From Bacilli bacterium (lineage in GTDB: Bacteria; Bacillota_I; Bacilli_A; RF39; UBA660): a stretch of DNA of 64,000 nt. The position numbers were made by a program, and so were the translations under genes. Position 1 is the stretch's first letter. Each line of letters starts with the position of its first letter. Below the pieces are notes generated by a model. It had not been told where the DNA came from, ran no database searches, and saw only the letters and a list, made by a program, of their open reading frames with translations. The stretch spans positions 327,013-391,012 of the forward strand of contig JAFQCG010000001.1 in assembly GCA_017416535.1 (NCBI GenBank). The letters run 5' to 3'. This document shows, piece by piece, positions 1 through 64,000 of this stretch.

Positions 1-2
1 TG

Positions 3-3000
3 GTAGCTGCTGGAGGCGGTGGTGGTTCTGATCATACACTTGGAGGACCTGCTGGAGGTATAACTAGTAAAACTGTTCAGCACAGTACTGGAGCATCTCA
101 ATATACTGGTTATGCATTTGGTTATGGACAAGATGGAGTTAGAGTTAGAAGTAATTCTCCTGTTGCCGGAGGTGGAGGAGGATACTTTGGTGGATATGCA
201 ATAGATAATGGTTCAAATTATTATAATCCTGGTGCAGGAGGGTCTTCTTATATTTCTGGACATAAAGGATGCGTTGCTTATCATCTTTCTTCGCAAGCTT
301 CAGGGGATTATATTACATATAAAGAAAAAGATATGTATATGGGTGAACTAAGTATAGATTTAGTTGATGCTAGAGAAGAAATAACTACTAATGATTTCTA
401 CTTACGTATTTATAGTGGTGGTCAATTAGTTGAGAATAAGCAATTTGAATTTGATTCTGATGAATTAGTAGATTATGTTACAAATTATGAATTTGTAAAA
501 AATAAAACTTATGCAATTTACTTATCTGTTAAAATTAGAGATCGTTTTTATGATATTTCTTCAGTAACATTTGATACATCTGCAGAAATTCGTTCTATAA
601 GAAATGTTACACAATTTGTAAATATGCATACTAATGCTAAATATATTGTTTTAAATGATTTAGACTTTACTAAAAGTAGTTCTAATTTTGGTAGTACATT
701 CTATGGTGAAATTGATTTCCAAGGTCATAAAGTTAAATCAAATGTTGTAAGTAGAGGAAATTATATATTATATAGTTTAGGTAGTGGTGGTCTTATTGAA
801 AATCTTGTGTTAGATTATACAATTGATAATACATCACCTAGATCTTCTTTTTATGGTTTTGCACAATATAATTATGGTACTTTTGATAATCTTATGATTA
901 ATGTTAATGAGGGTGCTACTCAAAATGGAAACTATGTATTTACAATGGGATTCTATGTTAACTATGGTAAGATTAGAAACTTTGTTATTAATAGTGCAGG
1001 AGCAATAAGTGCTCGTTCGGCAACTGGTATTCTTATGTGGAGTAATGAGGGTGTTGTTGAAAATGGTTATGTTTATGGACAAAATATGAATGGTAACTTT
1101 GAAAGTTATGATAGAGATAATAAAGATATGGCTCCTATTGCAGGACAACTTACTACAAATGGTGTTATTAGAAATGTGTTCTCATTAATTTCTGTTAATA
1201 AAGATACTAATCCTGATTTAACAACTGAAAAAGCTGTTGGTAATATTGTTGGATATGCAGCAACAGGTAGAGTTGAAAATTCTTATTCGGTTGAAGATCC
1301 TAATGTTGAAAATTCAAAATTTACTAGTCAAGATCCTAACTTTGGTAGAGGACATGCTAATGCTACAGTTAAGAATTTGTACTATGTGTCTGAAACAACT
1401 TATTTAGGTAATAAGAGTTCTATGATGTCTAAGTTAGCATTATGGGATGAAACATTACAAAAGAAAATATTAAATACAAGTAATGGTTGGGATGTTACTA
1501 ATCTTGTTTCGTTAGGATATTATCCACAAGTAAAAATGAATGATTGTATGCCTAGACAAGAATTAATTTCTTTACCAAAAATTACTGATGGTGATTTAGT
1601 TGATGTTACTTCTGCTGAACAAATAGAAGTAGGTGGGGATTATGCAAAAGTAGAAATACATTTTAATAATCCTGCTGGTGAAACTATTACTGATATTGGT
1701 ATTAGAGATATTGGTACTGTGGAAATTCTTTCACAAGAAAATATGTATGGAAAATCTGTTGTGGTTGCAAAACTAAGTTCGCCAATTTCTTATAAATCAA
1801 AGTATTATATTAGAAATATTAAGATTACTGGTGTAATGGGATATACATATGAAAAGAATTATACAGACTTAGAAAGACCAATTGATGTAGATTTATATTA
1901 TCCAATTAAGACTTTAAATGATTGGAAGGAATTAGTAAGTAAACCAACTCAAAATTATATGTTAATGAACGATTTGGATTTTAAAAATGAAACTATTTCT
2001 AACTATATAGTTGGTAAGACTTTTACTGGTAAATTAAATGGTAATGGACATAAATTAAAAAATATTACTATTACAAGTACAAGTTATTATGGTTTCTTTA
2101 ACTGTTATATTAAAGGAACAATAGAGAATTTATTTGTTGAAAATTATCATAAAACAGGATATACAGGATATGGAGGATTCTTCTATAGAGCATCTTCAAA
2201 TGCAATGTTTAATAATGTACATATTAATACTGCGAAAATTAATGCTACTACATATTTAGGTGGGTTAGTTTCTTATAGTGATAATACAACTACAATAAAG
2301 AATTGTTCTGTTAGTAATTTAATTGGTAGAACAAATCCTTCTGCTAATATAACTGGTTTTAGAGCTGGTGGATTAGTAGGATATATTAATACGGGTACTA
2401 TTTTAAATAGTTATGCTTATAATGTTGATTTTGAGTTTAATAACTTATTAACATCTAGCGGTGTTGGTGGTATAGCTGGACAAACAAGTAATGGTTATAT
2501 TGATGATGTTTATGCAACCGGTAATATTAAAGCCAATGCTAATTATGTTGGTGGTATAGCTGGATATGGTTCTGCTAAAATATCAAGGGCGTGGTCTGGT
2601 GTTGATATTTCAACTGAATTAGATTATGTTGGTGGTGTTTACGGTTATAGAGAAACAACAAATAATAAGAATACTTTAGTTACAGGTGATATTTATTCTT
2701 CATATGCAGGTGATAATATCCATAGAAGTTTTGGTAATTCAGTATCAACTCAAATGGGTTATTATGCATGGGATGGCCAAAAGGTATATGGTTTAGTTAC
2801 TGAGGAATCTCAAATTGAAGAATTATTAACACTAGAAGAATTGGCTGATAAAGATACTTATATTGAAAGAATTGGTTTAGGAGAACAATTTGATTATAGT
2901 GATTTATCTGATGGAAAAATGCCTAAATTAAAGAATATTGATACAGGTAAGTTATTACCAAATCAATCTGATTATAAATTAATTGTTGAAACAATTAATG

Positions 3001-6000
3001 TTGATGAAATTACAATTGAGGCACAAGTTGATAAAGCAGAATTAAATATTTTAATTGATAATCCAAATGAATATGAAATCACTGAATTAATGTTTGATCA
3101 TTTAAATATTACAAATATTATTGCGAGTGGTACAAAGAATGGAAAAACTACATTTAGATTAAATGTTACTCCTGAAAAATTCTTAGATTCATATTGTTTA
3201 ACTGGTGTTAAGTATAAGATTGCAGATGGAGTAGAAAAAGTTGCATCTTTATATACAAGAATTGAGAAAACATTCTATAAGCAAATTCATAATGTTGATG
3301 AGTGGTTAGAGATTAAAGATAGTACAATGGCTGAAAACTATTTATTGACTACTGATTTAGATTTCTCACCAGAAGCTAATAATGGTAGAGTTATTCAAGT
3401 TCCAAGTGGTTTAAGAATTGCAAGACTTGAAAGTAATTCGAAGACTGAAAAAAGGGCATTAAAGAATATGAGTATTAATTTAACTGCTGGTGGAAATGGA
3501 ATGATTAGAGTTTTAACAAAAACTTTATATGGAATAAAATTTGAAAATATTTCTATTAGTATGGCTAAGTCTACTGGTGGATATTATAGTGGAGATAGTG
3601 TTGGTGTAATTGCTTATAACTATGCTGATATTGATGATATTGAGATTAAGGATTTAGTAGTTGATGCAGGAAGTTCTAGTTATGTTGGATTTATTGCTAA
3701 TAATTATGGACAAGATACAAGATATATTAAAATGAATGGTACTGTTACTCAAGATAATGACGGAAATGATATTTGGGGTTATAGAGTAAGAGGTGTAAGT
3801 TATGTTGGTGGTGCTATTGGACATAAACCTTATAATTATACATGTAATGACTATTATTACAGAATGGATAATATGTTTGTTACTGGTAAGAGTAATGTAG
3901 GTGGAATGTTTGGTTATGGTATTGCTAATGGAAATCAAGATGATGATGGTTCAATTAATTATTCTTATGTAATTAATTCAAAAGTTCATAATATTGGTGG
4001 AGACTATACTGGAGCAGCTGCCGGTACAGCAAGACACTATACAACGAAATGGGTTTATGGTAGAAATAATACTGTTACTAGTGTAGGTAGTTATGGAGTA
4101 GGTGGATTATTTGGATGGACATATGATGTTCAATATTGCTATGTTTATGATACAACTGTAACTAATGGTAATGGAAGTTATACTGGTGGATTAACTGGTG
4201 CTTCTGGATATACAACACAGTATTGTGGTGTTGAAGATACTGTAGTTACATCTATTGGTACTGGTGCAGGAGGAATGTTTGGTTATAAAGATAGTACTGC
4301 TCAATATAACTATACAAAGAATGTAACTATTAATGGTAAGAATAGTGTTGGTGGTTTTGCAGGTTATGTTACTACTGGTAGACTATATCATAATACTGTT
4401 AATGCTAATATTATTGCTAGTGGAAATAATACTGGTGGATTAATGGGATATTTAAATAATATTGATTATGAAACTACTAGTTATAGTACTTTAGCTCGTC
4501 ATAATGTTTTAGTTAATACTAATATTACTAGTACAGGAGATAGAGTAGGTTTCTTTAGTGGATATATTCCATCAGACTTATATGATGATTATCATTATAA
4601 TAATGTATTGGTTGCTAATATGACTATTACTGATACTGCTAATTATGGTATTTTAACAGGATATGATAAGGAATATATAACAACTCCTCAACCAAGAATA
4701 TTTATTTATGAAAATAATAAAATCATTCGTAAAAATGGTGAAGCTATTATTAGTAGTGAATATGTAAAAGATATTGATGATTTTGCTAGTACAACTTATT
4801 TGGATAGTGATACTAAAGCAAGAATGATGCCTTCTGCTAGTACATTACGTACTACAAATTTCTGGACTGGTACTGCGGGATTATCATCATCTTATTGGAA
4901 TACAAGTTGGACTGATGCAGATGGAAATCCTCAAGGGGTTACTGATGGATATTATCCTAGAAATAAACAAACTATTTCTAAAAATCCAATATTTGAATTA
5001 CCTACAGGTGATGTAACTTATAATTTAAGAACTATGGCTTTAGGTATGGCTCATGAATTACCAGAAGTAAGCGTTTATAGTAGTGGTGTTAATACATTAA
5101 ATATTGAGTTTGATAAGATTGATGATTATACTTATTTTGAAGTGTATGAAAATGATAAAAAGATATTTGAAAAAGATTTATTAAAGAAAACTTACTCAAT
5201 AACTTATAATTATAAGTCTGACTTAAAGATTGTAGTTATGGATGGAGTTAATACTAGAAAGTATACTTATAAGGCAGAGGACTTAGTTAATAAAGTTACT
5301 ACTTTTGATAATAATTATGCTTATATTTATGAGGATAAATTAGTAGGGAATGTAAAGGAAAAAGATGAGAAGTTTATTCACTTATATGATAATAAAGCAT
5401 TAACTGCTGATTTAAAAATTTATGATTTAGAAAAAGAATCTATTATAAGTAGAAATAATACATTTAGTGTTTCTTTATTAACAGATCCAATAGCATTACA
5501 TAAGGCAGAATATGATGGAGTATTAATTGATACTTTTGCTACATATTCAATTATTCATAAAGAGAATGGGGACTTGTTATTTGAAAGTCAGATATTTGTA
5601 AAAGATGGAGTCCTTGAAATTGTTGATGGACAATTAGATAATATTAAGAATAGTATTATTATTGATGAATATGCTAATGATAATTATGTTAGTATTTTAG
5701 GTACTGATGGTATTATTTATGATTTGAAAGAGTCTATTAAGAAACCAAGTAATTTTGCTAATAAAAATATTAAGTATATGTCTAATAATCTTAATACTAA
5801 GAGTAGTATCGTTGTAGTTATGTATGATACTGGTAAAGTAATTGTATTTGACTATAGAACTGGTAGAAAAGTAGAAGAAAAGAAAGCTACTGAAGATGTA
5901 TCTGTTGTTGATTATTTTAAATCTAATTTAACTAGAAAGGAAAATTTACTTGAAAGTAGTAAATTAATGGATAGTTATAAAGAGTCATTAGATGTTAAAA

Positions 6001-6386
6001 AGAATTTAGAAAAAGATCCAATTCTTACTACAGTTAAGGGTGAATATATTACTCAAAGTAATAATGATGAAAAAGATAAAAATAATAATAGTACTGTGGT
6101 ACAAAAATTTGATAAAAATTATGTTACATATTATAATGCTACTAAAGATAGTTATGATGTAATTAATGTTGATGAGGTACTTAATAGTACTAAGTCAGAG
6201 GTTGTATCAGAAAATGATAAGATTTATACTTCAAATGAATTTGTTAATCTTTATATGAGAAAATCAATTCTTGAAAGAGTATTTGGAGATACAAATGCTA
6301 TTGTTATATTTATAATAATTTTACTTGGTATCTTTGGATCATTAGGATTATGGTTTAGAAGTATTAAGAAATTAAAGGAAAGTTAG
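3..6386 (+). CDS. Giant glycine-rich / GLUG-repeat surface protein (5' end outside window)
   Basis: The frame is already open at base 3, so the Met at 333 is internal; 2127 residues are visible. The first ~100 residues are a Gly-rich domain (GGGGG, GAGGSSYISG), like the Gly_rich family of secreted proteins. Three long modules follow, each opening with a 'Y-x-L-x-x-D-L-D-F' core (bases ~655, ~1965, ~3350). Each core is followed by GLUG-type repeats (GGIAGY, GGLVGY, GGMFGY), an arrangement resembling the region N-terminal to the catalytic domain in streptococcal M26 proteases. Residues near the C-terminus form one transmembrane helix and a basic tail (SIKKLKES); there is no LPxTG. No protease motif is visible. 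Probably a membrane-anchored adhesin or cell-envelope protein; role inferred. Followed 10 nt later by a small membrane protein gene, with no terminator between them. Confidence 0.8.
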   Translation, partial: VAAGGGGGSDHTLGGPAGGITSKTVQHSTGASQYTGYAFGYGQDGVRVRSNSPVAGGGGGYFGGYAIDNGSNYYNPGAGGSSYISGHKGCVAYHLSSQASGDYITYKEKDMYMGELSIDLVDAREEITTNDFYLRIYSGGQLVENKQFEFDSDELVDYVTNYEFVKNKTYAIYLSVKIRDRFYDISSVTFDTSAEIRSIRNVTQFVNMHTNAKYIVLNDLDFTKSSSNFGSTFYGEIDFQGHKVKSNVVSRGNYILYSLGSGGLIENLVLDYTIDNTSPRSSFYGFAQYNYGTFDNLMINVNEGATQNGNYVFTMGFYVNYGKIRNFVINSAGAISARSATGILMWSNEGVVENGYVYGQNMNGNFESYDRDNKDMAPIAGQLTTNGVIRNVFSLISVNKDTNPDLTTEKAVGNIVGYAATGRVENSYSVEDPNVENSKFTSQDPNFGRGHANATVKNLYYVSETTYLGNKSSMMSKLALWDETLQKKILNTSNGWDVTNLVSLGYYPQVKMNDCMPRQELISLPKITDGDLVDVTSAEQIEVGGDYAKVEIHFNNPAGETITDIGIRDIGTVEILSQENMYGKSVVVAKLSSPISYKSKYYIRNIKITGVMGYTYEKNYTDLERPIDVDLYYPIKTLNDWKELVSKPTQNYMLMNDLDFKNETISNYIVGKTFTGKLNGNGHKLKNITITSTSYYGFFNCYIKGTIENLFVENYHKTGYTGYGGFFYRASSNAMFNNVHINTAKINATTYLGGLVSYSDNTTTIKNCSVSNLIGRTNPSANITGFRAGGLVGYINTGTILNSYAYNVDFEFNNLLTSSGVGGIAGQTSNGYIDDVYATGNIKANANYVGGIAGYGSAKISRAWSGVDISTELDYVGGVYGYRETTNNKNTLVTGDIYSSYAGDNIHRSFGNSVSTQMGYYAWDGQKVYGLVTEESQIEELLTLEELADKDTYIERIGLGEQFDYSDLSDGKMPKLKNIDTGKLLPNQSDYKLIVETINVDEITIEAQVDKAELNILIDNPNEYEITELMFDHLNITNIIASGTKNGKTTFRLNVTPEKFLDSYCLTGVKYKIADGVEKVASLYTRIEKTFYKQIHNVDEWLEIKDSTMAENYLLTTDLDFSPEANNGRVIQVPSGLRIARLESNSKTEKRALKNMSINLTAGGNGMIRVLTKTLYGIKFENISISMAKSTGGYYSGDSVGVIAYNYADIDDIEIKDLVVDAGSSSYVGFIANNYGQDTRYIKMNGTVTQDNDGNDIWGYRVRGVSYVGGAIGHKPYNYTCNDYYYRMDNMFVTGKSNVGGMFGYGIANGNQDDDGSINYSYVINSKVHNIGGDYTGAAAGTARHYTTKWVYGRNNTVTSVGSYGVGGLFGWTYDVQYCYVYDTTVTNGNGSYTGGLTGASGYTTQYCGVEDTVVTSIGTGAGGMFGYKDSTAQYNYTKNVTINGKNSVGGFAGYVTTGRLYHNTVNANIIASGNNTGGLMGYLNNIDYETTSYSTLARHNVLVNTNITSTGDRVGFFSGYIPSDLYDDYHYNNVLVANMTITDTANYGILTGYDKEYITTPQPRIFIYENNKIIRKNGEAIISSEYVKDIDDFASTTYLDSDTKARMMPSASTLRTTNFWTGTAGLSSSYWNTSWTDADGNPQGVTDGYYPRNKQTISKNPIFELPTGDVTYNLRTMALGMAHELPEVSVYSSGVNTLNIEFDKIDDYTYFEVYENDKKIFEKDLLKKTYSITYNYKSDLKIVVMDGVNTRKYTYKAEDLVNKVTTFDNNYAYIYEDKLVGNVKEKDEKFIHLYDNKALTADLKIYDLEKESIISRNNTFSVSLLTDPIALHKAEYDGVLIDTFATYSIIHKENGDLLFESQIFVKDGVLEIVDGQLDNIKNSIIIDEYANDNYVSILGTDGIIYDLKESIKKPSNFANKNIKYMSNNLNTKSSIVVVMYDTGKVIVFDYRTGRKVEEKKATEDVSVVDYFKSNLTRKENLLESSKLMDSYKESLDVKKNLEKDPILTTVKGEYITQSNNDEKDKNNNSTVVQKFDKNYVTYYNATKDSYDVINVDEVLNSTKSEVVSENDKIYTSNEFVNLYMRKSILERVFGDTNAIVIFIIILLGIFGSLGLWFRSIKKLKES

Positions 6387-6396
6387 GAGAATGAGT

Positions 6397-6975
6397 ATGA
6401 AATTTATTAAGAAATTAGATAAGAAAAAAAGATTATTGTTACTTGGTTGCTTAGCTTTAGTTATTGCAGTTATTGTTACAATAATATTACTTGTAGTTGG
6501 TAATGCTAAAAGTAATTCTATTGAAGGTTTAACAAAATCTTATATGAAGAAATATCAAAAGTTAGATAAAGAAGTTGTTAATAAAATTAAATATGAGTTT
6601 GATGATAAACTTACTCCTACACAAAAACAAAAGTATAAAACTATTATTGAAAATCAATATGAAGAGTTAGAGTACGATATAGTTGAAGTTAGAAAAGATG
6701 GAGTTATGGGAGAAGTAGATGTTAGATTTAGTGTTTATGATTTAGCTTCTGCTATGGAACAAGCAAATAGTTATATTGCTGTGTATGGAGATAAATTTAA
6801 AAAGAATGGTAAATTTGATGAGTATGCAGCAATTGATTATAAACTAGAAATGTTAGATGATGTTGAAACTAAGGTTGACTATACAATTACATTTAACTTT
6901 TATAAAGATGATGGTACTTGGATTATGGATGAAGTATTAGAACCTGATTTAAAAAAGATTAGAGGTACATTTTAA
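6397..6975 (+). CDS. Small membrane-anchored protein of unknown function
   Basis: 192 residues: a basic N-terminus (KKLDKKKR), one transmembrane helix (about residues 13-36), then a soluble, presumably extracytoplasmic, charged domain ending near GTWIMDEVLEPDLKKI. I chose the second ATG because AGGAG at 6385-6389 lies 7 nt before it, whereas the ATG at 6391 touches the SD. The SD overlaps the stop codon of the giant surface protein, so the two are translationally linked and may act together at the membrane. A terminator follows at once. I do not recognise a named family. Confidence 0.8.
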   Translation: MKFIKKLDKKKRLLLLGCLALVIAVIVTIILLVVGNAKSNSIEGLTKSYMKKYQKLDKEVVNKIKYEFDDKLTPTQKQKYKTIIENQYEELEYDIVEVRKDGVMGEVDVRFSVYDLASAMEQANSYIAVYGDKFKKNGKFDEYAAIDYKLEMLDDVETKVDYTITFNFYKDDGTWIMDEVLEPDLKKIRGTF

Positions 6976-7004
6976 AAATACTGACTAAATGTCAGTATTT
7001 TTTT
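6975..7004 (+). terminator. Intrinsic terminator of the surface-protein operon
   Basis: 11-bp stem AAAATACTGAC / GTCAGTATTTT with a TAAAT loop, followed by a T run. It starts on the stop codon of the preceding gene. Confidence 0.9.
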
Positions 7005-7035
7005 GTTGTTAAAAGTAGTAATTCTATGATAAAAT
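7003..7035 (+). promoter_or_regulatory. Putative thiI promoter
   Basis: TTGTTG at 7003-7008 and TATGAT at 7025-7030 with a 16-nt spacer. The alternative extended form TATGATAAAAT (7025-7035) matches the TATGnTATAAT pattern seen at many genes in this window. Sequence match only. Confidence 0.5.
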
Positions 7036-7057
7036 ATGCGTGTTGGAGGTAGTCCTT

Positions 7058-8245
7058 ATGAATAGAGTAATATTAATAAAATATGGAGAACTTAGTACTA
7101 AAAAAGGAAACAGAAATTTCTTTATTAAGACTTTATATGAAAATGTAAAAAATAAATTAAAAAATTATGATGTAAAAATATCTAAAGATAGAGCTAGAAT
7201 GTATATTGAATTTTTAGATAGTGATTTAGATGATATTAAAAAAATTATTGATAGAATATTTGGTATTCATATGTATCATATTGCGACTATTGTTGATACT
7301 AATATTGATACAATTAAATCTTCTGTTTTAGAAATTATGAAGAATGAAAACTTTACTACTTTTAAAGTTGAAACTAAAAGAAGTGATAAGTCTTTTGAAG
7401 TTCATAGTCAAGATATGAATAGAGTACTTGGTGGAGTTATTTTAAAAAATATTGATACATCTAAGGTAGATGTTCATAATCCTGATATATTAGTAACTGT
7501 TGAGATAAGAGAAAAGAATACTTATATTTATTTAAATAGTTATAAAGGTAGTGGTGGGTATCCTGTAGGAACTCAACCTAAAGGAATGCTAATGCTTAGT
7601 GGAGGAATTGATTCACCTGTTGCTGGATATTTAGCAATGAAGCGAGGAGTAAAGTTTGATGCTGTATATTTTGAAGCTATTCCTCATACAAGCTTAGAAG
7701 CTAGAAATAAAGTAATTGAACTTTGTAAGAAATTAGCTGGTTATACTGATCAAATTAATTTACATATAGTTAATTTTACTCCAATTCAAGAAGAAATATA
7801 TAAGAATTGTAGAGAAGATTATTGTATTACTATTATGCGTAGAATGATGTATAGAATTATGGAAAAGATTTCCAATACACATAAAGGTTATGCAATTATT
7901 AATGGTGAATCTATTGGACAAGTTGCTTCTCAAACTTTAACTAGTATGAGAGTAATTAATAGTGTTACTAATATGCCAGTAATTAGACCTGTTGCATGTT
8001 TAGATAAATTAGAGATTATGGAAATTGCTAGAAAGATTGATACTTATAATACTAGTATTTTACCATTTGAGGATTGTTGTACTGTATTTGTTCCAAAGCA
8101 TCCTGTAATTAATCCTAGAATAGATACTTCTATTTATGAAGAAGAAAAGTTTGATTATAAGAGTATGATTGATGAAGCTTTAGAATCAATGAATACAATA
8201 AAAGTTTCTGAAGATATGGATAATGAATTTAGTGATTTACTATAA
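7058..8245 (+). CDS. thiI: tRNA 4-thiouridine synthase ThiI
   Basis: 395 residues, the length of the Bacillus type that lacks a rhodanese domain. N-terminal ferredoxin-like/THUMP region for tRNA binding, then a PP-loop ATPase with LSGGIDSP near residue 186. The enzyme adenylates U8 of tRNA and transfers sulfur received from a cysteine desulfurase; some homologues also serve thiamine synthesis. The start is ATG 7058 because GGAGGT (7045-7050) precedes it by 7 nt; the GTG at 7040 lies before this SD. No dedicated desulfurase gene is adjacent; sufS at 54 kb is a possible donor (inference). The next gene encodes a SASP, the same order as thiI-sspA in Bacillus. Confidence 0.95.
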   Translation: MNRVILIKYGELSTKKGNRNFFIKTLYENVKNKLKNYDVKISKDRARMYIEFLDSDLDDIKKIIDRIFGIHMYHIATIVDTNIDTIKSSVLEIMKNENFTTFKVETKRSDKSFEVHSQDMNRVLGGVILKNIDTSKVDVHNPDILVTVEIREKNTYIYLNSYKGSGGYPVGTQPKGMLMLSGGIDSPVAGYLAMKRGVKFDAVYFEAIPHTSLEARNKVIELCKKLAGYTDQINLHIVNFTPIQEEIYKNCREDYCITIMRRMMYRIMEKISNTHKGYAIINGESIGQVASQTLTSMRVINSVTNMPVIRPVACLDKLEIMEIARKIDTYNTSILPFEDCCTVFVPKHPVINPRIDTSIYEEEKFDYKSMIDEALESMNTIKVSEDMDNEFSDLL

Positions 8246-8262
8246 TTTACCAGAAAAAATAA

Positions 8263-8292
8263 TGTATTAAATATTTATTATTTCACATTCTA
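8263..8292 (+). promoter_or_regulatory. Putative SigG-type promoter of the SASP gene
   Basis: TGTATT at 8263-8268 and CATTCTA at 8286-8292 with a 17-nt spacer. These fit the forespore SigG/SigF consensus TGHATR / CATnHTA except for the last -35 base. The position, 23 nt before the SASP start and just upstream of its SD, suits a gene known to be SigG-dependent in Bacillus. Confidence 0.6.
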
Positions 8293-8315
8293 GTAATGTA
8301 CAGGAGGTGAAATAA

Positions 8316-8525
8316 ATGAATAATAATAAAAACTCAATGAAGATGAGAGTTCCAGGTGCTAAACAAGCTATTGAAAAAATGAAATATGAAATAGCTAATG
8401 AATTTGGTGTTAATCTTGGACCAGATGCATCTAGTCGTGCTAACGGATCAGTTGGTGGTGAAATTACTAGACGTTTAGTTCAAAATGGTATGAACCAAGT
8501 AAGTGGAAGCTATCAAAATAAATAA
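8316..8525 (+). CDS. Alpha/beta-type small acid-soluble spore protein
   Basis: 69 residues with the two conserved SASP blocks: [16 protein letters not shown] near residue 29 and [15 protein letters not shown] near residue 41. The Glu-Ile in YEIA is the expected cleavage point for the germination protease GPR. These proteins saturate spore DNA, force an A-like form and protect against UV and heat. A strong SD (AGGAGGTGA) precedes the ATG. It is a single-gene unit between its own promoter and a terminator, and is direct evidence that this organism forms endospores. Confidence 0.97.
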
Positions 8526-8533
8526 GTAAGCTT

Positions 8534-8566
8534 AAAAGATAGACTGTAAAGGTCTATCTTTTGTTT
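8534..8566 (+). terminator. Terminator of the SASP gene
   Basis: 11-bp perfect stem AAAAGATAGAC / GTCTATCTTTT with a 7-nt loop, then TTGTTTT. Confidence 0.9.
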
Positions 8567-8615
8567 TGACTTAAAATATTTAGTGTGTTAAGTTTATGAT
8601 AGAGAAGGTGTTCTT

Positions 8616-9404
8616 ATGAATGAAATATTAGAAAAAGTTGCTATTATTTTGGATAATCATTATCAAGATGAATATGTAGATGAAGAATTTTTAAAAGCAA
8701 TATTTGATGATGTTGTTGAATTACAGGGAACAAGAAAATATGTTGAAAATGGACTTACTATGAGTGGTGAAGCTCCAATGCTTTTTGCTGCTGGTGGATA
8801 TGATAAGAAAGAAAAGAAGATTAAGTTTTTTGATACAACCTTAAGAGATACAAAATATGAAGTTAATGTGTATATTAAAGGAATACCTGAGGATAAAAAG
8901 GTTTTTGCAACAAATGTACTTTTAATTACAACATTATTACATGAATTAGAACATGTTAATCAAGAAAAAATGAAAGAGTTTGATGATTCATATGAGGCAG
9001 ATCTTTTAAGATTAGAAGAGGGGAAAGAAGAAACAATTTCAACTTATGAACTTATTCCTGGAGAAAGATTTGCAGAATCTAAGGCTTTAAGTAGTGCATT
9101 ATCTTTACTTGATAAGAGTATTGTATATTGTCCTGTTTTACAAAATTATTTAGAACAAAAGAGAAATTTATGTTTGATAAAGGGTTATGAAGATACATAT
9201 AATAGTTGTCAGTCTTATCCGATAAAACAATATATGGATAAACATAATATAGAACATGCTCCAATTAGTGTAGAAGAATCAATACAGACAGAATTTGATT
9301 TAAATAAAAGATTATTTATTGGATTACCTATTACTGAGGAAGAATATAGAACTACTAGAGAAAAGGCGGGCTTAAAGAATAGTAGTGATGGTTATACAAT
9401 ATAG
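8616..9404 (+). CDS. Unknown protein with HExxH zinc-protease-like motif
   Basis: 262 residues. The central LLHELEHVNQ (about residues 112-121) is a HExxH motif inside a predicted helix; a downstream Glu such as that in SYEADLLRLEE could complete a zinc site. There is no signal peptide or transmembrane segment, so it should be cytoplasmic. The C-terminal third carries PISVEESIQTEFDLNKR and no family I can name. AGAAGGTG precedes the ATG. It stands alone between two terminators. A cytoplasmic metallopeptidase-like role is inference; the motif could also be structural. Confidence 0.75.
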   Translation: MNEILEKVAIILDNHYQDEYVDEEFLKAIFDDVVELQGTRKYVENGLTMSGEAPMLFAAGGYDKKEKKIKFFDTTLRDTKYEVNVYIKGIPEDKKVFATNVLLITTLLHELEHVNQEKMKEFDDSYEADLLRLEEGKEETISTYELIPGERFAESKALSSALSLLDKSIVYCPVLQNYLEQKRNLCLIKGYEDTYNSCQSYPIKQYMDKHNIEHAPISVEESIQTEFDLNKRLFIGLPITEEEYRTTREKAGLKNSSDGYTI

Positions 9405-9428
9405 CAGTATTTAATACTGCTTTTTATT
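9403..9428 (+). terminator. Terminator after the HExxH gene
   Basis: 9-bp stem AGCAGTATT / AATACTGCT with a 1-2 nt loop (the effective loop is probably wider), then a T-rich tail. Confidence 0.75.
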
Positions 9429-9471
9429 TGGTAAATTTATGTTTTTTATGGAAAAAGAGATATAATTCGTG

Positions 9472-9477
9472 TATAAT
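9472..9477 (+). promoter_or_regulatory. Putative -10 element of ackA
   Basis: TATAAT at 9472-9477, 35 nt before the ATG; a second TATAAT lies at 9461-9466. No good -35 was found. Confidence 0.4.
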
Positions 9478-9511
9478 ACAAGTAGATTATTTGAAAGAGG
9501 TGTATTATTTT

Positions 9512-10693
9512 ATGAAAATAATGTCAATCAATGCTGGAAGTAGTTCTTTGAAATTCAGTTTATTTAATATGGATAATGAAGAAGTAATTGCTAGCGGATT
9601 ATTCGAAAGAATTGGGATTGAACAAAGTTGTTATACTATTAAATATAATGGTGAAAAGCTTAAACAAGAAATTGATTTACCTGATCATAGTGTAGCTGTT
9701 TCTATTTTATTAGAAAAGTTAGTTGAATTAGGAATTATTCAATCATTAGATGAAATTAATGGTGTAGGACATAGAGTTGTTAGTGGAGGAGATCGTTATA
9801 GTGAATCTATTTTAGTTACTGATAAAGTAGTTGAAGATATCATTGAACTAAAAGACTATGCTCCATTACATAATCCTGCTCATGTACTTGGAATTAATGC
9901 ATTTAGAGAAGCATTACCAGGTGTACCAATGTCTGTAGTATTTGATACTGCTTTCCATCAAACAATGGATCCAGTAAGTTATTTATATCCAGTACCTTAT
10001 AGTTGGTATGAAAACTATAAAGTTAGAAAATATGGAGCACATGGAACTTCTCATAGATATATTGCATTAAGTATCGCTGAAGAATTAAAGAGAGATGATT
10101 TAAAAGTTATTTCATGTCACTTAGGAAATGGTGGTTCAATTACTGCTATTAAAGATGGTAAGTGTGTAGATACTTCTATGGGATTTACTCCACTTGCAGG
10201 AATTATGATGGGAACTCGTTCTGGAGATATTGATCCATCAATTATTCCATTTGTTATGGAAAAAGAAGGTAAGAATGCTGCTGAAATTATTTCAGATTTA
10301 AATAAGAAGTCAGGATTCTTAGGAGTTAGTCAATTAAGTAGTGATTCAAGAGATATCGAAAATGGTATTGCTGAAGGAAATGAAAAATGTAAATTAGCTC
10401 AAGATAAATTTATTAGAACTGTAGTAGATTATATTGCTAGATACTATGTTTTACTTGGTGGTTGTGATGTATTATGCTTCACTGCAGGAATTGGTGAAAA
10501 CAGTAAAGGTGTAAGAGCTGAAATAGTAGAAAAATTAGCTTGTTTAGGATTTAAATTAGATGCTCAAGCTAATGATGTAAGAGGGGAATTTAGAAAGATT
10601 AGTGCAGATGATTCAAGCTCATTAATTTATATTCTTCCAACTGATGAAGAGTTAATGATCGCAAGAGATACTCTTAATTTAATCAATAGATAG
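9512..10693 (+). CDS. ackA: Acetate kinase
   Basis: 393 residues, close to the usual ~400. The N-terminus SINAGSSSLKFSLF is the phosphate-binding opening of the ASKHA-fold acetate kinases. VFDTAFHQTM, GAHGTSHRY, HLGNGGSI and FTAGIGENS are the family blocks. It interconverts acetyl phosphate + ADP and acetate + ATP, giving ATP in fermentation. I chose ATG 9512 because GAGGTG (9497-9502) lies 9 nt upstream; the longer frame from 9428 adds residues not seen in the family. No pta gene is in the window. Confidence 0.97.
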   Translation: MKIMSINAGSSSLKFSLFNMDNEEVIASGLFERIGIEQSCYTIKYNGEKLKQEIDLPDHSVAVSILLEKLVELGIIQSLDEINGVGHRVVSGGDRYSESILVTDKVVEDIIELKDYAPLHNPAHVLGINAFREALPGVPMSVVFDTAFHQTMDPVSYLYPVPYSWYENYKVRKYGAHGTSHRYIALSIAEELKRDDLKVISCHLGNGGSITAIKDGKCVDTSMGFTPLAGIMMGTRSGDIDPSIIPFVMEKEGKNAAEIISDLNKKSGFLGVSQLSSDSRDIENGIAEGNEKCKLAQDKFIRTVVDYIARYYVLLGGCDVLCFTAGIGENSKGVRAEIVEKLACLGFKLDAQANDVRGEFRKISADDSSSLIYILPTDEELMIARDTLNLINR

Positions 10694-10704
10694 GAAAATG
10701 TGTG

Positions 10705-11661
10705 ATGTTTAAAGAAATATATAAGAAAATTGAGGAATATGATACTATTGTAATTGCTAGACATATAGGAGTGGATCCAGATGCTTTAGCAAGTCAATTG
10801 GCATTAAGAGATTCTATAAAGTTAACTTTCCCTAATAAGAAAGTTAGTGCAATAGGAACTGGTAGTGCAAAATTTTATAGTATTGGTAAATTAGATAAGT
10901 TGGAAAAAGTTAATAATGCTTTATTAATTGTTTTAGATACTCCAGATAAGAAAAGAGTAGATTCAGTAGATTTTTCTCAATTTGCTTATATGATTAAAAT
11001 TGATCATCACCCATTTGTTGAAGAATTTTGTGATTTAGAATATATAGAAGATACAGCAAGTTCTACTGCAGAAATAATTATGAATTTAATTATGAATACA
11101 GATTTAGAATGTGATAAGAATGTAGCTGAAACATTATATTTAGGACTTGCAAGTGATTCTAATAGATTCTTGTTTGATAGTTGTACTTCAAAAACATTTG
11201 GTCTTATTTCTATATTTTTAGAAAAGTATAATTTTGAACTTAGTGAGGTTTATAAAAAATTATATTTAAGACCAATGAACGAAGTAAGATTAGAGGGTTA
11301 TATAGCTTTAAACATGAATGTTACTGAAAATGGTTTAGGTTATATACAAATTACTAATGAAGTACTTAATCAATTAGAAGTTGATAGTGCTTCTGCTGGT
11401 AATATGATAAATAACTTTAATTTCATCAAAGAAGTTTTAGTTTGGGCAACAATTACTGAGGATGTTAAGAATGATCAAATTCGTGTTTCGATTAGATCAC
11501 GTGGTCCTGAAATAAATGAAGTTGCTGAAAAATTTAATGGTGGGGGACATAAATTTGCATCTGGTGCAAAATTAAAAAGTTTTGATGATGCAATGCAGTT
11601 AATGAAAGAATTAGATGAATGTCTTATTGAATATAATAAGACACTTAGTGAGGAGAATTAA
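10705..11661 (+). CDS. nrnA: DHH-family phosphoesterase, NrnA-like
   Basis: About 318 residues. The N-terminal DHH domain shows HIGVDPDA, VLDTPD and KIDHHPF (metal ligands, motif DHH). The C-terminal DHHA1 domain has GGGHKFASGA, which binds the substrate. This is the layout of NrnA, which degrades short oligoribonucleotides and dephosphorylates pAp; c-di-AMP/pApA hydrolysis is another activity in the family. A GTG at 10702 is an alternative start. AGGA lies 9 nt before ATG 10705. The next gene, engB, begins 1 nt after its stop. Confidence 0.88.
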   Translation: MFKEIYKKIEEYDTIVIARHIGVDPDALASQLALRDSIKLTFPNKKVSAIGTGSAKFYSIGKLDKLEKVNNALLIVLDTPDKKRVDSVDFSQFAYMIKIDHHPFVEEFCDLEYIEDTASSTAEIIMNLIMNTDLECDKNVAETLYLGLASDSNRFLFDSCTSKTFGLISIFLEKYNFELSEVYKKLYLRPMNEVRLEGYIALNMNVTENGLGYIQITNEVLNQLEVDSASAGNMINNFNFIKEVLVWATITEDVKNDQIRVSIRSRGPEINEVAEKFNGGGHKFASGAKLKSFDDAMQLMKELDECLIEYNKTLSEEN

Positions 11662-11662
11662 T

Positions 11663-12256
11663 ATGGTAATAAAGGAAGCTAGTTTAGAGGTTATTGCTAC
11701 AAGAAGAAGTCAATATCCGATAGATGGAAAACCTGAATTTTTACTTGTTGGACGTAGTAATGTAGGTAAAAGTAGTTTTATCAATTCAATCCTTTCAAGA
11801 AAGAATTTAGCTTATACTTCATCTAGACCTGGTAAAACTCAAACTCTTAATTTTTATAATATTAATGGAAGTTTTTATTTAATTGATGTTCCTGGATATG
11901 GTTATGCCGCTGTTGATAAAAAAACACAAGCTAAATTTGGAATGATGATTGAAGAATATTTAGAAAAAAGAGAAGAGTTAAAAAGAGTATTTATGTTAAT
12001 AGATTTTAGACATAAACCTATGGAAGATGATTTATTAATGTATAACTTTTTAAAATATTATAATTTACCTGTTACAGTAGTTGCGACAAAGGCAGATAAA
12101 GTTACAGGAAGTAAAAAAGAAAAAAATTTAAAAACAATTTTGGAAACTTTAGATTTAGTAGTTGGAGATGATTTAGTAGTTTTCTCTAGTGTAACTAAAC
12201 TTGGAGTTAAAGATGTAATTAAAAAAATAGAAGGCTTAGTAGAGGAAACTATCTAA
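11663..12256 (+). CDS. engB: Ribosome biogenesis GTPase EngB (YsxC)
   Basis: 197 residues with the full TrmE-Era-type G domain: G1 GRSNVGKSS, G2 region SSRPGKTQTLN, G3 DVPGYG, G4 TKAD. The family binds the 50S precursor and is needed for late assembly. I chose ATG 11663, since AGGAG (11651-11655) is 7 nt upstream; the earlier ATG at 11615 lies inside the DHH gene. It is translationally coupled to that gene. Confidence 0.95.
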   Translation: MVIKEASLEVIATRRSQYPIDGKPEFLLVGRSNVGKSSFINSILSRKNLAYTSSRPGKTQTLNFYNINGSFYLIDVPGYGYAAVDKKTQAKFGMMIEEYLEKREELKRVFMLIDFRHKPMEDDLLMYNFLKYYNLPVTVVATKADKVTGSKKEKNLKTILETLDLVVGDDLVVFSSVTKLGVKDVIKKIEGLVEETI

Positions 12257-12290
12257 GTCTTTTTCATATACTAAAATAGGGTGATATGTG

Positions 12291-12746
12291 TTGAAAATTG
12301 AATCCTATGGAAAGAATGATTATAAGATATTTATTAATAGTAGTTATACTAAAGATTTAGATTATTTAAATAAGGATGAAGTAATTATTTTTATTAAAAA
12401 GTTTATTGTTAAATTAAAAAACAAATTATCATTAAGAGGTTTTTATAAGATAAGAGTATATCCTAAAGGTAAAATAGGTATGTTTTTAGATGTTACTAAA
12501 TTAGATGATATTGATTTAACAAATAATTTAGATTTACGAGTAATGATTATGTATGATGAAGATTATTATTTTGAAACAGATGATTATGATGTAATTAAGG
12601 ATTGTAATGATATTAGATATATGGATGGACTATTTTATTGTGTAGTGGATGATTCTTTTGATAGGTTACTTGAAAAGGTGGAATTTGGTAAATTTATTTA
12701 TGGTAAAGATGTTATAAAATTACTAAACAATAGTAAGATTTTGTGA
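12291..12746 (+). CDS. Conserved-looking protein of unknown function
   Basis: About 151 residues, acidic and tyrosine-rich, without signal peptide or transmembrane helix. It opens LKIESYGKNDYKIFIN, then RGFYKIRVYPKGKIGMFLDV, then a DLRVMIMYDEDYYFETDDYD stretch. It starts with TTG 12291 (or GTG 12288); AGGGTGA (12278-12284) fits the TTG better. It ends in TGA, showing that TGA is a stop here. The gene lies 34 nt after engB and 24 nt before a membrane protein gene, probably one operon. No function recognised. Confidence 0.7.
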   Translation: MKIESYGKNDYKIFINSSYTKDLDYLNKDEVIIFIKKFIVKLKNKLSLRGFYKIRVYPKGKIGMFLDVTKLDDIDLTNNLDLRVMIMYDEDYYFETDDYDVIKDCNDIRYMDGLFYCVVDDSFDRLLEKVEFGKFIYGKDVIKLLNNSKIL

Positions 12747-12770
12747 TAGAATTATTATAGGGTGAAGCAT

Positions 12771-13475
12771 ATGAGTAATGGTAGAAAGATTTTGTTTATA
12801 ATTAGTTTTATTGTTGTAGATATATTACTTATTAGTGGAATATTTATTATTAGGGATTTTACTGGTAAAAATATTTTTAAAAATGAAGTAAATGCTTTGT
12901 CTGAATTAGATTTTACTAAGGATAGTTATAATACTGAGATTAAGAGTAAAGGGGAGTATGCAGTTGCGGAAAAGGCAATTAAGAAGTATTTAGATGATTA
13001 TGCAACAGAGGTACAAATTACTTTAAATGTACAATATGATGAAAAACTTAATAATATGTTGGATATATCTAGTTTAAAGGAAGATAAAACAGGTTTTGTT
13101 GATTCATTAGATTATTTAGATACATTAAGAAATAATTTTAATTATAATGTTGATTTAATTATGAATAGAGTAACTAAAGATGAAATAAAGAAATATATTT
13201 ATAATTATGATGTAACTGATGAATCGGTTGATATTTATAATAATATTTTGATTGAAAGTAGCATTATAAGTAAAATTGAAGATAATCAATTGTACTTAGA
13301 AAATAAAAGATTAGAAATAAATAGTTATATTGATTCAGTTTATAATGTTTTAGTTTTCTTAAAGAATAATGCAGTTTATTATTGCTTTGTTGGTGATGAG
13401 ATTATATTTAGTAATAAAGATATTGAAAATAAGTATTTTGAATTAGTTGATAATACAAAAAGAATCTATAAATAG
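12771..13475 (+). CDS. Single-pass membrane protein of unknown function
   Basis: 234 residues. A short basic N-terminus (SNGRKI), one transmembrane helix at about residues 6-28, then ~200 residues of mostly helical, probably extracytoplasmic sequence with no cysteine pair or known motif. AGGGTGAA precedes ATG 12771. Last gene of the engB unit, followed by a terminator shared with spoIVA. Function unknown. Confidence 0.75.
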   Translation: MSNGRKILFIISFIVVDILLISGIFIIRDFTGKNIFKNEVNALSELDFTKDSYNTEIKSKGEYAVAEKAIKKYLDDYATEVQITLNVQYDEKLNNMLDISSLKEDKTGFVDSLDYLDTLRNNFNYNVDLIMNRVTKDEIKKYIYNYDVTDESVDIYNNILIESSIISKIEDNQLYLENKRLEINSYIDSVYNVLVFLKNNAVYYCFVGDEIIFSNKDIENKYFELVDNTKRIYK

Positions 13476-13486
13476 ATTCTTTTTTA
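13457..13486. terminator. Bidirectional terminator between convergent units
   Basis: Stem AGAATCTA / TAGATTCT (13461-13480) flanked by A's on the left and T's on the right, so both the rightward operon and leftward spoIVA can end here. Confidence 0.85.
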
Positions 13487-14959
13487 TATTACAATGGCAA
13501 TCATATTATTAGAGCCTTTATTTACTACTTTTGATAAAGTTGTTTGGAGTTTGAATCTAATGTTATCTGGCATTAGATTTATTTTTGATTGAATTCCTTC
13601 TTGTACTATTGAGTCAAGACTTCTACCAAAGATTTCACTTTTCCAAATTTCACTTGGACTTTTTTCATGATCTTTCATTAAATAATCAATTAACTCTTTA
13701 CTTTGAACTTCACTTCCAATAATTGGTTCAAATGTTGATTCTACATCTACTCTAATCATATGAATAGATGGGGCAACTGCTTTTAATTTAACTCCATATC
13801 TAGGTCCTTGTTTAACTATTTCTGGTGTATCTAGTTTCATATCTTCAATGGATGGAGTAGCAACTCCATAGCCTGTTTGTTTAACCATTTTAAGAGCATA
13901 TTTAATTTGATCATATTCTTTTTTTGCGGTGTTAAATTCTTGGAATAAAGAAAGTAGGTCTGCTTTATTTTTAACGTCTACTTTAATTATTTCTTCTAAT
14001 GTTTTTTGATATAAACCTTTTGTTGCGACTAAGTTTACTGTTACAATTCCAGTTGAGGAATCAACATCAGAAAGGTATGCTTTTTCAATATACTCATTTT
14101 CTATAAAATGATTAGTAATATTTTCTATATCTTTTAATTTATCTATTTCAATAATACTTTCTTTAATTGAGTCAATGTAACTTTTTTTAACAGGATGGTC
14201 TGGGTTTAATATGGCAATCCATTCTGGCATATTAACTTTTACTTCTAAGACTGGGAATTCATATAAAGCTTCTCTTAATATGTTATACATATCTTTTTCA
14301 GTCATTGCTTCAATACTAATTGGTAGAACAGGTACATTATACTCTTCTCTAAGTTTTTCAGAAAGTTTTTCTGTTTCTGGTAGAGAAGGGTGAGTAGAGT
14401 TTAATATTACAATAAATGGTTTACCAATATTTTTAAGTTCTGTAACAACTCTTGTTTCTGCTTCTAAATAATCATTTCTTTCAAACTCTCCAATTGAACC
14501 ATCTGATGTAATTACGATACCAATAGTAGAGTGGTCTTTAATAACTTTTTCAGTTCCAATTTCTGCTGCTTCTGTGAATGGTATTTCTTCATTATACCAA
14601 GGTGTTTTTACCATTCTTGGACCATTTTCATCAGATGCTCCAATTGCTTTATCAATCATGTATCCGACACAATCGATTAATTTAACATTACAAGTAAAGT
14701 CATCAATTTTTAACTTTGCTGCATTATTGGGTACAAATTTAGGTTCTGTGGTCATTATAGTTTTACCAGCTGCACTTTGTGGTATTTCATCAAGAGCTCT
14801 TTTTCTTTCATATTCATCTTCAATATTTGGGACAACAAGTGTTTCTATTACTCGTTTAATAAATGTTGATTTACCTGTTCTAACGGCACCAACAACTCCT
14901 AAATAAATGTCTCCACCACTTCGTTTAGCAATGTTTTTTATTATTTCTTGTTTATCCAT
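13484..14959 (-). CDS. spoIVA: Stage IV sporulation protein A (spore coat basement ATPase)
   Basis: 491 residues against 492 in Bacillus subtilis. N-terminal TRAFAC-type ATPase with Walker A GAVRTGKST near residue 24, a switch region around PQSAAGKTIMTT and DCVGY as Walker B. The middle and C-terminal parts match the SpoIVA polymer region, ending NNMIAIVI. SpoIVA hydrolyses ATP to form the filament platform on the forespore surface on which coat and cortex assembly depend. I chose the Met of MDKQEI, since AGGAG lies 7 nt before it; the upstream ATG almost touches the SD. Essential marker of endospore formation. Confidence 0.97.
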   Translation of the reverse strand: MDKQEIIKNIAKRSGGDIYLGVVGAVRTGKSTFIKRVIETLVVPNIEDEYERKRALDEIPQSAAGKTIMTTEPKFVPNNAAKLKIDDFTCNVKLIDCVGYMIDKAIGASDENGPRMVKTPWYNEEIPFTEAAEIGTEKVIKDHSTIGIVITSDGSIGEFERNDYLEAETRVVTELKNIGKPFIVILNSTHPSLPETEKLSEKLREEYNVPVLPISIEAMTEKDMYNILREALYEFPVLEVKVNMPEWIAILNPDHPVKKSYIDSIKESIIEIDKLKDIENITNHFIENEYIEKAYLSDVDSSTGIVTVNLVATKGLYQKTLEEIIKVDVKNKADLLSLFQEFNTAKKEYDQIKYALKMVKQTGYGVATPSIEDMKLDTPEIVKQGPRYGVKLKAVAPSIHMIRVDVESTFEPIIGSEVQSKELIDYLMKDHEKSPSEIWKSEIFGRSLDSIVQEGIQSKINLMPDNIRFKLQTTLSKVVNKGSNNMIAIVI

Positions 14960-14999
14960 ATACATTCTCCTTATACAATAAAAATTATGTATAAGTGTA

Positions 15000-15023
15000 A
15001 AAAAAAAGAACTAAAAGTTCTTT
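15000..15023 (-). terminator. Terminator of the zinc-ribbon membrane protein gene
   Basis: Leftward stem AAAGAACT / AGTTCTTT (arms 15016-15023 and 15005-15012), then a run of T on the minus strand, directly after the gene's stop and before spoIVA. Confidence 0.85.
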
Positions 15024-16191
15024 AATTTATTTTTACTGAATTTAAGAATTCATTATATTTTGTTTTACAAATTGTATTTGATTGATTATTAATTTTATAA
15101 TCATATGTTTTGATTACATATATTTCTTTATCTGTTTTATATGCATACATTGTTTCACTTCTTTGCGGAGTTTCAAGGTTCATATATTTCCAATCTTTTC
15201 CGTTTAAGTTAAGTGACATAACTGGGATTGGCTTATTAGTTGTGTTTGCTACTATATTCATTTTCTTTTCTAGATAAGTTTTTTCATCTGGGTAGTTTCT
15301 AATTAAAGTTGTCTTATCTATAGTTAAATTACATTTAATTGAATTATTTACTTGATATTCAAATCTGTTGTAGAAACCACTTCCATAAGCTTTTATAAAA
15401 CCTTGTGGAAGGGTATATGTAAATTCATTATTTTCTTCATCAACTTCTTCTACAATTTCAGTATTATTTTCATTTTCTACATCGACACTATCATTTGTAT
15501 ATACATACATTGCGATGATTGGAATAAGTATTACTGCTATTAGAATTATTATTGCAGGGGCTTTAGATGAAGTACCACCTTTTTTTCTACATATATCTAA
15601 TAATTCATTTGTTGTTTTATCTAAGTTTTGTTGTTTTATTTGTTCAACGTTTTCTTCTGCTTGTTTCATATAAATACTTTGAAATTTAAATGCTAAAAAG
15701 ACATTTATAAATGTATTTATTATGTCAGCTATGTCTGATGATAATAGAATGGCTGCGGCTATAGAAATAATAAATATTCCAATAGCATAGCCCCATACTT
15801 TTCTATAAAGTAAGTACCATGGTCCAAAGATTAAAGATGGAAATGAAAATTTCATTTTTTTAATACTTTGATAATTTTGACCAATATATGCTTTTACGTA
15901 TTTATCATCGCCACCACTGTCAGTTGGCATTGCATAATCAAATTTGCTTTGATCTATTGTATATTTATCATCATATTCGTATGATGATGTATACTTTGTA
16001 TCTGAGTCTTTTTTGGTATTACTATAAGCGGTACTATAATCATATTGTTTTACATGACATGAAGAAGAATCGTATTTTGAATTTGCTATATTGTCCCCAT
16101 ATTGACATGTATCTTCGTTTAATGTTGTTCCACAACTACGACAAAATTTGTCTGATGAATATACATATGCTCCACATTTTAAACACTTCAT
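15022..16191 (-). CDS. Zinc-ribbon multipass membrane protein
   Basis: 389 residues. The N-terminus MKCLKCGAYVYSSDKFCRSCG is a four-cysteine zinc ribbon (CxxC...CxxC). A Ser/Tyr/Asp-rich linker follows, then a DUF2628-like region (SLIFGPWYLLYRKVWGYAIGIF) with two or three helices. A further helix near residue 215 (APAIIILIAVILIPIIAMYVY) leads to an exported ~150-residue domain. It has a strong SD, AGGAGG, 7 nt before the ATG. It sits between spoVIF and spoIVA, so a sporulation role is possible but not shown. Confidence 0.8.
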   Translation of the reverse strand: MKCLKCGAYVYSSDKFCRSCGTTLNEDTCQYGDNIANSKYDSSSCHVKQYDYSTAYSNTKKDSDTKYTSSYEYDDKYTIDQSKFDYAMPTDSGGDDKYVKAYIGQNYQSIKKMKFSFPSLIFGPWYLLYRKVWGYAIGIFIISIAAAILLSSDIADIINTFINVFLAFKFQSIYMKQAEENVEQIKQQNLDKTTNELLDICRKKGGTSSKAPAIIILIAVILIPIIAMYVYTNDSVDVENENNTEIVEEVDEENNEFTYTLPQGFIKAYGSGFYNRFEYQVNNSIKCNLTIDKTTLIRNYPDEKTYLEKKMNIVANTTNKPIPVMSLNLNGKDWKYMNLETPQRSETMYAYKTDKEIYVIKTYDYKINNQSNTICKTKYNEFLNSVKIN

Positions 16192-16261
16192 TGATATTCC
16201 TCCTATTATTACATTTAGTTTATCATAAAAATTAAAAAAGTAGGAGAGGAATAATTAAAAA

Positions 16262-16501
16262 TTAAAACATTTTGTCAATATTTGTAGGTATATTATCTTT
16301 TAGAATTGCATTTACTATTTTATCTTCCTTTTCCTTAGTTACATTTTTGCCCGTTAAGTTACTTATTTCTGATATGACACTTCTGATTGTTTTTTCATCT
16401 TTCATGTTTGCATTTTGTAGTTTTTCTGCAAGATTAATAATTGTATTTTTATCGACATTTGTTTTGTTTTGGACTTTTTTGAAGAAATTATCTCCGAACA
16501 T
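16262..16501 (-). CDS. spoVIF: Stage VI sporulation protein F-like
   Basis: 79 residues beginning MFGDNFFKKVQNKTNVDK, the typical opening of the SpoVIF (YjcC) family, followed by AEKLQNANMKDEKTIRSVI and VTKEKEDKIVNAI. The family is a late mother-cell factor for coat assembly in Bacillus. The SD GGAGG lies 7 nt before the ATG but is buried in a 12-bp hairpin (described separately). It lies downstream of der and upstream of spoIVA on the same strand. Confidence 0.85.
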   Translation of the reverse strand: MFGDNFFKKVQNKTNVDKNTIINLAEKLQNANMKDEKTIRSVISEISNLTGKNVTKEKEDKIVNAILKDNIPTNIDKMF

Positions 16502-16504
16502 AAT

Positions 16505-16538
16505 AAAACCTCCTACTTAAATATATGTAGGAAGTTTT
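16505..16538 (-). promoter_or_regulatory. Hairpin sequestering the spoVIF ribosome-binding site (also terminator-like)
   Basis: On the minus strand AAAACTTCCTAC pairs with GTAGGAGGTTTT: 12 bp with one G-U and a 10-nt loop. The 3' arm contains the whole AGGAGG of spoVIF and ends in TTTT. The element can act as terminator for the upstream gene and as a lid on spoVIF translation when transcribed from upstream. Confidence 0.7.
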
Positions 16539-16544
16539 ATTTGT

Positions 16545-16883
16545 TTAAAATAATTTATTGTTTTTTGACATATTTTGTCTTGCTTGACCAAGTTGAGTAC
16601 ATTTTCTATTAAATTCTTCTAATGAAATTGTACCTTTTTCTAGTCTTTCATGTAGCATTGCAAGGGTTCTATCTTGCATACCATGTGTATCAGTAGAACT
16701 TGCATATTTTTGGTCTTGAATATTTTTTACAAAACCATTATTTTTTGTATTTTGGTTTCTATTTTCTTGAACTGTGTTCCATCTATTTTGGAAATTATTA
16801 TTTGATAGTGGAGTAGAGGAGTTATTTGTTCCTCTAAAACTATTTTGATTATTAAAATTTCCATTATTATTTCCGATTATCAT
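16545..16883 (-). CDS. Asn-rich protein with SHOCT-like C-terminus
   Basis: 112 residues. The first ~65 are Asn/Gln-rich and probably disordered. The C-terminal MLHERLEKGTISLEEFNRK resembles the SHOCT short-helix domain (leucines, then G-x-I-x-x-E-E-F). It shares a 1-nt TAATG stop/start overlap with der, so it is translated by coupling to it. SHOCT domains usually serve oligomerisation. Function unknown. Confidence 0.75.
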   Translation of the reverse strand: MIIGNNNGNFNNQNSFRGTNNSSTPLSNNNFQNRWNTVQENRNQNTKNNGFVKNIQDQKYASSTDTHGMQDRTLAMLHERLEKGTISLEEFNRKCTQLGQARQNMSKNNKLF

Positions 16884-18193
16884 TATTCATCATCACCGCT
16901 TCTATTTTTAAATTGTAGTGTTATTGGTGTTCCTGTAAAATCAAAGTTTTCTCTAATTTTATTTTCTAAATATCTTTCATAAGAGAAGTGAACTAATCCT
17001 TTATTATTTACTCTAAATGTAAATTTAGGAGGTTTAGTTCCTGTTTGTGATGTGAAGTAAATTTTTAAACGTTTACCTTTATATGATGGAGGTAAGTTTA
17101 ATTGATATGCATCTAATATTACTTCATTAATTACACTTGTTTTAATTTCTCTTTTGATATTTTCAGCCACTTTAATTACTTCAGGCATTAATGTATGAAT
17201 ACGTTTTTTTGTTAGTGCTGATAAATAGACAATTGGTGCGTATGTTGCGAATTGAAATTCTGCACGCATTAGTTTTTCGAATTCTTGAATAGTTGTATCT
17301 GTTACTGTGTCCCATTTATTAACTACAAAGATTAATCCTTTTCCACGTTCAATTGCATATCCCGCAATATGTTTATCGTGTTCTGTTATTCCTTCTTCAG
17401 CATTAATTACTACTAAACAGATATCACTTCTATCAATTGCTTTTAAAGAACGAAGTAAGCTGTATTTTTCAATTGATTCAAATACTTTACCTTTTTTTCT
17501 CATTCCTGCTGTATCAATAAGGACATATTCTTCATTATGATATTTCAATATTGAGTCAATTGAATCACGAGTTGTTCCTGCAATATTTGAAACAACAACA
17601 CGTTCTTCATTTAACATAGCATTCATTAAACTACTTTTACCAACATTTGGTCTTCCAATTATTGAGAATTTTAATCTTTCATCAACTGTTTCTTCATATT
17701 CATGGAATCCATCTGTAATTGTATCCATTAATTCTACATAACCTGTATTGTGAATACTACTAATTGGAATATATTTTTCAAATCCTAATTCATAGAAATC
17801 ATAAATGTTATCTTTTGCTTCTTTAACATCCATTTTGTTTATAGCAACAATTACTTCTTTATTTGATTTTCTTAAGATGTCTCTTACTATTAAATCATTA
17901 TGAGTTAATCCTTCTTTTCCATCAACGATAAATACAACAACATCTGCATCTTTAATTGCTATTTCAGCTTGCATTTTAATTTCATCATTAAAAGTCATTT
18001 TTGTTGCATCAATACCTCCGGTATCAACTAAATAAAATTTTTTCTTATTATAAATTGCTTCTTGATAGATTCTATCTCTTGTTACACCTGGAATGTCTTC
18101 AATGATAGAAACTTTTTTACCAACTATTTTGTTGAAAAGAGTACTTTTTCCAACATTTGGTCTCCCAACTAAAGCAACTGTAGGCATAGACAT
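16883..18193 (-). CDS. der: Ribosome biogenesis GTPase Der (EngA)
   Basis: 436 residues, the family length. Two tandem G domains: GRPNVGKST ... DTGGID ... NKMD and GRPNVGKSS ... DTAGMRKKGK ... NKWD, then the C-terminal KH-like domain with TGTKPPKFTFRVN. Der acts in 50S subunit maturation. The first Met is kept because GGAGG (18201-18205) is 7 nt upstream. In Bacillus der also lies near spoIVA and the HU gene, as here. Confidence 0.97.
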   Translation of the reverse strand: MSMPTVALVGRPNVGKSTLFNKIVGKKVSIIEDIPGVTRDRIYQEAIYNKKKFYLVDTGGIDATKMTFNDEIKMQAEIAIKDADVVVFIVDGKEGLTHNDLIVRDILRKSNKEVIVAINKMDVKEAKDNIYDFYELGFEKYIPISSIHNTGYVELMDTITDGFHEYEETVDERLKFSIIGRPNVGKSSLMNAMLNEERVVVSNIAGTTRDSIDSILKYHNEEYVLIDTAGMRKKGKVFESIEKYSLLRSLKAIDRSDICLVVINAEEGITEHDKHIAGYAIERGKGLIFVVNKWDTVTDTTIQEFEKLMRAEFQFATYAPIVYLSALTKKRIHTLMPEVIKVAENIKREIKTSVINEVILDAYQLNLPPSYKGKRLKIYFTSQTGTKPPKFTFRVNNKGLVHFSYERYLENKIRENFDFTGTPITLQFKNRSGDDE

Positions 18194-18216
18194 AGTATCC
18201 CCTCCAATTCAGATGT

Positions 18217-18244
18217 ATTATATCATATTATTGTAAAGTTTCAA
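18217..18244 (-). promoter_or_regulatory. der promoter
   Basis: On the minus strand TTGAAA, a 16-nt spacer and TGATATAAT (extended -10), ending 23 nt before the der start. Confidence 0.75.
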
Positions 18245-18280
18245 AGAAAAATGTGTTATTTCTAAAAACATCGGATTTTA

Positions 18281-18291
18281 TATGTTATACT
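18281..18291 (+). promoter_or_regulatory. Extended -10 promoter of the 18.3 kb membrane protein gene
   Basis: TATGTTATACT: TGnTATACT with no recognisable -35. Confidence 0.6.
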
Positions 18292-18312
18292 TTTTATAGG
18301 ATGGTGAATAAG

Positions 18313-19428
18313 ATGAGTGAAATTAATAAAAAGAAAAATGAATTAGATTGGTATGATAATCCAACAATAATTACTAATTTAATATTATTAATGACTGCAA
18401 TAATTGTGATTCTAAGCCAAAGTTTTGCAGTTAATAATGGATTAGGGGCATTGGAAATACTTAGTGGTATTTTAAATCATAATATTGGTTATTTATTAGT
18501 TGCGATTTATTTTGTTTCATTAAAGACTAAAACAGGTAAAAGATATTTTGACTTTTTAAATATATTTTTAATTATTTTATATGGACTTACATCAATTACA
18601 TCATTACTTACATTACTACAATCATTTGGATTAGGTAGTTTATTAGGATTTGGTATTGATATAATTATTTTAGTTTATATGATTCATACTTTCTTAAGAA
18701 GTACTAGAATTTGGAAAAGTTTAAGTTTAAGTAAATCACCATTTAATGAAATTAGTAATAGTAGTTATTTCTATAGTATATTAGTTCTTTCTATTACTTT
18801 ACTTGCGGTTAATTTAATTTCAACAACAAGTTTTGATGGTACATTATTAGCATTAATGGATGCTTTATATACAATTTTATTTGCAAGATATATTTTCTTA
18901 TATGGTGAATTCTTAAATAGTAAAAAGATTTCAATTAATAATGAGGGTAATTTTGATCAATATAAAGAAAAAGTAAAAGAAGAAGTAACAGGTTTTATTG
19001 AAGATAATAAACTTGATGAAAAGATTGAAAATATGAAAGATAAAGTAAGTGACTTTGTTGATGATGTTAAGGAAAAGGCAACTGATATAAAAGAAGATAT
19101 AGAAGAAAAGATCGAAGATGCAAAGATCGATGAAAAGATTGATGCAGCTAAAAAGAAAGTATCAGAAGTAGTAGAAGATGTTAAAGAAAAAGCATCTGAT
19201 ATAAAAGAAGATATTGAGGAAAAGATTGAAGAAGCAAATATTGATGAAAAGATTGATGCTGCTAAAAAGAAGGTATCTGAAGTGGTAGAAGATGTTAAAG
19301 ATAAAGTAACTGATAAAAAGAAGGAAAAGAAGGTTAAAGAAAAAACTGAAAAGAAATTTTTTAGTAGAAAGAAACCGGTAAGTAAAACAAAGGTTGAAAA
19401 AACTAATACTAAGAAGGGAAGTAAGTAA
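18313..19428 (+). CDS. Membrane protein with amphipathic 38-residue repeats
   Basis: 371 residues from ATG 18313 (GGTGA 5 nt upstream; ATG 18301 is an alternative). The N-terminal ~200 residues contain about five transmembrane helices. The C-terminal ~150 residues are a highly charged Lys/Glu/Asp helix containing a 38-residue unit, DEKIDAAKKKVSEVVEDVKE..., nearly identical in copies 2 and 3 and more diverged in copy 1. The 11-residue-like periodicity recalls LEA/apolipoprotein-type amphipathic helices that bind membranes or desiccated surfaces. The tail ends in Lys-rich sequence. Function unknown. Confidence 0.75.
   Translation: MSEINKKKNELDWYDNPTIITNLILLMTAIIVILSQSFAVNNGLGALEILSGILNHNIGYLLVAIYFVSLKTKTGKRYFDFLNIFLIILYGLTSITSLLTLLQSFGLGSLLGFGIDIIILVYMIHTFLRSTRIWKSLSLSKSPFNEISNSSYFYSILVLSITLLAVNLISTTSFDGTLLALMDALYTILFARYIFLYGEFLNSKKISINNEGNFDQYKEKVKEEVTGFIEDNKLDEKIENMKDKVSDFVDDVKEKATDIKEDIEEKIEDAKIDEKIDAAKKKVSEVVEDVKEKASDIKEDIEEKIEEANIDEKIDAAKKKVSEVVEDVKDKVTDKKKEKKVKEKTEKKFFSRKKPVSKTKVEKTNTKKGSK
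19015..19318 (+). repeat. Tandem 114-bp coding repeat (2.7 copies)
   Basis: Units start at 19015, 19129 and 19243, each opening with GATGAAAAGATTGA. They encode the 38-residue amphipathic unit. Copies 2 and 3 differ mostly at silent positions, pointing to duplication followed by selection on the protein. Confidence 0.85.
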
Positions 19429-19430
19429 TT

Positions 19431-19766
19431 ATGAATATGTTTGAAGAAATTGAAAAGATTAAAACAGAGTTACCTAAAGCTAAAAGTATTAGTAAGGAAA
19501 TAAAAAACTTTAAACTTAATTTTTATCAAATATTTGCAGGTATACTTTATTTTATAGTTATATGTTTAGGAATTATCTTTGGAAATTTATTTCCTACATG
19601 TGGTACTAGTTCAGCGTTATATGCTGGTTCTTGTATTACTACAGAATTTAATTTTTCACTTATGCTATGTATTTGGCTTGTTGGATTAATAGTATGTATA
19701 TTTATATTTGCTATAGGACATATTATTAATTTACTTGAAGCAATTAATAGAAAGTTAAAGAAATAG
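19431..19766 (+). CDS. Small two-helix membrane protein
   Basis: 111 residues: a charged N-terminal helix, transmembrane helix 1 (FYQIFAGILYFIVICLGIIFG), a short loop with two cysteines (PTCGTSSALYAGSC), helix 2 (LMLCIWLVGLIVCIFIFAIGHI) and a basic end. It starts 2 nt after the repeat-bearing membrane protein, so the two are co-transcribed. The loop cysteines could form an exported disulfide. Function unknown. Confidence 0.75.
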   Translation: MNMFEEIEKIKTELPKAKSISKEIKNFKLNFYQIFAGILYFIVICLGIIFGNLFPTCGTSSALYAGSCITTEFNFSLMLCIWLVGLIVCIFIFAIGHIINLLEAINRKLKK

Positions 19767-19787
19767 AAGCTTAGTCTTCTTTTTTTG
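19765..19787 (+). terminator. Short terminator
   Basis: 5-bp stem AGAAG / CTTCT followed by seven T's. Confidence 0.6.
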
Positions 19788-19898
19788 TAAATATTTTGTA
19801 AATAAAATAAATAATTCTATGATTTAGTAATTTTAAATTTTTTCTTTACGATAATATTAGTTTAAATTTAAGTGAAAAAATGTAAAAAAACACTTATA

Positions 19899-19926
19899 TT
19901 GCTTGTATTTTCTAATAAACTATGAT
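19899..19926 (+). promoter_or_regulatory. hup promoter
   Basis: TTGCTT at 19899-19904, 16-nt spacer, TATGAT at 19921-19926. The rest of the 217-nt gap before hup shows only AT-rich sequence. Confidence 0.6.
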
Positions 19927-19938
19927 AATTTTAATATG

Positions 19939-19957
19939 TAAGCATAACATATGCTTA
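19939..19957 (+). promoter_or_regulatory. Perfect inverted repeat in the hup leader
   Basis: TAAGCATA-ACA-TATGCTTA, 8-bp arms, about 13 nt after the -10 and before the SD. It could be an operator overlapping the start of transcription or a 5' RNA hairpin. Confidence 0.55.
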
Positions 19958-19983
19958 GTAAAAAATAGGGAGGTAAATTTAAT

Positions 19984-20256
19984 ATGAAAAAAGTTGAATT
20001 AGTAGAAGCAGTTGCTGCAGCAGCAGGATTAACTAAAACTGATGCTACAAAAGCTATCGATGCTACATTTGCTGCTATTACAGAAGCATTAGTAAAAGGA
20101 GATAAAGTTCCACTAGTTGGATTTGGTACTTTTGCTGTTTCTGAAAGAGCTGCTCGTGAAGGGCGTAACCCAAGAACTGGTGAAGTTGTTAAAATCGAAG
20201 CTAGAAAAGCTGTTACTTTCAAAGCTGGTACTGCATTAAAAGATGCTGTAAACTAA
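19984..20256 (+). CDS. hup: DNA-binding protein HU
   Basis: 90 residues, the usual length. VGFGTFAV, GRNPRTGE (the DNA-minor-groove arm with the intercalating Pro) and the AxTFKAG end are diagnostic. HU is the main nucleoid protein of most bacteria. A strong AGGGAGGT SD precedes the ATG. Codons here are less AT-biased (GGGCGTAACCCAAGAACTG), as expected for a highly expressed gene. Single-gene unit. Confidence 0.97.
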   Translation: MKKVELVEAVAAAAGLTKTDATKAIDATFAAITEALVKGDKVPLVGFGTFAVSERAAREGRNPRTGEVVKIEARKAVTFKAGTALKDAVN

Positions 20257-20271
20257 TATTAAATTTAGTAA

Positions 20272-20300
20272 AAAAGAACCTAAAATTAGGTTCTTTTCTT
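20272..20300 (+). terminator. Terminator of hup
   Basis: 11-bp perfect stem AAAAGAACCTA / TAGGTTCTTTT with AAAT loop. Confidence 0.92.
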
Positions 20301-20304
20301 TGGG

Positions 20305-20315
20305 TATGGTATAAT
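20305..20315 (+). promoter_or_regulatory. Extended -10 promoter of the CCA-enzyme gene
   Basis: TATGGTATAAT (TGnTATAAT), 42 nt before the start codon. Confidence 0.6.
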
Positions 20316-20357
20316 TATTAATGGGAGTAAAAAAAGTAATACAAGGTGGTGAAAATA

Positions 20358-21449
20358 ATGTTAGAAGTTGCATTAAAGTTACTAGAGGAGATAACTTCTC
20401 GAGGATTTAAAGCATATATAGTAGGTGGATTTGTTCGTGACTATATATTAGGTATTAATTCTAATGATATTGATATAACAACAAGTGCTACTCCTAAAGA
20501 TATTAAAGAGATATTTGATGATAGTTGTTTGCCTAGTGAAGACTATGGTTCAGTAACTGTTATTATGAAAGGTATTCGATTTGAAATTACGACATTTAGA
20601 AAAGAAATAGGGTATATTGATAATAGAAGACCTGCGGAAGTTAAGTATATTGATGATTTATATGAAGATTTATTAAGACGTGATTTTACTATTAATACTA
20701 TTTGTATGGATGAAGATGGAAATATTGTTGATTTATTAAATGGACAAGAAGACTTAAAAAATGGCGTTATTAAGACTGTTGGTATTGCAAAAGATAGATT
20801 TGAAGAAGATGTTTTAAGAATACTTAGAGCAGTTCGTTTCGCAACTATTCTTGATTTTAGATTAGACAATGAAGTAATAGATGCTATTAAAGATAGAAGA
20901 GAATTATTAAGTAGTTTATCTTATAATAGAAAAAAAGAAGAACTTGATAAGATATTTGGTAGTAGTTATGCTAATAAAGGTATTGAACTATTATTAGGAC
21001 TTGGTCTTGATAAGTATTTAGAGTTAGAAAATTTAAGTAAAGTTAAATGTACATCTAGTTTAATTGGTGTATGGACTGTTTTAGATGTATTAGATAAATA
21101 TCCTTTCTCTGCTAATGAAAGAGAATTAATTAGTGCTGTTAAAGAGGCATTGAACTATAATAATTTAGATCCATATACTTTGTATAGATTCGGATTATAC
21201 GCTAATAGTGTTGCTGGGGAAATTAATGGATATGATATTAAGAATATTACTGAGAGTTATAATAATTTAGTAATTCAAAGTAAGAAAGATCTTGATATTA
21301 GTAGTCAAGATATAATGAATTGTTTAAATAGAGAACCTGGTAGTTATTTAAAAGAAATTTATGGTGATGTAGAAAGACAAGTCTTATATAAAAGATTAGA
21401 GAATAATAAAGATAGAATAATTGAATATATTATTAGTAAGTATAGATAG
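20358..21449 (+). CDS. cca: CCA tRNA nucleotidyltransferase / poly(A) polymerase family
   Basis: 363 residues from ATG 20358 (AAGGTGGTGA just upstream; the track-long form from 20346 has no SD of its own). The class II nucleotidyltransferase head shows GGFVRD, NDIDITTSA (metal-binding DxD) and RRDFTINT. The head is followed by the neck region with EEDVLRILRAVRFA. The enzyme adds or repairs the 3' CCA end of tRNA. Firmicutes normally have only the CCA-adding paralogue, but a CC- or A-adding split cannot be excluded by eye. Confidence 0.9.
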   Translation: MLEVALKLLEEITSRGFKAYIVGGFVRDYILGINSNDIDITTSATPKDIKEIFDDSCLPSEDYGSVTVIMKGIRFEITTFRKEIGYIDNRRPAEVKYIDDLYEDLLRRDFTINTICMDEDGNIVDLLNGQEDLKNGVIKTVGIAKDRFEEDVLRILRAVRFATILDFRLDNEVIDAIKDRRELLSSLSYNRKKEELDKIFGSSYANKGIELLLGLGLDKYLELENLSKVKCTSSLIGVWTVLDVLDKYPFSANERELISAVKEALNYNNLDPYTLYRFGLYANSVAGEINGYDIKNITESYNNLVIQSKKDLDISSQDIMNCLNREPGSYLKEIYGDVERQVLYKRLENNKDRIIEYIISKYR

Positions 21450-21468
21450 GTATTCTATCTTTTTTTTA
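21444..21468 (+). terminator. Terminator of cca
   Basis: 6-bp stem AGATAG / CTATCT overlapping the stop codon, followed by eight T's. Confidence 0.7.
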
Positions 21469-21505
21469 TTTTTTATGATATTATATAGACATTAATGGAG
21501 ATGAT

Positions 21506-22186
21506 ATGATGAAAAGTTCGAAATTAATTGATATTTTTAAACAAGGAAATATGGTTATACCTTTATATTTTCTTCAACACTATAAGGATTTTAAGTTAAA
21601 TTTAGAAGAATTTATTTTTCTTATGTACTTATATAATTTAGGTAATAAGTTTATATTTGATCCTGGTAAGTTTGGTAATGATTTAAATATTGAACTTATG
21701 GATGTTATGAATTATGTTAGTGTTTTAACTGATAAACATTTTATGAGAGTAGAAGTATTGAAAAATGAAAAGGGTTTAATGGAAGAAGTTGTTATCCTTG
21801 ATGAATTTTATAATAAACTTTCTATGATTACTATTGATGAAGTTAATAATACTTCTAATAGTGAAGATTCTAATGTGTTTGAAATTATTGAAAAGGAATT
21901 TGGTAGAACATTAAGTCCTATTGAATATGAAATTATTAAGGCTTGGTTAGATAGTGGATTTAGTGAAGAGTTAATTAAAGAAGCTATTAAGGAAGCTACT
22001 ATGAATAATGTTTCTAATTTAAGATATATTGATAAGATTTTATTTGAGTGGAGTAAGGCTGGTATAAAGACTGGGCAAGATGTTGAGAAAAATCGTAAAA
22101 AGAGAAATGAAAATCGTGATAAACAAGATGAAAATATAGATATGGATATTATTGATTATAATTGGTTTGATGATGATGACGAGTAG
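21506..22186 (+). CDS. dnaD: DnaD-type primosome protein
   Basis: 226 residues. An N-terminal winged-helix part (VIPLYFLQHYKDFKLNLEEFIFLMYL) and a C-terminal DnaD domain (EFGRTLSPIEYEIIKAWLDSGFSEELIKEAIKEA) with the YIDKILFEW motif. DnaD helps load the replicative helicase with DnaA/DnaB in Firmicutes. A second ATG at 21509 is equally possible. It overlaps nth by 17 nt, the dnaD-nth pair known from Bacillus. The acidic tail (WFDDDDE) lies in the overlap. Confidence 0.92.
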   Translation: MMKSSKLIDIFKQGNMVIPLYFLQHYKDFKLNLEEFIFLMYLYNLGNKFIFDPGKFGNDLNIELMDVMNYVSVLTDKHFMRVEVLKNEKGLMEEVVILDEFYNKLSMITIDEVNNTSNSEDSNVFEIIEKEFGRTLSPIEYEIIKAWLDSGFSEELIKEAIKEATMNNVSNLRYIDKILFEWSKAGIKTGQDVEKNRKKRNENRDKQDENIDMDIIDYNWFDDDDE

Positions 22187-22793
22187 AATTGAAGAATATT
22201 TAGATTATTTATTTCCTGATCCTAAGTGTGAACTTAATTATACTAAGGACTATGAGTTGTTAATTGCGATTATGCTTAGTGCTCAATCTACTGATAAAAG
22301 AGTTAATTCAGTTACTCCAATTATTTTTAATAAGTATAGTACATTGGAGGCATTAAAAGATGCCTCTTTAAGTGATTTAGAGAGTATTATTAGACCTGTT
22401 GGTTCATTTAGAAAAAAGTCCTTTTATATGAAGGAAATAGCACGTATTTTGGTGGATGATTATCAAGGAGTTGTGCCTACTGATAGAGAAAAGTTAGAAA
22501 GTTTTCCTGGTGTAGGTAGAAAAACTGTTAATGTGTTTTTAAGTGAGTTTTATAATTATCCTGCTATTGCGGTAGATACTCATGTTGAAAGAGTTTCTAA
22601 AAGATTAAAACTTGCTACTTTAAAAGATGATGTGTTAAAAGTAGAAAAAAAACTTATGAAGAAGTTTGATAAGAGTTTATGGTCTAAAAGACATTTACAA
22701 TTAGTTTTATTCGGAAGATACTATTGTAAAGCAGTAAAACCTGAATGTGAGACTTGTAGGCTTAAAGATATATGTAGGGGGTATAAGAAATGA
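22170..22793 (+). CDS. nth: Endonuclease III (DNA glycosylase/AP lyase)
   Basis: About 207 residues. Helix-hairpin-helix FPGVGRKTVNVFL with the catalytic Lys, VDTHVERVSKRL with the catalytic Asp, and a [4Fe-4S] loop C-x6-C-x2-C-x5-C at the C-terminus. It removes oxidised pyrimidines. Three consecutive in-frame ATG codons (22170, 22173, 22176) lie inside the dnaD 3' end, so the exact start is open and translation is coupled. Its TGA stop overlaps the next start as ATGA. Confidence 0.95.
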   Translation: MMMTSRIEEYLDYLFPDPKCELNYTKDYELLIAIMLSAQSTDKRVNSVTPIIFNKYSTLEALKDASLSDLESIIRPVGSFRKKSFYMKEIARILVDDYQGVVPTDREKLESFPGVGRKTVNVFLSEFYNYPAIAVDTHVERVSKRLKLATLKDDVLKVEKKLMKKFDKSLWSKRHLQLVLFGRYYCKAVKPECETCRLKDICRGYKK

Positions 22794-24004
22794 GAGAGTT
22801 AGAAGAAAAGTACATTGATTTAATATTAAAGAGATGTCTTAATTTTAAAACTGGTAATGCATTACTTATATATGTTGATTTAAAAGAACATCTTGAGTTT
22901 GCTGAAAGAGTGAAAGCAAAAGCTCATGAGATAGGTGTAGAAGATATAGTTATTACTTGTAATGATTTAGATGAGATACATGAATATTTAATGAAGACTA
23001 GTTTAGAAGACATTTCATTACAACCTTGTTTTGATAGAAGTATTTGGGATACTTATGCGAAAAAAGGTAGTGCTATGTTATTTTTAGGATCTTTGGTTCC
23101 GGGACTTATGGATGATATTGATGCTGATAAGATTAATAAAATGGCTAAACTTAGAAATGAAACAAGAATTTATTATAGAGAAAATGTTGGTAAATATACA
23201 TTTCCTTGGTGTATCGCTAATCTTCCTAATGAAAGATGGGCTGAAAAAATATTTCCCGGGGATAAGAATGCATATAATAAATTGTTTTTAAATTTTATGA
23301 AAATGTGTATGGTTGATAAAGATGATCCTGTTAAGGCTTGGGAAGATTATATTAGACAAAATAACTATTATAAGAATAAACTTAATGAACTTGAAATAAC
23401 TAGTTTACATTATCGTAATTCTTTAGGGACTGATTTATATATTGAGAAGCCTAAAGATAATATTTGGATTAATCTTGATAAGACTGATGCATCGGGTAAT
23501 CAAATGATTGCGAATATGCCTAGTTATGAAATATTTACTTCTCCAGATTGGAGAAAGACAAATGGAATTGTTTATTCTAGTAGACCATTAGTATATAATG
23601 GAACAATTATTGATAAGTTTTTTATTAGATTTAGTGACGGTAAAGTAGTTGAATGTAAAGCAGAGGAGGGAAATGATGCTTTACATAGTTTAATCTTTGA
23701 TAATGAGAATTCTGATAAATTAGGGGAGATTGCATTAGTTCCAAATGATTCTCCAATATCTAATACAGGTTTAGTGTTTTATGAAACTATGTATGATGAG
23801 AATGCTTCATGTCATTTAGCTTTAGGTAGTGGTTTTCCTAAATGTTTTAGTGGTAATTTAACCGATAGTGAACTTATGGAAAAGGGTTTAAATTTTTCTT
23901 TGTGTCATACTGATTTTATGATTGGTACAGGAGATTTAGAAATAGAAGCTGATACTAATCAAGGTAAGAAACTTATATTTAAGAATGGTAATTTTAATAT
24001 ATAA
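22790..24004 (+). CDS. M29-family metallo-aminopeptidase
   Basis: 404 residues, the family size (AmpS/PepS). The metal-binding residues fall in MPSYEIFTSP (Glu), LGEIALVP (Glu), ENASCHLALG (His) and CHTDFMIG (His, Asp), in the family order. It removes N-terminal amino acids from peptides using two divalent metal ions. It is coupled to nth by a 4-nt ATGA overlap. Cytoplasmic; no signal peptide. Confidence 0.9.
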   Translation: MRELEEKYIDLILKRCLNFKTGNALLIYVDLKEHLEFAERVKAKAHEIGVEDIVITCNDLDEIHEYLMKTSLEDISLQPCFDRSIWDTYAKKGSAMLFLGSLVPGLMDDIDADKINKMAKLRNETRIYYRENVGKYTFPWCIANLPNERWAEKIFPGDKNAYNKLFLNFMKMCMVDKDDPVKAWEDYIRQNNYYKNKLNELEITSLHYRNSLGTDLYIEKPKDNIWINLDKTDASGNQMIANMPSYEIFTSPDWRKTNGIVYSSRPLVYNGTIIDKFFIRFSDGKVVECKAEEGNDALHSLIFDNENSDKLGEIALVPNDSPISNTGLVFYETMYDENASCHLALGSGFPKCFSGNLTDSELMEKGLNFSLCHTDFMIGTGDLEIEADTNQGKKLIFKNGNFNI

Positions 24005-24035
24005 AAAAGAAGAATCAATTTGATTCTTCTTTTAT
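24005..24035. terminator. Bidirectional terminator
   Basis: 13-bp perfect stem AAAAGAAGAATCA / TGATTCTTCTTTT with a 3-nt loop, flanked by A's and T's. It ends both the nth unit and the leftward pbp gene. Confidence 0.92.
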
Positions 24036-26773
24036 TGTGTTGGATTCGTAGTTGGTTCAGCAGGTGTTGTTCCAGAATTTCCTTCACCTGTATCAGGTTC
24101 TGGTGTTGCTGGTGGAACATAAGGTTGTAATGTGAAGCTAGCTGCTTTACTTTGAATTCCACTATATGATTTATATGTAGCAATAACTTTATATGTATCA
24201 TATGGAGATGTTGTTTCGAATGAGTATGATGTATTTTCTGTCCAATCCAATAATACTCCATTTTTATATACGTTATAACCTAATTTACCATAACTATCTT
24301 TTGCTTGTGGGCTTGGTTTTACCGCATTCCAACTTAGTACTACACGTTTTGTTAATTCGTTATATGTACCAGTAAAGTTTGTTGGTTTTGATAGTGGTGC
24401 TTCATCATATTCTGTTGGAACATAATCTTTTTTGAATAATTCTCTTACAGTTCCAGATGATGCTGAAGTGGCTAATTTTGCTGGATTTGAACCTTTAGCA
24501 ACATTTACCCATTCAACACTACTTGGCTTTTTAAATGAACCTCTACTTGATTCCATAGCTCCGGAATTAATTAGAGCTCTATATAATTTATCTTTTTCTC
24601 TTGATGATGGTAAATTACGTAAGCAGTATTTTGGATCTGCGTAGTCGTATCCATACCACATTGCGACAGCTGTTTTTGTTGAATATCCAACTGCCCATGA
24701 ATCTCTGATTGCATCACTTGGAAGTTTTTTCTTTTTCATATATTCTGAATCAAAGTTTGTTGTTCCTGTTTTTACAGCGATTCCATTTGGTGTTCCACCA
24801 ATAAGATTTACATCTTGTAGTACGCTTGTAATCATATATGCTGTTGCATCTGACATTGCTTTTCTTTTAATAACGAAGTTTTCATCACTGTGTTCAACTT
24901 CTTCTCCAGTTGTACGATATACAATTTTTCTTACACTATATGGTTCATTATAGTAACCACCATTTGCGAATGCAGAGTAGGCAGCAGCCATTTGCATTGG
25001 ACTAACTCCAGTGAAGGCTCCAATTGAGTGTGCTTCGTGAGCTTTACCACCAGATACTTCAGGAGTAATTCCTAAGTTTGTAACAAATTCAATAATCTTT
25101 TTATTGTCAACTTGTTGGAATGCTTTTAATGCTGGGATGTTACGAGATGTTGCTAGGGCGTATCTTAAAGTGATTGTACCGAAGTATCCGTTATCCCAGT
25201 TTTTAATTGAACGACCATTTGAATATGTATATGGTTCATCTTTAAATAATTCATATGTTGACCAGTTGTTATATTCAATACCTGGACCATAATCGAATAA
25301 TGGTTTTGCAGTAGAACCAGGTTGTCTTTCTAGGTCAACTGCATAGTTTTTAATTAATTCTGATGTACTTGTACGTCCGTTGATGTTACGTCCATTTCCT
25401 ACAGCTTGGATAGCTCCAGTCTTTACATCTAATACTGCAACACCACTTTGTACTTTATTATCAACCCATTTATATGATTCTCCATTAAATACTGCATTTA
25501 CTCCATTTTGTTTTTTTCTATCTAGAGTAGTATATACTTTTAATGAATTCTTGTATGGGTCTACTTTATATTTTGTTCTTAATTCAGTTATAACTGTATC
25601 AATAAATCCTTGATATATATCTGTTGATTGAGAAGAGCTTGCAGTTAATGTTTCTACTGGAATACTAGCAGCATTCTTTCTTTCTTCAGCAGTAATATAT
25701 CCATGACGTTCCATTAAATATAAAACTGTATCTCGACGTTTTGATGCGTTTTCAGGATTTGTTGTTGGTCTATAGTAGTTAGGAGATTTAAACATACCAG
25801 CTATAATTGCTGCTTCACTTAAATTAAGTTCACTAACTGTTTTTCCAAAGTATGCTTCACTTGCTTCAGCAACTCCATATATATTTCCACCTAAGAAGTG
25901 GTTGTTAACATAGAATTCAATAATTTCTTCTTTTGAATATTTCTTTTCTAGTTTAAATATAGCGATATAAATATCTGTAAACTTACGAGCAATACCTTCA
26001 AGATTGAAACCTGATGCAATTTCATCATTTTCATCTCTTGAGAATGTATTTTTAGCAACTTGCATTGTTAGTGTTGATGCACCACCGGCATCAGAGTCAC
26101 CCATTACTTGTTTAATTCCGGCTTTTGCAAAACGAGGTAAGTCGAAACCATTATGTTGGAAGAAACGAGAATCTTCTGTTGCAATAATTGCATCTACTAA
26201 AACTTCAGGCATATCATTATATTTAACATTTGTTCTTTGTTCAGTACCTAACTTTTTAAAGATTTTTCCATCTTCATCATATAGTATTGTTGATTCAGCT
26301 TCTTTAATATTTTTTTCTTTTTCAGCAAATTGTGGATCAGCAATACTCTTTATATATAAGAAGAATGCACCAAATGCAATTACTGCAATTATTCCTAATG
26401 TTAAGAATAAAACTATTAGTGCATTAACAAATCTTCTTCGTCTTTTTGTAGTTTTAAATTTTCTAATTAATACTCCAAATCCAACAATTAGTGCAGAACC
26501 AATGGCAGCAATAGCAGCAAATTCTACTCCTAATATAAAATATACAATTGCAATTGCTACTAATAGGATACCAGTTGCAATAAGACGCATTCTGATATCT
26601 TGCTTTGTAGGTTTTGCTTTAACACGTTTCTTAATATTTGTAGTATTGTTCTTATTATTATTTACGTTTACGTTCTTTTCAGGTATACGTTTCTTTATTT
26701 GCATTTTGTTAAATGGATTTTTCTTTTGTATTTGATTAGTTGGTTTTCTTCTTCCTTTTATTTCTTTTTTCAT
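24032..26773 (-). CDS. pbp1A: Class A penicillin-binding protein (PBP1A-type)
   Basis: 913 residues. A Lys/Asn-rich cytoplasmic tail, then apparently three transmembrane helices (about 63-84, 86-104, 117-141). The GT51 glycosyltransferase shows EDSRFFQHNGFD and GGASTLTMQVAKN. The transpeptidase shows PGSTAKP (SxxK), TSRN (SxN) and KTGTT (KTG). A fibronectin-III-like domain (KRVVLSWNAVKPS...) and a Pro/Thr-rich tail finish the protein. It polymerises and crosslinks peptidoglycan. GGAGGT precedes the ATG, and a 4-nt ATGA overlap couples it to recU, as in the Bacillus ponA region. Usual class A PBPs have one helix, so three is odd. Confidence 0.93.
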   Translation of the reverse strand: MKKEIKGRRKPTNQIQKKNPFNKMQIKKRIPEKNVNVNNNKNNTTNIKKRVKAKPTKQDIRMRLIATGILLVAIAIVYFILGVEFAAIAAIGSALIVGFGVLIRKFKTTKRRRRFVNALIVLFLTLGIIAVIAFGAFFLYIKSIADPQFAEKEKNIKEAESTILYDEDGKIFKKLGTEQRTNVKYNDMPEVLVDAIIATEDSRFFQHNGFDLPRFAKAGIKQVMGDSDAGGASTLTMQVAKNTFSRDENDEIASGFNLEGIARKFTDIYIAIFKLEKKYSKEEIIEFYVNNHFLGGNIYGVAEASEAYFGKTVSELNLSEAAIIAGMFKSPNYYRPTTNPENASKRRDTVLYLMERHGYITAEERKNAASIPVETLTASSSQSTDIYQGFIDTVITELRTKYKVDPYKNSLKVYTTLDRKKQNGVNAVFNGESYKWVDNKVQSGVAVLDVKTGAIQAVGNGRNINGRTSTSELIKNYAVDLERQPGSTAKPLFDYGPGIEYNNWSTYELFKDEPYTYSNGRSIKNWDNGYFGTITLRYALATSRNIPALKAFQQVDNKKIIEFVTNLGITPEVSGGKAHEAHSIGAFTGVSPMQMAAAYSAFANGGYYNEPYSVRKIVYRTTGEEVEHSDENFVIKRKAMSDATAYMITSVLQDVNLIGGTPNGIAVKTGTTNFDSEYMKKKKLPSDAIRDSWAVGYSTKTAVAMWYGYDYADPKYCLRNLPSSREKDKLYRALINSGAMESSRGSFKKPSSVEWVNVAKGSNPAKLATSASSGTVRELFKKDYVPTEYDEAPLSKPTNFTGTYNELTKRVVLSWNAVKPSPQAKDSYGKLGYNVYKNGVLLDWTENTSYSFETTSPYDTYKVIATYKSYSGIQSKAASFTLQPYVPPATPEPDTGEGNSGTTPAEPTTNPTQ

Positions 26774-27342
26774 TTTATACCTCCAATTAATTCATCAACT
26801 ATTTTTAAATAATCAATTCTTGGTTGATAGCTATCTTTAATTAAAAATGCTTCATTTCTAAAAAATTCAATTGGAATTGATTTTCTTTCTTCTTTTTCAA
26901 TAAAATATATAAATTTATTGGCAGTTAATAAGTAAGTTTCATTTAATGTTGTGAATCTTACAATTAGAAAGGCAATTCCTTTATGTCTATCAATATCTTT
27001 TAAATGTTTAATTTGGTGTGGATGAATATTTGTAAGAGCAAAAGCTGTTGTACTTTTTGTTTCTTTTGCTTCAAAGTCAATATAATATCCTTTATATAGT
27101 CCGTTGTAATCTGTTGTAGAAGGAGTAGTAAAGAATCCTTCTTTTATAACAGCTTTATCACGTGATGGATAATCCACTTTTGTTATTTGGATAGGTGTTG
27201 GCTTTTTATATATATAAGCTTTGTCTATTTCTCTATAAAAGTCATTGGAAAGATTTAATTCATTCTCTAAAGTCATTCCTCTGTTTTTATGAGTAGTTAT
27301 ACTAGCCTGATGAGTTTTTTTTAAACCGTTTGGGTAGTTCAT
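26770..27342 (-). CDS. recU: Holliday junction resolvase RecU
   Basis: 190 residues. RGMTLENELNLSNDFY is the family N-terminal block, and TDYNGLYKGYYIDFEAKET carries the PD-(D/E)xK catalytic residues. FTTLNETYLLTANKF and the C-terminal region also fit. RecU resolves recombination intermediates and modulates RecA. AGGTGATTAG precedes the ATG. First gene of the recU-pbp1 unit. Confidence 0.95.
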   Translation of the reverse strand: MNYPNGLKKTHQASITTHKNRGMTLENELNLSNDFYREIDKAYIYKKPTPIQITKVDYPSRDKAVIKEGFFTTPSTTDYNGLYKGYYIDFEAKETKSTTAFALTNIHPHQIKHLKDIDRHKGIAFLIVRFTTLNETYLLTANKFIYFIEKEERKSIPIEFFRNEAFLIKDSYQPRIDYLKIVDELIGGIK

Positions 27343-27487
27343 CTAATCACCTATGATTTATTATACTATAAAGGTCTTAAAATTACCATATTATTTACAT
27401 GGATTTTTTTTGTATTTTTTTATCTAAGTAAGTCGAATTTATGATTTTTTTTAATTAAAGTATTATTATTTTGATTAGGTGATATTT

Positions 27488-27610
27488 ATGAATAATTTTG
27501 AAGTTATTAGAATTTTTAATAGAATGCTTAGTTCTACTAAAAGAATTTCTATAGAATCAAGAATTTGCTTTATAAACAAGGCGTTAGCAATTGACAAAAA
27601 TAATCAATAA
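27488..27610 (+). CDS. Small ORF, 40 residues
   Basis: ATG 27488 with AGGTGA (27477-27482) 5 nt upstream encodes MNNFEVIRIFNRMLSSTKRI... ending in DKNNQ. No transmembrane helix; basic and possibly helical. Its 3' end overlaps the gpsB promoter. It occupies most of the 290-nt gap between recU and gpsB. It could be a small protein or chance; the SD is the only support. Confidence 0.4.
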   Translation: MNNFEVIRIFNRMLSSTKRISIESRICFINKALAIDKNNQ

Positions 27611-27618
27611 TGTAATAA
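27591..27618 (+). promoter_or_regulatory. gpsB (and rnpB) promoter
   Basis: Perfect -35 TTGACA at 27591-27596, 16-nt spacer, TAATAA at 27613-27618 within GTAATAATATT. Confidence 0.6.
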
Positions 27619-27645
27619 TATTAGCATAAGGGATTGGTGATAAAA

Positions 27646-27990
27646 ATGTATCAAAATAAGATTTCACTTATGCCACAAGATATTCTAAAAAAAGAGTTTA
27701 AGATTGATACTCGTGGATATCGTTTAAAAGAAGTTGATCAATTTCTTGATGTTATTATTGATGATTATGAGCAATTTCTTAATATGATTAATACTTTAGA
27801 AAAGGAAAAAGCGGATTTACTTGCAGAGATTATGTCTTTAAAACAAGAACTTCGTAATTCTAAATTAAGTATGGAAGTTGTTAAGAGTAATGCTGATAAT
27901 TCAGATGTTACCAATGTTGATATCATGCGTAGATTATCACAACTTGAAAAAATGGTATATGGTTTAAAATCAAAAAATGAAGAAAAATAA
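27646..27990 (+). CDS. gpsB: Cell-division/elongation coordinator GpsB
   Basis: 114 residues from ATG 27646 (GGTGA 5 nt upstream). The DivIVA-type membrane-binding N-terminus (LMPQDILKKEFKIDTRGYRLKEVDQFLDVIIDDYE) is followed by a coiled coil and a short C-terminal helix (IMRRLSQLEKMVYG). GpsB shuttles class A PBPs between septum and side wall. RNase P RNA follows directly, the gpsB-rnpB order of Bacillus. Confidence 0.93.
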   Translation: MYQNKISLMPQDILKKEFKIDTRGYRLKEVDQFLDVIIDDYEQFLNMINTLEKEKADLLAEIMSLKQELRNSKLSMEVVKSNADNSDVTNVDIMRRLSQLEKMVYGLKSKNEEK

Positions 27991-28342
27991 TAGTATATAG
28001 ACAAACGCTGGGATTCTTGAGATCCTTGAGGAAAGTCCATGCTCTCACAGTCTGAGATGACTGTAGTGTTCGTGCCTAGGGAATAAATAACCTAGGGTAG
28101 TTTTGGCTAACGGCGGAGATGAACCTAAGTTTTTAATATGGTTCTATCCATAAAGTGCCGCAGTGACGAATTCTTTGGAAACGAAGAAGTGAAACGTGGT
28201 AAACCCCGCGAGAGAGAAACCCAAAATTGGTAGGGGAGTCCTAACGAAAGAATTTAATGGAGTTAGGGACTGGGAAACTGGTAGATAAATGTTTGTCGCC
28301 TAGGTAACTAGGAACAAAACATGGCTTATTTATATTATTATT
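27990..28342 (+). ncRNA. rnpB: RNase P RNA (M1-type)
   Basis: The universal P4 5' element GAGGAAAGTCC is at 28028-28038 and its 3' partner region ACAAAACATGGCTTA at 28314-28328. Between them are GCCGCAGTGACGAA, ACGTGGTAAACCCCGCGAG and other conserved loops. The ends are estimated from an A/T-rich P1 pairing (TAATA...TATA near 27990 with 28329-28341). It is the catalytic RNA that trims tRNA 5' leaders. Length about 350 nt, usual for the class. The protein subunit gene is not in the window. Confidence 0.95.
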
Positions 28343-28362
28343 GTAAAAACGGTGAGGTGTTT

Positions 28363-28854
28363 ATGAAGGAATTAGGAGAGTATTTGAAGCGTACTAGAAT
28401 ATCTAATGGTGTTAGTATAGCTGAAGCAGCAGAAGATTTAGAACTTTCTACATCTCATATAGAAAATATTGAAAGTGGGAATGTTAGAGCTTTTAAAGAT
28501 GTGTATAGTTTAAAAGAACAAATTAAGCATTATGCTAAATATTTAGGATTAAATCCTGATAAGGTAGTTGATGAATTTAATGGTTTTTTATTTGAACATA
28601 CATCAAAAATATCAATAGATGATATTAAAGCAGCACAAAAGAAACAAGAAGATAAGGAAAAGAAAACCAGATCACCTTATACTATAGAGTATAAAAAGAA
28701 AGTATCTCTATGGTTAATAACTGCAATTGTTAGTGCATTTATTGTTTTATGTTTAATTATTTATCTTGTTATTAGTAATGCAAATAAAGCTCCAACGCAG
28801 GTAGAAGAGTTAAAGACAGTTGGAAGGGAGTGCTTGTATGAATTTACCTACTAA
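28363..28854 (+). CDS. rodZ: RodZ-like membrane protein with HTH domain
   Basis: 163 residues. The HTH_25/Cro-like domain LGEYLKRTRISNGVSIAEAAEDLELSTSHIENIESGN covers about residues 3-60. A charged linker and one transmembrane helix (LWLITAIVSAFIVLCLIIYLVI) follow, with almost no extracellular part. I chose ATG 28363 with GTGAGGTG upstream; the longer frame starts within RNase P RNA. RodZ links the MreB cytoskeleton to cell-wall synthesis. It overlaps pgsA by 17 nt, as the Bacillus ymfM-pgsA order would predict. Confidence 0.85.
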   Translation: MKELGEYLKRTRISNGVSIAEAAEDLELSTSHIENIESGNVRAFKDVYSLKEQIKHYAKYLGLNPDKVVDEFNGFLFEHTSKISIDDIKAAQKKQEDKEKKTRSPYTIEYKKKVSLWLITAIVSAFIVLCLIIYLVISNANKAPTQVEELKTVGRECLYEFTY

Positions 28855-29437
28855 ACTTACAGTTTTAAGATTAGTTTTATCGCTTGTAATTATTATTTTA
28901 TTATGTTTTCCATTTGAATTAATTGGATTACAATTCCCAGTTTATGTAATTGATTCAATTAAAATCGAATCACAATTTATTGTAGCTGGTGTAATCTTTG
29001 TAATAGCTAGTTTAACTGACTGGTTAGATGGATATTTAGCTCGTAAAAATAATCAAATTACTGATACAGGAAAAATGTTAGACGCTATTGCTGATAAAGT
29101 TTTAGTAAACTCAGTATTAATTATTTTAGCAGCTTATAACTATATTCATGAAATAGTTCCAGTAGTTATTGTATTAAGAGATATCGTTGTTAATGCAATT
29201 AAAATGGAAGCAGCTGGTAAAGGTAAAGTTGTAGCAGCAATTGGTTCAGGAAAATTAAAAACTGCAACATTAATGGTTGGTACAACACTTGCATTATTCT
29301 GTAATGCACCATTTGAACATTGGGGAATTTATGTTGATGATATTTTATTATTCGTTGCATGTATTTTATCAATTGTTTCAGCAGCACAATATTATAATAT
29401 TAATAAGGAATTAATTTTTCCTAAAAAAGCGAAATAA
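28838..29437 (+). CDS. pgsA: CDP-diacylglycerol–glycerol-3-phosphate phosphatidyltransferase
   Basis: 199 residues with several transmembrane helices. The CDP-alcohol phosphotransferase signature DG-x2-AR-x8-G-x3-D-x3-D is complete (DGYLAR ... GKMLDAIAD). It makes phosphatidylglycerol phosphate, the first step to phosphatidylglycerol and cardiolipin. I chose ATG 28838, since AAGGGAG is 7 nt upstream. Confidence 0.95.
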   Translation: MNLPTKLTVLRLVLSLVIIILLCFPFELIGLQFPVYVIDSIKIESQFIVAGVIFVIASLTDWLDGYLARKNNQITDTGKMLDAIADKVLVNSVLIILAAYNYIHEIVPVVIVLRDIVVNAIKMEAAGKGKVVAAIGSGKLKTATLMVGTTLALFCNAPFEHWGIYVDDILLFVACILSIVSAAQYYNINKELIFPKKAK

Positions 29438-29461
29438 AACAAACTAAGTTAATTATGATTT

Positions 29462-29498
29462 AAAAACTTCTTTTTCATTAAAGAGGTTTTTATTTTTT
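29462..29498 (+). terminator. Terminator of rodZ-pgsA
   Basis: 12-bp stem AAAAACTTCTTT / AAAGAGGTTTTT with one G-U, then TATTTTTTT. Confidence 0.9.
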
Positions 29499-29524
29499 TG
29501 GAAAATATTGTTAGTGAAAAATAT

Positions 29525-29538
29525 AAAACAATTGTTCG
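29525..29538 (+). promoter_or_regulatory. Candidate LexA (DinR) box of recA
   Basis: AAAAC-AATT-GTTCG matches CGAAC-N4-GTTCG at 8 of 10 positions, with the right half perfect. It lies 8 nt upstream of the recA -35, where SOS repression would be expected. Confidence 0.5.
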
Positions 29539-29546
29539 AAAAAGTA

Positions 29547-29575
29547 TTGCAATTTAAAAAAATATAGTATACAAT
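29547..29575 (+). promoter_or_regulatory. recA promoter
   Basis: TTGCAA at 29547-29552, 17-nt spacer, TACAAT at 29570-29575; 31 nt before the ATG. Confidence 0.7.
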
Positions 29576-29606
29576 GTTATTGTAAGTTATTAATTTAGGA
29601 GGAAAT

Positions 29607-30656
29607 ATGAAGACAGTAAGTGATGCTCAAAAGGATAAAGATAAAGCTTTAGAGCAAGTATTAAGTGATATTGAAAAACAATTTGGTAAAGGTTCTATTA
29701 TGAAACTTGGTGATAGCAAGCATACTAAGGTTGATGTTTGTTCAAGTGGATGTCTTTCTTTAGATATTGCCTTAGGAGTAGGTGGATATCCTAGAGGAAG
29801 AATTATTGAAATTTATGGACCAGAATCAAGTGGTAAAACTACATTTGCATTACAAGCAATTGCTGAACATCAAAAGTTAGGTGGAAGAGCAGCTTTTATT
29901 GATGCAGAACATGCACTAGATCCAGTTTATGCCGAAAGACTTGGAGTAGATATAGATGAACTTTTATTATCACAACCAGATACAGGGGAACAAGCTTTAG
30001 AAATTTGTGAAGCCTTAGTTAGAAGTGAAGCTGTAAGTATTATTGTAATTGATTCAGTTGCTGCTTTAGTACCACAAGCAGAAATTGATGGTGAGATGGG
30101 TGATTCTCATGTTGGTTTACAAGCAAGACTTATGTCACAAGCATTAAGAAAATTGTCAGGAACTATTAACAAAACAAAAACAACTTGTATTTTCATTAAT
30201 CAATTACGTGAAAAAGTTGGAGTTATGTTTGGTAATCCTGAAACAACACCTGGTGGAAGAGCATTAAAATTTTATTCAACAATTCGTTTAGACATTCGTC
30301 GTAATGAACAATTAAAAATGGGAGAAGGTATTGTTGGTAATAAAACAACAATTAAAGTTGTTAAGAATAAAGTAGCACCTCCATTTAAAACTGCTACTGT
30401 TGATATTATGTATGGGGAAGGTGTATCAAGAGAAGGAGAAATTATTGATTTAGCAGCTGAAGCTGGTATTGTTGATAAAACTGGTGCTTGGTATTCTTAT
30501 CAAGGTGAAAAACTTGGTCAAGGAAAAGAAAATGTTAAATTGTTATTAAAGGATACTCCAGAATTAAGAGACGAAATTGAATTAAAAGTTAGAGAATATT
30601 ATGATATTGCTTTAGAGAAAAAAGAGGAACCAAAAGCAAAAGGAAAAGACAAATAG
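29607..30656 (+). CDS. recA: Recombinase RecA
   Basis: 349 residues. Walker [10 protein letters not shown], Walker B VIDSVAAL, the L1/L2 loops ([24 protein letters not shown] and [25 protein letters not shown]) and the C-terminal domain are all present. RecA forms the strand-exchange filament and triggers LexA self-cleavage. AGGAGG sits 6-7 nt before the ATG. cinA, found between pgsA and recA in Bacillus, is absent here. Confidence 0.99.
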
Positions 30657-30672
30657 TTGTCTTTTCTTTTTT
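30643..30672 (+). terminator. Terminator of recA
   Basis: 10-bp perfect stem GAAAAGACAA / TTGTCTTTTC with ATAG loop, then eight T's. Confidence 0.9.
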
Positions 30673-30706
30673 TTATTGGCATAATGTTTTATAGGAGGCT
30701 TTTATT

Positions 30707-32095
30707 ATGAAAGTTAGTAAATTATTAGAGTGCTCTTATGAAGTTGATATTTTAGGGATAACAGATGATTCTCGTAATATTAAAGAAGGATATATGTTTG
30801 TTGCAACAAAAGGATTTAATGTTGATCATTTTGATTATATAGATGATGCAATTAATAATGGAGCGGTATTTGTTGTATGTGATAGAGAAGTAGATATTAA
30901 TGTTCCATATTTATTAGTTAATGATATTAATGATTTGTATATTGAACTTTGTAGTAAGTTTTATGATGTATCATCTGATGAATTTAAATTAATTGGTATT
31001 ACTGGTACTGATGGAAAGACAACTACTTCAACTGTTATTTATCAGTTGTTAGAAAATATAGGTTGTATTGGTACTAATGGAGTATTAGTTAATGATAAGT
31101 ATTATGATGTTAATAATACAACGCCTTGTATATCAGAACTTTATAGTTCTTTAAGTCTAATTAAAAATAATTCTTGTAAAGATATTGTTATGGAAGTGTC
31201 AAGTGAAGCATTGCTTCATAATAGATTAAAAAAGTTTAAGTTTGACATAGTTTGTTTTACAAATATTACTGAGGATCATTTAAATGTACATAAAACAATT
31301 GAAAATTATAGGGATTGCAAATTTAAATTACTAGATTTACTTGATGATAATGGGATTGTAATTATAAATGGTGATGATGAAAATTGTAAATTAATTGACA
31401 GGAATAATTTGTATAGAATTGGATTTGGTAGTGACAATGATTTTGTTATATCTAATGTTAATGAATTGTCTAGAAAAGTAGAATTTACAATTAATTATAA
31501 AGGTAATAAATATAATATAGTTAGTCCTTTAGTTGGAATATATAATGTATATAATGTGACAATGGCATTTGTTGCTTGTTTTTTAAAAGGTATTTCTTCT
31601 AATATACTTGTTGAAAAAATTAAAGATATAAAAACTATAAATGGTAGAAGAGAGTATTTAGATTTTGGACAAGAGTTTGATATTATTTTAGATTATGCTC
31701 ATACATATAATGGTATTAAAAATATTTTAGAGAGTGTTAGTAATTATAAAAGAATAATTACTGTTACTGGATCTGCTGGTGGAAGAGAAAAAGAAAAAAG
31801 ACCTAAAATAGGGAAATTAGTATTAGAAAAGTCTGACATATCTATTTTTACAATGGATGATCCAAGGTATGAAAGTGTTGATGAAATAATTGATCAAATG
31901 GTTATGGATAGTTCTAATAAATACTTAAGAATTGTAGATAGAAAAGATGCTATATATAAGGCTTTTGAACTTGCGGATAAAGATAGTGTTGTACTTATAC
32001 TTGGTAAAGGAAGAGATAATTATATGGCTATTGAAGATAGAAAAGAAAAATATTCTGATTTTGATGTTATAAAAAGTTATTTTGAAAATGAATAA
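30707..32095 (+). CDS. murE: UDP-MurNAc-tripeptide synthetase (MurE-type Mur ligase)
   Basis: 462 residues. N-terminal uridine-binding domain (DDSRNIKEGYMFVATKG), central ATPase with GITGTDGKTTT, the VMEVSSEALLHNRL and TNITEDHLNVH blocks, and a C-terminal domain with GSAGGREKEKRP. The residues that read the third amino acid are MDDPRYES: DNPR is typical of diaminopimelate enzymes and other residues of lysine enzymes, so DDPR leaves the substrate open. It adds the third residue to UDP-MurNAc-L-Ala-D-Glu. A monocistronic unit between recA and rny, away from any dcw cluster. Confidence 0.88.
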   Translation: MKVSKLLECSYEVDILGITDDSRNIKEGYMFVATKGFNVDHFDYIDDAINNGAVFVVCDREVDINVPYLLVNDINDLYIELCSKFYDVSSDEFKLIGITGTDGKTTTSTVIYQLLENIGCIGTNGVLVNDKYYDVNNTTPCISELYSSLSLIKNNSCKDIVMEVSSEALLHNRLKKFKFDIVCFTNITEDHLNVHKTIENYRDCKFKLLDLLDDNGIVIINGDDENCKLIDRNNLYRIGFGSDNDFVISNVNELSRKVEFTINYKGNKYNIVSPLVGIYNVYNVTMAFVACFLKGISSNILVEKIKDIKTINGRREYLDFGQEFDIILDYAHTYNGIKNILESVSNYKRIITVTGSAGGREKEKRPKIGKLVLEKSDISIFTMDDPRYESVDEIIDQMVMDSSNKYLRIVDRKDAIYKAFELADKDSVVLILGKGRDNYMAIEDRKEKYSDFDVIKSYFENE

Positions 32096-32119
32096 AGCGT
32101 TGTTTAATGCTTTTTCTTT
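32094..32119 (+). terminator. Terminator of murE
   Basis: 8-bp stem AAAGCGTT / AATGCTTT with one G-U, then TTCTTTT. Confidence 0.75.
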
Positions 32120-32122
32120 TCC

Positions 32123-32151
32123 TTGACATAGTAATAAAATAAAATTACAAT
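32123..32151 (+). promoter_or_regulatory. rny promoter
   Basis: TTGACA at 32123-32128, 17-nt spacer, TACAAT at 32146-32151. Confidence 0.8.
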
Positions 32152-32200
32152 AGAATTAGATTGTAGGTTGAAATGCCCTCAATCTAGATGGAGGAAGAAT

Positions 32201-33754
32201 ATGAATAATACAATGTTCTCCATTTTACTTGTAGCCGTAGGCTTACTAATCGGTTTTATTATAGCTTTTGTTATAAATAGTTTAAAAGTTAGCAGAGCAT
32301 CTAAGAAAGCTGAGACAATGATTGCTAATGCAAAAAAAGAAATTGAAAAAGCAAAAAGAGATGCAGCTATTGAACAAAAAGAAGAAGCTCATAAAGCAAA
32401 AATGGATTTAGATAAGGAAATTCGTGAAAGAAAGGAAGAGTTAAAAGAATCTGAAAATAGATTATTACAACGTGAAGCTAGTATTGATAAACGTGATGAA
32501 ATGTATCAAAAACGTGAAGCGTCTTTAGATGAAAGAGAAGCAAAACTTTCTGATCGACAAGTTGAAATCCAAAACGAAAAAAGTAAAGTGGAGGAAATCA
32601 AAAAAGAACAATTAGAATTATTAGAAAAGATTTCTGGTTTCAGCAAAGAAAAAGCTCGTGAACAAGTAATGAGTCAAGTTCGTGAAAATATGAGTAAGGA
32701 AATTGCTGAATATATCCATGAAAGAGAAAATGAAGCAAAATTACAAGCAGATAAAGTTGCGAGAGAATATATTGTTAGCTCAATGCAAAGATATGCTGCA
32801 GATATTGCAAATGATCAAACTGTTACAGTAATTGATTTACCAACAGATGAAATGAAGGGTAGAATTATTGGACGTGAAGGTCGTAATATTAGAACTATTG
32901 AAGCTATTACTGGTGTAGATTTAATTATTGATGACACTCCAGAAGCAGTAGTTATTTCAAGTTTTGACCCACTAAGAAGAGAAATTGCAAGGGTTACGCT
33001 TGAAAGTTTAATTAAAGATGGAAGAATTCATCCAACTAGAATTGAAGAATTATATGATAAAGTATGCAAAGACATGAAACAAAAGATTATTGAATATGGT
33101 CAAGAAGCTACTTTTGAAGTTGGTCTTACTAAGTTTGATCCTGCTTTGATTGAAACAATTGGTAAATTACATTTTAGAACAAGTTATGGTCAAAATGCTT
33201 TACAACATTCAATTGAAGTAGCACAACTTGCTGGATTAATTGCTGGTGAGTTAGGTGAAAATGTTAATTTAGCAAAAAGAGCCGGGTTACTTCATGACAT
33301 TGGTAAAGCAATAGATCATGAAATTGAAGGAAGCCATGTTGATATTGGTGTGGATATTGCTAAGAAGTATCATGAAGATGAAGTTGTTATTAATTCAATT
33401 GCTTCACATCATGGTGATACTCAAGCTAATAGTGTAATTGCTACTATTGTTGCAATTGCAGATGCACTTTCAGCATCTCGTCCTGGAGCTCGTAATGATT
33501 CATTAGAAAATTATATTAAGAGACTTTCTCAACTTGAAGAAGTTGGAAATGAAATTAAAGGTGTAGATAAAACTTATGCTGTTCAAGCAGGACGTGAGTT
33601 AAGAGTTATTGTTAAACCAGAAGAGGTTGATGATTTAGAAGCTTATAAGATTGCAAGAGAAGTTAAAGAAAAGATTGAAGCTACAATGAAATATCCAGGA
33701 ACAATTAAAATTACAGTTGTTCGTGAAACAAGAGCACAAGAAGAAGCAAAATAA
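32201..33754 (+). CDS. rny: Ribonuclease Y
   Basis: 517 residues (520 in Bacillus). One N-terminal transmembrane helix, a long coiled coil rich in Lys/Glu, a KH domain with [21 protein letters not shown], then an HD domain with [12 protein letters not shown] and SHHGDT. It is the membrane-bound endonuclease starting mRNA decay. I chose ATG 32201 with GGAGGAAG just upstream; the earlier TTG/ATG reading adds a non-homologous leader. Together with the RNase J gene nearby it supplies the Firmicutes-type RNA decay set. Confidence 0.97.
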
Positions 33755-33771
33755 TGCTTCTTCTTTTTTTG
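33739..33771 (+). terminator. Terminator of rny
   Basis: 10-bp perfect stem AGAAGAAGCA / TGCTTCTTCT overlapping the stop codon, then seven T's. Confidence 0.9.
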
Positions 33772-33817
33772 ATAAAAATAATTTGTTGTTGCGAATAATT
33801 ATAGTAGGGGGTGATTA

Positions 33818-34168
33818 TTGATATTAAGAAAAAATCTTTTTTTATTTTGGAAAGTTGGACAAACTGTATTTCAGAAACAAACTTGTTGTGAGAATGCCGT
33901 TTCAAAATACTCAAATTATTTAAAATATTATTTTGGTATGAGTAATACTTTTTCTATTGGTAATGTTAATTACATGAAAAAGTTTTATTGTTGTTTTCCA
34001 AATTATATAAATGAATTTAATAAATTATCTTTTGAGCATTATAAGTTATTAGTTGATATTAGTGATGTAGGAGAACGTTATTTTTATTTTCGAATCGCTA
34101 TGTTTTGTCGAAGTAGTGTTCAAGAATTAGATGCTGTTATTAAAGAGAATATTTATTATTACATATAA
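33818..34168 (+). CDS. Solitary DUF1016 N-terminal (YhcG HTH)-like domain protein
   Basis: 116 residues starting at TTG 33818 with GGGGTGA 4-5 nt upstream. By eye it follows the N-terminal DUF1016 pattern: LFWKVGQTVFQKQ, then a kept FSIGNVNYMKKFYCCFP, LSFEHYKLLVDI and SSVQELDAVI. In known YhcG proteins this part recognises DNA or partners and is followed by a PD-(D/E)xK nuclease domain, which is absent. The frame stops cleanly at a terminator, so this looks like a standalone or remnant domain rather than an interrupted gene. Function unknown. Confidence 0.7.
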   Translation: MILRKNLFLFWKVGQTVFQKQTCCENAVSKYSNYLKYYFGMSNTFSIGNVNYMKKFYCCFPNYINEFNKLSFEHYKLLVDISDVGERYFYFRIAMFCRSSVQELDAVIKENIYYYI

Positions 34169-34196
34169 AAAGATAACAATTATTTGTTATCTTTTT
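34167..34196. terminator. Bidirectional terminator
   Basis: 13-bp perfect stem AAAAAGATAACAA / TTGTTATCTTTTT with TTAT loop between the DUF1016-like gene and leftward rnj. Confidence 0.92.
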
Positions 34197-35865
34197 TAAT
34201 ATCTAAAATAATTGGTAAAATAATTGGTTTCCTACCAGTTAGATTGTAAATGAATGGATATAGATTTTCAGTTAAATCATTTTTAAGAATAGCAAAGTTT
34301 GTTTTTGAATCTTGAAGAGATGTTCTTAATGTTGCTTCTGCTTTTGCTTCAATCTTATGTATTAATTCTTCATTTTCATTTACAAGAATAAATCCACGTG
34401 TTGTAATATTTGGTTTAATTAGTAATTCACGTTTTTTCATATCAACGTTAATTATTACAACTAGGATACCATCGTTTGCCATTATCTTACGATCTTTAAT
34501 AACAGCGCTTCCAATTTCTCCAATTCTATTACCATCAACATAGATGTCTGCTCCAGGCATACTTTCACCTTTAGTGATTACATGGTCTTTTAAATTAAGA
34601 GTATCACCATTTTTTAAGATGAATGTATTTTCTTTTGGAATACCACAATTGATTCCAATATCAGCTTGTTTCTTTAACATTCTATAATCGCCGTGGAATG
34701 GCATTAAGTATTTTGGTTTTAATAAACGAATCATTAATTTTACTTCTTCTTCATTTGCGTGTCCTGAAGTGTGAAGATCTGCAAGAGCGTGGTTTGTATA
34801 AACTTTAACTCCTTTTAAATATAATTTATTTACTATTTTTGAAATACTTAAAGCATTTCCTGGTATTGCGCTTGATGAGAATATTACAACATCATCAGGT
34901 CTTAGCTTAATTTGTTTATGAGTACCATTTGAGATTCTTGATAATGCTGCAAGTGGTTCGCCTTGACTACCTGTACATAATAAAGTAACTTCGTTTGGTT
35001 TTAAATTATTAGCTTCCTCTGGTGAGATTAGTAGTTCTTTATGATCGATATATCCACCATTTATTGAGATGTTAATATTATTTTCCATACTTCTTCCGAA
35101 GATACAAATTTTTCTATTATGTTTATAACATGTTTCGAAAATGTGTTTCACACGATAAATGTTTGAGGCGAATGTTGCGATTATAATACGACTGTTTTTA
35201 CATTTTTCAAACATTTCTCCAAGTGTTTCATCAACTACAGATTCGCTGTTTGAGAATCCTTCATTAAGTGCATTTGTAGAATCTCCAATCATTAGGTCCA
35301 CACCTTCTTCTCCAAGGGAAGCCATTTTATAAAGGTCTGCCATTGGTCCAATAGGTGTAAGATCAAATTTATAGTCTCCTGTAGTACAGATTCTACCATC
35401 TGGTGTTTTAATACTAATTCCATGAGAATCTGGAATTGAGTGTGTTGTTCTGAAAAATTCAACTTCTATTTCTTTGAATTTTAGTCTAGTGTTTTCGGTA
35501 TAAACAAATAAATTGTCATATCTTATATTACGGTCTTGTAATTTTACCGCGATTAATTCTTTAGCATGGTTTGGAGCATAGATTGCTGGAATATTAATAC
35601 TTTGTAGTAAGAAAGGTATTCCACCAATATGATCTTCGTGACCATGTGTAATTAATAAAGCTTTAATTTTATCTTCATTTTCTTTTAAAAATGTAAAATC
35701 TGGTAAAACGTAGTCAACTCCCATAAGTTCACTTTCTGGGAAACTAACACCGGCATCAATAATAACAATTGCGTCATTATGCATTACACAATACATATTT
35801 TTTCCGACTTCTCCTAAACCACCTAAAACAACAATTTTTGTTTCATTGGTTTTTTGATTATTCAT
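34180..35865 (-). CDS. rnjA: Ribonuclease J
   Basis: 561 residues. Metallo-beta-lactamase core with THGHEDHIGG, the CPSF-type beta-CASP insertion (GDSTNALNEGFSNSE, ATFASNIYRV) and a C-terminal domain. HTSGHANEEE and MPFHGDYRML are the J-family blocks. It is a 5'-3' exonuclease/endonuclease for mRNA turnover and 16S rRNA maturation. AGGAG precedes the ATG. rnjA versus rnjB cannot be told with only one copy in the window. Confidence 0.95.
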   Translation of the reverse strand: MNNQKTNETKIVVLGGLGEVGKNMYCVMHNDAIVIIDAGVSFPESELMGVDYVLPDFTFLKENEDKIKALLITHGHEDHIGGIPFLLQSINIPAIYAPNHAKELIAVKLQDRNIRYDNLFVYTENTRLKFKEIEVEFFRTTHSIPDSHGISIKTPDGRICTTGDYKFDLTPIGPMADLYKMASLGEEGVDLMIGDSTNALNEGFSNSESVVDETLGEMFEKCKNSRIIIATFASNIYRVKHIFETCYKHNRKICIFGRSMENNINISINGGYIDHKELLISPEEANNLKPNEVTLLCTGSQGEPLAALSRISNGTHKQIKLRPDDVVIFSSSAIPGNALSISKIVNKLYLKGVKVYTNHALADLHTSGHANEEEVKLMIRLLKPKYLMPFHGDYRMLKKQADIGINCGIPKENTFILKNGDTLNLKDHVITKGESMPGADIYVDGNRIGEIGSAVIKDRKIMANDGILVVIINVDMKKRELLIKPNITTRGFILVNENEELIHKIEAKAEATLRTSLQDSKTNFAILKNDLTENLYPFIYNLTGRKPIILPIILDIKKDNK

Positions 35866-35911
35866 AATAACTCCTTTCTTTTTATTTAATATATAAAGAA
35901 CTAACTATGAA

Positions 35912-35940
35912 ATTATACTATATATTTTTTATTTTGTCTA
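35912..35940 (-). promoter_or_regulatory. rnjA promoter
   Basis: Minus strand TAGACA, 17-nt spacer, TATAAT; divergent from the next promoter. Confidence 0.7.
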
Positions 35941-35960
35941 GGTATTGGGACGTTGTTTGT

Positions 35961-35989
35961 TTGACAGTTGTTTATAAAAATTGTATAAT
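35961..35989 (+). promoter_or_regulatory. Consensus SigA promoter of the predicted ART gene
   Basis: TTGACA, 17-nt spacer, TATAAT: a perfect match to the housekeeping consensus, 27 nt before the start codon. Confidence 0.85.
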
Positions 35990-36016
35990 ATATCACTAAT
36001 TTAGGGGGATGATTAT

Positions 36017-36766
36017 ATGGGTAGTAAAATTAAGAAAAATATTAATTCCATTGAAAATTTATTTAATCCTAATTTAGTTTTTATGGGAGATGTTTCTAGT
36101 GTATTAGAGGAATATCCCAAAAGAAGTAAAAATCTAGAAAGTAGTGTAGATAACCCATTAGAAGCTAAGTGCATAGATGAAAAGTTTGTGAAAGATGGAT
36201 TTATGTATTTATTACGTGGAGCAAAGAAGGGACAAGAAACTGGTTTTTATTCAAGAGAGTATGCTAGAAAAAATACAATTCAAAGTTTAGGTCTTGATCC
36301 TTATCAAACTGCTTTTGCACAATGTATGAATGGAAATACACCGTTTATTTCAGCAACTACAGATTTGTATACAGCCGCATCATTTGCGAAAAAAGAAAGA
36401 ATTTATGTTTTAAGAATTCCGGTTGAAGATGTATATACTTTTTGTAGTTTTTCAGAATTAATGGAACAAGAATATATGATTCCAGATTTTATTTCTAAAG
36501 AAGAAATAACAAGATCTTTTAGATATGATAAAGTTGGTGCTTTGTATAGGTATCTTACAGAGGAAATAGGGTTAGATATTTGTCCTGCAGATTTAGGGGC
36601 AACTTTAGAAGATATAGTTTCTCTTGATTATGATAAGTTAGAAAGAATTATGGATTTTAACGGGGAAGAAAATGAACCTATGGATTATTATTTAAATGCT
36701 ATACAAGATGCTATATTAGAAAGTGCTGGTAATAAAACACAAGAAAAAACATTCTTAAAAAAATAG
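36017..36766 (+). CDS. Predicted ADP-ribosyltransferase-fold protein
   Basis: 249 residues, no signal peptide. An R-S-E type pattern is visible: Arg67 in YLLRGAKKG, PFISATTDLYTAASFA (about 109-124, like the 'STS' strand) and EQEYMIP with Glu150-x-Glu152. VYVLRIP-like strands lie between. This is how mono-ADP-ribosyltransferases look, but the family is not one I can name, and the fold call is inference. It could be a polymorphic-toxin-like or housekeeping modifier. GGGGGATGATT precedes the ATG. Monocistronic, under a consensus promoter. No signal, immunity or antitoxin gene is adjacent. Confidence 0.55.
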   Translation: MGSKIKKNINSIENLFNPNLVFMGDVSSVLEEYPKRSKNLESSVDNPLEAKCIDEKFVKDGFMYLLRGAKKGQETGFYSREYARKNTIQSLGLDPYQTAFAQCMNGNTPFISATTDLYTAASFAKKERIYVLRIPVEDVYTFCSFSELMEQEYMIPDFISKEEITRSFRYDKVGALYRYLTEEIGLDICPADLGATLEDIVSLDYDKLERIMDFNGEENEPMDYYLNAIQDAILESAGNKTQEKTFLKK

Positions 36767-36777
36767 AATGTTTTTTT
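36744..36777 (+). terminator. Terminator of the ART-like gene
   Basis: 12-bp stem AAAAAACATTCT / AGAATGTTTTTT overlapping the stop codon. Confidence 0.85.
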
Positions 36778-36803
36778 GTTTAACTTTGTAAATATAGTTG
36801 TTA

Positions 36804-36814
36804 TATGATAAAAT
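36804..36814 (+). promoter_or_regulatory. Extended -10 of ftsY
   Basis: TATGATAAAAT, 16 nt before the start codon. Confidence 0.5.
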
Positions 36815-36830
36815 AAGTTTGGTGATATAA

Positions 36831-37901
36831 ATGGGATTATTTGATAAAATTAAAAATATGTTTCATAAAAAAGATGATGTTGTTGAAGAACAAATAATTG
36901 AAACAGAAGTAAAAGAAGATATATCTGAAGTAAAAGAAAAAAAAGTTGAAAAGAAGACACAAGAACCTAAAAATAACAATGTTAAAGTATATGAAAAGGG
37001 ATTAACTAAATCCAGACAAGGTTTTGTTTCTAAGTTGGCGGATTTAACTAATCGTTATAAAAAAGTTACAGATGAATATTTTGACGAATTAGAAGAAATT
37101 TTAATTATGGCTGATATTGGTGTTAATACTGTAATGGAATTTATTGATAGACTTAGAGATAGAGTTAGAACTGAAAAACTTGATGATCCGGAAATGCTTA
37201 AAGAAATTATTGTTGATGAATTGTTTATTATTTATGTTAATGATTCTGTATTAACTAGTAAACTTACTTTTAATGATAATGGACCAACTGCAATATTATT
37301 TGTTGGTGTTAATGGTGTTGGAAAAACTACAACTATTGGAAAAATTGGATATCAACTTAAAAATGATGGTAAAAAAGTATTATTAGTTGCTGCTGATACA
37401 TTTAGAGCTGGAGCTACTGCTCAATTAAAAGAGTGGAGTGAAAAAATAGATGTAGGTTTCTATGGAAAAGAAGAAGGCGCTGATCCTGCTAGTGTTGTTT
37501 TTGATGGATTAGTTAAAGCTAAAGAGGAAGACTATGATGTTGTTTTAATTGATACTGCAGGAAGACTTCAAAATAAAGTTAATTTAATGAAAGAATTAGA
37601 AAAAATGAATAAAGTAATAGATGCTCAAATTGATGGTGGAGCAACTGAAACGTTACTTGTTATTGATGCTACTACTGGTCAAAATGGTATTAGTCAAGCA
37701 AAAGCGTTTAAAGAAATTACTAATATTACTGGTATTGTTTTAACTAAGTTAGATGGTACTGCTAAGGGTGGTATTGTTTTGGCAATTAAAGAAACTGTAG
37801 GTATTCCTGTTAAATATATTGGGTTAGGTGAAGCTAAAGAGGATTTACAAGTATTTGATATTGAAAAATATATTTATGGTTTATTTAAGGATTTAATGTA
37901 G
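36831..37901 (+). CDS. ftsY: Signal recognition particle receptor FtsY
   Basis: 356 residues. A charged acidic N-terminal region (~55 residues), then the NG domain: GVNGVGKTTTIGK (G1), AADTFRAGATAQL, DTAGR (G3) and TKLDGTAKGG (G4). It docks ribosome-SRP complexes at the membrane. GGTGATATAA precedes the ATG. First gene of a unit with a small membrane protein and ylxM. Confidence 0.97.
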   Translation: MGLFDKIKNMFHKKDDVVEEQIIETEVKEDISEVKEKKVEKKTQEPKNNNVKVYEKGLTKSRQGFVSKLADLTNRYKKVTDEYFDELEEILIMADIGVNTVMEFIDRLRDRVRTEKLDDPEMLKEIIVDELFIIYVNDSVLTSKLTFNDNGPTAILFVGVNGVGKTTTIGKIGYQLKNDGKKVLLVAADTFRAGATAQLKEWSEKIDVGFYGKEEGADPASVVFDGLVKAKEEDYDVVLIDTAGRLQNKVNLMKELEKMNKVIDAQIDGGATETLLVIDATTGQNGISQAKAFKEITNITGIVLTKLDGTAKGGIVLAIKETVGIPVKYIGLGEAKEDLQVFDIEKYIYGLFKDLM

Positions 37902-37909
37902 GTGATTAT

Positions 37910-38242
37910 ATGGCAAATAAAAAGAAAGAGGATACTAAAAAAATAAATAAATCAACAAAAACTGTGGAAAAAAATAATAATGGCATTAGTCAAATAAATA
38001 GATTTAATATTTTATTTGTTGATTTACAAGTTATTTTTACGATATTAACTGTTATTATGCTTATATGGTATATATTTGATGATAGTGCTTGGCATTTTTT
38101 ACAAATAATATTTGGTATTACAATGTTAATTATTGGTTATAACAATAAGATTGTTTATAATAGACCAAAATTTGCTTGGGTTTATTATATAACAGGAGCA
38201 ATATTAATTATATGTGATATTTTAATGATAATTGGGGTGTAG
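37910..38242 (+). CDS. Small three-helix membrane protein
   Basis: 110 residues: a Lys-rich N-terminal tail of ~30 residues, then about three hydrophobic helices (VIFTILTVIMLIWYIF, FLQIIFGITMLIIGY, WVYYITGAILIICDILMIIG). It sits between ftsY and ylxM, only 8 nt after ftsY, with AGGTGATTAT as SD. A role at the SRP receptor is suggested by position only. No family recognised. Confidence 0.75.
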   Translation: MANKKKEDTKKINKSTKTVEKNNNGISQINRFNILFVDLQVIFTILTVIMLIWYIFDDSAWHFLQIIFGITMLIIGYNNKIVYNRPKFAWVYYITGAILIICDILMIIGV

Positions 38243-38243
38243 T

Positions 38244-38537
38244 ATGGAAGAAGTATTATATTTTAATGAATTATATGACTTATATAGTGGTTTATTAACT
38301 GATAAACAAAGAGAATATTTTGAAGACTATTATTTTAATAATTTAAGTTTTTCAGAAATGGCAGAAAATTATGATGTAAGTAGAAATGCTATATTTAAAC
38401 AAATCCATATTGTTACTGATAAATTAGAAGAATATGAAAGTATTTTAAAGCTACATGAGAAAAGAAAAAAAATAGAAAATATAATTGAAAGTATTGATGA
38501 TTCTACATTAAAAAATAAATTAGAAGAATTAGTTTAG
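38244..38537 (+). CDS. ylxM: SRP-associated helix-turn-helix protein YlxM
   Basis: 97 residues from ATG 38244 (GGGGTG 4 nt upstream). LLTDKQREYFEDYYFNNLSFSEMAENYDVSRNAIFKQIHIV is the family's sigma-70-region-4-like HTH, followed by an acidic helix. YlxM homologues bind SRP components and stimulate Ffh/FtsY. ftsY, ylxM and ffh are close here but separated by a large ATPase gene. Confidence 0.92.
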   Translation: MEEVLYFNELYDLYSGLLTDKQREYFEDYYFNNLSFSEMAENYDVSRNAIFKQIHIVTDKLEEYESILKLHEKRKKIENIIESIDDSTLKNKLEELV

Positions 38538-38565
38538 ATAAGATTAATATCTTATCTTTTTTTTT
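38536..38565 (+). terminator. Terminator after ylxM
   Basis: 9-bp stem AGATAAGAT / ATCTTATCT with TAAT loop, then nine T's. Confidence 0.9.
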
Positions 38566-38566
38566 C

Positions 38567-38595
38567 TTGTAAAAGTAGGTAAAAAAAGATATAAT
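38567..38595 (+). promoter_or_regulatory. Promoter of the HerA-like ATPase gene
   Basis: TTGTAA, 17-nt spacer, TATAAT; it directly precedes the shared leader element. Confidence 0.65.
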
Positions 38596-38602
38596 TAAAT
38601 AG

Positions 38603-38648
38603 TATAAGATAGGGTAAAAAGAAGAATAAATTGGAAGGGGATAGTAAT
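38603..38648 (+). promoter_or_regulatory. Conserved 5' leader, copy A
   Basis: Core AGGGTAAAAAGAAGAATAAA (38611-38630) then TTGG. It matches the leader of the gene at 50800 along its whole length apart from two single-A indels and a variable SD block. The element lies just downstream of the -10, so it is transcribed. Confidence 0.7.
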
Positions 38649-41552
38649 ATGTTTGATAAAATCGTTTTTATTAGTGATCGTTCAGCAACTATCAAATTAA
38701 AAGATAGTGAAAATATTACTATGAATTTAATGAATCTTCATATTGTATTTGAAGATGCAACTAAAAAAGTTTTAGGAGAAGTTGATGATGTTAATGGTGA
38801 TACTGTTAATGCAACTTTCTTAGGAGAAATAGTTAATGGAAGATTTTTAGGCGGTACAATTAGAAAACCTAGATTAGATGCAAAGATTAGAGTAATTAAT
38901 GATGAAGAAATACCTTTAATTACTGGAAAAGATGAAGAAGGATTTATGCCTTTAGGAAAGACGCCTTTTTATGAAGGTGCTCCGGTATTTTTGGATGTTA
39001 ATCATTTCTTTAGTGGACATTTTGCTATTATGGGTAATTCTGGTTCTGGTAAATCTTGTGGTATATCTAGATTATTCCAAAATATGTTCCATGATAAGAG
39101 ACTTAATCCTTTCAATGCAAATATTATAATGCTTGATTCTTCGGGTGAATATTATAATGCGTTTAGTAATTTAAGTACTATTAACCCTAGTTATCATTAT
39201 CGTTTTATTACAACTAACGATAAAGACCCTTCAAGTGAAAAATTACGTATTCCAATTTATTTATTAAATGAGGCTGATTTAGCTTTATTATTACAAGTAA
39301 CATCTCATTCACAATTACCAATTATTGAAAGAATGAGAAAGTTAGCTTTAGTATTTTCTCAAAAAGATGTAGATGCTAATGATTATAAGAATCATTTGAT
39401 TGCAAAAGCTATTATGACAATTTTATATACAAATGAATCTGGTCCAAATAAAAGAAATGAAATATTCTCTGTTATAGCAAGTTGTTCAACACCACAATTT
39501 AGTTTAGATACAGTTGTTCAAGGTATTGGTTATACAAGAAAGTTTAGAGAATGTTTCTTAATTGATAATAGTGGTAATTTCTCAGAAAGTGTATTAATTA
39601 CTGAATATGTTTCATCATTTATTGATGATAAGTTAGATGCATATGAACCAAAAGATGGTGTTTTCTATACATTAGATACATTAGAGAAAGCACTTAACTT
39701 TACTTTAATTAGTGAGGGTTGGTTAAGAAATAAAAATACTTATGGTGATGCTGTTACATTAAAGGTAAGACTTCATTCATTAATTGTTAGTGATAATGCT
39801 AAGTTCTTTGATGTAAAAGAATATATGACAGTTGATAAATATTTAGCTTCTTTAATGAATGGTGATGGTATTAAATATCAATTTGTTAATATAAACTTAG
39901 ATGATGTAGATGATGACTTTGCAAAGGTTATAACAAAGATTTATTCAAGAATGATTTTTGATTATTCTAAGGGACTAACTGATAGAGCTAGTATGCCTTT
40001 CCATTTAGTTGTTGAAGAAGCTCATAGATATATTCAAAATGATAATGATAGATTCTTAATTGGATATAATATATTTGAAAGAATTGCTAAGGAAGGTCGT
40101 AAGTATGGTGTTATTCTTGGTATTATTACTCAAAGACCTGTTGAACTTTCAGATACAGTTATTTCTCAATGTTCAAATTTCTTAATATTTAAAATGAACC
40201 ATCCAGTAGATGTTGAGTATATTAGAAAGATGGTTCCTAATATTAGTGATGAAATTGTTGAAAAGCAAAAGACATTACAAGCTGGAACTTGTTTAGGATT
40301 TGGTAGTGCATTTAAGATTCCAATGATTGTTAGAATGGATATGCCTGATCCAGAACCATGGAGTGGAAACTGTGATGTTGTTTCATTCTGGGGTGGAGGT
40401 TCTGCTAATCATAATATGGTTGCACCTAATAGCGGACCTGTTAATATAGCAAGTACTCCAGTTAATAATGATGCATTTAGTTCAATACCTTCAGTTGTTG
40501 CTCCGACAGATATTCCTGATGCGGTAACTCCTGATACGTTAGTTAAGATGAATGTTGAAGATCCAGAAGTACCTTCAATGCATGCTGGTGAGTTTGGACT
40601 TTTAGCAGGTGATTCTGAAGAAGAAGTTAAGATGCCAACTACAGAGACAGGTGTTGATTTGGTTAACATGTCTGGATTAAGTAGTGTTACGTCAGAAGTT
40701 ACTAAGGCAGATACTTCATCAACAGGTTCTGAAATGTTATGTATGAATGATTCGGATCCTTCATTAGTAAGTTTTGTTGATAATAATTCTAATACTAATA
40801 GTGAACCTGGAAGTAATAATTCAGAAATAAATACAGGCTTAGTTTCATTTAGTTCAACTAATCCTAGTTTAGTTGATAATGCTAGTGTATCTAATGATAC
40901 TGGTGCAAATGTTGTTAATAGTACTGTTAGTAGTGCACCAGGTGTTTCAAATGTAACTGCAGCACCTGAAATAAATGTTAATATGTTTGAATCTACTGGT
41001 AACGGAGATAATGAGGGAGATGAAGCTCCAAGTGGAGTTAACTTTGTAAATTCAGAACCAAGTAGTTTAGGTGGAAATAATAATAGTAATCCATCAGTTC
41101 CTAATTTAGTTAGTATGAATAATGATGGATCAAATAGTTCTTTAAATTTAGTAGACATGAATATGAATGGAGCAGGAACACCTAATTTAGTTGATATTAA
41201 TGTTCCGAGTGAACCTGCAGCACCATCACTAGTTAATTTTAATACGCCTACTAATAATAGTGTTCTAGAGAAGAGCCCTGAACAGTTAGCAGATCAGGCA
41301 AAACTAAATGATACATTTGGTAAACCTGACTTTTCAGATTTGAACATGAATTTAAATATGAATATGAATAATTCAAACGATTCATTTAATCCAATGAATG
41401 AAATAAATAATATGAATAATCAAAATACTGGCAATGATGGTTTTGCTCCAACGGATATGAATTTTAATAATTCTCAACCAGCAGATAATGGTGGCGATGC
41501 TATTAAATTTGATTCAGGAACGTCATTAGTATCATTCTTAGACCAGTTATAA
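38649..41552 (+). CDS. HerA-like (DUF87) ATPase with long motif-repeat tail
   Basis: 967 residues. An N-terminal beta-rich HAS-barrel-like part, then Walker A IMGNSGSGKSC (about 128-136), Walker B HLVVEEAHR (about 452-458) and GIITQRPVELS as sensor/arginine region: a HerA/FtsK-type hexameric ATPase. From about residue 580 the protein is Asn/Ser/Asp-rich and disordered. It carries about nine short motifs of form [S/N/G]-L-V-[S/D/N]-[F/M/I], the last at the C-terminus (TSLVSFLDQL). I chose ATG 38649 with GGAAGGGG upstream. No NurA nuclease neighbour. It lies between ylxM and ffh. Confidence 0.85.
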   Translation: MFDKIVFISDRSATIKLKDSENITMNLMNLHIVFEDATKKVLGEVDDVNGDTVNATFLGEIVNGRFLGGTIRKPRLDAKIRVINDEEIPLITGKDEEGFMPLGKTPFYEGAPVFLDVNHFFSGHFAIMGNSGSGKSCGISRLFQNMFHDKRLNPFNANIIMLDSSGEYYNAFSNLSTINPSYHYRFITTNDKDPSSEKLRIPIYLLNEADLALLLQVTSHSQLPIIERMRKLALVFSQKDVDANDYKNHLIAKAIMTILYTNESGPNKRNEIFSVIASCSTPQFSLDTVVQGIGYTRKFRECFLIDNSGNFSESVLITEYVSSFIDDKLDAYEPKDGVFYTLDTLEKALNFTLISEGWLRNKNTYGDAVTLKVRLHSLIVSDNAKFFDVKEYMTVDKYLASLMNGDGIKYQFVNINLDDVDDDFAKVITKIYSRMIFDYSKGLTDRASMPFHLVVEEAHRYIQNDNDRFLIGYNIFERIAKEGRKYGVILGIITQRPVELSDTVISQCSNFLIFKMNHPVDVEYIRKMVPNISDEIVEKQKTLQAGTCLGFGSAFKIPMIVRMDMPDPEPWSGNCDVVSFWGGGSANHNMVAPNSGPVNIASTPVNNDAFSSIPSVVAPTDIPDAVTPDTLVKMNVEDPEVPSMHAGEFGLLAGDSEEEVKMPTTETGVDLVNMSGLSSVTSEVTKADTSSTGSEMLCMNDSDPSLVSFVDNNSNTNSEPGSNNSEINTGLVSFSSTNPSLVDNASVSNDTGANVVNSTVSSAPGVSNVTAAPEINVNMFESTGNGDNEGDEAPSGVNFVNSEPSSLGGNNNSNPSVPNLVSMNNDGSNSSLNLVDMNMNGAGTPNLVDINVPSEPAAPSLVNFNTPTNNSVLEKSPEQLADQAKLNDTFGKPDFSDLNMNLNMNMNNSNDSFNPMNEINNMNNQNTGNDGFAPTDMNFNNSQPADNGGDAIKFDSGTSLVSFLDQL

Positions 41553-41579
41553 AAAAAGTGGAGTATTCCACTTTTTTTT
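41552..41579 (+). terminator. Terminator of the HerA-like gene
   Basis: 11-bp perfect stem AAAAAAGTGGA / TCCACTTTTTT with GTAT loop. Confidence 0.92.
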
Positions 41580-41605
41580 GTTATAATAAGGAATAGGTGA
41601 TTATA

Positions 41606-42913
41606 ATGTTCGAAAATTTAGGAGAAAGATTACAAAATGCAATTCATAAAATAAAAGGATACGGAAAGATTACTGAAGATAATATTTCTGATATGATGCG
41701 TGAAATACGTCTTGCTTTATTAGAAGCAGATGTTAATTATAAAGTAGTAAAAGAATTTACAAATACAGTAAAGGAAAAGGCACTAGGAGAAGAAGTTGCA
41801 AGTAGTATTAATCCGGGAGACTTGTTTGTAAAAATTGTAAAAGATGAATTAACAGAATTATTAGGTGGAGAAAGTGCACCTTTAAATACAAAGGGTAATC
41901 CAGCTACATTAATGTTAGTTGGTCTTCAAGGTTCTGGTAAAACTACAACTATTGGTAAGTTAGCCAATTTTTTAAGAAAAAAACATAGTAAAAAACCATT
42001 ACTTGTTGCATGTGATGTTTATCGTCCAGCTGCTATTGATCAATTGAAACAATTAGGAAAACAACTTAATATTGAAGTTTATGAAGAAGGTAAAGATGAT
42101 CCTGTTAAGATTGCACTTAATGGTATTAATTATGCTAAAGAAAATGGTTTTGATTATGTGTTAATCGATACTGCAGGAAGACTTCATATAGATGAAGAAT
42201 TGATGGATGAACTTGATAATATTAAAAACGAAGTAAATCCAGATGAAATTTTACTTGTAATTGATTCGATGATGGGACAAGATGCAATTAATGTTATTAC
42301 TGGGTTTAATGATAAATTACCACTTACTGGTGTTATATTAACTAAGTTAGATGGAGATACTAGAGGTGGAGTTGCTTTATCAGTTAGACATTTAACTAAT
42401 GTTCCTATTAAATTTATGGGAACTTCTGAAAAACTTGATGGACTTGAATTATTTGATCCAGAAAGAATGGCAGGAAGAATTTTAGGTATGGGAGATATTA
42501 TATCTCTTGTTGAACATGCTACAGAAGTAATTGATGAAAAAGAAGCAGAAAAAGCTGCTAAAAGAATGCAACAAGGAAAGTTTGATTTAGAAGACTTTTT
42601 ATCAACAATGAAACAAGTAAAAAAACTTGGCCCGTTAGAAAAACTTATAAAGATGATTCCAGGTGCACAAAAGATGGGATTAACAAATATTGAAATTGAT
42701 CCTAAACAACTTGCACATATAGAGGCAATCATTTTGTCTATGACTCCAAAAGAAAGACGTAATCCGGATATTATTAAAGCTAGTAGAAAAACAAGAATAG
42801 CTTTAGGTAGTGGAAGAAGCGTACAAGAAGTAAATAAATTACTTCAACAATTTGATCAAATGAAAAAAATGATGAAACAAATGACAAATGGAAATATGAA
42901 ATTACCATTTTAG
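41606..42913 (+). CDS. ffh: Signal recognition particle protein Ffh
   Basis: 435 residues from ATG 41606 (AGGTGA just upstream). N and G domains with GLQGSGKTTT, CDVYRPAAIDQLKQ, DTAGRLHID and TKLDGDTRGG, then the M domain with MKQVKKLGPLEKLIKMIPG, a basic helix (IKASRKTRIALGSGRSVQEVNKLL) and a Met-rich end. It binds signal sequences and 4.5S/6S RNA. An extended -10 (TGTTATAAT) lies at 41579-41587, just before the SD. Confidence 0.98.
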   Translation: MFENLGERLQNAIHKIKGYGKITEDNISDMMREIRLALLEADVNYKVVKEFTNTVKEKALGEEVASSINPGDLFVKIVKDELTELLGGESAPLNTKGNPATLMLVGLQGSGKTTTIGKLANFLRKKHSKKPLLVACDVYRPAAIDQLKQLGKQLNIEVYEEGKDDPVKIALNGINYAKENGFDYVLIDTAGRLHIDEELMDELDNIKNEVNPDEILLVIDSMMGQDAINVITGFNDKLPLTGVILTKLDGDTRGGVALSVRHLTNVPIKFMGTSEKLDGLELFDPERMAGRILGMGDIISLVEHATEVIDEKEAEKAAKRMQQGKFDLEDFLSTMKQVKKLGPLEKLIKMIPGAQKMGLTNIEIDPKQLAHIEAIILSMTPKERRNPDIIKASRKTRIALGSGRSVQEVNKLLQQFDQMKKMMKQMTNGNMKLPF

Positions 42914-42925
42914 GAGGATTTGACT

Positions 42926-43465
42926 ATGAATATAAGTGAAGTTAGAAATTTAGTTGAAGGTGCTAGTTACGAAGAAAAGATTACTATTTTAGAAGATATT
43001 TCAGAAAGAGTTGGAGATTGTCCGGAAATTGGGTATTTAGGAAGTTCTGTTTCTAATATATCAATGGATGAGAATGGTAAATTGGAATTTCAATCTGAAA
43101 AAAATATAAGAGACTTAGTAGTTAAATCAACTGGCGCAGTATTAGATGATAGCGTTATAATTATGCAAATTCAAGAGAGTGATAATAGTAAGTTATTACA
43201 ACTTTATTCTTGGAAGTTAGATGGAAGTAAATACACTTATTTAACTTTTGATAGTACATTAGCATTAGAAAAAGCTTATTTTGAAGTAAAAAAACAAAAT
43301 AAGGGATTTTTAGCGGGAAATTTAGATAATGATTTACAAGATATTGGGATTAGTTATCGTGATATTATGGATGTTAAGGTTGCTATTTCAGTACCAACAA
43401 AGGTTAAGAATTATGATGTTGAAACATTAGAATTTGATAAATTATTAACTTCATTTGTTTCTTAA
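42926..43465 (+). CDS. Unknown protein downstream of ffh
   Basis: 179 residues from ATG 42926, with AGGAGG 8 nt upstream and overlapping the ffh stop codon; co-transcribed with ffh. Soluble alpha/beta composition: EVRNLVEGASYEEKITILEDI, then DLVVKSTGAVLDDSVIIMQI and KYTYLTFDSTLALEKAYFEVKKQNKGF. No cysteines in motif pairs and no transmembrane helix. I do not recognise the family. In Bacillus the gene after ffh is rpsP, so this is a different neighbour. Confidence 0.75.
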   Translation: MNISEVRNLVEGASYEEKITILEDISERVGDCPEIGYLGSSVSNISMDENGKLEFQSEKNIRDLVVKSTGAVLDDSVIIMQIQESDNSKLLQLYSWKLDGSKYTYLTFDSTLALEKAYFEVKKQNKGFLAGNLDNDLQDIGISYRDIMDVKVAISVPTKVKNYDVETLEFDKLLTSFVS

Positions 43466-43489
43466 AACTACCTGATGGTAGTTTTTTTT
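43464..43489 (+). terminator. Terminator of the ffh unit
   Basis: 9-bp perfect stem AAAACTACC / GGTAGTTTT with TGAT loop, then T's. Confidence 0.92.
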
Positions 43490-43510
43490 GTCCCTAAAAA
43501 ATTTGTATTA

Positions 43511-43519
43511 CATAATATA
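43511..43519 (+). promoter_or_regulatory. Possible SigK -10 of the coat protein gene
   Basis: CATAATATA fits CATAnnnTA, 21 nt before the start codon. No convincing AC-type -35 at the expected distance, so weak. Confidence 0.35.
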
Positions 43520-43539
43520 ATATAGGAGGTAGTTATATT

Positions 43540-43875
43540 ATGTTTGATCAAGGAATGAATCAAGATTTTGGTTTTGATAATTCGATTGTTGGAAATAACA
43601 ATGTTATTAATAATGATATGAATGTTGATGTGGATATGAATGGTTATAATAATACTATGATGCCACAACAAAATATGATTGGTAATATGAATGAAGGTGT
43701 ACAACAAAGAGTTATAAACAGAACTTTTGTACATGAAGTTCCACATACATGTCCAATTCATACTAGAATAATTAATCATCATGTTTATAAACATACTTAT
43801 AGACCAGTATATACTTGTAGTGAAGAAAATACAGTAAGTAATATTCAATGTGGTTCATGTTGTCAGTTTAGATAA
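43540..43875 (+). CDS. CotD-like spore coat protein
   Basis: 111 residues. An Asn/Met/Asp-rich N-terminal half (NNNVINNDMNVDVDMNGYNN), then a His/Cys-rich half (FVHEVPHTCPIHTRIINHHVYKHTYRPVYTC...NIQCGSCCQF), the look of CotD-family inner coat proteins. Such proteins crosslink in the spore coat and need no signal peptide. AGGAGGT is 9 nt before the ATG. Monocistronic. The family call is by composition and motif, not alignment. Confidence 0.7.
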   Translation: MFDQGMNQDFGFDNSIVGNNNVINNDMNVDVDMNGYNNTMMPQQNMIGNMNEGVQQRVINRTFVHEVPHTCPIHTRIINHHVYKHTYRPVYTCSEENTVSNIQCGSCCQFR

Positions 43876-43898
43876 AGACTAGTAATAGTCTTTTTTCT
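43874..43898 (+). terminator. Terminator of the coat gene
   Basis: 8-bp stem AAAGACTA / TAGTCTTT with GTAA loop, then T's. Confidence 0.85.
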
Positions 43899-43900
43899 TT

Positions 43901-43911
43901 TATGGTATAAT
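43901..43911 (+). promoter_or_regulatory. Extended -10 promoter of the DUF402 gene
   Basis: TATGGTATAAT, 17 nt before the start codon. Confidence 0.6.
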
Positions 43912-43928
43912 GAAAGTGGTGATGTATT

Positions 43929-44438
43929 ATGAAGACAAAAGTAATTACAAATACATATTTAAGAGATGTAGAAAAGTATCAATTAAAATTATTTTTAGAT
44001 GAAGATGATTATTGGGTATCAGTAAAGAAGTTAATTGATGTGAGAGAAAAATTTATTATAAATAATGGGTTGTGTGTAATGGATAATGGTTATTATATAT
44101 TTGAAGTTATACCTAAGAATGAAAATTATGCGATGAGATTATTTTTAAATGATAAGAAAGAAGCTTTAGAATATTACTTTGATATTTGTAAAAATAATAG
44201 ATTAGATTCTAACAAGATTCCTTGTTATGATGATTTATATTTAGATATTACTTATTTAGATGGTAAAATAAATATATTAGATGAGAAGGAACTATTAGAA
44301 GCATATAAGTTTGGTGATATTAATCAGGAAGATTATGATTTAGTTTATGAGATGAAAGATTTATTACTAGAAGAAATTAATAATAAGACAAATAAAATGA
44401 TGAATATTGATTATATGAAATATTTAAATGATTTTTAA
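43929..44438 (+). CDS. DUF402 family protein
   Basis: 169 residues. IPKNENYAMRLFLNDKKEALEYYFDICKNN and DDLYLDITYLDGKINILDEKELLEAYKFG...YDLVYEM are the DUF402/FomD-type barrel with conserved Tyr, Asp and Lys positions. Relatives hydrolyse nucleoside di/tri-phosphates or nucleotidyl phosphonates; the substrate here is unknown. It heads a three-gene unit with a nucleoside phosphorylase and an ASCH protein, all nucleotide-related. Confidence 0.8.
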   Translation: MKTKVITNTYLRDVEKYQLKLFLDEDDYWVSVKKLIDVREKFIINNGLCVMDNGYYIFEVIPKNENYAMRLFLNDKKEALEYYFDICKNNRLDSNKIPCYDDLYLDITYLDGKINILDEKELLEAYKFGDINQEDYDLVYEMKDLLLEEINNKTNKMMNIDYMKYLNDF

Positions 44439-44449
44439 GAGGTGATAAG

Positions 44450-45223
44450 ATGATAAGGTTTAGTAATCAAGAAGGTTTTATAAGACCAAAAGGTATTAAA
44501 TTTAAAGAAGGGCAAGATATAAATATTAAATTACCTAAAGTAGCTGTTGGAGTTTTTTCTAGACATTTATTTTATGATGTAGTACAAAAATTTTCTTGTC
44601 GTGAAGTAGGACTTTTAAAGTGTGCGAATGCTGAAAGAGAGGTTTTTATTCTTAATTATAAAGGTAATGAAATTACGTTCTTTATGGCAGGGGTAAGTGG
44701 TCCTTGGATTTCTGCAGATATTGAAGAGTTGCATGCTCAAGGAGTAGAGAAGTTTATTATATTTGGTAACTGTGGAGTATTAGATTCTAGTATTGAGGAT
44801 TGTTCTATAATTATTCCAACAAAAGCATTTAGAGATGAAGGGACAAGTTATCATTATCAAGAAGCTTCTGATATGATTGATATTGATTTAAAATATGAAA
44901 ATGAATTCTTAGAGATTTTAGATAAATATGATTTTGATTATACTAAAGGATATACGTGGACAACAGATGCATTCTTTAGAGAAACACCAGAGAAGATTGA
45001 GTATTTTAAAAATAATGGTGCAGTTTGTGTTGAAATGGAGGGTGCTGTAATTGCTAGTGTCTGTAAAAGACTTGGAGTAGATTATTTTACTTTCTATTAT
45101 GCAGGGGATAATTTAGATAGTACTGAATGGGATGAAAGAAGTTTATCAGGACTTACAAATATTGATAAAAAGAAAGAAGTTATGCTTTTAGCATTAGAGC
45201 TTGCTGTTAAAATAAATAATTAG
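44450..45223 (+). CDS. Nucleoside phosphorylase (PNP/UDP family)
   Basis: 257 residues. VGVFSRHLFYDVV, MAGVSGPWISADIEELHAQGVEKFIIFGNCGVL and a late VCVEMEGAVIASVCKRLGV are the PNP/uridine phosphorylase blocks; EMEG contacts the ribose. It cleaves a nucleoside with phosphate to base and ribose-1-phosphate. Uridine is the best guess, by the general look of the N-terminus; the specificity is not shown. AGAGGTGATAAG precedes the ATG. Confidence 0.85.
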   Translation: MIRFSNQEGFIRPKGIKFKEGQDINIKLPKVAVGVFSRHLFYDVVQKFSCREVGLLKCANAEREVFILNYKGNEITFFMAGVSGPWISADIEELHAQGVEKFIIFGNCGVLDSSIEDCSIIIPTKAFRDEGTSYHYQEASDMIDIDLKYENEFLEILDKYDFDYTKGYTWTTDAFFRETPEKIEYFKNNGAVCVEMEGAVIASVCKRLGVDYFTFYYAGDNLDSTEWDERSLSGLTNIDKKKEVMLLALELAVKINN

Positions 45224-45234
45224 AGGTGAGAAGT

Positions 45235-45570
45235 ATGTTACATGAAATGAGATTACATGATGAACCGTTTAAATTAATTCAAGCGGGAACAAAAACTATC
45301 GAATTAAGATTATATGATGAGAAAAGACAACAAATTCAAGTTGGAGATATAATTGAATTTACTAGTCGTGCTACGGGTGAAGTACAAAAGACTAAAGTAA
45401 TTGCAATGCATATTTATAGTAGTTTTGCTGATTTATATAGAGATTATGATAAAGTTTCTTTAGGTTATGGTAAAGATGAAGAAGCGAAGCCTGAAGATAT
45501 GGAATTGTATTATTCAAAAGAAGAACAAGAAAAATATGGTGTAGTTGGAATTGAAATAGAACTTTTATAA
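45235..45570 (+). CDS. ASCH domain protein
   Basis: 111 residues from ATG 45235 (AGAGGTGAG 4 nt upstream). MRLHDEPFKLIQAGTKTIELRLYDEKRQQIQVGDIIEF is the ASCH opening with the K-T-x-E-x-R core, and VIAMHIYSSFADLY follows. ASCH domains are RNA-binding or nucleoside-modifying (YTH/PUA-like fold); some have amidohydrolase activity on N4-acetylcytidine. Last gene of the DUF402 unit. Confidence 0.85.
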   Translation: MLHEMRLHDEPFKLIQAGTKTIELRLYDEKRQQIQVGDIIEFTSRATGEVQKTKVIAMHIYSSFADLYRDYDKVSLGYGKDEEAKPEDMELYYSKEEQEKYGVVGIEIELL

Positions 45571-45618
45571 AGTGTAAAGTGCATTTGTAAATAAAAGTGT
45601 CTAATTGTGTAAGGTTTG

Positions 45619-45647
45619 TTGATTATTTTATTGGGGTGTTTTATTCT
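45619..45647 (+). promoter_or_regulatory. rpoZ promoter
   Basis: TTGATT, 17-nt spacer, TATTCT, 23 nt before ATG 45670. Confidence 0.5.
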
Positions 45648-45669
45648 AATAATAGGGAGTGTGATACGA

Positions 45670-45876
45670 ATGATTTATCCTTCAATCGACAAATTACTTA
45701 ATATAGTTGATTCAAAATATGAGTTGGTGCACATATCAGCTAGAAGAAGTAAACAAATATCAAAAGATGGATATCTACAAATGCCTGAATCCGAGTACAA
45801 ATGTAAAAAGAATATTGGAAGGGCTCTTGAGGAGGTCTGTGAAGGCTTAATCAAGGTATCAAAAAGAGGAGAGTAG
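45670..45876 (+). CDS. rpoZ: RNA polymerase omega subunit
   Basis: 68 residues from ATG 45670; the upstream extension is promoter and leader. MIYPSIDKLLNIVDSKYELVHISARRSKQI and KNIGRALEEVCEGLIKV are the omega-family blocks that clamp beta-prime. AGGGAG lies 10 nt upstream, a slightly long spacing. Unusual context: no gmk or priA neighbour; it stands alone before recX. Confidence 0.92.
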   Translation: MIYPSIDKLLNIVDSKYELVHISARRSKQISKDGYLQMPESEYKCKKNIGRALEEVCEGLIKVSKRGE

Positions 45877-45889
45877 TCTCCTTTTTTTT
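45861..45889 (+). terminator. Terminator of rpoZ
   Basis: 12-bp stem AAAAAGAGGAGA / TCTCCTTTTTTT with one G-U and GTAG loop. Confidence 0.9.
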
Positions 45890-45928
45890 GTTGGAAAAGT
45901 TTGATATACTTAATGTAGGTGATGACTA

Positions 45929-46675
45929 TTGAAGATTATTAAGTATAAGAAAACAACTAAAGGTCGATATAAAATTTATTTAGATGATGGTAGGGAACTT
46001 TTGTTATATGAAGATGTCATTTTGAAATTTAGTTTGCTTTTAAAGAAAGAGATACTTGAAAAGGATATAATGGAAATTGAACTTTTTAATCAAGAATGTG
46101 ATGTATATCATGTTGCACTTGAGAGTATTAATAGAAGATTTAAAAGTACTTATGATTTAAAAGAGTCTTTGTTAAAGAAAGAATATCCTTATGAACTTGT
46201 TGAAAAGGCAATTGAAAAGTTATTAAAACAAGGTTATTTAAATGATCAGAGTTTTGCAAAAAGTTATATAAATAATCAAATTATAACTACAAATAAAGGT
46301 CCTTATAAAATAAGAAGAGAATTATCGGAACATAGAGTTGATACAAATATTATTGAAGAAGAAATCGAAGTATTTGATGAAGATACTCAGTTAGAAAAGA
46401 TTAGAAAAGTTACGACTAGATTATACAATTCTAACAGGAATAGAGGAGGAGTTGTCTTAAAGAAAAAGATTGTTAATGATTTAGTTAATTTAGGGTATGA
46501 TACTTCTGTTATTTCTAAAGTGATTAATGATTTTGATTTTTCTAATGATAAAGATATTGCGAAGAAAGAATATGAAAAACTTTATAAGAAATATAGCCGT
46601 AAATATGATGGTAAGGAATTAGAATATAAAATAAAAGAAAAACTTTATCAGAAAGGACTTTATTATGAAGATTAA
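45929..46675 (+). CDS. recX: Regulatory protein RecX
   Basis: 248 residues, near the Bacillus length (264). TTG start with AGGTGATGA upstream. Tandem three-helix repeats: KSTYDLKESLLKKEYPYELVEKAIEKLLKQGYLNDQSFAKSYI and KGPYKIRRELSEHRVDTNIIEE are the typical RecX core. RecX binds RecA filaments and tunes strand exchange. It is distant from recA here. It overlaps the next gene by 11 nt. Confidence 0.92.
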   Translation: MKIIKYKKTTKGRYKIYLDDGRELLLYEDVILKFSLLLKKEILEKDIMEIELFNQECDVYHVALESINRRFKSTYDLKESLLKKEYPYELVEKAIEKLLKQGYLNDQSFAKSYINNQIITTNKGPYKIRRELSEHRVDTNIIEEEIEVFDEDTQLEKIRKVTTRLYNSNRNRGGVVLKKKIVNDLVNLGYDTSVISKVINDFDFSNDKDIAKKEYEKLYKKYSRKYDGKELEYKIKEKLYQKGLYYED

Positions 46676-48092
46676 AGAATTTGTAAAAAAACATAGATAT
46701 GTTTTAGGATTTAGTTTTTTACTTATATGTTTATCATTATTTATGATGCTTTTATTTCAAAAAGAAAGTGATTATTTCTGGCATGTTAAAGCAGGGGAAT
46801 ATATGTTAGAAAATGGTGTTTTAACAAAAGATATATTTTCTTGGTTTATGAGTGGTAATTATTGGATGTCTCACGAATGGGCTTTTGATTATTTAATTGC
46901 TTTATTAAAAAATATATTTGGTAGTTGGCATTTATTTATTTATCCGTTTATTTGTACAGTAACACTTTTAATGATTTTGTTTTTTAGTAATAAAAAGAAA
47001 TATTTAAAAAATATAATATTTAGTTTAATTTGGATTGTAGGATTTTTTATATTTTGTGTTTATATGCAAGCAAGACCACATTTAATAAGTTTTGTATTTG
47101 TAGCATTAACAATATGGTTTTTATATGATTTATTTCATAATGAGAAATCTAAAAAAATATACTTTTTACCACTAATTACAATATTATGGGCAAATTTCCA
47201 TGGTGGATCTAGTAATTTAAGTTATTTGTTTTGTTTTATATTTTTAATAATTGGTTTATTTAAATTTAAGTTTACTAAAATTGAAGCTGATAGAATTAGT
47301 AAGAGACAAATTTATAAATATTTGATAGTTTCATTATTATGTATACTTTCGATTTGTATTAATCCTCATGGTATAAAGATGATTAGTTATCCATATTTAA
47401 ATATAATGGATTCTACAATGGTTAATTTTATAAGTGAGTGGCAACCAACTGTATTAAGTAATGTTACTCATTATCCATATTTTATTTTAATATTCTTTAT
47501 TGTATTAATTATGTTATTGAGTAGGGAAAAAATTAAATTTATTGATTTTATCTTACTTGGTATATCTTTATTTTTAGGACTAAAGAGTATTAGATTTTGG
47601 GGATATACTTATATTTTAATGAGTTATGCTATTTTTAATTATGTTCCTGAAAGAAAGATAGATAAAGGTACTACAAGAATATTATTTATGTTAGGTTCTA
47701 TATTCTTAGTTATTTTTATTACTAATTTTAATATGCTAGATAAAGAATATAAGAAAACTGTTATTAGTGAAAAGATGATAAATACTATTAAGAAAGAAAA
47801 ACCAGAAAGACTATACAATATGTATGATTATGGTGGAGAATTAATTTATAATGATATATTAGTATTTATAGATGGTAGAGCGGATTTATATTCCAAATAT
47901 AATTTAGATGATTATAGTAAGATATCTACTTTAAATGGCGATTATTTAGAATTGATAAAAAAATATGATTTTGATTATTTTTTAGTAATGAGTAATTATC
48001 CAATTAATACATATTTAAAGTATAGTAATGATTATAAAGAAGTATTGAATGAAAAGAATATGATTTTATATACAAAAAAAGATTCGAATTAA
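46665..48092 (+). CDS. Multipass membrane protein, GT-C glycosyltransferase-like
   Basis: 475 residues with about ten transmembrane helices. The first extracytoplasmic loop has ESDYFWHVKAGEYMLENGVLTKDIFSWFMSG and SHEWAFDYL, the Asp/Trp-His pattern seen in GT-C-fold membrane glycosyltransferase-like proteins. ANFHGGS and INPHG also recur in that group. The C-terminal soluble part has RLYNMYDYGGELIY and VFIDGRADLY. Probably uses a lipid-linked sugar, which is inference. It is translationally coupled to recX. Confidence 0.7.
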   Translation: MKIKEFVKKHRYVLGFSFLLICLSLFMMLLFQKESDYFWHVKAGEYMLENGVLTKDIFSWFMSGNYWMSHEWAFDYLIALLKNIFGSWHLFIYPFICTVTLLMILFFSNKKKYLKNIIFSLIWIVGFFIFCVYMQARPHLISFVFVALTIWFLYDLFHNEKSKKIYFLPLITILWANFHGGSSNLSYLFCFIFLIIGLFKFKFTKIEADRISKRQIYKYLIVSLLCILSICINPHGIKMISYPYLNIMDSTMVNFISEWQPTVLSNVTHYPYFILIFFIVLIMLLSREKIKFIDFILLGISLFLGLKSIRFWGYTYILMSYAIFNYVPERKIDKGTTRILFMLGSIFLVIFITNFNMLDKEYKKTVISEKMINTIKKEKPERLYNMYDYGGELIYNDILVFIDGRADLYSKYNLDDYSKISTLNGDYLELIKKYDFDYFLVMSNYPINTYLKYSNDYKEVLNEKNMILYTKKDSN

Positions 48093-48108
48093 ATCGAATC
48101 TTTTAATT
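48077..48108. terminator. Bidirectional terminator
   Basis: 11-bp stem AAAAGATTCGA / TCGAATCTTTT between convergent genes. Confidence 0.88.
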
Positions 48109-49113
48109 TTATTGTTGAGTTGCTGAATCTTTAGCAGCTTTAATTAAATCATCCATTAAGCTTTTATATTTCTTTTCAATAACTGTATCGTTCCATTTAA
48201 TATTATTTTCTTTTCTGATAGCAATTAATGTTTCGTAATATGCTGTTGGATCGTTATTTAATTTTTGAAGAGTTAATTTTTCTTTAATATCTTTTTTAAC
48301 ATCTTTTAAAGCGGCTTTTTCTTTTTCACCAGTTTTTAGAATTACGTGATATCCGTAAGTTGTTTTTACTGGTTCTTTTGTATATTCTTTTACTTTTAAT
48401 TCTTTAACGGCATCTGAGAATTCATCAACCATTTCATCTAAATCAAAGTATCCTAAATCTCCACCATTTTTAGCAGTAGCTTCTTCTTGTGAATATTTCT
48501 TTGCTAATTTTTTGAAGTCTTCACCATTCTTTAATTTCTTGATTACTTCTTTAGCGGTTTTTAATGCTTCTTTTTCAGCTTCTTTAATTTCATCTTCATC
48601 AGCATCATCTGATACAGATGGAATAATTAAGATATGACTAGCTTTAACTTGACCATAGATTTCATTTTTATAATATTTTTTGATTTCTTTGTCAGTTAAA
48701 TTATCTGAAATATAATCTTCAACAGCTTCATTTCTTTTGTATTCAAGTCTTAAAACTTCTTCAAGTTCTTTTTCTGTTGTTACTCCGAAATATTGAGAAA
48801 TAAGTGAGTTGAATGTTTCTTCTTCTGGATTACTTTCTTTTAATTTTTTAATTTGTTCTTTAACTTGTTTGTCTTCTTCATCATCAGTTGGATATTTCTT
48901 TTCTAATAATTCTTTATCAATCATATCAACTAAGATAGAAACATTGTTTTCTTTAATTTTTTCATAGTATTCTGTAGCAGTAATCTTAACACCATCTAAT
49001 TGTACAGCAACTTTAGAACCATCTTTGATTTCAATTTCTTTTCCACAACCTGTTGCGAAAAGTGAAAGTGCTAGTAAACTACATACACCAAAAATAATCT
49101 TTTTACTTTTCAT
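48109..49113 (-). CDS. prsA: Foldase lipoprotein PrsA (peptidyl-prolyl isomerase)
   Basis: 334 residues. Signal peptide with lipobox FATGC, so the mature protein is a membrane lipoprotein starting at Cys23. A SurA-N-like helical part flanks a parvulin domain (QVKASHILI, KKLAKKYSQEEATAKNGGDLGYFDLDEM, VKTTYGYHVILKTG). It helps exported proteins fold after Sec translocation. AGGAGG precedes the ATG. Lysine/glutamate content is very high. Confidence 0.95.
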   Translation of the reverse strand: MKSKKIIFGVCSLLALSLFATGCGKEIEIKDGSKVAVQLDGVKITATEYYEKIKENNVSILVDMIDKELLEKKYPTDDEEDKQVKEQIKKLKESNPEEETFNSLISQYFGVTTEKELEEVLRLEYKRNEAVEDYISDNLTDKEIKKYYKNEIYGQVKASHILIIPSVSDDADEDEIKEAEKEALKTAKEVIKKLKNGEDFKKLAKKYSQEEATAKNGGDLGYFDLDEMVDEFSDAVKELKVKEYTKEPVKTTYGYHVILKTGEKEKAALKDVKKDIKEKLTLQKLNNDPTAYYETLIAIRKENNIKWNDTVIEKKYKSLMDDLIKAAKDSATQQ

Positions 49114-49185
49114 GATTTTTCCTCCTATACAATTATTTATAATAACAAAAAAATTATTTTAGTGCAATAAATATGCAAGAATTAT

Positions 49186-49214
49186 CACACAATTTGGGCA
49201 TTTACCATAAAATA
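49186..49214 (+). promoter_or_regulatory. Putative SigK promoter of the yjcZ pair
   Basis: CACA at 49186-49189, 16-nt spacer, CATAAAATA at 49206-49214: matches mACm-N16-CATAnnnTA, the late mother-cell consensus. Confidence 0.6.
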
Positions 49215-49245
49215 TGATGAAAGCAATAAAAAAGGAGGAGAATTT

Positions 49246-49326
49246 ATGAATAATCACGTATCATCTTCAGCTATCGTTTTAGTGTTATTTATTCTTTTAA
49301 TTATTATTTTAGGTGCTCATATTTAA
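49246..49326 (+). CDS. YjcZ-type tiny sporulation protein, 26 residues
   Basis: Reads MNNHVSSSAIVLVLFILLII then LGAHI: a short polar head and one hydrophobic helix, the shape of YjcZ/SscA-type 'tiny transmembrane' spore proteins. AAAGGAGGAG precedes the ATG. A second, similar gene follows 13 nt later. In Bacillus such peptides are made in the mother cell and help coat assembly or germination. It is too short for ordinary gene callers. Confidence 0.75.
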   Translation: MNNHVSSSAIVLVLFILLIIILGAHI

Positions 49327-49339
49327 GGAGGTGTAATTA

Positions 49340-49450
49340 ATGGCATGTTCAACAAATAACAATACTTCATGTGGAAGTAATGGTTTTGTTTTAGTTATTG
49401 TTTTATATATTTTATTAGCGATTATTTTAAGTGGAGCATTTACTTGTTAA
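49340..49450 (+). CDS. YjcZ-type tiny sporulation protein, 36 residues
   Basis: MACSTNNNTSCGSNG then the helix FVLVIVLYILLAIILSGAF and TC. A Cys/Asn/Ser head plus one transmembrane helix; GFVLVIVLYILLAII is very close to the GFALIVVLFILLIIV core of YjcZ proteins. AGGAGGTG with good spacing overlaps the end of the first gene. Both probably come from the SigK-like promoter upstream. Confidence 0.8.
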   Translation: MACSTNNNTSCGSNGFVLVIVLYILLAIILSGAFTC

Positions 49451-49465
49451 GTGCTCTTTTTAATA

Positions 49466-49488
49466 AAAAAATCACCAAATGGTGATTT
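49466..49488 (-). terminator. Terminator of the hit gene
   Basis: 8-bp perfect stem AAATCACC / GGTGATTT with AAAT loop, followed on the minus strand by T's. It may also end the rightward yjcZ pair. Confidence 0.8.
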
Positions 49489-49885
49489 ATTTGTTTTGTA
49501 GTTTTTCAAATACTGTATCTAGATCTTCTAACATTTCTTTATTATATTGATAATCAACTAAATCATTTTGGTAACGTGGAGTTACGTGAAGGTGGAAGTG
49601 GTGTACTTCTTGACCTAAAAGATTATTTTCAGAAAGTGTTAATCCTTCACATCCTAATTTGTCTCTAAGTAGAGGATAAAGTGTATCTCTAATTACTTTA
49701 AAACTATGATTAATGATTTTTTCATCAATATCAAAGATATCTACACAATGTTCTTTTGGTAGAACAAGTAAATGTCCATTTGTTGTTGGATTGATATTCA
49801 TAATTACTTTGATAAGGTCATCTTCATATACTGTTTTTGAAGGTAATTCTCCTTTAATAATTTTACAAAAAATGCAGTCGTTCAT
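49487..49885 (-). CDS. hit: HIT family nucleotide hydrolase
   Basis: 132 residues. CIFCKIIKGELPS is the N-terminal block and QEVHHFHLHVTPRY carries the histidine triad. The CxxC in CIFC may bind zinc. HIT proteins of this type cleave adenylated or other nucleoside phosphate derivatives. AGGAGG precedes the ATG. It lies near prsA, as in Bacillus. Confidence 0.93.
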   Translation of the reverse strand: MNDCIFCKIIKGELPSKTVYEDDLIKVIMNINPTTNGHLLVLPKEHCVDIFDIDEKIINHSFKVIRDTLYPLLRDKLGCEGLTLSENNLLGQEVHHFHLHVTPRYQNDLVDYQYNKEMLEDLDTVFEKLQNK

Positions 49886-49895
49886 ATTATTCCTC

Positions 49896-50639
49896 CTAAT
49901 TTAAATATTCATATGTTATTTTATTTTCTGTTAAAATACTTGACTTGTTATTACTTATTATATCACTAATTATTGTTTGTAGTTTATTTTCATTTATTAA
50001 TGAACTTTTTAAATTATTTATTTTTATTGACTGAGTTATATCTTTTTCATTAGTTATAATGAAGGTATAATTCTTTGGCGTAAATTGTTTTTTCTCTAGA
50101 GTAGTCATTGTGTCGGATATTGTTTTTGTTATGTTATTTATTTCCCATGATGTAGTTATTTCTTTTTCAATTGTATATACCTTTAATGTTTTTATATTTT
50201 CTTCTAATAGAAGTTTTTGTACTTTTTCTGAGTAATTATTAAATTTATTGTCGAATGATACTTTATATGTAATATTTGTTTCCTTGTATATATCTTTTTC
50301 TAATTTTGTACTTAGATGGTTTAAAATTGTTTTTCCTTCTAAATAGTCTGTTTTATATGTATCTGTTATTTTTTTATTAGAGTATTTTATGTAAAAGTAA
50401 TGGTTTTTATTTTTTATATTTTTTACTTTCATTGTAAAAACATTGTTTTCTTCTGTTACTTTGTCTTTTTCAAGACTTAAATCTTGATATGTATCATTCA
50501 TATATTTAGATATTGAATTTTCTATTTTTGGAAGAAATATAATATTTTGTTTTTCTTTTATAATAATTGTTCCAAAAAGTACAAATGTTACTAGGAAAAA
50601 TAGTGCCATTTGAATTGTTAGTTTTTTGCCTTCGTTCAT
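49896..50639 (-). CDS. Membrane-anchored protein of unknown function
   Basis: 247 residues. One N-terminal transmembrane helix (IQMALFFLVTFVLFGTIII), then ~215 residues of Asn/Lys/Thr/Ile-rich exported sequence with no cysteines and no motif I know. GGTGAT precedes the ATG. Its own promoter and position just upstream of hit suggest they are one unit. Function unknown. Confidence 0.75.
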   Translation of the reverse strand: MNEGKKLTIQMALFFLVTFVLFGTIIIKEKQNIIFLPKIENSISKYMNDTYQDLSLEKDKVTEENNVFTMKVKNIKNKNHYFYIKYSNKKITDTYKTDYLEGKTILNHLSTKLEKDIYKETNITYKVSFDNKFNNYSEKVQKLLLEENIKTLKVYTIEKEITTSWEINNITKTISDTMTTLEKKQFTPKNYTFIITNEKDITQSIKINNLKSSLINENKLQTIISDIISNNKSSILTENKITYEYLN

Positions 50640-50654
50640 TTTATCACCAAGTTT

Positions 50655-50683
50655 ATTGTACCTTATGTGAGGAGGATTTGCAA
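50655..50683 (-). promoter_or_regulatory. Promoter of the leftward hit unit
   Basis: Minus strand TTGCAA, 17-nt spacer, TACAAT: the same hexamers and spacing as the recA promoter, without the LexA-like site. Confidence 0.7.
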
Positions 50684-50719
50684 ATAAAGTCGGAAACTTG
50701 AATTTTTTAAAAATTGTTG

Positions 50720-50748
50720 TTGTATAAAAGGATTATTTATGTTAATAT
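50720..50748 (+). promoter_or_regulatory. Promoter of the acidic coiled-coil gene
   Basis: TTGTAT, 17-nt spacer, TAATAT, inside the extended form TATGTTAATAT. Confidence 0.6.
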
Positions 50749-50752
50749 AAGG

Positions 50753-50799
50753 TATAGAATAGGGTAAAAAAGAAGAATAAAATTGGGTGGTGTATTAAT
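50753..50799 (+). promoter_or_regulatory. Conserved 5' leader, copy B
   Basis: Starts TATAGAATAGGG; core AGGGTAAAAAAGAAGAATAA at 50761-50780 then AATTGGG. Same layout, distance to -10 (~5-7 nt) and distance to ATG (47 nt) as copy A at 38603. Confidence 0.7.
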
Positions 50800-52656
50800 A
50801 TGCAAATACAAAAAGGATTAGTAAAATATAAGGATCGTAGTGATATTGTTTGTACTTATGGATTAACAGAAGAAGGTAGACAATATTATTTTTTAGATAA
50901 TACTTCTATGACAAATGGTAATATTATTGCATCAACAGTTTTAGTTGAGGCTATTGACCCAGTTGCAGTTGCTTCTTCAGTTGGAGTTATTGATTCTAAT
51001 GGTGCTGTTGTTATTCCATTTGAAAATAAATCAATAAAGCCAATTGCAGATGGGCTTTTATTAGTTGAGGTTGCTAATTCAACTACGCCTAGTGTTGTTG
51101 AAGCTAATAGTTTAAGAAGTGATCCGTTAGCTGCTACTAAATTAGTAACAACACCAGCTACAATTAAAGATAAGATGAATGTAAAAATGGGGGCAGAAGG
51201 AAGATTTATTTTCAATGATCAATTTTCTGAAGCTACTATTTGTGATTATAGTGGTAATAATATTTTAGATAATCAATATTTTAGTTTTATTGCAATTAAA
51301 AATAATGAAACTTTATATTTAAGCAAAAATACAATTGATTCTCCAGTAATGGAATATTCATTAAGAGATCGTATGTTTATTGCGCAAGCTGAGGAACCAG
51401 CAGCTCCACTCGATGTACAAAATACTGAAGTTACTCAAGAAACTATTGATGGCGCAATGAATGCAGAAGAAAAAATTGTTGGATTTAATCCAGATGATAT
51501 TACTGCAAAAGATTTTGAGTCTGTTGCAGATGGTATGCCAGTTGAAGAACCATTATCTGTTGATCCTTCTGTTGTAGATCCAAATGCACCTGTTGTTCCT
51601 GCGGATGTAATACCTGCAGAAGATGCTGCTCCAGCAGAAGAAAATGTTAGTGAAGAAAATGAAACTATAGAAGATAGTAATATTGAAGAACCTTTATCAG
51701 TGATTCCAGATGCAGTTGCTACAGAAGAAACTACTGCAGAAAATACTGAAGAAAATACAGAATTAGATGAACCTCTACAATTAGATGAAAGTTTATTAAA
51801 TAATGAAAATACTGAAACTGTAACAGAAAATAATGTTGAAAGTGTTAGTGAACCTGAACCTGTGGTTCCAGATACTGAAGTTGAAAATCCTGTAGAAGAA
51901 ACTCCTACAGAGGAAGTTCAAACTACTGAAGATACAGTAAGTGAAGAAGTAGCACCAGTAGAAGAAAATACAGAAGTTGCATTAGATAATCCACTTACTG
52001 AAGAAGTTAAAAGTGAAGTAGAAGAAACTCCAGTTAATGAAGTTACTTCTGATGATAAATTAGCATTTGATTTTGGAGATGATATTAATTACTCTGAAGT
52101 TGAAAATGAAACTCCAGCTGTAGAAGTTGAAGAATCAGTAGAAGATGTTGTTAATGAGTTTAAAAATGATTTGTTTGATACAGATTTAAATAATGATATT
52201 TTTGCAGAATCAACATTACAAGCTGATAAGATTGATATTGATGAGTCATATAACGACTTTAGTTATAGAGTAGGTGCTCCAAAAGATACAATTATTGAAG
52301 ATGTTGCATCTACAATGTCAAATTTGATTAGACAAAATAAATCTCAAAAACAAACTATTGAAGCATATGAAAGCAAAATGGAACAAGCAGCGGATGCTTA
52401 TAAAAAAGTTGTTGATAAAGCTAGAAGTCAATTAAGAGATGTTGAAGTTCTAAAAAATAAATTAAAAAATTATGAAACAATCGTTACTAAACTTGAAGCA
52501 AAGATTCAAGTACTTGAAAATAAAGTTTATGATCAAGATAAAGTTATTGCTAGTCAAACAAGAGAACTTGATTCATTAAGACCTCAAGTTGAAGGTAAAG
52601 AAGAGTTGGCTAGAATTTTAGCTGATGCTCAAAGTTTATTAGATCAATCAATTTAA
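50800..52656 (+). CDS. Acidic protein with WG-like N-terminus and C-terminal coiled coil
   Basis: 618 residues, no signal peptide or transmembrane helix. Residues ~1-200 are beta-rich with a WG-repeat-like stretch (GVIDSNGAVVIPFENKSIKPIADGLLLVEV). Residues ~205-500 are very Glu/Pro/Val/Thr-rich and disordered. The last ~110 form a coiled coil (RQNKSQKQTIEAYESKMEQ... LRPQVEGKEEL). GGGTGGTG precedes the ATG. It shares promoter layout and leader with the HerA-like ATPase gene, suggesting a common role. No family recognised. Confidence 0.75.
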   Translation: MQIQKGLVKYKDRSDIVCTYGLTEEGRQYYFLDNTSMTNGNIIASTVLVEAIDPVAVASSVGVIDSNGAVVIPFENKSIKPIADGLLLVEVANSTTPSVVEANSLRSDPLAATKLVTTPATIKDKMNVKMGAEGRFIFNDQFSEATICDYSGNNILDNQYFSFIAIKNNETLYLSKNTIDSPVMEYSLRDRMFIAQAEEPAAPLDVQNTEVTQETIDGAMNAEEKIVGFNPDDITAKDFESVADGMPVEEPLSVDPSVVDPNAPVVPADVIPAEDAAPAEENVSEENETIEDSNIEEPLSVIPDAVATEETTAENTEENTELDEPLQLDESLLNNENTETVTENNVESVSEPEPVVPDTEVENPVEETPTEEVQTTEDTVSEEVAPVEENTEVALDNPLTEEVKSEVEETPVNEVTSDDKLAFDFGDDINYSEVENETPAVEVEESVEDVVNEFKNDLFDTDLNNDIFAESTLQADKIDIDESYNDFSYRVGAPKDTIIEDVASTMSNLIRQNKSQKQTIEAYESKMEQAADAYKKVVDKARSQLRDVEVLKNKLKNYETIVTKLEAKIQVLENKVYDQDKVIASQTRELDSLRPQVEGKEELARILADAQSLLDQSI

Positions 52657-52666
52657 AAAAGTTAAT

Positions 52667-52696
52667 AAAAAAGGTCATTTCGGTGATCTTTTTTTT
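52667..52696 (+). terminator. Terminator of the coiled-coil gene
   Basis: 11-bp stem AAAAAAGGTCA / TGATCTTTTTT with one G-U and TTTCGG loop. Confidence 0.9.
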
Positions 52697-52723
52697 GTAT
52701 AGTTATATGTTTTGTGGTAGAAT
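52695..52723 (+). promoter_or_regulatory. suf operon promoter
   Basis: TTGTAT, 17-nt spacer, TAGAAT with TGG directly before it (extended -10); 65 nt before the sufC start. Confidence 0.65.
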
Positions 52724-52787
52724 ATAAGTGATTTTATATTTTGCTAGTTGTTAATACAAAATATATTTATAGATGGAGATGAGCAAG

Positions 52788-53540
52788 ATGTTAGAAATTA
52801 ATCATTTATATGCTAAAGTTAAAGATAAAGATGTTGAAATTTTAAAAGATTTTTCTTTAAAAATAAATTCTTCTGAGGTACATGCTATTATGGGACCTAA
52901 CGGTACTGGTAAAAGTACTTTAGCTAAAGTTTTAATGGGACATTATAGTTATGAAGTTACTTCTGGTGTTATGAGTTTTTTAGGAGAAGATATTAGTACA
53001 TTAGAGGTAAATGATAGGGCTAAAAGGGGACTTTTTTTATGTATGCAAGATCCTACTGTTATTGAAGGGGTTTCTAATAGTGAGTTTTTAAGAACTGCTA
53101 AGGGTGAAATTACTGGAGAAAAAGTAAATCTTTATTCATTTATTAAAGACATGGATAGTGCGATGAAATGTGTTAATTTAGATTCTAGTATGTTACATAG
53201 ATCTTTAAATCAAGGATTTAGTGGTGGAGAAAAGAAGAAAAATGAAGTTTTACAATTAAAAGTATTAAAACCTAAGTTTATTATTTTAGATGAATTAGAT
53301 TCTGGACTTGATGTTGATAGTTTAAGAATAGTTTGTGAAAATATTAATAGTTATGTAGAAGAAAATCCAGAAACTAGTATTTTGATAATTACTCATTATC
53401 CAAGAATTTTAGAATATATTAAACCAGATTATGTTCATGTAATGGTTGATGGTAAAATTCAAAAGACTGGTAATATTGATTTAGCATTTACAGTAGAAAA
53501 AGATGGTTATGTTGGGATAGGATCTGGTGTAGATGGCTAA
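52788..53540 (+). CDS. sufC: Fe-S assembly ATPase SufC
   Basis: 250 residues from ATG 52788 (GGAGATGA upstream). ABC ATPase with Walker A GPNGTGKST, Q-loop MQDPTVIEGVS, signature FSGGEKKKNEVLQ and Walker B FIILDELDSGLD. The GGEKKRNE-like signature marks SufC. It drives conformational change of the SufB-SufD scaffold. First gene of the operon; overlaps sufD by 8 nt. Confidence 0.97.
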   Translation: MLEINHLYAKVKDKDVEILKDFSLKINSSEVHAIMGPNGTGKSTLAKVLMGHYSYEVTSGVMSFLGEDISTLEVNDRAKRGLFLCMQDPTVIEGVSNSEFLRTAKGEITGEKVNLYSFIKDMDSAMKCVNLDSSMLHRSLNQGFSGGEKKKNEVLQLKVLKPKFIILDELDSGLDVDSLRIVCENINSYVEENPETSILIITHYPRILEYIKPDYVHVMVDGKIQKTGNIDLAFTVEKDGYVGIGSGVDG

Positions 53541-54111
53541 AATTATTTATGTAGTTGATGATAACGAAAATAAAAATTATAAATATAATATAAAGGAAGA
53601 TACTATTATTTATCATTTCTCAATTAATAGTAGTAGTGATGTAGAAATTAATTTAGATAAAGAAGATGTTTCTTTATATTATTACTATAATAATATTAAT
53701 TATGATGATAATAAGTTTAATATTAAAGTTAATCATAATAAAAACAATACTCATAGTGAACTTTTTAACCATGGAGTAAATGTTTTTTGTAATAAATTAA
53801 TGTATTATGTAGATGGCGTTGTTCCTAAGAGTAGTAGTAAATGTATTTGTAATCAAGATAATCAAATTATTAATATGGATAATGGTAAAAGTACTATTTG
53901 TCCGAATTTATTAATAGATAATTATGATGTTGATAGTAATCATTCTGCTTATATTGGTAAATTCAAAGATGAAGTGATGTTTTATTTGATGAGTAGAGGT
54001 ATAAGTAGAGAAGTTGCTTATAGATTATTATTAAATGGCTTTTTAATTAATAGTGATTGTATTGAGAAAGATAAAATAAAGTTATTTTTAGATGAAATAG
54101 AAAAGATTTAG
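53533..54111 (+). CDS. sufD: Minimal SufD scaffold protein
   Basis: 192 residues against ~430 in Bacillus. The C-terminal SufB/SufD block is intact: SNHSAYIGKFKDEVMFYLMSRGISREVAYRLLLNGFL. Before it, only a short, divergent Asn/Tyr-rich stretch replaces the long N-terminal helices and most of the beta-helix. The reading frame shows no break, and overlap with sufC and neat spacing to sufS argue for a working short protein. It presumably caps SufB and binds SufC. Confidence 0.85.
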   Translation: MAKIIYVVDDNENKNYKYNIKEDTIIYHFSINSSSDVEINLDKEDVSLYYYYNNINYDDNKFNIKVNHNKNNTHSELFNHGVNVFCNKLMYYVDGVVPKSSSKCICNQDNQIINMDNGKSTICPNLLIDNYDVDSNHSAYIGKFKDEVMFYLMSRGISREVAYRLLLNGFLINSDCIEKDKIKLFLDEIEKI

Positions 54112-54122
54112 GAGGTGAAGAT

Positions 54123-55316
54123 ATGCATAGAGAAGATTTTACAATGTTAGATAGTGATATTGTATATTTTGATAATGGTGCAACTACTTTAAAACCTAAA
54201 TGTGTTGTTGATAGTATGGTTAATTATTATACTAGGCATACATCTAATATTCATAGGGGAGACTATGATGCTGCTATAAAGACTAATAAACTTTATGATG
54301 ATACAAGAAAAGTTGTAGCTAAATTTATTAATTCAGATAGTGATGAAGTAATTTTTACTAGTGGTACAACTATGTCTATAAATATGGTTGTATTTGGATA
54401 TATGGAGAAGGTATTGAATACTGGAGATGAGGTTTTACTTACAAAAAGTGAACATGCATCAAATGTTTTACCTTGGATTAAATTAGCTGAGAAAAAGGGT
54501 ATTGTTATTAAATATATGGATCTTGATGAAGATTATAGCTTGAAATTAGAATCAGTTAAGAAAAGTATTACAGATAAAACTAAAGTTATTTCTATAGCTC
54601 ATGTTACTAATGTAATTGGTGATGTTAGAGATATTGAAGGTATTGGTAAAATTTGTCGTGATAATAGTATTTTATTTTGTGTTGATGGTGCACAAAGTGT
54701 ACCTCATATGAAAGTTGACTTTAAAAATAGTAATATAGATTTTTTAAGTTTTTCAGGACATAAGATGTGTGGACCTACTGGAGTAGGATGTTTAATTCTT
54801 AAAAAGAAATATTTAGATATTATGGAACCATTATGTTATGGTGGTGGTATGAATAATTATTTTGAAGGAGATAATTCTTACGAATTAAAGAAGGGTGTTA
54901 CTAAATTTGAAGCAGGAACACCTCCTATTGCAGAGGTTATTGGACTTCGAGAAGCAATCTTATATTTAGATAAAATTGGAATTGAAAATATTCATAAGCA
55001 TGAAATAGAATTAAAAAAATATTTAGTAAAAAGATTAAAGGATGTTCCTAATATTAGAATTTATAATGAAAAGTCTGATAGTGGAATTTTAGCGTTTAAT
55101 ATTGAAGCAGTTTTTGCTCAAGATAGTTCTATTTATTTAAATAATTATAATATTTATGTTAGAGCAGGAAATCATTGTACTAAGATGTTAAAAGATGAAA
55201 TTGGTGTTAAGAATACTGTTCGTGTAAGTATGTATTTATATAATACAAAAGAAGATGTAGATAAATTAGTAGATGTGTTAAAGAAAAGTGAAGATATATT
55301 TAAGATAGTTATATAA
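54123..55316 (+). CDS. sufS: Cysteine desulfurase SufS
   Basis: 397 residues. PLP-dependent fold with SEHASNVLPW, CVDGAQSVPHMKVDF and SFSGHKMCGPTGVG (the Lys-bearing loop). The catalytic cysteine is in VRAGNHCTKML, the class II (SufS) loop. It removes sulfur from cysteine and hands it to SufU. GGAGGTGAAG precedes the ATG. It may also supply ThiI. Confidence 0.96.
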   Translation: MHREDFTMLDSDIVYFDNGATTLKPKCVVDSMVNYYTRHTSNIHRGDYDAAIKTNKLYDDTRKVVAKFINSDSDEVIFTSGTTMSINMVVFGYMEKVLNTGDEVLLTKSEHASNVLPWIKLAEKKGIVIKYMDLDEDYSLKLESVKKSITDKTKVISIAHVTNVIGDVRDIEGIGKICRDNSILFCVDGAQSVPHMKVDFKNSNIDFLSFSGHKMCGPTGVGCLILKKKYLDIMEPLCYGGGMNNYFEGDNSYELKKGVTKFEAGTPPIAEVIGLREAILYLDKIGIENIHKHEIELKKYLVKRLKDVPNIRIYNEKSDSGILAFNIEAVFAQDSSIYLNNYNIYVRAGNHCTKMLKDEIGVKNTVRVSMYLYNTKEDVDKLVDVLKKSEDIFKIVI

Positions 55317-55325
55317 GGAGGATAT

Positions 55326-55754
55326 ATGGATAATAATTTACGTAGAGAAATAATCCTTGATAATTATCAAGATCCTATGAATAGAGGATTAATAGAAGAT
55401 GATAGTTATTTAAAAGTTAATACTAATAGTGAAAGTTGTATTGATAATCTTGATTTTATGATGAAGATAGAAGATGGAATTGTTAAAGATATTAGATTTG
55501 ATGGAGAAGCTTGTGCTATTAGTACATCGGCATCTTCTATAATGATAAGAAGTTTAATTGGAAAGAAAAAAGAAGAAGTAGAAGTAATATTAGATAATTA
55601 TCGTAAAATGATTAATGAAGAAGAATATGATAGCGAAGTACTTGGTGAGTTAAATGTGTATGATGAAATTTGTAAACAACCAAATAGAAAGAATTGTGCA
55701 TTACTTCCAAGTGTTGCAATAAAAGAAATGCTGGAGGAGAAAGACAATGATTAA
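55326..55754 (+). CDS. sufU: SufU, zinc-dependent sulfur-transfer partner of SufS
   Basis: 142 residues. The Zn ligands Cys-x-Asp (SESCIDNL), GEACAIS and a C-terminal Cys (NRKNCALLP) match SufU of Firmicutes. It takes persulfide from SufS by zinc-ligand swapping. AGGAGG is 6-7 nt before the ATG. It overlaps the next ORF by 8 nt. Confidence 0.94.
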   Translation: MDNNLRREIILDNYQDPMNRGLIEDDSYLKVNTNSESCIDNLDFMMKIEDGIVKDIRFDGEACAISTSASSIMIRSLIGKKKEEVEVILDNYRKMINEEEYDSEVLGELNVYDEICKQPNRKNCALLPSVAIKEMLEEKDND

Positions 55755-56262
55755 AGTAAAAGATATAAAATTAGCGGATGTTAGATATTTTGATAGAGAA
55801 CATAATGGATTAGAATTTACTGATGCTGTATCGAGAGTAATTTTATTAAATAGAGGAGATACATATATTAATTTATTAAATCCAGGTGAGATTGCTCCGA
55901 TATATAGAAGAATACCAAATACAACAAATCCATTTAGTACAGAAGATTATTTTGGTACTAAGATTGAACATGTATGTGGTGAGGAGAGAACAGGAGAGGC
56001 ATGGTTACTTGCAGATGTTGACTTAAAAAGTGTCTTTCATAAAGATGAAGTTACTATGGATGAAGTTGAAGCTTATGTTTTAAGAAGTTGTTATTATTAT
56101 CATAATAGAGCTGAATTAATTGAAAGAAAATTAAATCAAGGAAAGTTAAGTACTCGTGATATTATGCTTTTGGTTGATACAAAGGTAAAGGATGCGCATT
56201 GTAAGGTAGAAATGGATAAATTCTTTGCTGATAGAGGAATACAAAAAGTTTATTCAAAATAG
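55747..56262 (+). CDS. Unknown protein inside the suf operon
   Basis: 171 residues, soluble. Blocks seen: DAVSRVILLNRGDTYINLLNPGE, NPFSTEDYFGTKIEHVCGEERTGEAWLLADVD and ERKLNQGKLSTRDIMLLVDTKVKDAHCK. Three cysteines and several His/Glu/Asp could bind metal, but no known Fe-S carrier motif (no CGC or CxxC) is present. It is translationally coupled to sufU and 13 nt before sufB, so it is made with the Fe-S machinery. Not part of the standard sufCDSUB set. Confidence 0.8.
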   Translation: MIKVKDIKLADVRYFDREHNGLEFTDAVSRVILLNRGDTYINLLNPGEIAPIYRRIPNTTNPFSTEDYFGTKIEHVCGEERTGEAWLLADVDLKSVFHKDEVTMDEVEAYVLRSCYYYHNRAELIERKLNQGKLSTRDIMLLVDTKVKDAHCKVEMDKFFADRGIQKVYSK

Positions 56263-56275
56263 AAATGGTGATTAA

Positions 56276-57589
56276 ATGGAAATAATAGGATTAAATGAGG
56301 AGAAAATTAAGGCGATATCTAATAAGAAGCAAGAGGCTGATTGGGTAAGAGACTATAGACTTAAAAGTTATAAGAACTTTAATGAAATAGATATGCCTAA
56401 ATTTGGTCCTCGTGTTGACCTTGATTTTTCAAAAATTGTTTATTATAAATCAAATGAAAAAGATGATGCTATTAAGAATGATTGGAATAGTGTTTTAAAA
56501 CCAGTTGTTGATGAATTAGATGAACTTGGTGTTCTTGAAAGTGAAAAGCATTTAGGTGGTATGGGCGTTCAATATGAAAGTGAAGTAATTTACCATAGTA
56601 TGCTTGAAGAACTTGAAAAGAAAAAAGTTATATTTACTTCTATTGAAGTTGCTATGAGAGAATACCCAGAACTTGTGGAAAAATATTTTGGAAAGATTGT
56701 TACTAATGATGAAAATAAGTTTGCTGCTTTAAATGGTGCCGTATTTAGTGGTGGTAGTTTTATCTACGTACCTAAGAATACTAAATTAGATAGACCACTT
56801 CAAAGTTATTTTAGGATTAATAGTAAGAATATGGGACAATTTGAAAGAACATTAATTATTGTTGATGATAATAGTGATTTACATTATATAGAAGGTTGTA
56901 CAGCACCTACTTATAGTGAGTCTTCACTTCATGCCGCAGTAGTTGAGATTTATGTTGGTAAGAATAGTAAATGTCGTTATTCAACTATTCAAAACTGGGC
57001 TAATAATGTTTATAATCTTGTTACTAAAAGAGCTTTAGTTGATGATAATGGTACTATGGAATGGATTGATGGTAATATAGGAAGTAAAGTTACTATGAAA
57101 TATCCTTGTTGTATTTTAAAAGGAGATAATTCTAGTGGTACTTGCATTACTATTTCCGTTGCATCAAGTGGTCAAGAACAAGATAGTGGTGCTAGAATGA
57201 TCCATTTAGGAAAAAATACTAAGAGTAATATAATTTCTAAGAGTATTGCAAGAAATGGTGGTAATGCTACTTATAGAGGTAAAGTATATATTGATACTAA
57301 TGCAGTTAATAGTATTGCAAACGTAAAATGTGATACGTTAATTTTAGATGAGAAATCTAAGAGTGATACAATTCCAATTAACTCTTGTTATAACATAAGT
57401 AGTAATATTGAGCATGAAGCCACTGTTTCTAAAATAAGTGAAGATAACTTGTTCTATTTAATGAGTAGAGGTATATCTCGTGAACGTGCGATGGAGTTAA
57501 TTGTACTTGGCTTTTTAGAAAAGTTTAGAGAAGAACTTCCAATGGAATATGCAGTTGAGTTAAATCAATTAATTAAAAGAAATTTATAA
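56276..57589 (+). CDS. sufB: Fe-S assembly scaffold SufB
   Basis: 437 residues, slightly under the usual ~465. VYYKSNEK, YHSMLEELEKKKVIFTSIEVAMREYPELV, AALNGAVFSGGSFIYVPKN, EGCTAP and the C-terminal NIEHEATVSKISEDNLFYLMSRGISRERAMELIVLGFLE are the family blocks. It is the main scaffold on which clusters form with SufC and SufD. ATGGTGATTAA precedes the start. Last gene of the operon. Confidence 0.97.
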   Translation: MEIIGLNEEKIKAISNKKQEADWVRDYRLKSYKNFNEIDMPKFGPRVDLDFSKIVYYKSNEKDDAIKNDWNSVLKPVVDELDELGVLESEKHLGGMGVQYESEVIYHSMLEELEKKKVIFTSIEVAMREYPELVEKYFGKIVTNDENKFAALNGAVFSGGSFIYVPKNTKLDRPLQSYFRINSKNMGQFERTLIIVDDNSDLHYIEGCTAPTYSESSLHAAVVEIYVGKNSKCRYSTIQNWANNVYNLVTKRALVDDNGTMEWIDGNIGSKVTMKYPCCILKGDNSSGTCITISVASSGQEQDSGARMIHLGKNTKSNIISKSIARNGGNATYRGKVYIDTNAVNSIANVKCDTLILDEKSKSDTIPINSCYNISSNIEHEATVSKISEDNLFYLMSRGISRERAMELIVLGFLEKFREELPMEYAVELNQLIKRNL

Positions 57590-57627
57590 AACTTATAAAG
57601 TTGTTTATTTGACATAATATGATTTTT

Positions 57628-57664
57628 AAAATGAAATTTTCAGTTAGAAGATTTCATTTTTTTT
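57628..57664 (+). terminator. Terminator of the suf operon
   Basis: 10-bp perfect stem AAAATGAAAT / ATTTCATTTT with a 13-nt loop, then T's. Confidence 0.85.
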
Positions 57665-57720
57665 AATTTGTTTTGCATTTGAATTTTATAAAAGTGTGAT
57701 TTGATAAGATTGTTTTATTA

Positions 57721-57758
57721 AAGTATTATACCTCTCGAAAGGAGGTGATAATATACTT
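57721..57758 (+). promoter_or_regulatory. Long hairpin covering the ssb SD and start codon
   Basis: Nearly palindromic 38 nt. CCTCT (57731-57735) pairs with GGAGG (57741-57745) across a CGAAA loop; A57730-T57746 extends it. TATTAT (57724-57729) then pairs with ATAATA (57748-57753) past a one-base bulge. An alternative outer pairing AAGTAT / ATACTT reaches codon 2. The SD AGGAGG lies wholly inside. Confidence 0.75.
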
Positions 57759-58094
57759 AATCAGATTGTCTTAGTTGGAAGACTTACTAGAAATATTACA
57801 GTAAATAAGTCGGATAAAGGAGTTAAAGTTGCGACTATTTCACTTGCAATTCCTAGAAGTTTTAAAAATATGGAAGGAGGTTATGATACAGATTTTATAG
57901 ATTGTGTTGCATTTGATAATATTGCGGAAAATACAAAAGAATTTTGTGAGAAAGGGGATATTGTTGGAGTTAAAGGAAGAGTGCAATCAAGAACTGTAGA
58001 AAAGGATGGAAAGACAGAATATTTAATGGAAATTATTGCGGAAAAGATTACATTTTTATCGAATAAGAAAGGAGATGAAAAAGCAGATGAATAG
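57753..58094 (+). CDS. ssb: Short single-stranded DNA-binding protein with apparent ATA start
   Basis: 113 residues if it starts at ATA 57753, reading (M)LNQIVLVGRLTRN, the exact SSB opening. AGGAGG (57740-57745) is 7 nt before ATA, ideal spacing. The frame has no ATG, GTG or TTG between the upstream stop at 57705 and the internal ATG at 57870, which would delete a third of the OB fold. Later blocks: DFIDCVAFDNIAENTKEFCEKGDIVGVKGRVQSR. The length equals Bacillus SsbB, which also lacks the acidic C-terminal tail. A G-to-A sequencing difference at 57755 is the main alternative. Confidence 0.85.
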   Translation: MLNQIVLVGRLTRNITVNKSDKGVKVATISLAIPRSFKNMEGGYDTDFIDCVAFDNIAENTKEFCEKGDIVGVKGRVQSRTVEKDGKTEYLMEIIAEKITFLSNKKGDEKADE

Positions 58095-58105
58095 TCTGCT
58101 TTTTA
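58079..58105 (+). terminator. Terminator of ssb
   Basis: 9-bp perfect stem AAAAGCAGA / TCTGCTTTT overlapping the stop codon. Confidence 0.85.
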
Positions 58106-58114
58106 TGTTATAAT
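58104..58114 (+). promoter_or_regulatory. Extended -10 promoter
   Basis: TATGTTATAAT, 25 nt before the next start codon. Confidence 0.6.
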
Positions 58115-58138
58115 GAAAATAGAAGAGGTGTTATATTT

Positions 58139-58390
58139 ATGGAAATTTTATTTTTTATTTTATTCGCGCTTTTTTGTTCATTAATTGAATTTTTAATTCC
58201 TAGAAGATGTGAAAAATGTGGTAAGGTAAAATTGGGTGTAAAGAAGAGGGATTATTTTATTAAAAAATTGGATGGAACACTTTCTAATAGAATTAGAGGG
58301 GATAAATTATGTGGTAAGTGTGCCGGTGGTGGTGAGCGTGGAATTTGTGTTCATGAAACTTGGGATGGTGATATTTTTGAGGATAATTAA
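58139..58390 (+). CDS. Small membrane-anchored zinc-ribbon-like protein
   Basis: 83 residues. One N-terminal helix (ILFFILFALFCSLIEFLI), then RRCEKCGK ... KLCGKCAGGGERGIC: two CxxC pairs that likely bind one zinc on the cytoplasmic or outer face. GAAGAGGTG precedes the ATG. It overlaps the GNAT gene by 14 nt. Function unknown. Confidence 0.75.
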   Translation: MEILFFILFALFCSLIEFLIPRRCEKCGKVKLGVKKRDYFIKKLDGTLSNRIRGDKLCGKCAGGGERGICVHETWDGDIFEDN

Positions 58391-58814
58391 TTTAAAAGAA
58401 GAAAATACATATTTAGAAGATTATGTTAAATTATGTTCATTAGAGTGGGGAAGTCCTAAGAGTGATGATGAAGTAAAAGAAAAAGTTTCTTCTATATTAT
58501 CTGGGGATAAAGTTATTAGTGTATTGGGTCTTGTGGATGATGATAACTTAATTGGATTTATTTCATTATTTAAATATGATGGTGATGAACGTAGAAATTT
58601 ATCTCCTTGGTATGCAACTATGTATGTTAAAGACGAATTTAGAGGTAAGGGTTATTCTAAATTATTAAATGATGCTATTATAAATGAGGCTAGAAATTTA
58701 GGATATAGTAAGATTTATTTAAAGACTGATTTAGTTAATTATTATGAAAAGTTTGGTGCTAAATATATAGAAGATTTAGAATGTGGAGAAAAACTTTATT
58801 ATATTGATTTATAA
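58377..58814 (+). CDS. GNAT family N-acetyltransferase
   Basis: 145 residues from TTG 58377 with GGTGA 5 nt upstream (ATG 58365 is an alternative; the longer frame from 58272 is out-of-family). VKDEFRGKGYSKLLNDAIINEA is motif A, the acetyl-CoA pyrophosphate-binding loop (RGKGYS); IYLKTDLVNYYEKFGAKYIED is motif B. Substrate unknown. Coupled to the zinc-ribbon-like gene. Confidence 0.85.
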   Translation: MRIINLKEENTYLEDYVKLCSLEWGSPKSDDEVKEKVSSILSGDKVISVLGLVDDDNLIGFISLFKYDGDERRNLSPWYATMYVKDEFRGKGYSKLLNDAIINEARNLGYSKIYLKTDLVNYYEKFGAKYIEDLECGEKLYYIDL

Positions 58815-58838
58815 AAAGAGAAATATTATCTCTTTTTT
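58813..58838 (+). terminator. Terminator of the GNAT gene
   Basis: 9-bp stem AAAAAGAGA / TCTCTTTTT with a 7-nt loop. Confidence 0.88.
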
Positions 58839-58844
58839 ATTTAT

Positions 58845-58855
58845 TATGTTATACT
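58845..58855 (+). promoter_or_regulatory. Extended -10 promoter of the Nudix gene
   Basis: TATGTTATACT, 28 nt before the start codon. Confidence 0.6.
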
Positions 58856-58883
58856 AGAGGCCTAAGGAGGAGATGATTTTTTT

Positions 58884-59369
58884 ATGGGCAAAAGAGATAT
58901 CAGATTGATGATCGATGATGTGAAATTTGGTTGTAGAGCAGTTGGAGTTTTGAAGAAAAACAACAAGATATTATTTCAAAAGAAAAAAGACGATAAATTC
59001 TTTGCTTTACCAGGTGGAGCAATTGAAGTGCTTGAAAGAGCAAAAGATGTTGTTGTACGTGAACTTGAGGAAGAAATTGGTGTTTCGGACGTAACAGTTC
59101 AAAGACCACTATGGTTTGTAGAGTATTTCTTTACAATGAATGATGTTAAATGGCATCAGTATATTATTGGATACTTATTAGATATTGATGATTCTAATGA
59201 AATAATTAGTAAGGATGAATTTGATGGTATTGAAGAAGGAAAAAATATAATATACAAATGGATAAGTCTAGATGAAATAAAAGATGCAGATATTAAACCA
59301 GATTATTTAAAAGAAAAACTTTTAAACCCAAAAGATGAATTCGAATTCTTATGTGAGGAAGATAATTAG
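58884..59369 (+). CDS. Nudix hydrolase
   Basis: 161 residues. Complete Nudix box G-x5-E-x7-REL-x-EE-x-G: GGAIEVLERAKDVVVRELEEEIGV, about residues 44-67. It hydrolyses a nucleoside diphosphate linked to another moiety; substrate not predictable. The SD AGGAGG is 13 nt before the ATG, longer than usual. Monocistronic. Confidence 0.92.
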   Translation: MGKRDIRLMIDDVKFGCRAVGVLKKNNKILFQKKKDDKFFALPGGAIEVLERAKDVVVRELEEEIGVSDVTVQRPLWFVEYFFTMNDVKWHQYIIGYLLDIDDSNEIISKDEFDGIEEGKNIIYKWISLDEIKDADIKPDYLKEKLLNPKDEFEFLCEEDN

Positions 59370-59382
59370 TTATCTTCCTTAT
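59356..59382 (+). terminator. Terminator of the Nudix gene
   Basis: 10-bp perfect stem AGGAAGATAA / TTATCTTCCT with TTAG loop; weak T tail. Confidence 0.7.
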
Positions 59383-59384
59383 TT

Positions 59385-59395
59385 TATGTTATAAT
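59385..59395 (+). promoter_or_regulatory. Extended -10 promoter
   Basis: TATGTTATAAT, 28 nt before the next start. Confidence 0.6.
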
Positions 59396-59422
59396 AAAAT
59401 GGTAGAGTAAAAGGGTGTTAAT

Positions 59423-59914
59423 ATGATACAAGTTGTGATTGCGAACATTATTAATTTTCTTGCTGGTTTATGTAGTATATTATCAGTAAATGGTAAGACT
59501 AAAAAGAAAATTGTTAGGATGGAATTTGTTGGTTCTATTTTAAGAATTATTGGCAATCTTTTAGTTCATAGTTGGTCTGATGCTATTGCGAAGGTTATTA
59601 AGAGTTTTGCTCAAGGATTAACACTTGGAAGAAAATTAACTAAGAATAAATTTTATATAATTTCAGTTAGTTATGTTATTTTATGTTTATGTGTAACTTT
59701 TATTTCTAAAGATTTAAGATGTTTAGTTGCGATTATTCCATCGTTAATGGAGTTTTATTCATTGCTTGGAAGATCTACTAAGAAGTATCGTTGGTATATT
59801 ATAATAACCAAAGTTTTTTGGACTATTAATAATTTAATATTTAAACTTTATGTTGGGATTATATTTGATGTAATTATAATGATTGGACATTATTATAAGA
59901 TTAAGAAAAAATAG
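59423..59914 (+). CDS. YgjV-like inner membrane protein
   Basis: 163 residues with five or six hydrophobic segments: INFLAGLCSILSV, FVGSILRIIGNLLV, then helices from KFYIISVSYVILCLCVTFI to the end, WTINNLIFKLYVGIIFDVIIMI. The arrangement resembles the YgjV family, whose role is unknown. The match is by general layout. AGGGTGTTAAT precedes the ATG. The next gene follows after 17 nt. Confidence 0.55.
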   Translation: MIQVVIANIINFLAGLCSILSVNGKTKKKIVRMEFVGSILRIIGNLLVHSWSDAIAKVIKSFAQGLTLGRKLTKNKFYIISVSYVILCLCVTFISKDLRCLVAIIPSLMEFYSLLGRSTKKYRWYIIITKVFWTINNLIFKLYVGIIFDVIIMIGHYYKIKKK

Positions 59915-59931
59915 AGAGCTTAGGTGTTTTT

Positions 59932-60498
59932 ATGGATAGATATTTTTATCATGGTATTGGGAATAGTATCGATTGTGATACACTTGATGCTATGTTAACT
60001 ATTATGGAAAGTGGTATTTTAAAATCTAGAAATGCTGTTGGTTATAGTGGTGATGAATATGAACATGTTTGTTTATATAAACGAAATGATTCTTATGACT
60101 ATAGCGGCAGTGGACTAGAAGGTACAGCATTAAATGGATGGATTAATGATTCTTTTTGTTTTATTGTTTCACCAGATATAGTTGCAGAAAAGACTGGTTT
60201 TTATCATGATTTGGAAGATGAAAATAGTGCTAGTTTTACTGATTTGGTTGATGAATGGAGAAGTGATGGAGATATTCCATTAGATAGAGTTGTTGGAATT
60301 GGTATTCCTCTTGATGTGATTCGTGATCAAAGATGTATTGCTGGTAGTGAAGTGGATGAGTATTTTGATGAGAAGTTAACTGATATTTTATTATTTGCAG
60401 AATCAATGGATTGGGTGGTTGTTAATAGTAATGATGTTAATTTTACTGAAAGACTAGATGAATTACTTAATAGTATTGGAAGTAATAAATATCTTTAA
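59932..60498 (+). CDS. Unknown protein, possibly ADP-ribosyltransferase-like
   Basis: 188 residues, acidic, no signal peptide. The opening YFYHGIG ... MESGILKSRN looks like the first strand and helix of PARP/tRNA-phosphotransferase-type ARTs (H-G, then S/G-I-L). VCLYKRND and FCFIVSPDI follow. RVVGIGIPLDVIRDQ and a late Glu-rich part lack a clear catalytic Glu. The fold assignment is weak. Co-transcribed with the YgjV-like gene. Confidence 0.45.
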   Translation: MDRYFYHGIGNSIDCDTLDAMLTIMESGILKSRNAVGYSGDEYEHVCLYKRNDSYDYSGSGLEGTALNGWINDSFCFIVSPDIVAEKTGFYHDLEDENSASFTDLVDEWRSDGDIPLDRVVGIGIPLDVIRDQRCIAGSEVDEYFDEKLTDILLFAESMDWVVVNSNDVNFTERLDELLNSIGSNKYL

Positions 60499-60510
60499 AA
60501 AAATAAAAAG

Positions 60511-60521
60511 TATGTTATAAT
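60511..60521 (+). promoter_or_regulatory. Extended -10 promoter
   Basis: TATGTTATAAT, 25 nt before ATG 60547. Confidence 0.6.
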
Positions 60522-60546
60522 GTGTATAGTAGGAGGTGCTTCTATA

Positions 60547-60789
60547 ATGGCTCGTAAAAAAGAAAAGAAGGATATAAGTGTTGGTAAATCAATTGGAATA
60601 TTATTCTTATATTTGTTTTTATGGTGGATATTCATAACATTAATTACAATATCATTATCTGTTCCAGAAACATCTGTTTTATATCTAGTGTTATCATTAT
60701 TACGTATTGCAGTACCAATTTTAGTAGTATTATTCGGTTGTCCAATAATATTAATTGTTGGTACAAATAAAAAGATGAAGAAAAAGTAA
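60547..60789 (+). CDS. Small two-helix membrane protein
   Basis: 80 residues from ATG 60547 with AGGAGGTG 8 nt upstream. A Lys-rich N-terminus (MARKKEKKDISVGK), helix 1 (IGILFLYLFLWWIFITLITIS), helix 2 (LSLLRIAVPILVVLFGCPIILIVG) and a Lys-rich C-terminus, so both ends lie in the cytoplasm. Function unknown. Confidence 0.75.
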   Translation: MARKKEKKDISVGKSIGILFLYLFLWWIFITLITISLSVPETSVLYLVLSLLRIAVPILVVLFGCPIILIVGTNKKMKKK

Positions 60790-60791
60790 TT

Positions 60792-60819
60792 AACAATCAG
60801 TAAGCTGATTGTTTTTTTG
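60792..60819 (+). terminator. Terminator
   Basis: 9-bp perfect stem AACAATCAG / CTGATTGTT with TAAG loop, then T's. Confidence 0.92.
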
Positions 60820-60879
60820 TTATATAAGATAAATTTGTGTTAAAAATAAATAGTAGATAACTAGTTTTTTTTATATATT

Positions 60880-60890
60880 TATGGTATATT
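60880..60890 (+). promoter_or_regulatory. Extended -10 promoter of the pyrimidine phosphorylase gene
   Basis: TATGGTATATT, 29 nt before the start codon. Confidence 0.55.
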
Positions 60891-60919
60891 AAACTTAGTA
60901 TAGAATAGAAGGTGTTTAT

Positions 60920-62155
60920 ATGGTAGTTGTTGATATTTTAAATAAGAAACGTATTGGTAAAGAACTAAGTTATCAAGAACTAGATTTTATATTTAATGGT
61001 TATTTAAATGGCACTGTTAAAGATTATCAAATGTCTTCTTTATTAATGGCTATTTGTATTAATGGGATGAGTGATGAGGAAATATTTGCACTTACTAAGA
61101 TTTTTATTGATAGTGGTGATATTTTAGATTTTGGTGATTCTGGTATTATTGTTGATAAACATTCAACTGGTGGTATTGGTGATAAAACAACTTTAGTTAT
61201 TGCACCAATTGTTGCGAGTTGTGGTGTTCCGGTAGTTAAGATGAGTGGTAGAGGATTAGGATATACTGGTGGAACTATTGATAAGTTAGAAAGTATTCCT
61301 GGTTTTAATGTTAATTTGACTGATGAAAAGGTATTAAGTCAGTTAAAGAAAATTGGAGTAAGTATTTCTTCACAAACAGCTAATTTAACTCCAATTGATA
61401 AAGTTATTTATGCATTGCGTGATGTTACTGCAACAGTTTCTTCTATTCCTCTTGTAGCATCAAGTATTATGAGTAAAAAAATTGCTGGTGGAGCAGATAA
61501 AATCTTAATAGATATTAAAGTGGGAAAAGGTGCTTTATTAAAGAATAGAGAAGAAGCAAAGAAACTTGCTGAGTTAATGAAAAAAATTGGTAGTTTTTAT
61601 CAAAGGGAAGTTCGTACTGTAATTAGTGATATGAATACTCCTTTAGGTTATTGCATTGGTAATAGTTTAGAAGTCTTAGAAGCTATTGATATATTAAAGG
61701 GAAAACAATATGGTACTGTTTTATCGGAATTATGTATTGATTTAGCTGCCGATATGGTTAGTATGGGAAAAGAAATTTCTAAGAATGATGCGAAGATAAT
61801 GGTTTTAGATAGTTTAAATAAAGGTAAAGCTTATGCTAAGTTTTTAGAATTAGTTAAAGCACAAGGTGGAAATATTGATAAGATAAAAGTATCTGATAAG
61901 AAGCAAAAGATTAAAGCTGACAGAGATGGAATTATTAAAAAGATTGATGCTTTAGCTGTTGGAAAACTTTCTGTTGAATTAGGAGCAGGAAGAAAAACTA
62001 AAGAAGATAAAGTTGATCATACTGTAGGAATTAAACTAAACAAATTAGTTGGCGAAAAAGTAAAACGTGGAGATGTTTTAGCAACACTTTACGTTAAAGA
62101 TAGAATAGATTTAGATTTTGTTGATACAATATTTACAATTGATGAAGAAAATTAG
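60920..62155 (+). CDS. pdp: Pyrimidine-nucleoside phosphorylase
   Basis: 411 residues, slightly short of the usual ~434. DKHSTGGIGDKTTL (phosphate/nucleoside site), KMSGRGLGYTGGTIDKLESI and ADKILIDIKVGKGAL are the NP-II family blocks. It phosphorolyses thymidine/uridine/deoxyuridine to base plus sugar-1-phosphate. The conserved bulky residue sets separating DeoA from Pdp cannot be read with confidence, so the symbol is tentative. GAAGGTG precedes the ATG. The second nucleoside phosphorylase of the window. Confidence 0.93.
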   Translation: MVVVDILNKKRIGKELSYQELDFIFNGYLNGTVKDYQMSSLLMAICINGMSDEEIFALTKIFIDSGDILDFGDSGIIVDKHSTGGIGDKTTLVIAPIVASCGVPVVKMSGRGLGYTGGTIDKLESIPGFNVNLTDEKVLSQLKKIGVSISSQTANLTPIDKVIYALRDVTATVSSIPLVASSIMSKKIAGGADKILIDIKVGKGALLKNREEAKKLAELMKKIGSFYQREVRTVISDMNTPLGYCIGNSLEVLEAIDILKGKQYGTVLSELCIDLAADMVSMGKEISKNDAKIMVLDSLNKGKAYAKFLELVKAQGGNIDKIKVSDKKQKIKADRDGIIKKIDALAVGKLSVELGAGRKTKEDKVDHTVGIKLNKLVGEKVKRGDVLATLYVKDRIDLDFVDTIFTIDEEN

Positions 62156-62171
62156 TTGAAGTTTTTTAAAG

Positions 62172-62182
62172 TATGTTATAAT
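62172..62182 (+). promoter_or_regulatory. Extended -10 promoter of the thioester protein-sortase unit
   Basis: TATGTTATAAT, 26 nt before the start codon. Confidence 0.6.
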
Positions 62183-62208
62183 AATATTTGTAAAGGTAGG
62201 GGATTTTT

Positions 62209-63471
62209 ATGGAAAAGATCTATATGGATTCTAAAGGTAAGAAACCAAAAAAACAAACTTTTTTAAAACAATTATTTAATGATAAAGGATCGATGCTAGC
62301 ATTAGTTATTGTTGCTTTTGTTGGTGTTTTAGGTTTAATGGTGTTTGGACTTAATCAAATATCATTTGCTGTTAATACTGCAGGGAGTCTTCCAGATTCA
62401 TTTGTCTCTAAACAAGGTGATGAAAATGTAATGCGTTTAATTGGTACTGCTGGATATATGGATAATGGAACATTTAAAACTACTGATCCAGATAAAGTTC
62501 AACAAGGTGTTTTACCAATATTAGGTTTTTATACTGATGGTGATATTCCTATTTTCTGTATTGAATATAATGTTGGTTATGAAGTTGGGAGAACTTATAC
62601 TAAAGGTGGGGAAATTAAAGACTATGGTTTAATTTATTTAATGTCTCAAATTTATCCTAATAAACCATTTAAAGATATAGATGGTGAGGAGTTAGATGAA
62701 AATATTCAAGTTTGGTTAACTCAATCAGCAATTTGGTCTTATTTATATGAAAGCGGAGATACACAAAACAGTAAATTTGTTGACTGGAATGATAAAGTAA
62801 AATTAGTTTTTAAACTTTATAACAATGATGGCGATGATGTAATTGCTACTGATGGTACTAAAACTTTATATCAAGCTTTTGGAATTGATACAATTATTTC
62901 TAAAGCTAAAGAAGTAAAAACAAATGTAAAAGATTTAACTGCCTTCTTAACTGTTAGTAAGGCATCTGAAAATATTTCAGTAACAAATGATAATAAATAT
63001 TATCAAACAGATGAAATTAGTATTATTGGTTCAACTAAAGCAGAATTTATTTCTAAATATAATGGTTATTCTGTAACATTATCAAATGCTCCAGAAGGAA
63101 CATTCTTAGTTGATGAAAAAGGTAATAAATACGATGATTTAAGTAAAATGTCTCCAACAGATAAGTTTTTTGTAAGAATACCTATTAAAAATGTAAATGA
63201 TAAGAATAAGAAGTTTGGGTTATCAATTAAAGGTAATTTTGAAATGTATGGGGCCAATATGTATGTGTCTGATGCAAAGCAAAAAGTTGCTAATGTAAAA
63301 CTTATCAATCAAATTATTAATAAGAATTTAGATGTTAATTTAGACTATACACCAGAAGTTCCAGATACTGGAATGGGAGTAGCTCAAACAATTTACTTTG
63401 TGGGATTAATACTTTTATTAAGTGGTGTAGGTATTGTTTATGCAAACGCAAAACCAAAAACAAATGAATAA
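62209..63471 (+). CDS. Sortase-anchored thioester-domain (TQXA) surface protein
   Basis: 420 residues. Signal-type hydrophobic stretch (about 29-48), then a thioester domain: Cys117 in IPIFCIEY and Gln172 in WLTQSAIW, the Cys/Gln pair that forms an internal thioester in Gram-positive adhesins. A beta-rich region follows. The C-terminus has VPDTG (384-388), a hydrophobic helix and a short tail, a sortase signal with V for L and no strongly basic end. Thioester domains form covalent bonds to host amines. AGGGGA precedes the ATG. It overlaps the sortase gene by 8 nt. Confidence 0.88.
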   Translation: MEKIYMDSKGKKPKKQTFLKQLFNDKGSMLALVIVAFVGVLGLMVFGLNQISFAVNTAGSLPDSFVSKQGDENVMRLIGTAGYMDNGTFKTTDPDKVQQGVLPILGFYTDGDIPIFCIEYNVGYEVGRTYTKGGEIKDYGLIYLMSQIYPNKPFKDIDGEELDENIQVWLTQSAIWSYLYESGDTQNSKFVDWNDKVKLVFKLYNNDGDDVIATDGTKTLYQAFGIDTIISKAKEVKTNVKDLTAFLTVSKASENISVTNDNKYYQTDEISIIGSTKAEFISKYNGYSVTLSNAPEGTFLVDEKGNKYDDLSKMSPTDKFFVRIPIKNVNDKNKKFGLSIKGNFEMYGANMYVSDAKQKVANVKLINQIINKNLDVNLDYTPEVPDTGMGVAQTIYFVGLILLLSGVGIVYANAKPKTNE

Positions 63472-64000
63472 AAAAATTAAAAAGAGCCAAATATTATTAC
63501 TTGGTTCTTTGCTTGTATTTGTTGGAGTTGGAGTATTAACATTTGAATATTTTGTAAAGATGAAAAATGATGTCTTTACAGAAATGGAACTAAAAGCTAG
63601 TGCTAATTTAGTTTCTGCAGAAGAAGATGATAAAGATACTACTGATGTACCTATTGCAAATAATCTTCCTAAAGATAAGAAAGATAAAGTAGCAGTAGTT
63701 GATTATAGTAAATATTTAGGTGTTTTGGAAATACCTAAAATAGGATTAAAAAGAGGTTTTTACAATATTGATTCAAGATATAATGATATTCAATATAATG
63801 TTGCGATGGTAAAGGGTTCTACTTTACCAGATGTTAAGAATGGTAATTTAATTTTAATGGCACATTCTGGATGGGCGGCAATTTCATATTTTGAATATTT
63901 ATATAATTTAAGTTTAGGTGATAAAGCATACGTAACTTATAAAGGGAAAAAATATACTTATAAGTTAGTTAAGGTTTATGATGTTGTTAAAAATGGAAAG
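63464..64000 (+). CDS. Sortase (3' end outside window)
   Basis: 179 residues visible. N-terminal membrane anchor (ILLLGSLLVFVGVGVLTFEYFV), an acidic/Lys linker, then the sortase barrel: YLGVLEIPKIGLKRGFYNI, NVAMVKGSTLPDVKNGNLILMAHSGWAAISYF (His of the catalytic pair) and LSLGDKAYVTYKGKKYTYKLVKV. The Cys and Arg lie beyond the window, so the class is not assigned. It starts inside the thioester protein gene, which is its likely substrate. Confidence 0.92.
   Translation, partial: MNKKIKKSQILLLGSLLVFVGVGVLTFEYFVKMKNDVFTEMELKASANLVSAEEDDKDTTDVPIANNLPKDKKDKVAVVDYSKYLGVLEIPKIGLKRGFYNIDSRYNDIQYNVAMVKGSTLPDVKNGNLILMAHSGWAAISYFEYLYNLSLGDKAYVTYKGKKYTYKLVKVYDVVKNGK

Follow-up and report, generated by a model that had tools for sequence, protein, structure and literature searches.

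Translation starts at AUA, AUU or AUC (AUH) are, to our knowledge, established for only a small number of bacterial genes. In Staphylococcus aureus, the genes infC (AUA), cvfC1 (AUU) and ccpN (AUA) have an AUH start and an extended Shine-Dalgarno (SD) sequence in common (PMC13009471). Reporters for cvfC1, ccpN and the AUA site of citZ reached about 10% of the AUG output in poor medium, and the ccpN reporter up to 30% in rich medium (PMC13009471). The non-canonical start (GTC) of Streptomyces sigR is repressed by IF3 (PMC5472188). In phage T4, the hairpin that sequesters the SD of gene e carries a promoter in its 5' strand; transcripts from upstream are silenced about 100-fold, and those from the late promoter are translated (PMC3014915).

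The window, a stretch of 64,000 nt from the MAG of an uncultured gut bacterium of the Bacilli (assembly of 1.5 Mb in 35 contigs), harbors the gene ssbB for a 113-aa SSB paralogue at 57753-58094 of the forward strand, on which all features described below lie unless stated otherwise. After an in-frame TAA at 57705-57707 the ssbB frame has no stop from 57708 on. The sequence AGGAGG (57740-57745) is followed 7 nt on by ATA (57753-57755), after which the frame reads LNQIVLVGR. As claimed in the original prediction, there is no standard start codon before an internal ATG at 57870, which is the first ATG, GTG or TTG in the frame and would leave a product of 74 aa. A GTG at 57745 was rejected as an alternative start; it lies in another frame, which stops after nine codons. 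The ATA aligns with the ATG of relatives, and its position after AGGAGG and its conservation in congeners also supported the claim that it is the actual start. An AUH codon as the sole possible and conserved start is likewise a feature of IF3-controlled AUH genes. We concluded that a translation start of ssbB at AUA is well supported by the comparison of sequences.

Residues 2-102 of the 113 residues of SsbB matched the OB-fold SSB family (Pfam PF00436, 3.3e-23), TIGR00621 scored above its cut-off, and the nearest solved chain was SsbB of Bacillus subtilis (3vdy, 1.2e-24). The protein ends in KKGDEKADE and has no acidic tail of the DDELPF type. Such a tail is present in SsbA, the other SSB of the genome (161 aa, C-terminus DDELPF, ATG start). 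The predicted SsbB-type product was thus supported by its length and by its C-terminus. A short paralogue beside a full-length SsbA is also found in B. subtilis (3vdy) and in pneumococcus (PMC3128108), but ssbB of the window differs from these genes in its AUA start, and its expression in competence is putative. We found comEC in 10 of 10 genomes tested, and SsbB may therefore take part in DNA uptake.

That the window comes from a MAG favors a sequencing or assembly error at position 57755, the true codon being ATG. The original prediction had called for a re-check of this base in reads; here, relatives speak against an error: ATA is present at the same site in all three species of the genus (the window genome G000, G001 and G002), which were assembled separately, and ATT, ATC or ATA was found in five further genera. 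Among the three congeners, 34-36 of the 113 ssbB codons differ synonymously and only 4-9 non-synonymously, which indicates that ssbB is under purifying selection and that the three species are well separated. Since the same codon is kept in three species despite this synonymous divergence, we regard ATA as genuine and the probability of an error as negligible. A block of 46 nt (57718-57763), which comprises a palindrome, a -10-like hexamer, the SD and the ATA, does not differ among the three species, in contrast to the flanks and the synonymous sites.

Searches for ssbB in 372 genomes of the family revealed an AUH start in 12 genomes of six genera, with ATA in g1 and g16, ATT in g5, g9, g163 and g103, and ATC in g103. 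This count was read by hand and leaves out rows with ATH just before ATG and the ambiguous G124 (TTG). The matching pattern search for AUG, GUG or UUG starts yielded 234 genomes of the family. Since most relatives start at AUG, AUH is dispensable for ssbB function. When 84,980 species genomes were scanned, 18 matches emerged, comprising 17 AUH ssbB genes (12 ATT, 2 ATC, 3 ATA) and one chance match in Desulfuromonadales; the scan required GGAGG and a protein beginning L/F-N-x, so that AUH cases of other form are missed. All 17 genes were located on contigs of gut-Bacilli-type MAGs, which are labeled Bacilli, Erysipelotrichaceae, Firmicutes, Tenericutes or plain bacterium. Several of the records with relatives stem from the guts of mammals. 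On a tree of 75 ssbB proteins, AUG and AUH must have replaced each other at least 7 times, and well-supported branches force 2 of these changes. Such switches thus occurred repeatedly in the family, likely in both directions. A literature search on AUH starts in ssb found no paper in the collection covered.

The SD of ssbB is extended: GAAAGGAGGTGAT (57737-57749) is a 13-nt complement of the usual 16S tail, against which it was scored, and the spacing from GGAG to the start is 8 nt. The host 16S 3' tail was looked for, and its end is absent from these MAGs. Within the family, the SD match was longer in AUH than in AUG leaders (10.8 vs 9.1 nt, p 0.001, kinship ignored), and the GGAG-to-start spacing was 8-9 nt in 18 of 18 AUH leaders and mostly 7 nt in AUG leaders; both contrasts depend on kinship, with 2 independent pairs on well-supported branches. 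Like infC, ssbB has an AUH codon behind a strong SD, but infC is regulated by its own product, whereas for ssbB only the role of a downstream target is expected. With ccpN and cvfC1 of S. aureus it shares the conserved AUH and extended SD in Bacilli (PMC13009471). The three are different genes, however, and the starts of ccpN and cvfC1 were established by profiling and reporters and that of ssbB by comparison (PMC13009471); in addition, ssbB often switches between AUG and AUH. Streptomyces sigR also has a non-canonical start, is conditionally needed and is repressed by IF3, but its codon is GTC instead of AUH, and it is an unrelated gene of another phylum (PMC5472188). Altogether, ssbB is in keeping with the known class, exemplified by infC, ccpN and cvfC1, in which an extended SD precedes a start that IF3 discriminates against.

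The promoter scan and the spacing in the family point to a -35-like hexamer TTGATA at 57701-57706, followed after 17 nt by the -10-like hexamer TATTAT (57724-57729). In 51 of 76 family leaders a TTG is located exactly 17 nt upstream of the -10-like hexamer, which mostly precedes GAAAGGAGG by 6-8 nt. Shuffled sequences contained a -10-like hexamer in 52% of cases, and the general promoter scan detected as many promoters in shuffles. Since single -10 matches are cheap in A+T-rich DNA, the fixed 17-nt spacing is the better argument. The -35 region of the 76 family ssbB loci mostly reads TTTG, and the ACA part is poorly represented; a TTTG-type -35 at fixed distance may reflect a sigma-A promoter too weak to work unaided, or the use of a different sigma factor. 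No ssbB promoter motif common to a set of competence genes was seen in the 1.1 Mb scanned. Judged by the distance from the -10 box, the gene's own transcription should start near 57737, giving a leader of about 16 nt (57737-57752).

The end of sufB is located 163 nt upstream of ssbB on the same strand. The gap contains an A+T-rich hairpin with a T run behind it (57628-57668), an inverted repeat kept in the three species, which is too G+C-poor for the terminator scan and may be a weak terminator. Upstream of ssbB the window encodes sufS, a sufU-like gene and sufB (53533-57589), and in several genera ssbB likewise follows sufB, separated from it by about 150-180 nt. An ORF of 171 aa among the suf genes (55747-56262) had no Pfam match. 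A terminator-like hairpin with a T run spans the ssbB stop codon (58078-58104); it was flagged on the reverse strand, and the forward strand also ends in TTTTT. Directly after ssbB follows an 83-aa ORF (58139-58390) whose product has CxxC pairs and is hydrophobic at its N-terminus; it had no Pfam match.

The original prediction had further placed the SD within a near-palindrome. This structure was confirmed, with the arms TTAAAGTATTATACCTC (57718-57734) and GAGGTGATAATATACTTAA (57742-57760). In predicted folds of RNA starting at 57690 or 57722 the SD was almost fully paired, with an unpaired probability of GGAGG near 0, which rose to 0.3-0.9 in RNA starting at 57737. The fold of 57710-57775 was mildly better than that of shuffles (z -1.68; 13 of 200 equally good). 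By consensus and conservation, TATTAT lies within the 5' arm, and transcripts from the ssbB promoter should therefore lack that arm, so that the short mRNA of ssbB itself probably does not contain the gating hairpin. This resembles T4 gene e, where the promoter is likewise part of the 5' strand of the hairpin, so that the hairpin is confined to longer transcripts from upstream; unlike gene e, ssbB has no late sigma factor and has an AUA start, and its silencing is predicted by analogy (PMC3014915).

The position of the -10 box is difficult to reconcile with the earlier claim that the hairpin and the AUA jointly gate the main ssbB mRNA and are opened by SSB or by unwinding. The invariance of the palindrome in the genus and its pairing with the SD in long RNA would fit such a gate. 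However, most AUH relatives do not have the hairpin, stems that cover the SD are about as common across the family as in shuffles (with a slight excess of long ones), and the hairpin recurs in a locus of another genus (L027) that has an ATG start and sufB upstream as in the window. A role as companion of AUH starts was not supported across the family by these distributions. Relatives with an ATG and no hairpin, which the original prediction had named as evidence against itself, were found in the family but not within the genus. The sequence gave no evidence for repression of translation through binding of SSB to its own leader, and we consider a joint gate on the main mRNA improbable. We judge it equally improbable that the palindrome is a DNA operator over the -10 box and transcript start that is bound by a repressor. 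The 46 invariant nt are centered near the expected transcript start, in favor of an operator, but the -10 and SD sequences partly account for the arms, and there is no second complete copy of the palindrome in 1.1 Mb of the genome, so that no regulon was seen. Since sufB ends so close to ssbB, with only an A+T-rich hairpin in between, silencing of read-through transcripts appears to be the most economical reading of the palindrome.

We also compared the start codons of other genes. No AUH start was seen for the housekeeping ssbA in 367 genomes. The search gave three pattern matches, of which L289 has an ATG two codons upstream and L287 and L288 are accessory ssb genes. L287, encoding 148 aa in another genome of the family, has a plausible ATT start behind GGAGG; the AUH start of L288 is uncertain. 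For infC, six genomes were read: the start is ATC in G000, G001, G015, G175 and G167 and ATA in G278. This supported the comparison with infC drawn in the original prediction, as the window genome itself has ATC at the start of infC. At the infC loci L175-L183 (L176 is G000:C4:667760-668263), GGAGGTG precedes the ATC or ATA start. An ATG overlaps the infC SD, which invites misannotation and is the reason why a filter for canonical starts misses infC. Among 550 orthologous pairs of G000 and G015, a member of a related genus, 21 entries had no canonical start ahead of the conserved part; this comparison took in about three quarters of the genome. Inspection by hand attributed most of the 21 to alignment overhangs or antisense frames and one to prfB with its frameshift, and left a SpoIVFB-like gene and a membrane protein as uncertain cases. 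ssbB is the clearest true non-canonical start in G000. The SpoIVFB-like gene (G000 C13 minus strand, C13_-_206791) and its G015 counterpart both have no canonical start before the conserved part, and it is possible that this is a further AUH-start gene or a translationally coupled one.

Taken together, the start position, its conservation and recurrence, the promoter geometry, the extended SD and the conservation of the palindrome can be read at the level of sequence; IF3 dependence, low output, the transcript start and read-through silencing we infer. We consider it probable that ssbB is transcribed as a single gene, from a promoter of its own and with a short SD leader ahead of an IF3-discriminated AUA, and that the hairpin hides the SD in read-through mRNA only. 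The leader of about 16 nt would consist almost entirely of the extended SD, and the strong helix between SD and anti-SD would place the weak AUA in the P site. Since IF3 discriminates against AUH, a low output of ssbB is expected, perhaps around a tenth of that of AUG as measured for the similar S. aureus genes, and it would increase under a shortage of IF3 relative to 30S subunits. In the genus, the longer mRNA reading through from the suf operon would be the only one in which the hairpin hides the SD, and such mRNA would make no SsbB.

A weak start could also be tolerated instead of selected: a strong SD, which all AUH cases have, would suffice for initiation, and in A+T-rich genomes mutation would convert AUG to AUH and back without any regulatory significance. 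AUH is indeed in the minority, with 12 genomes against 234, and the likely switching in both directions is in line with this. Nevertheless, AUH lasts across several species in g1, g5, g9 and g103, where AUU, AUC and AUA are exchanged for each other without return to AUG, the housekeeping ssbA has no AUH, and genes without a canonical start are otherwise few in the genome. We therefore regard mere tolerance as a less likely, though serious, alternative to a weak AUH start that probably keeps SsbB scarce and tied to IF3. Only tentatively do we suggest that AUH was repeatedly taken up for ssbB as a control coupling an SSB for DNA uptake or recombination to IF3 and the state of the ribosome, with the nested promoter and hairpin blocking read-through synthesis in some genera.

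For the annotation of these genomes the result implies that gene finders restricted to ATG, GTG and TTG truncate or miss ssbB. ssbB is a new gene for a known start type, and its repeated evolutionary history makes an experiment worthwhile: the AUH start is gene-specific, conserved and repeatedly switched in one family, and thus provides a natural series for testing the purpose of such starts. For the organism itself, our analysis suggests that ssbB should be kept low and responsive to IF3.
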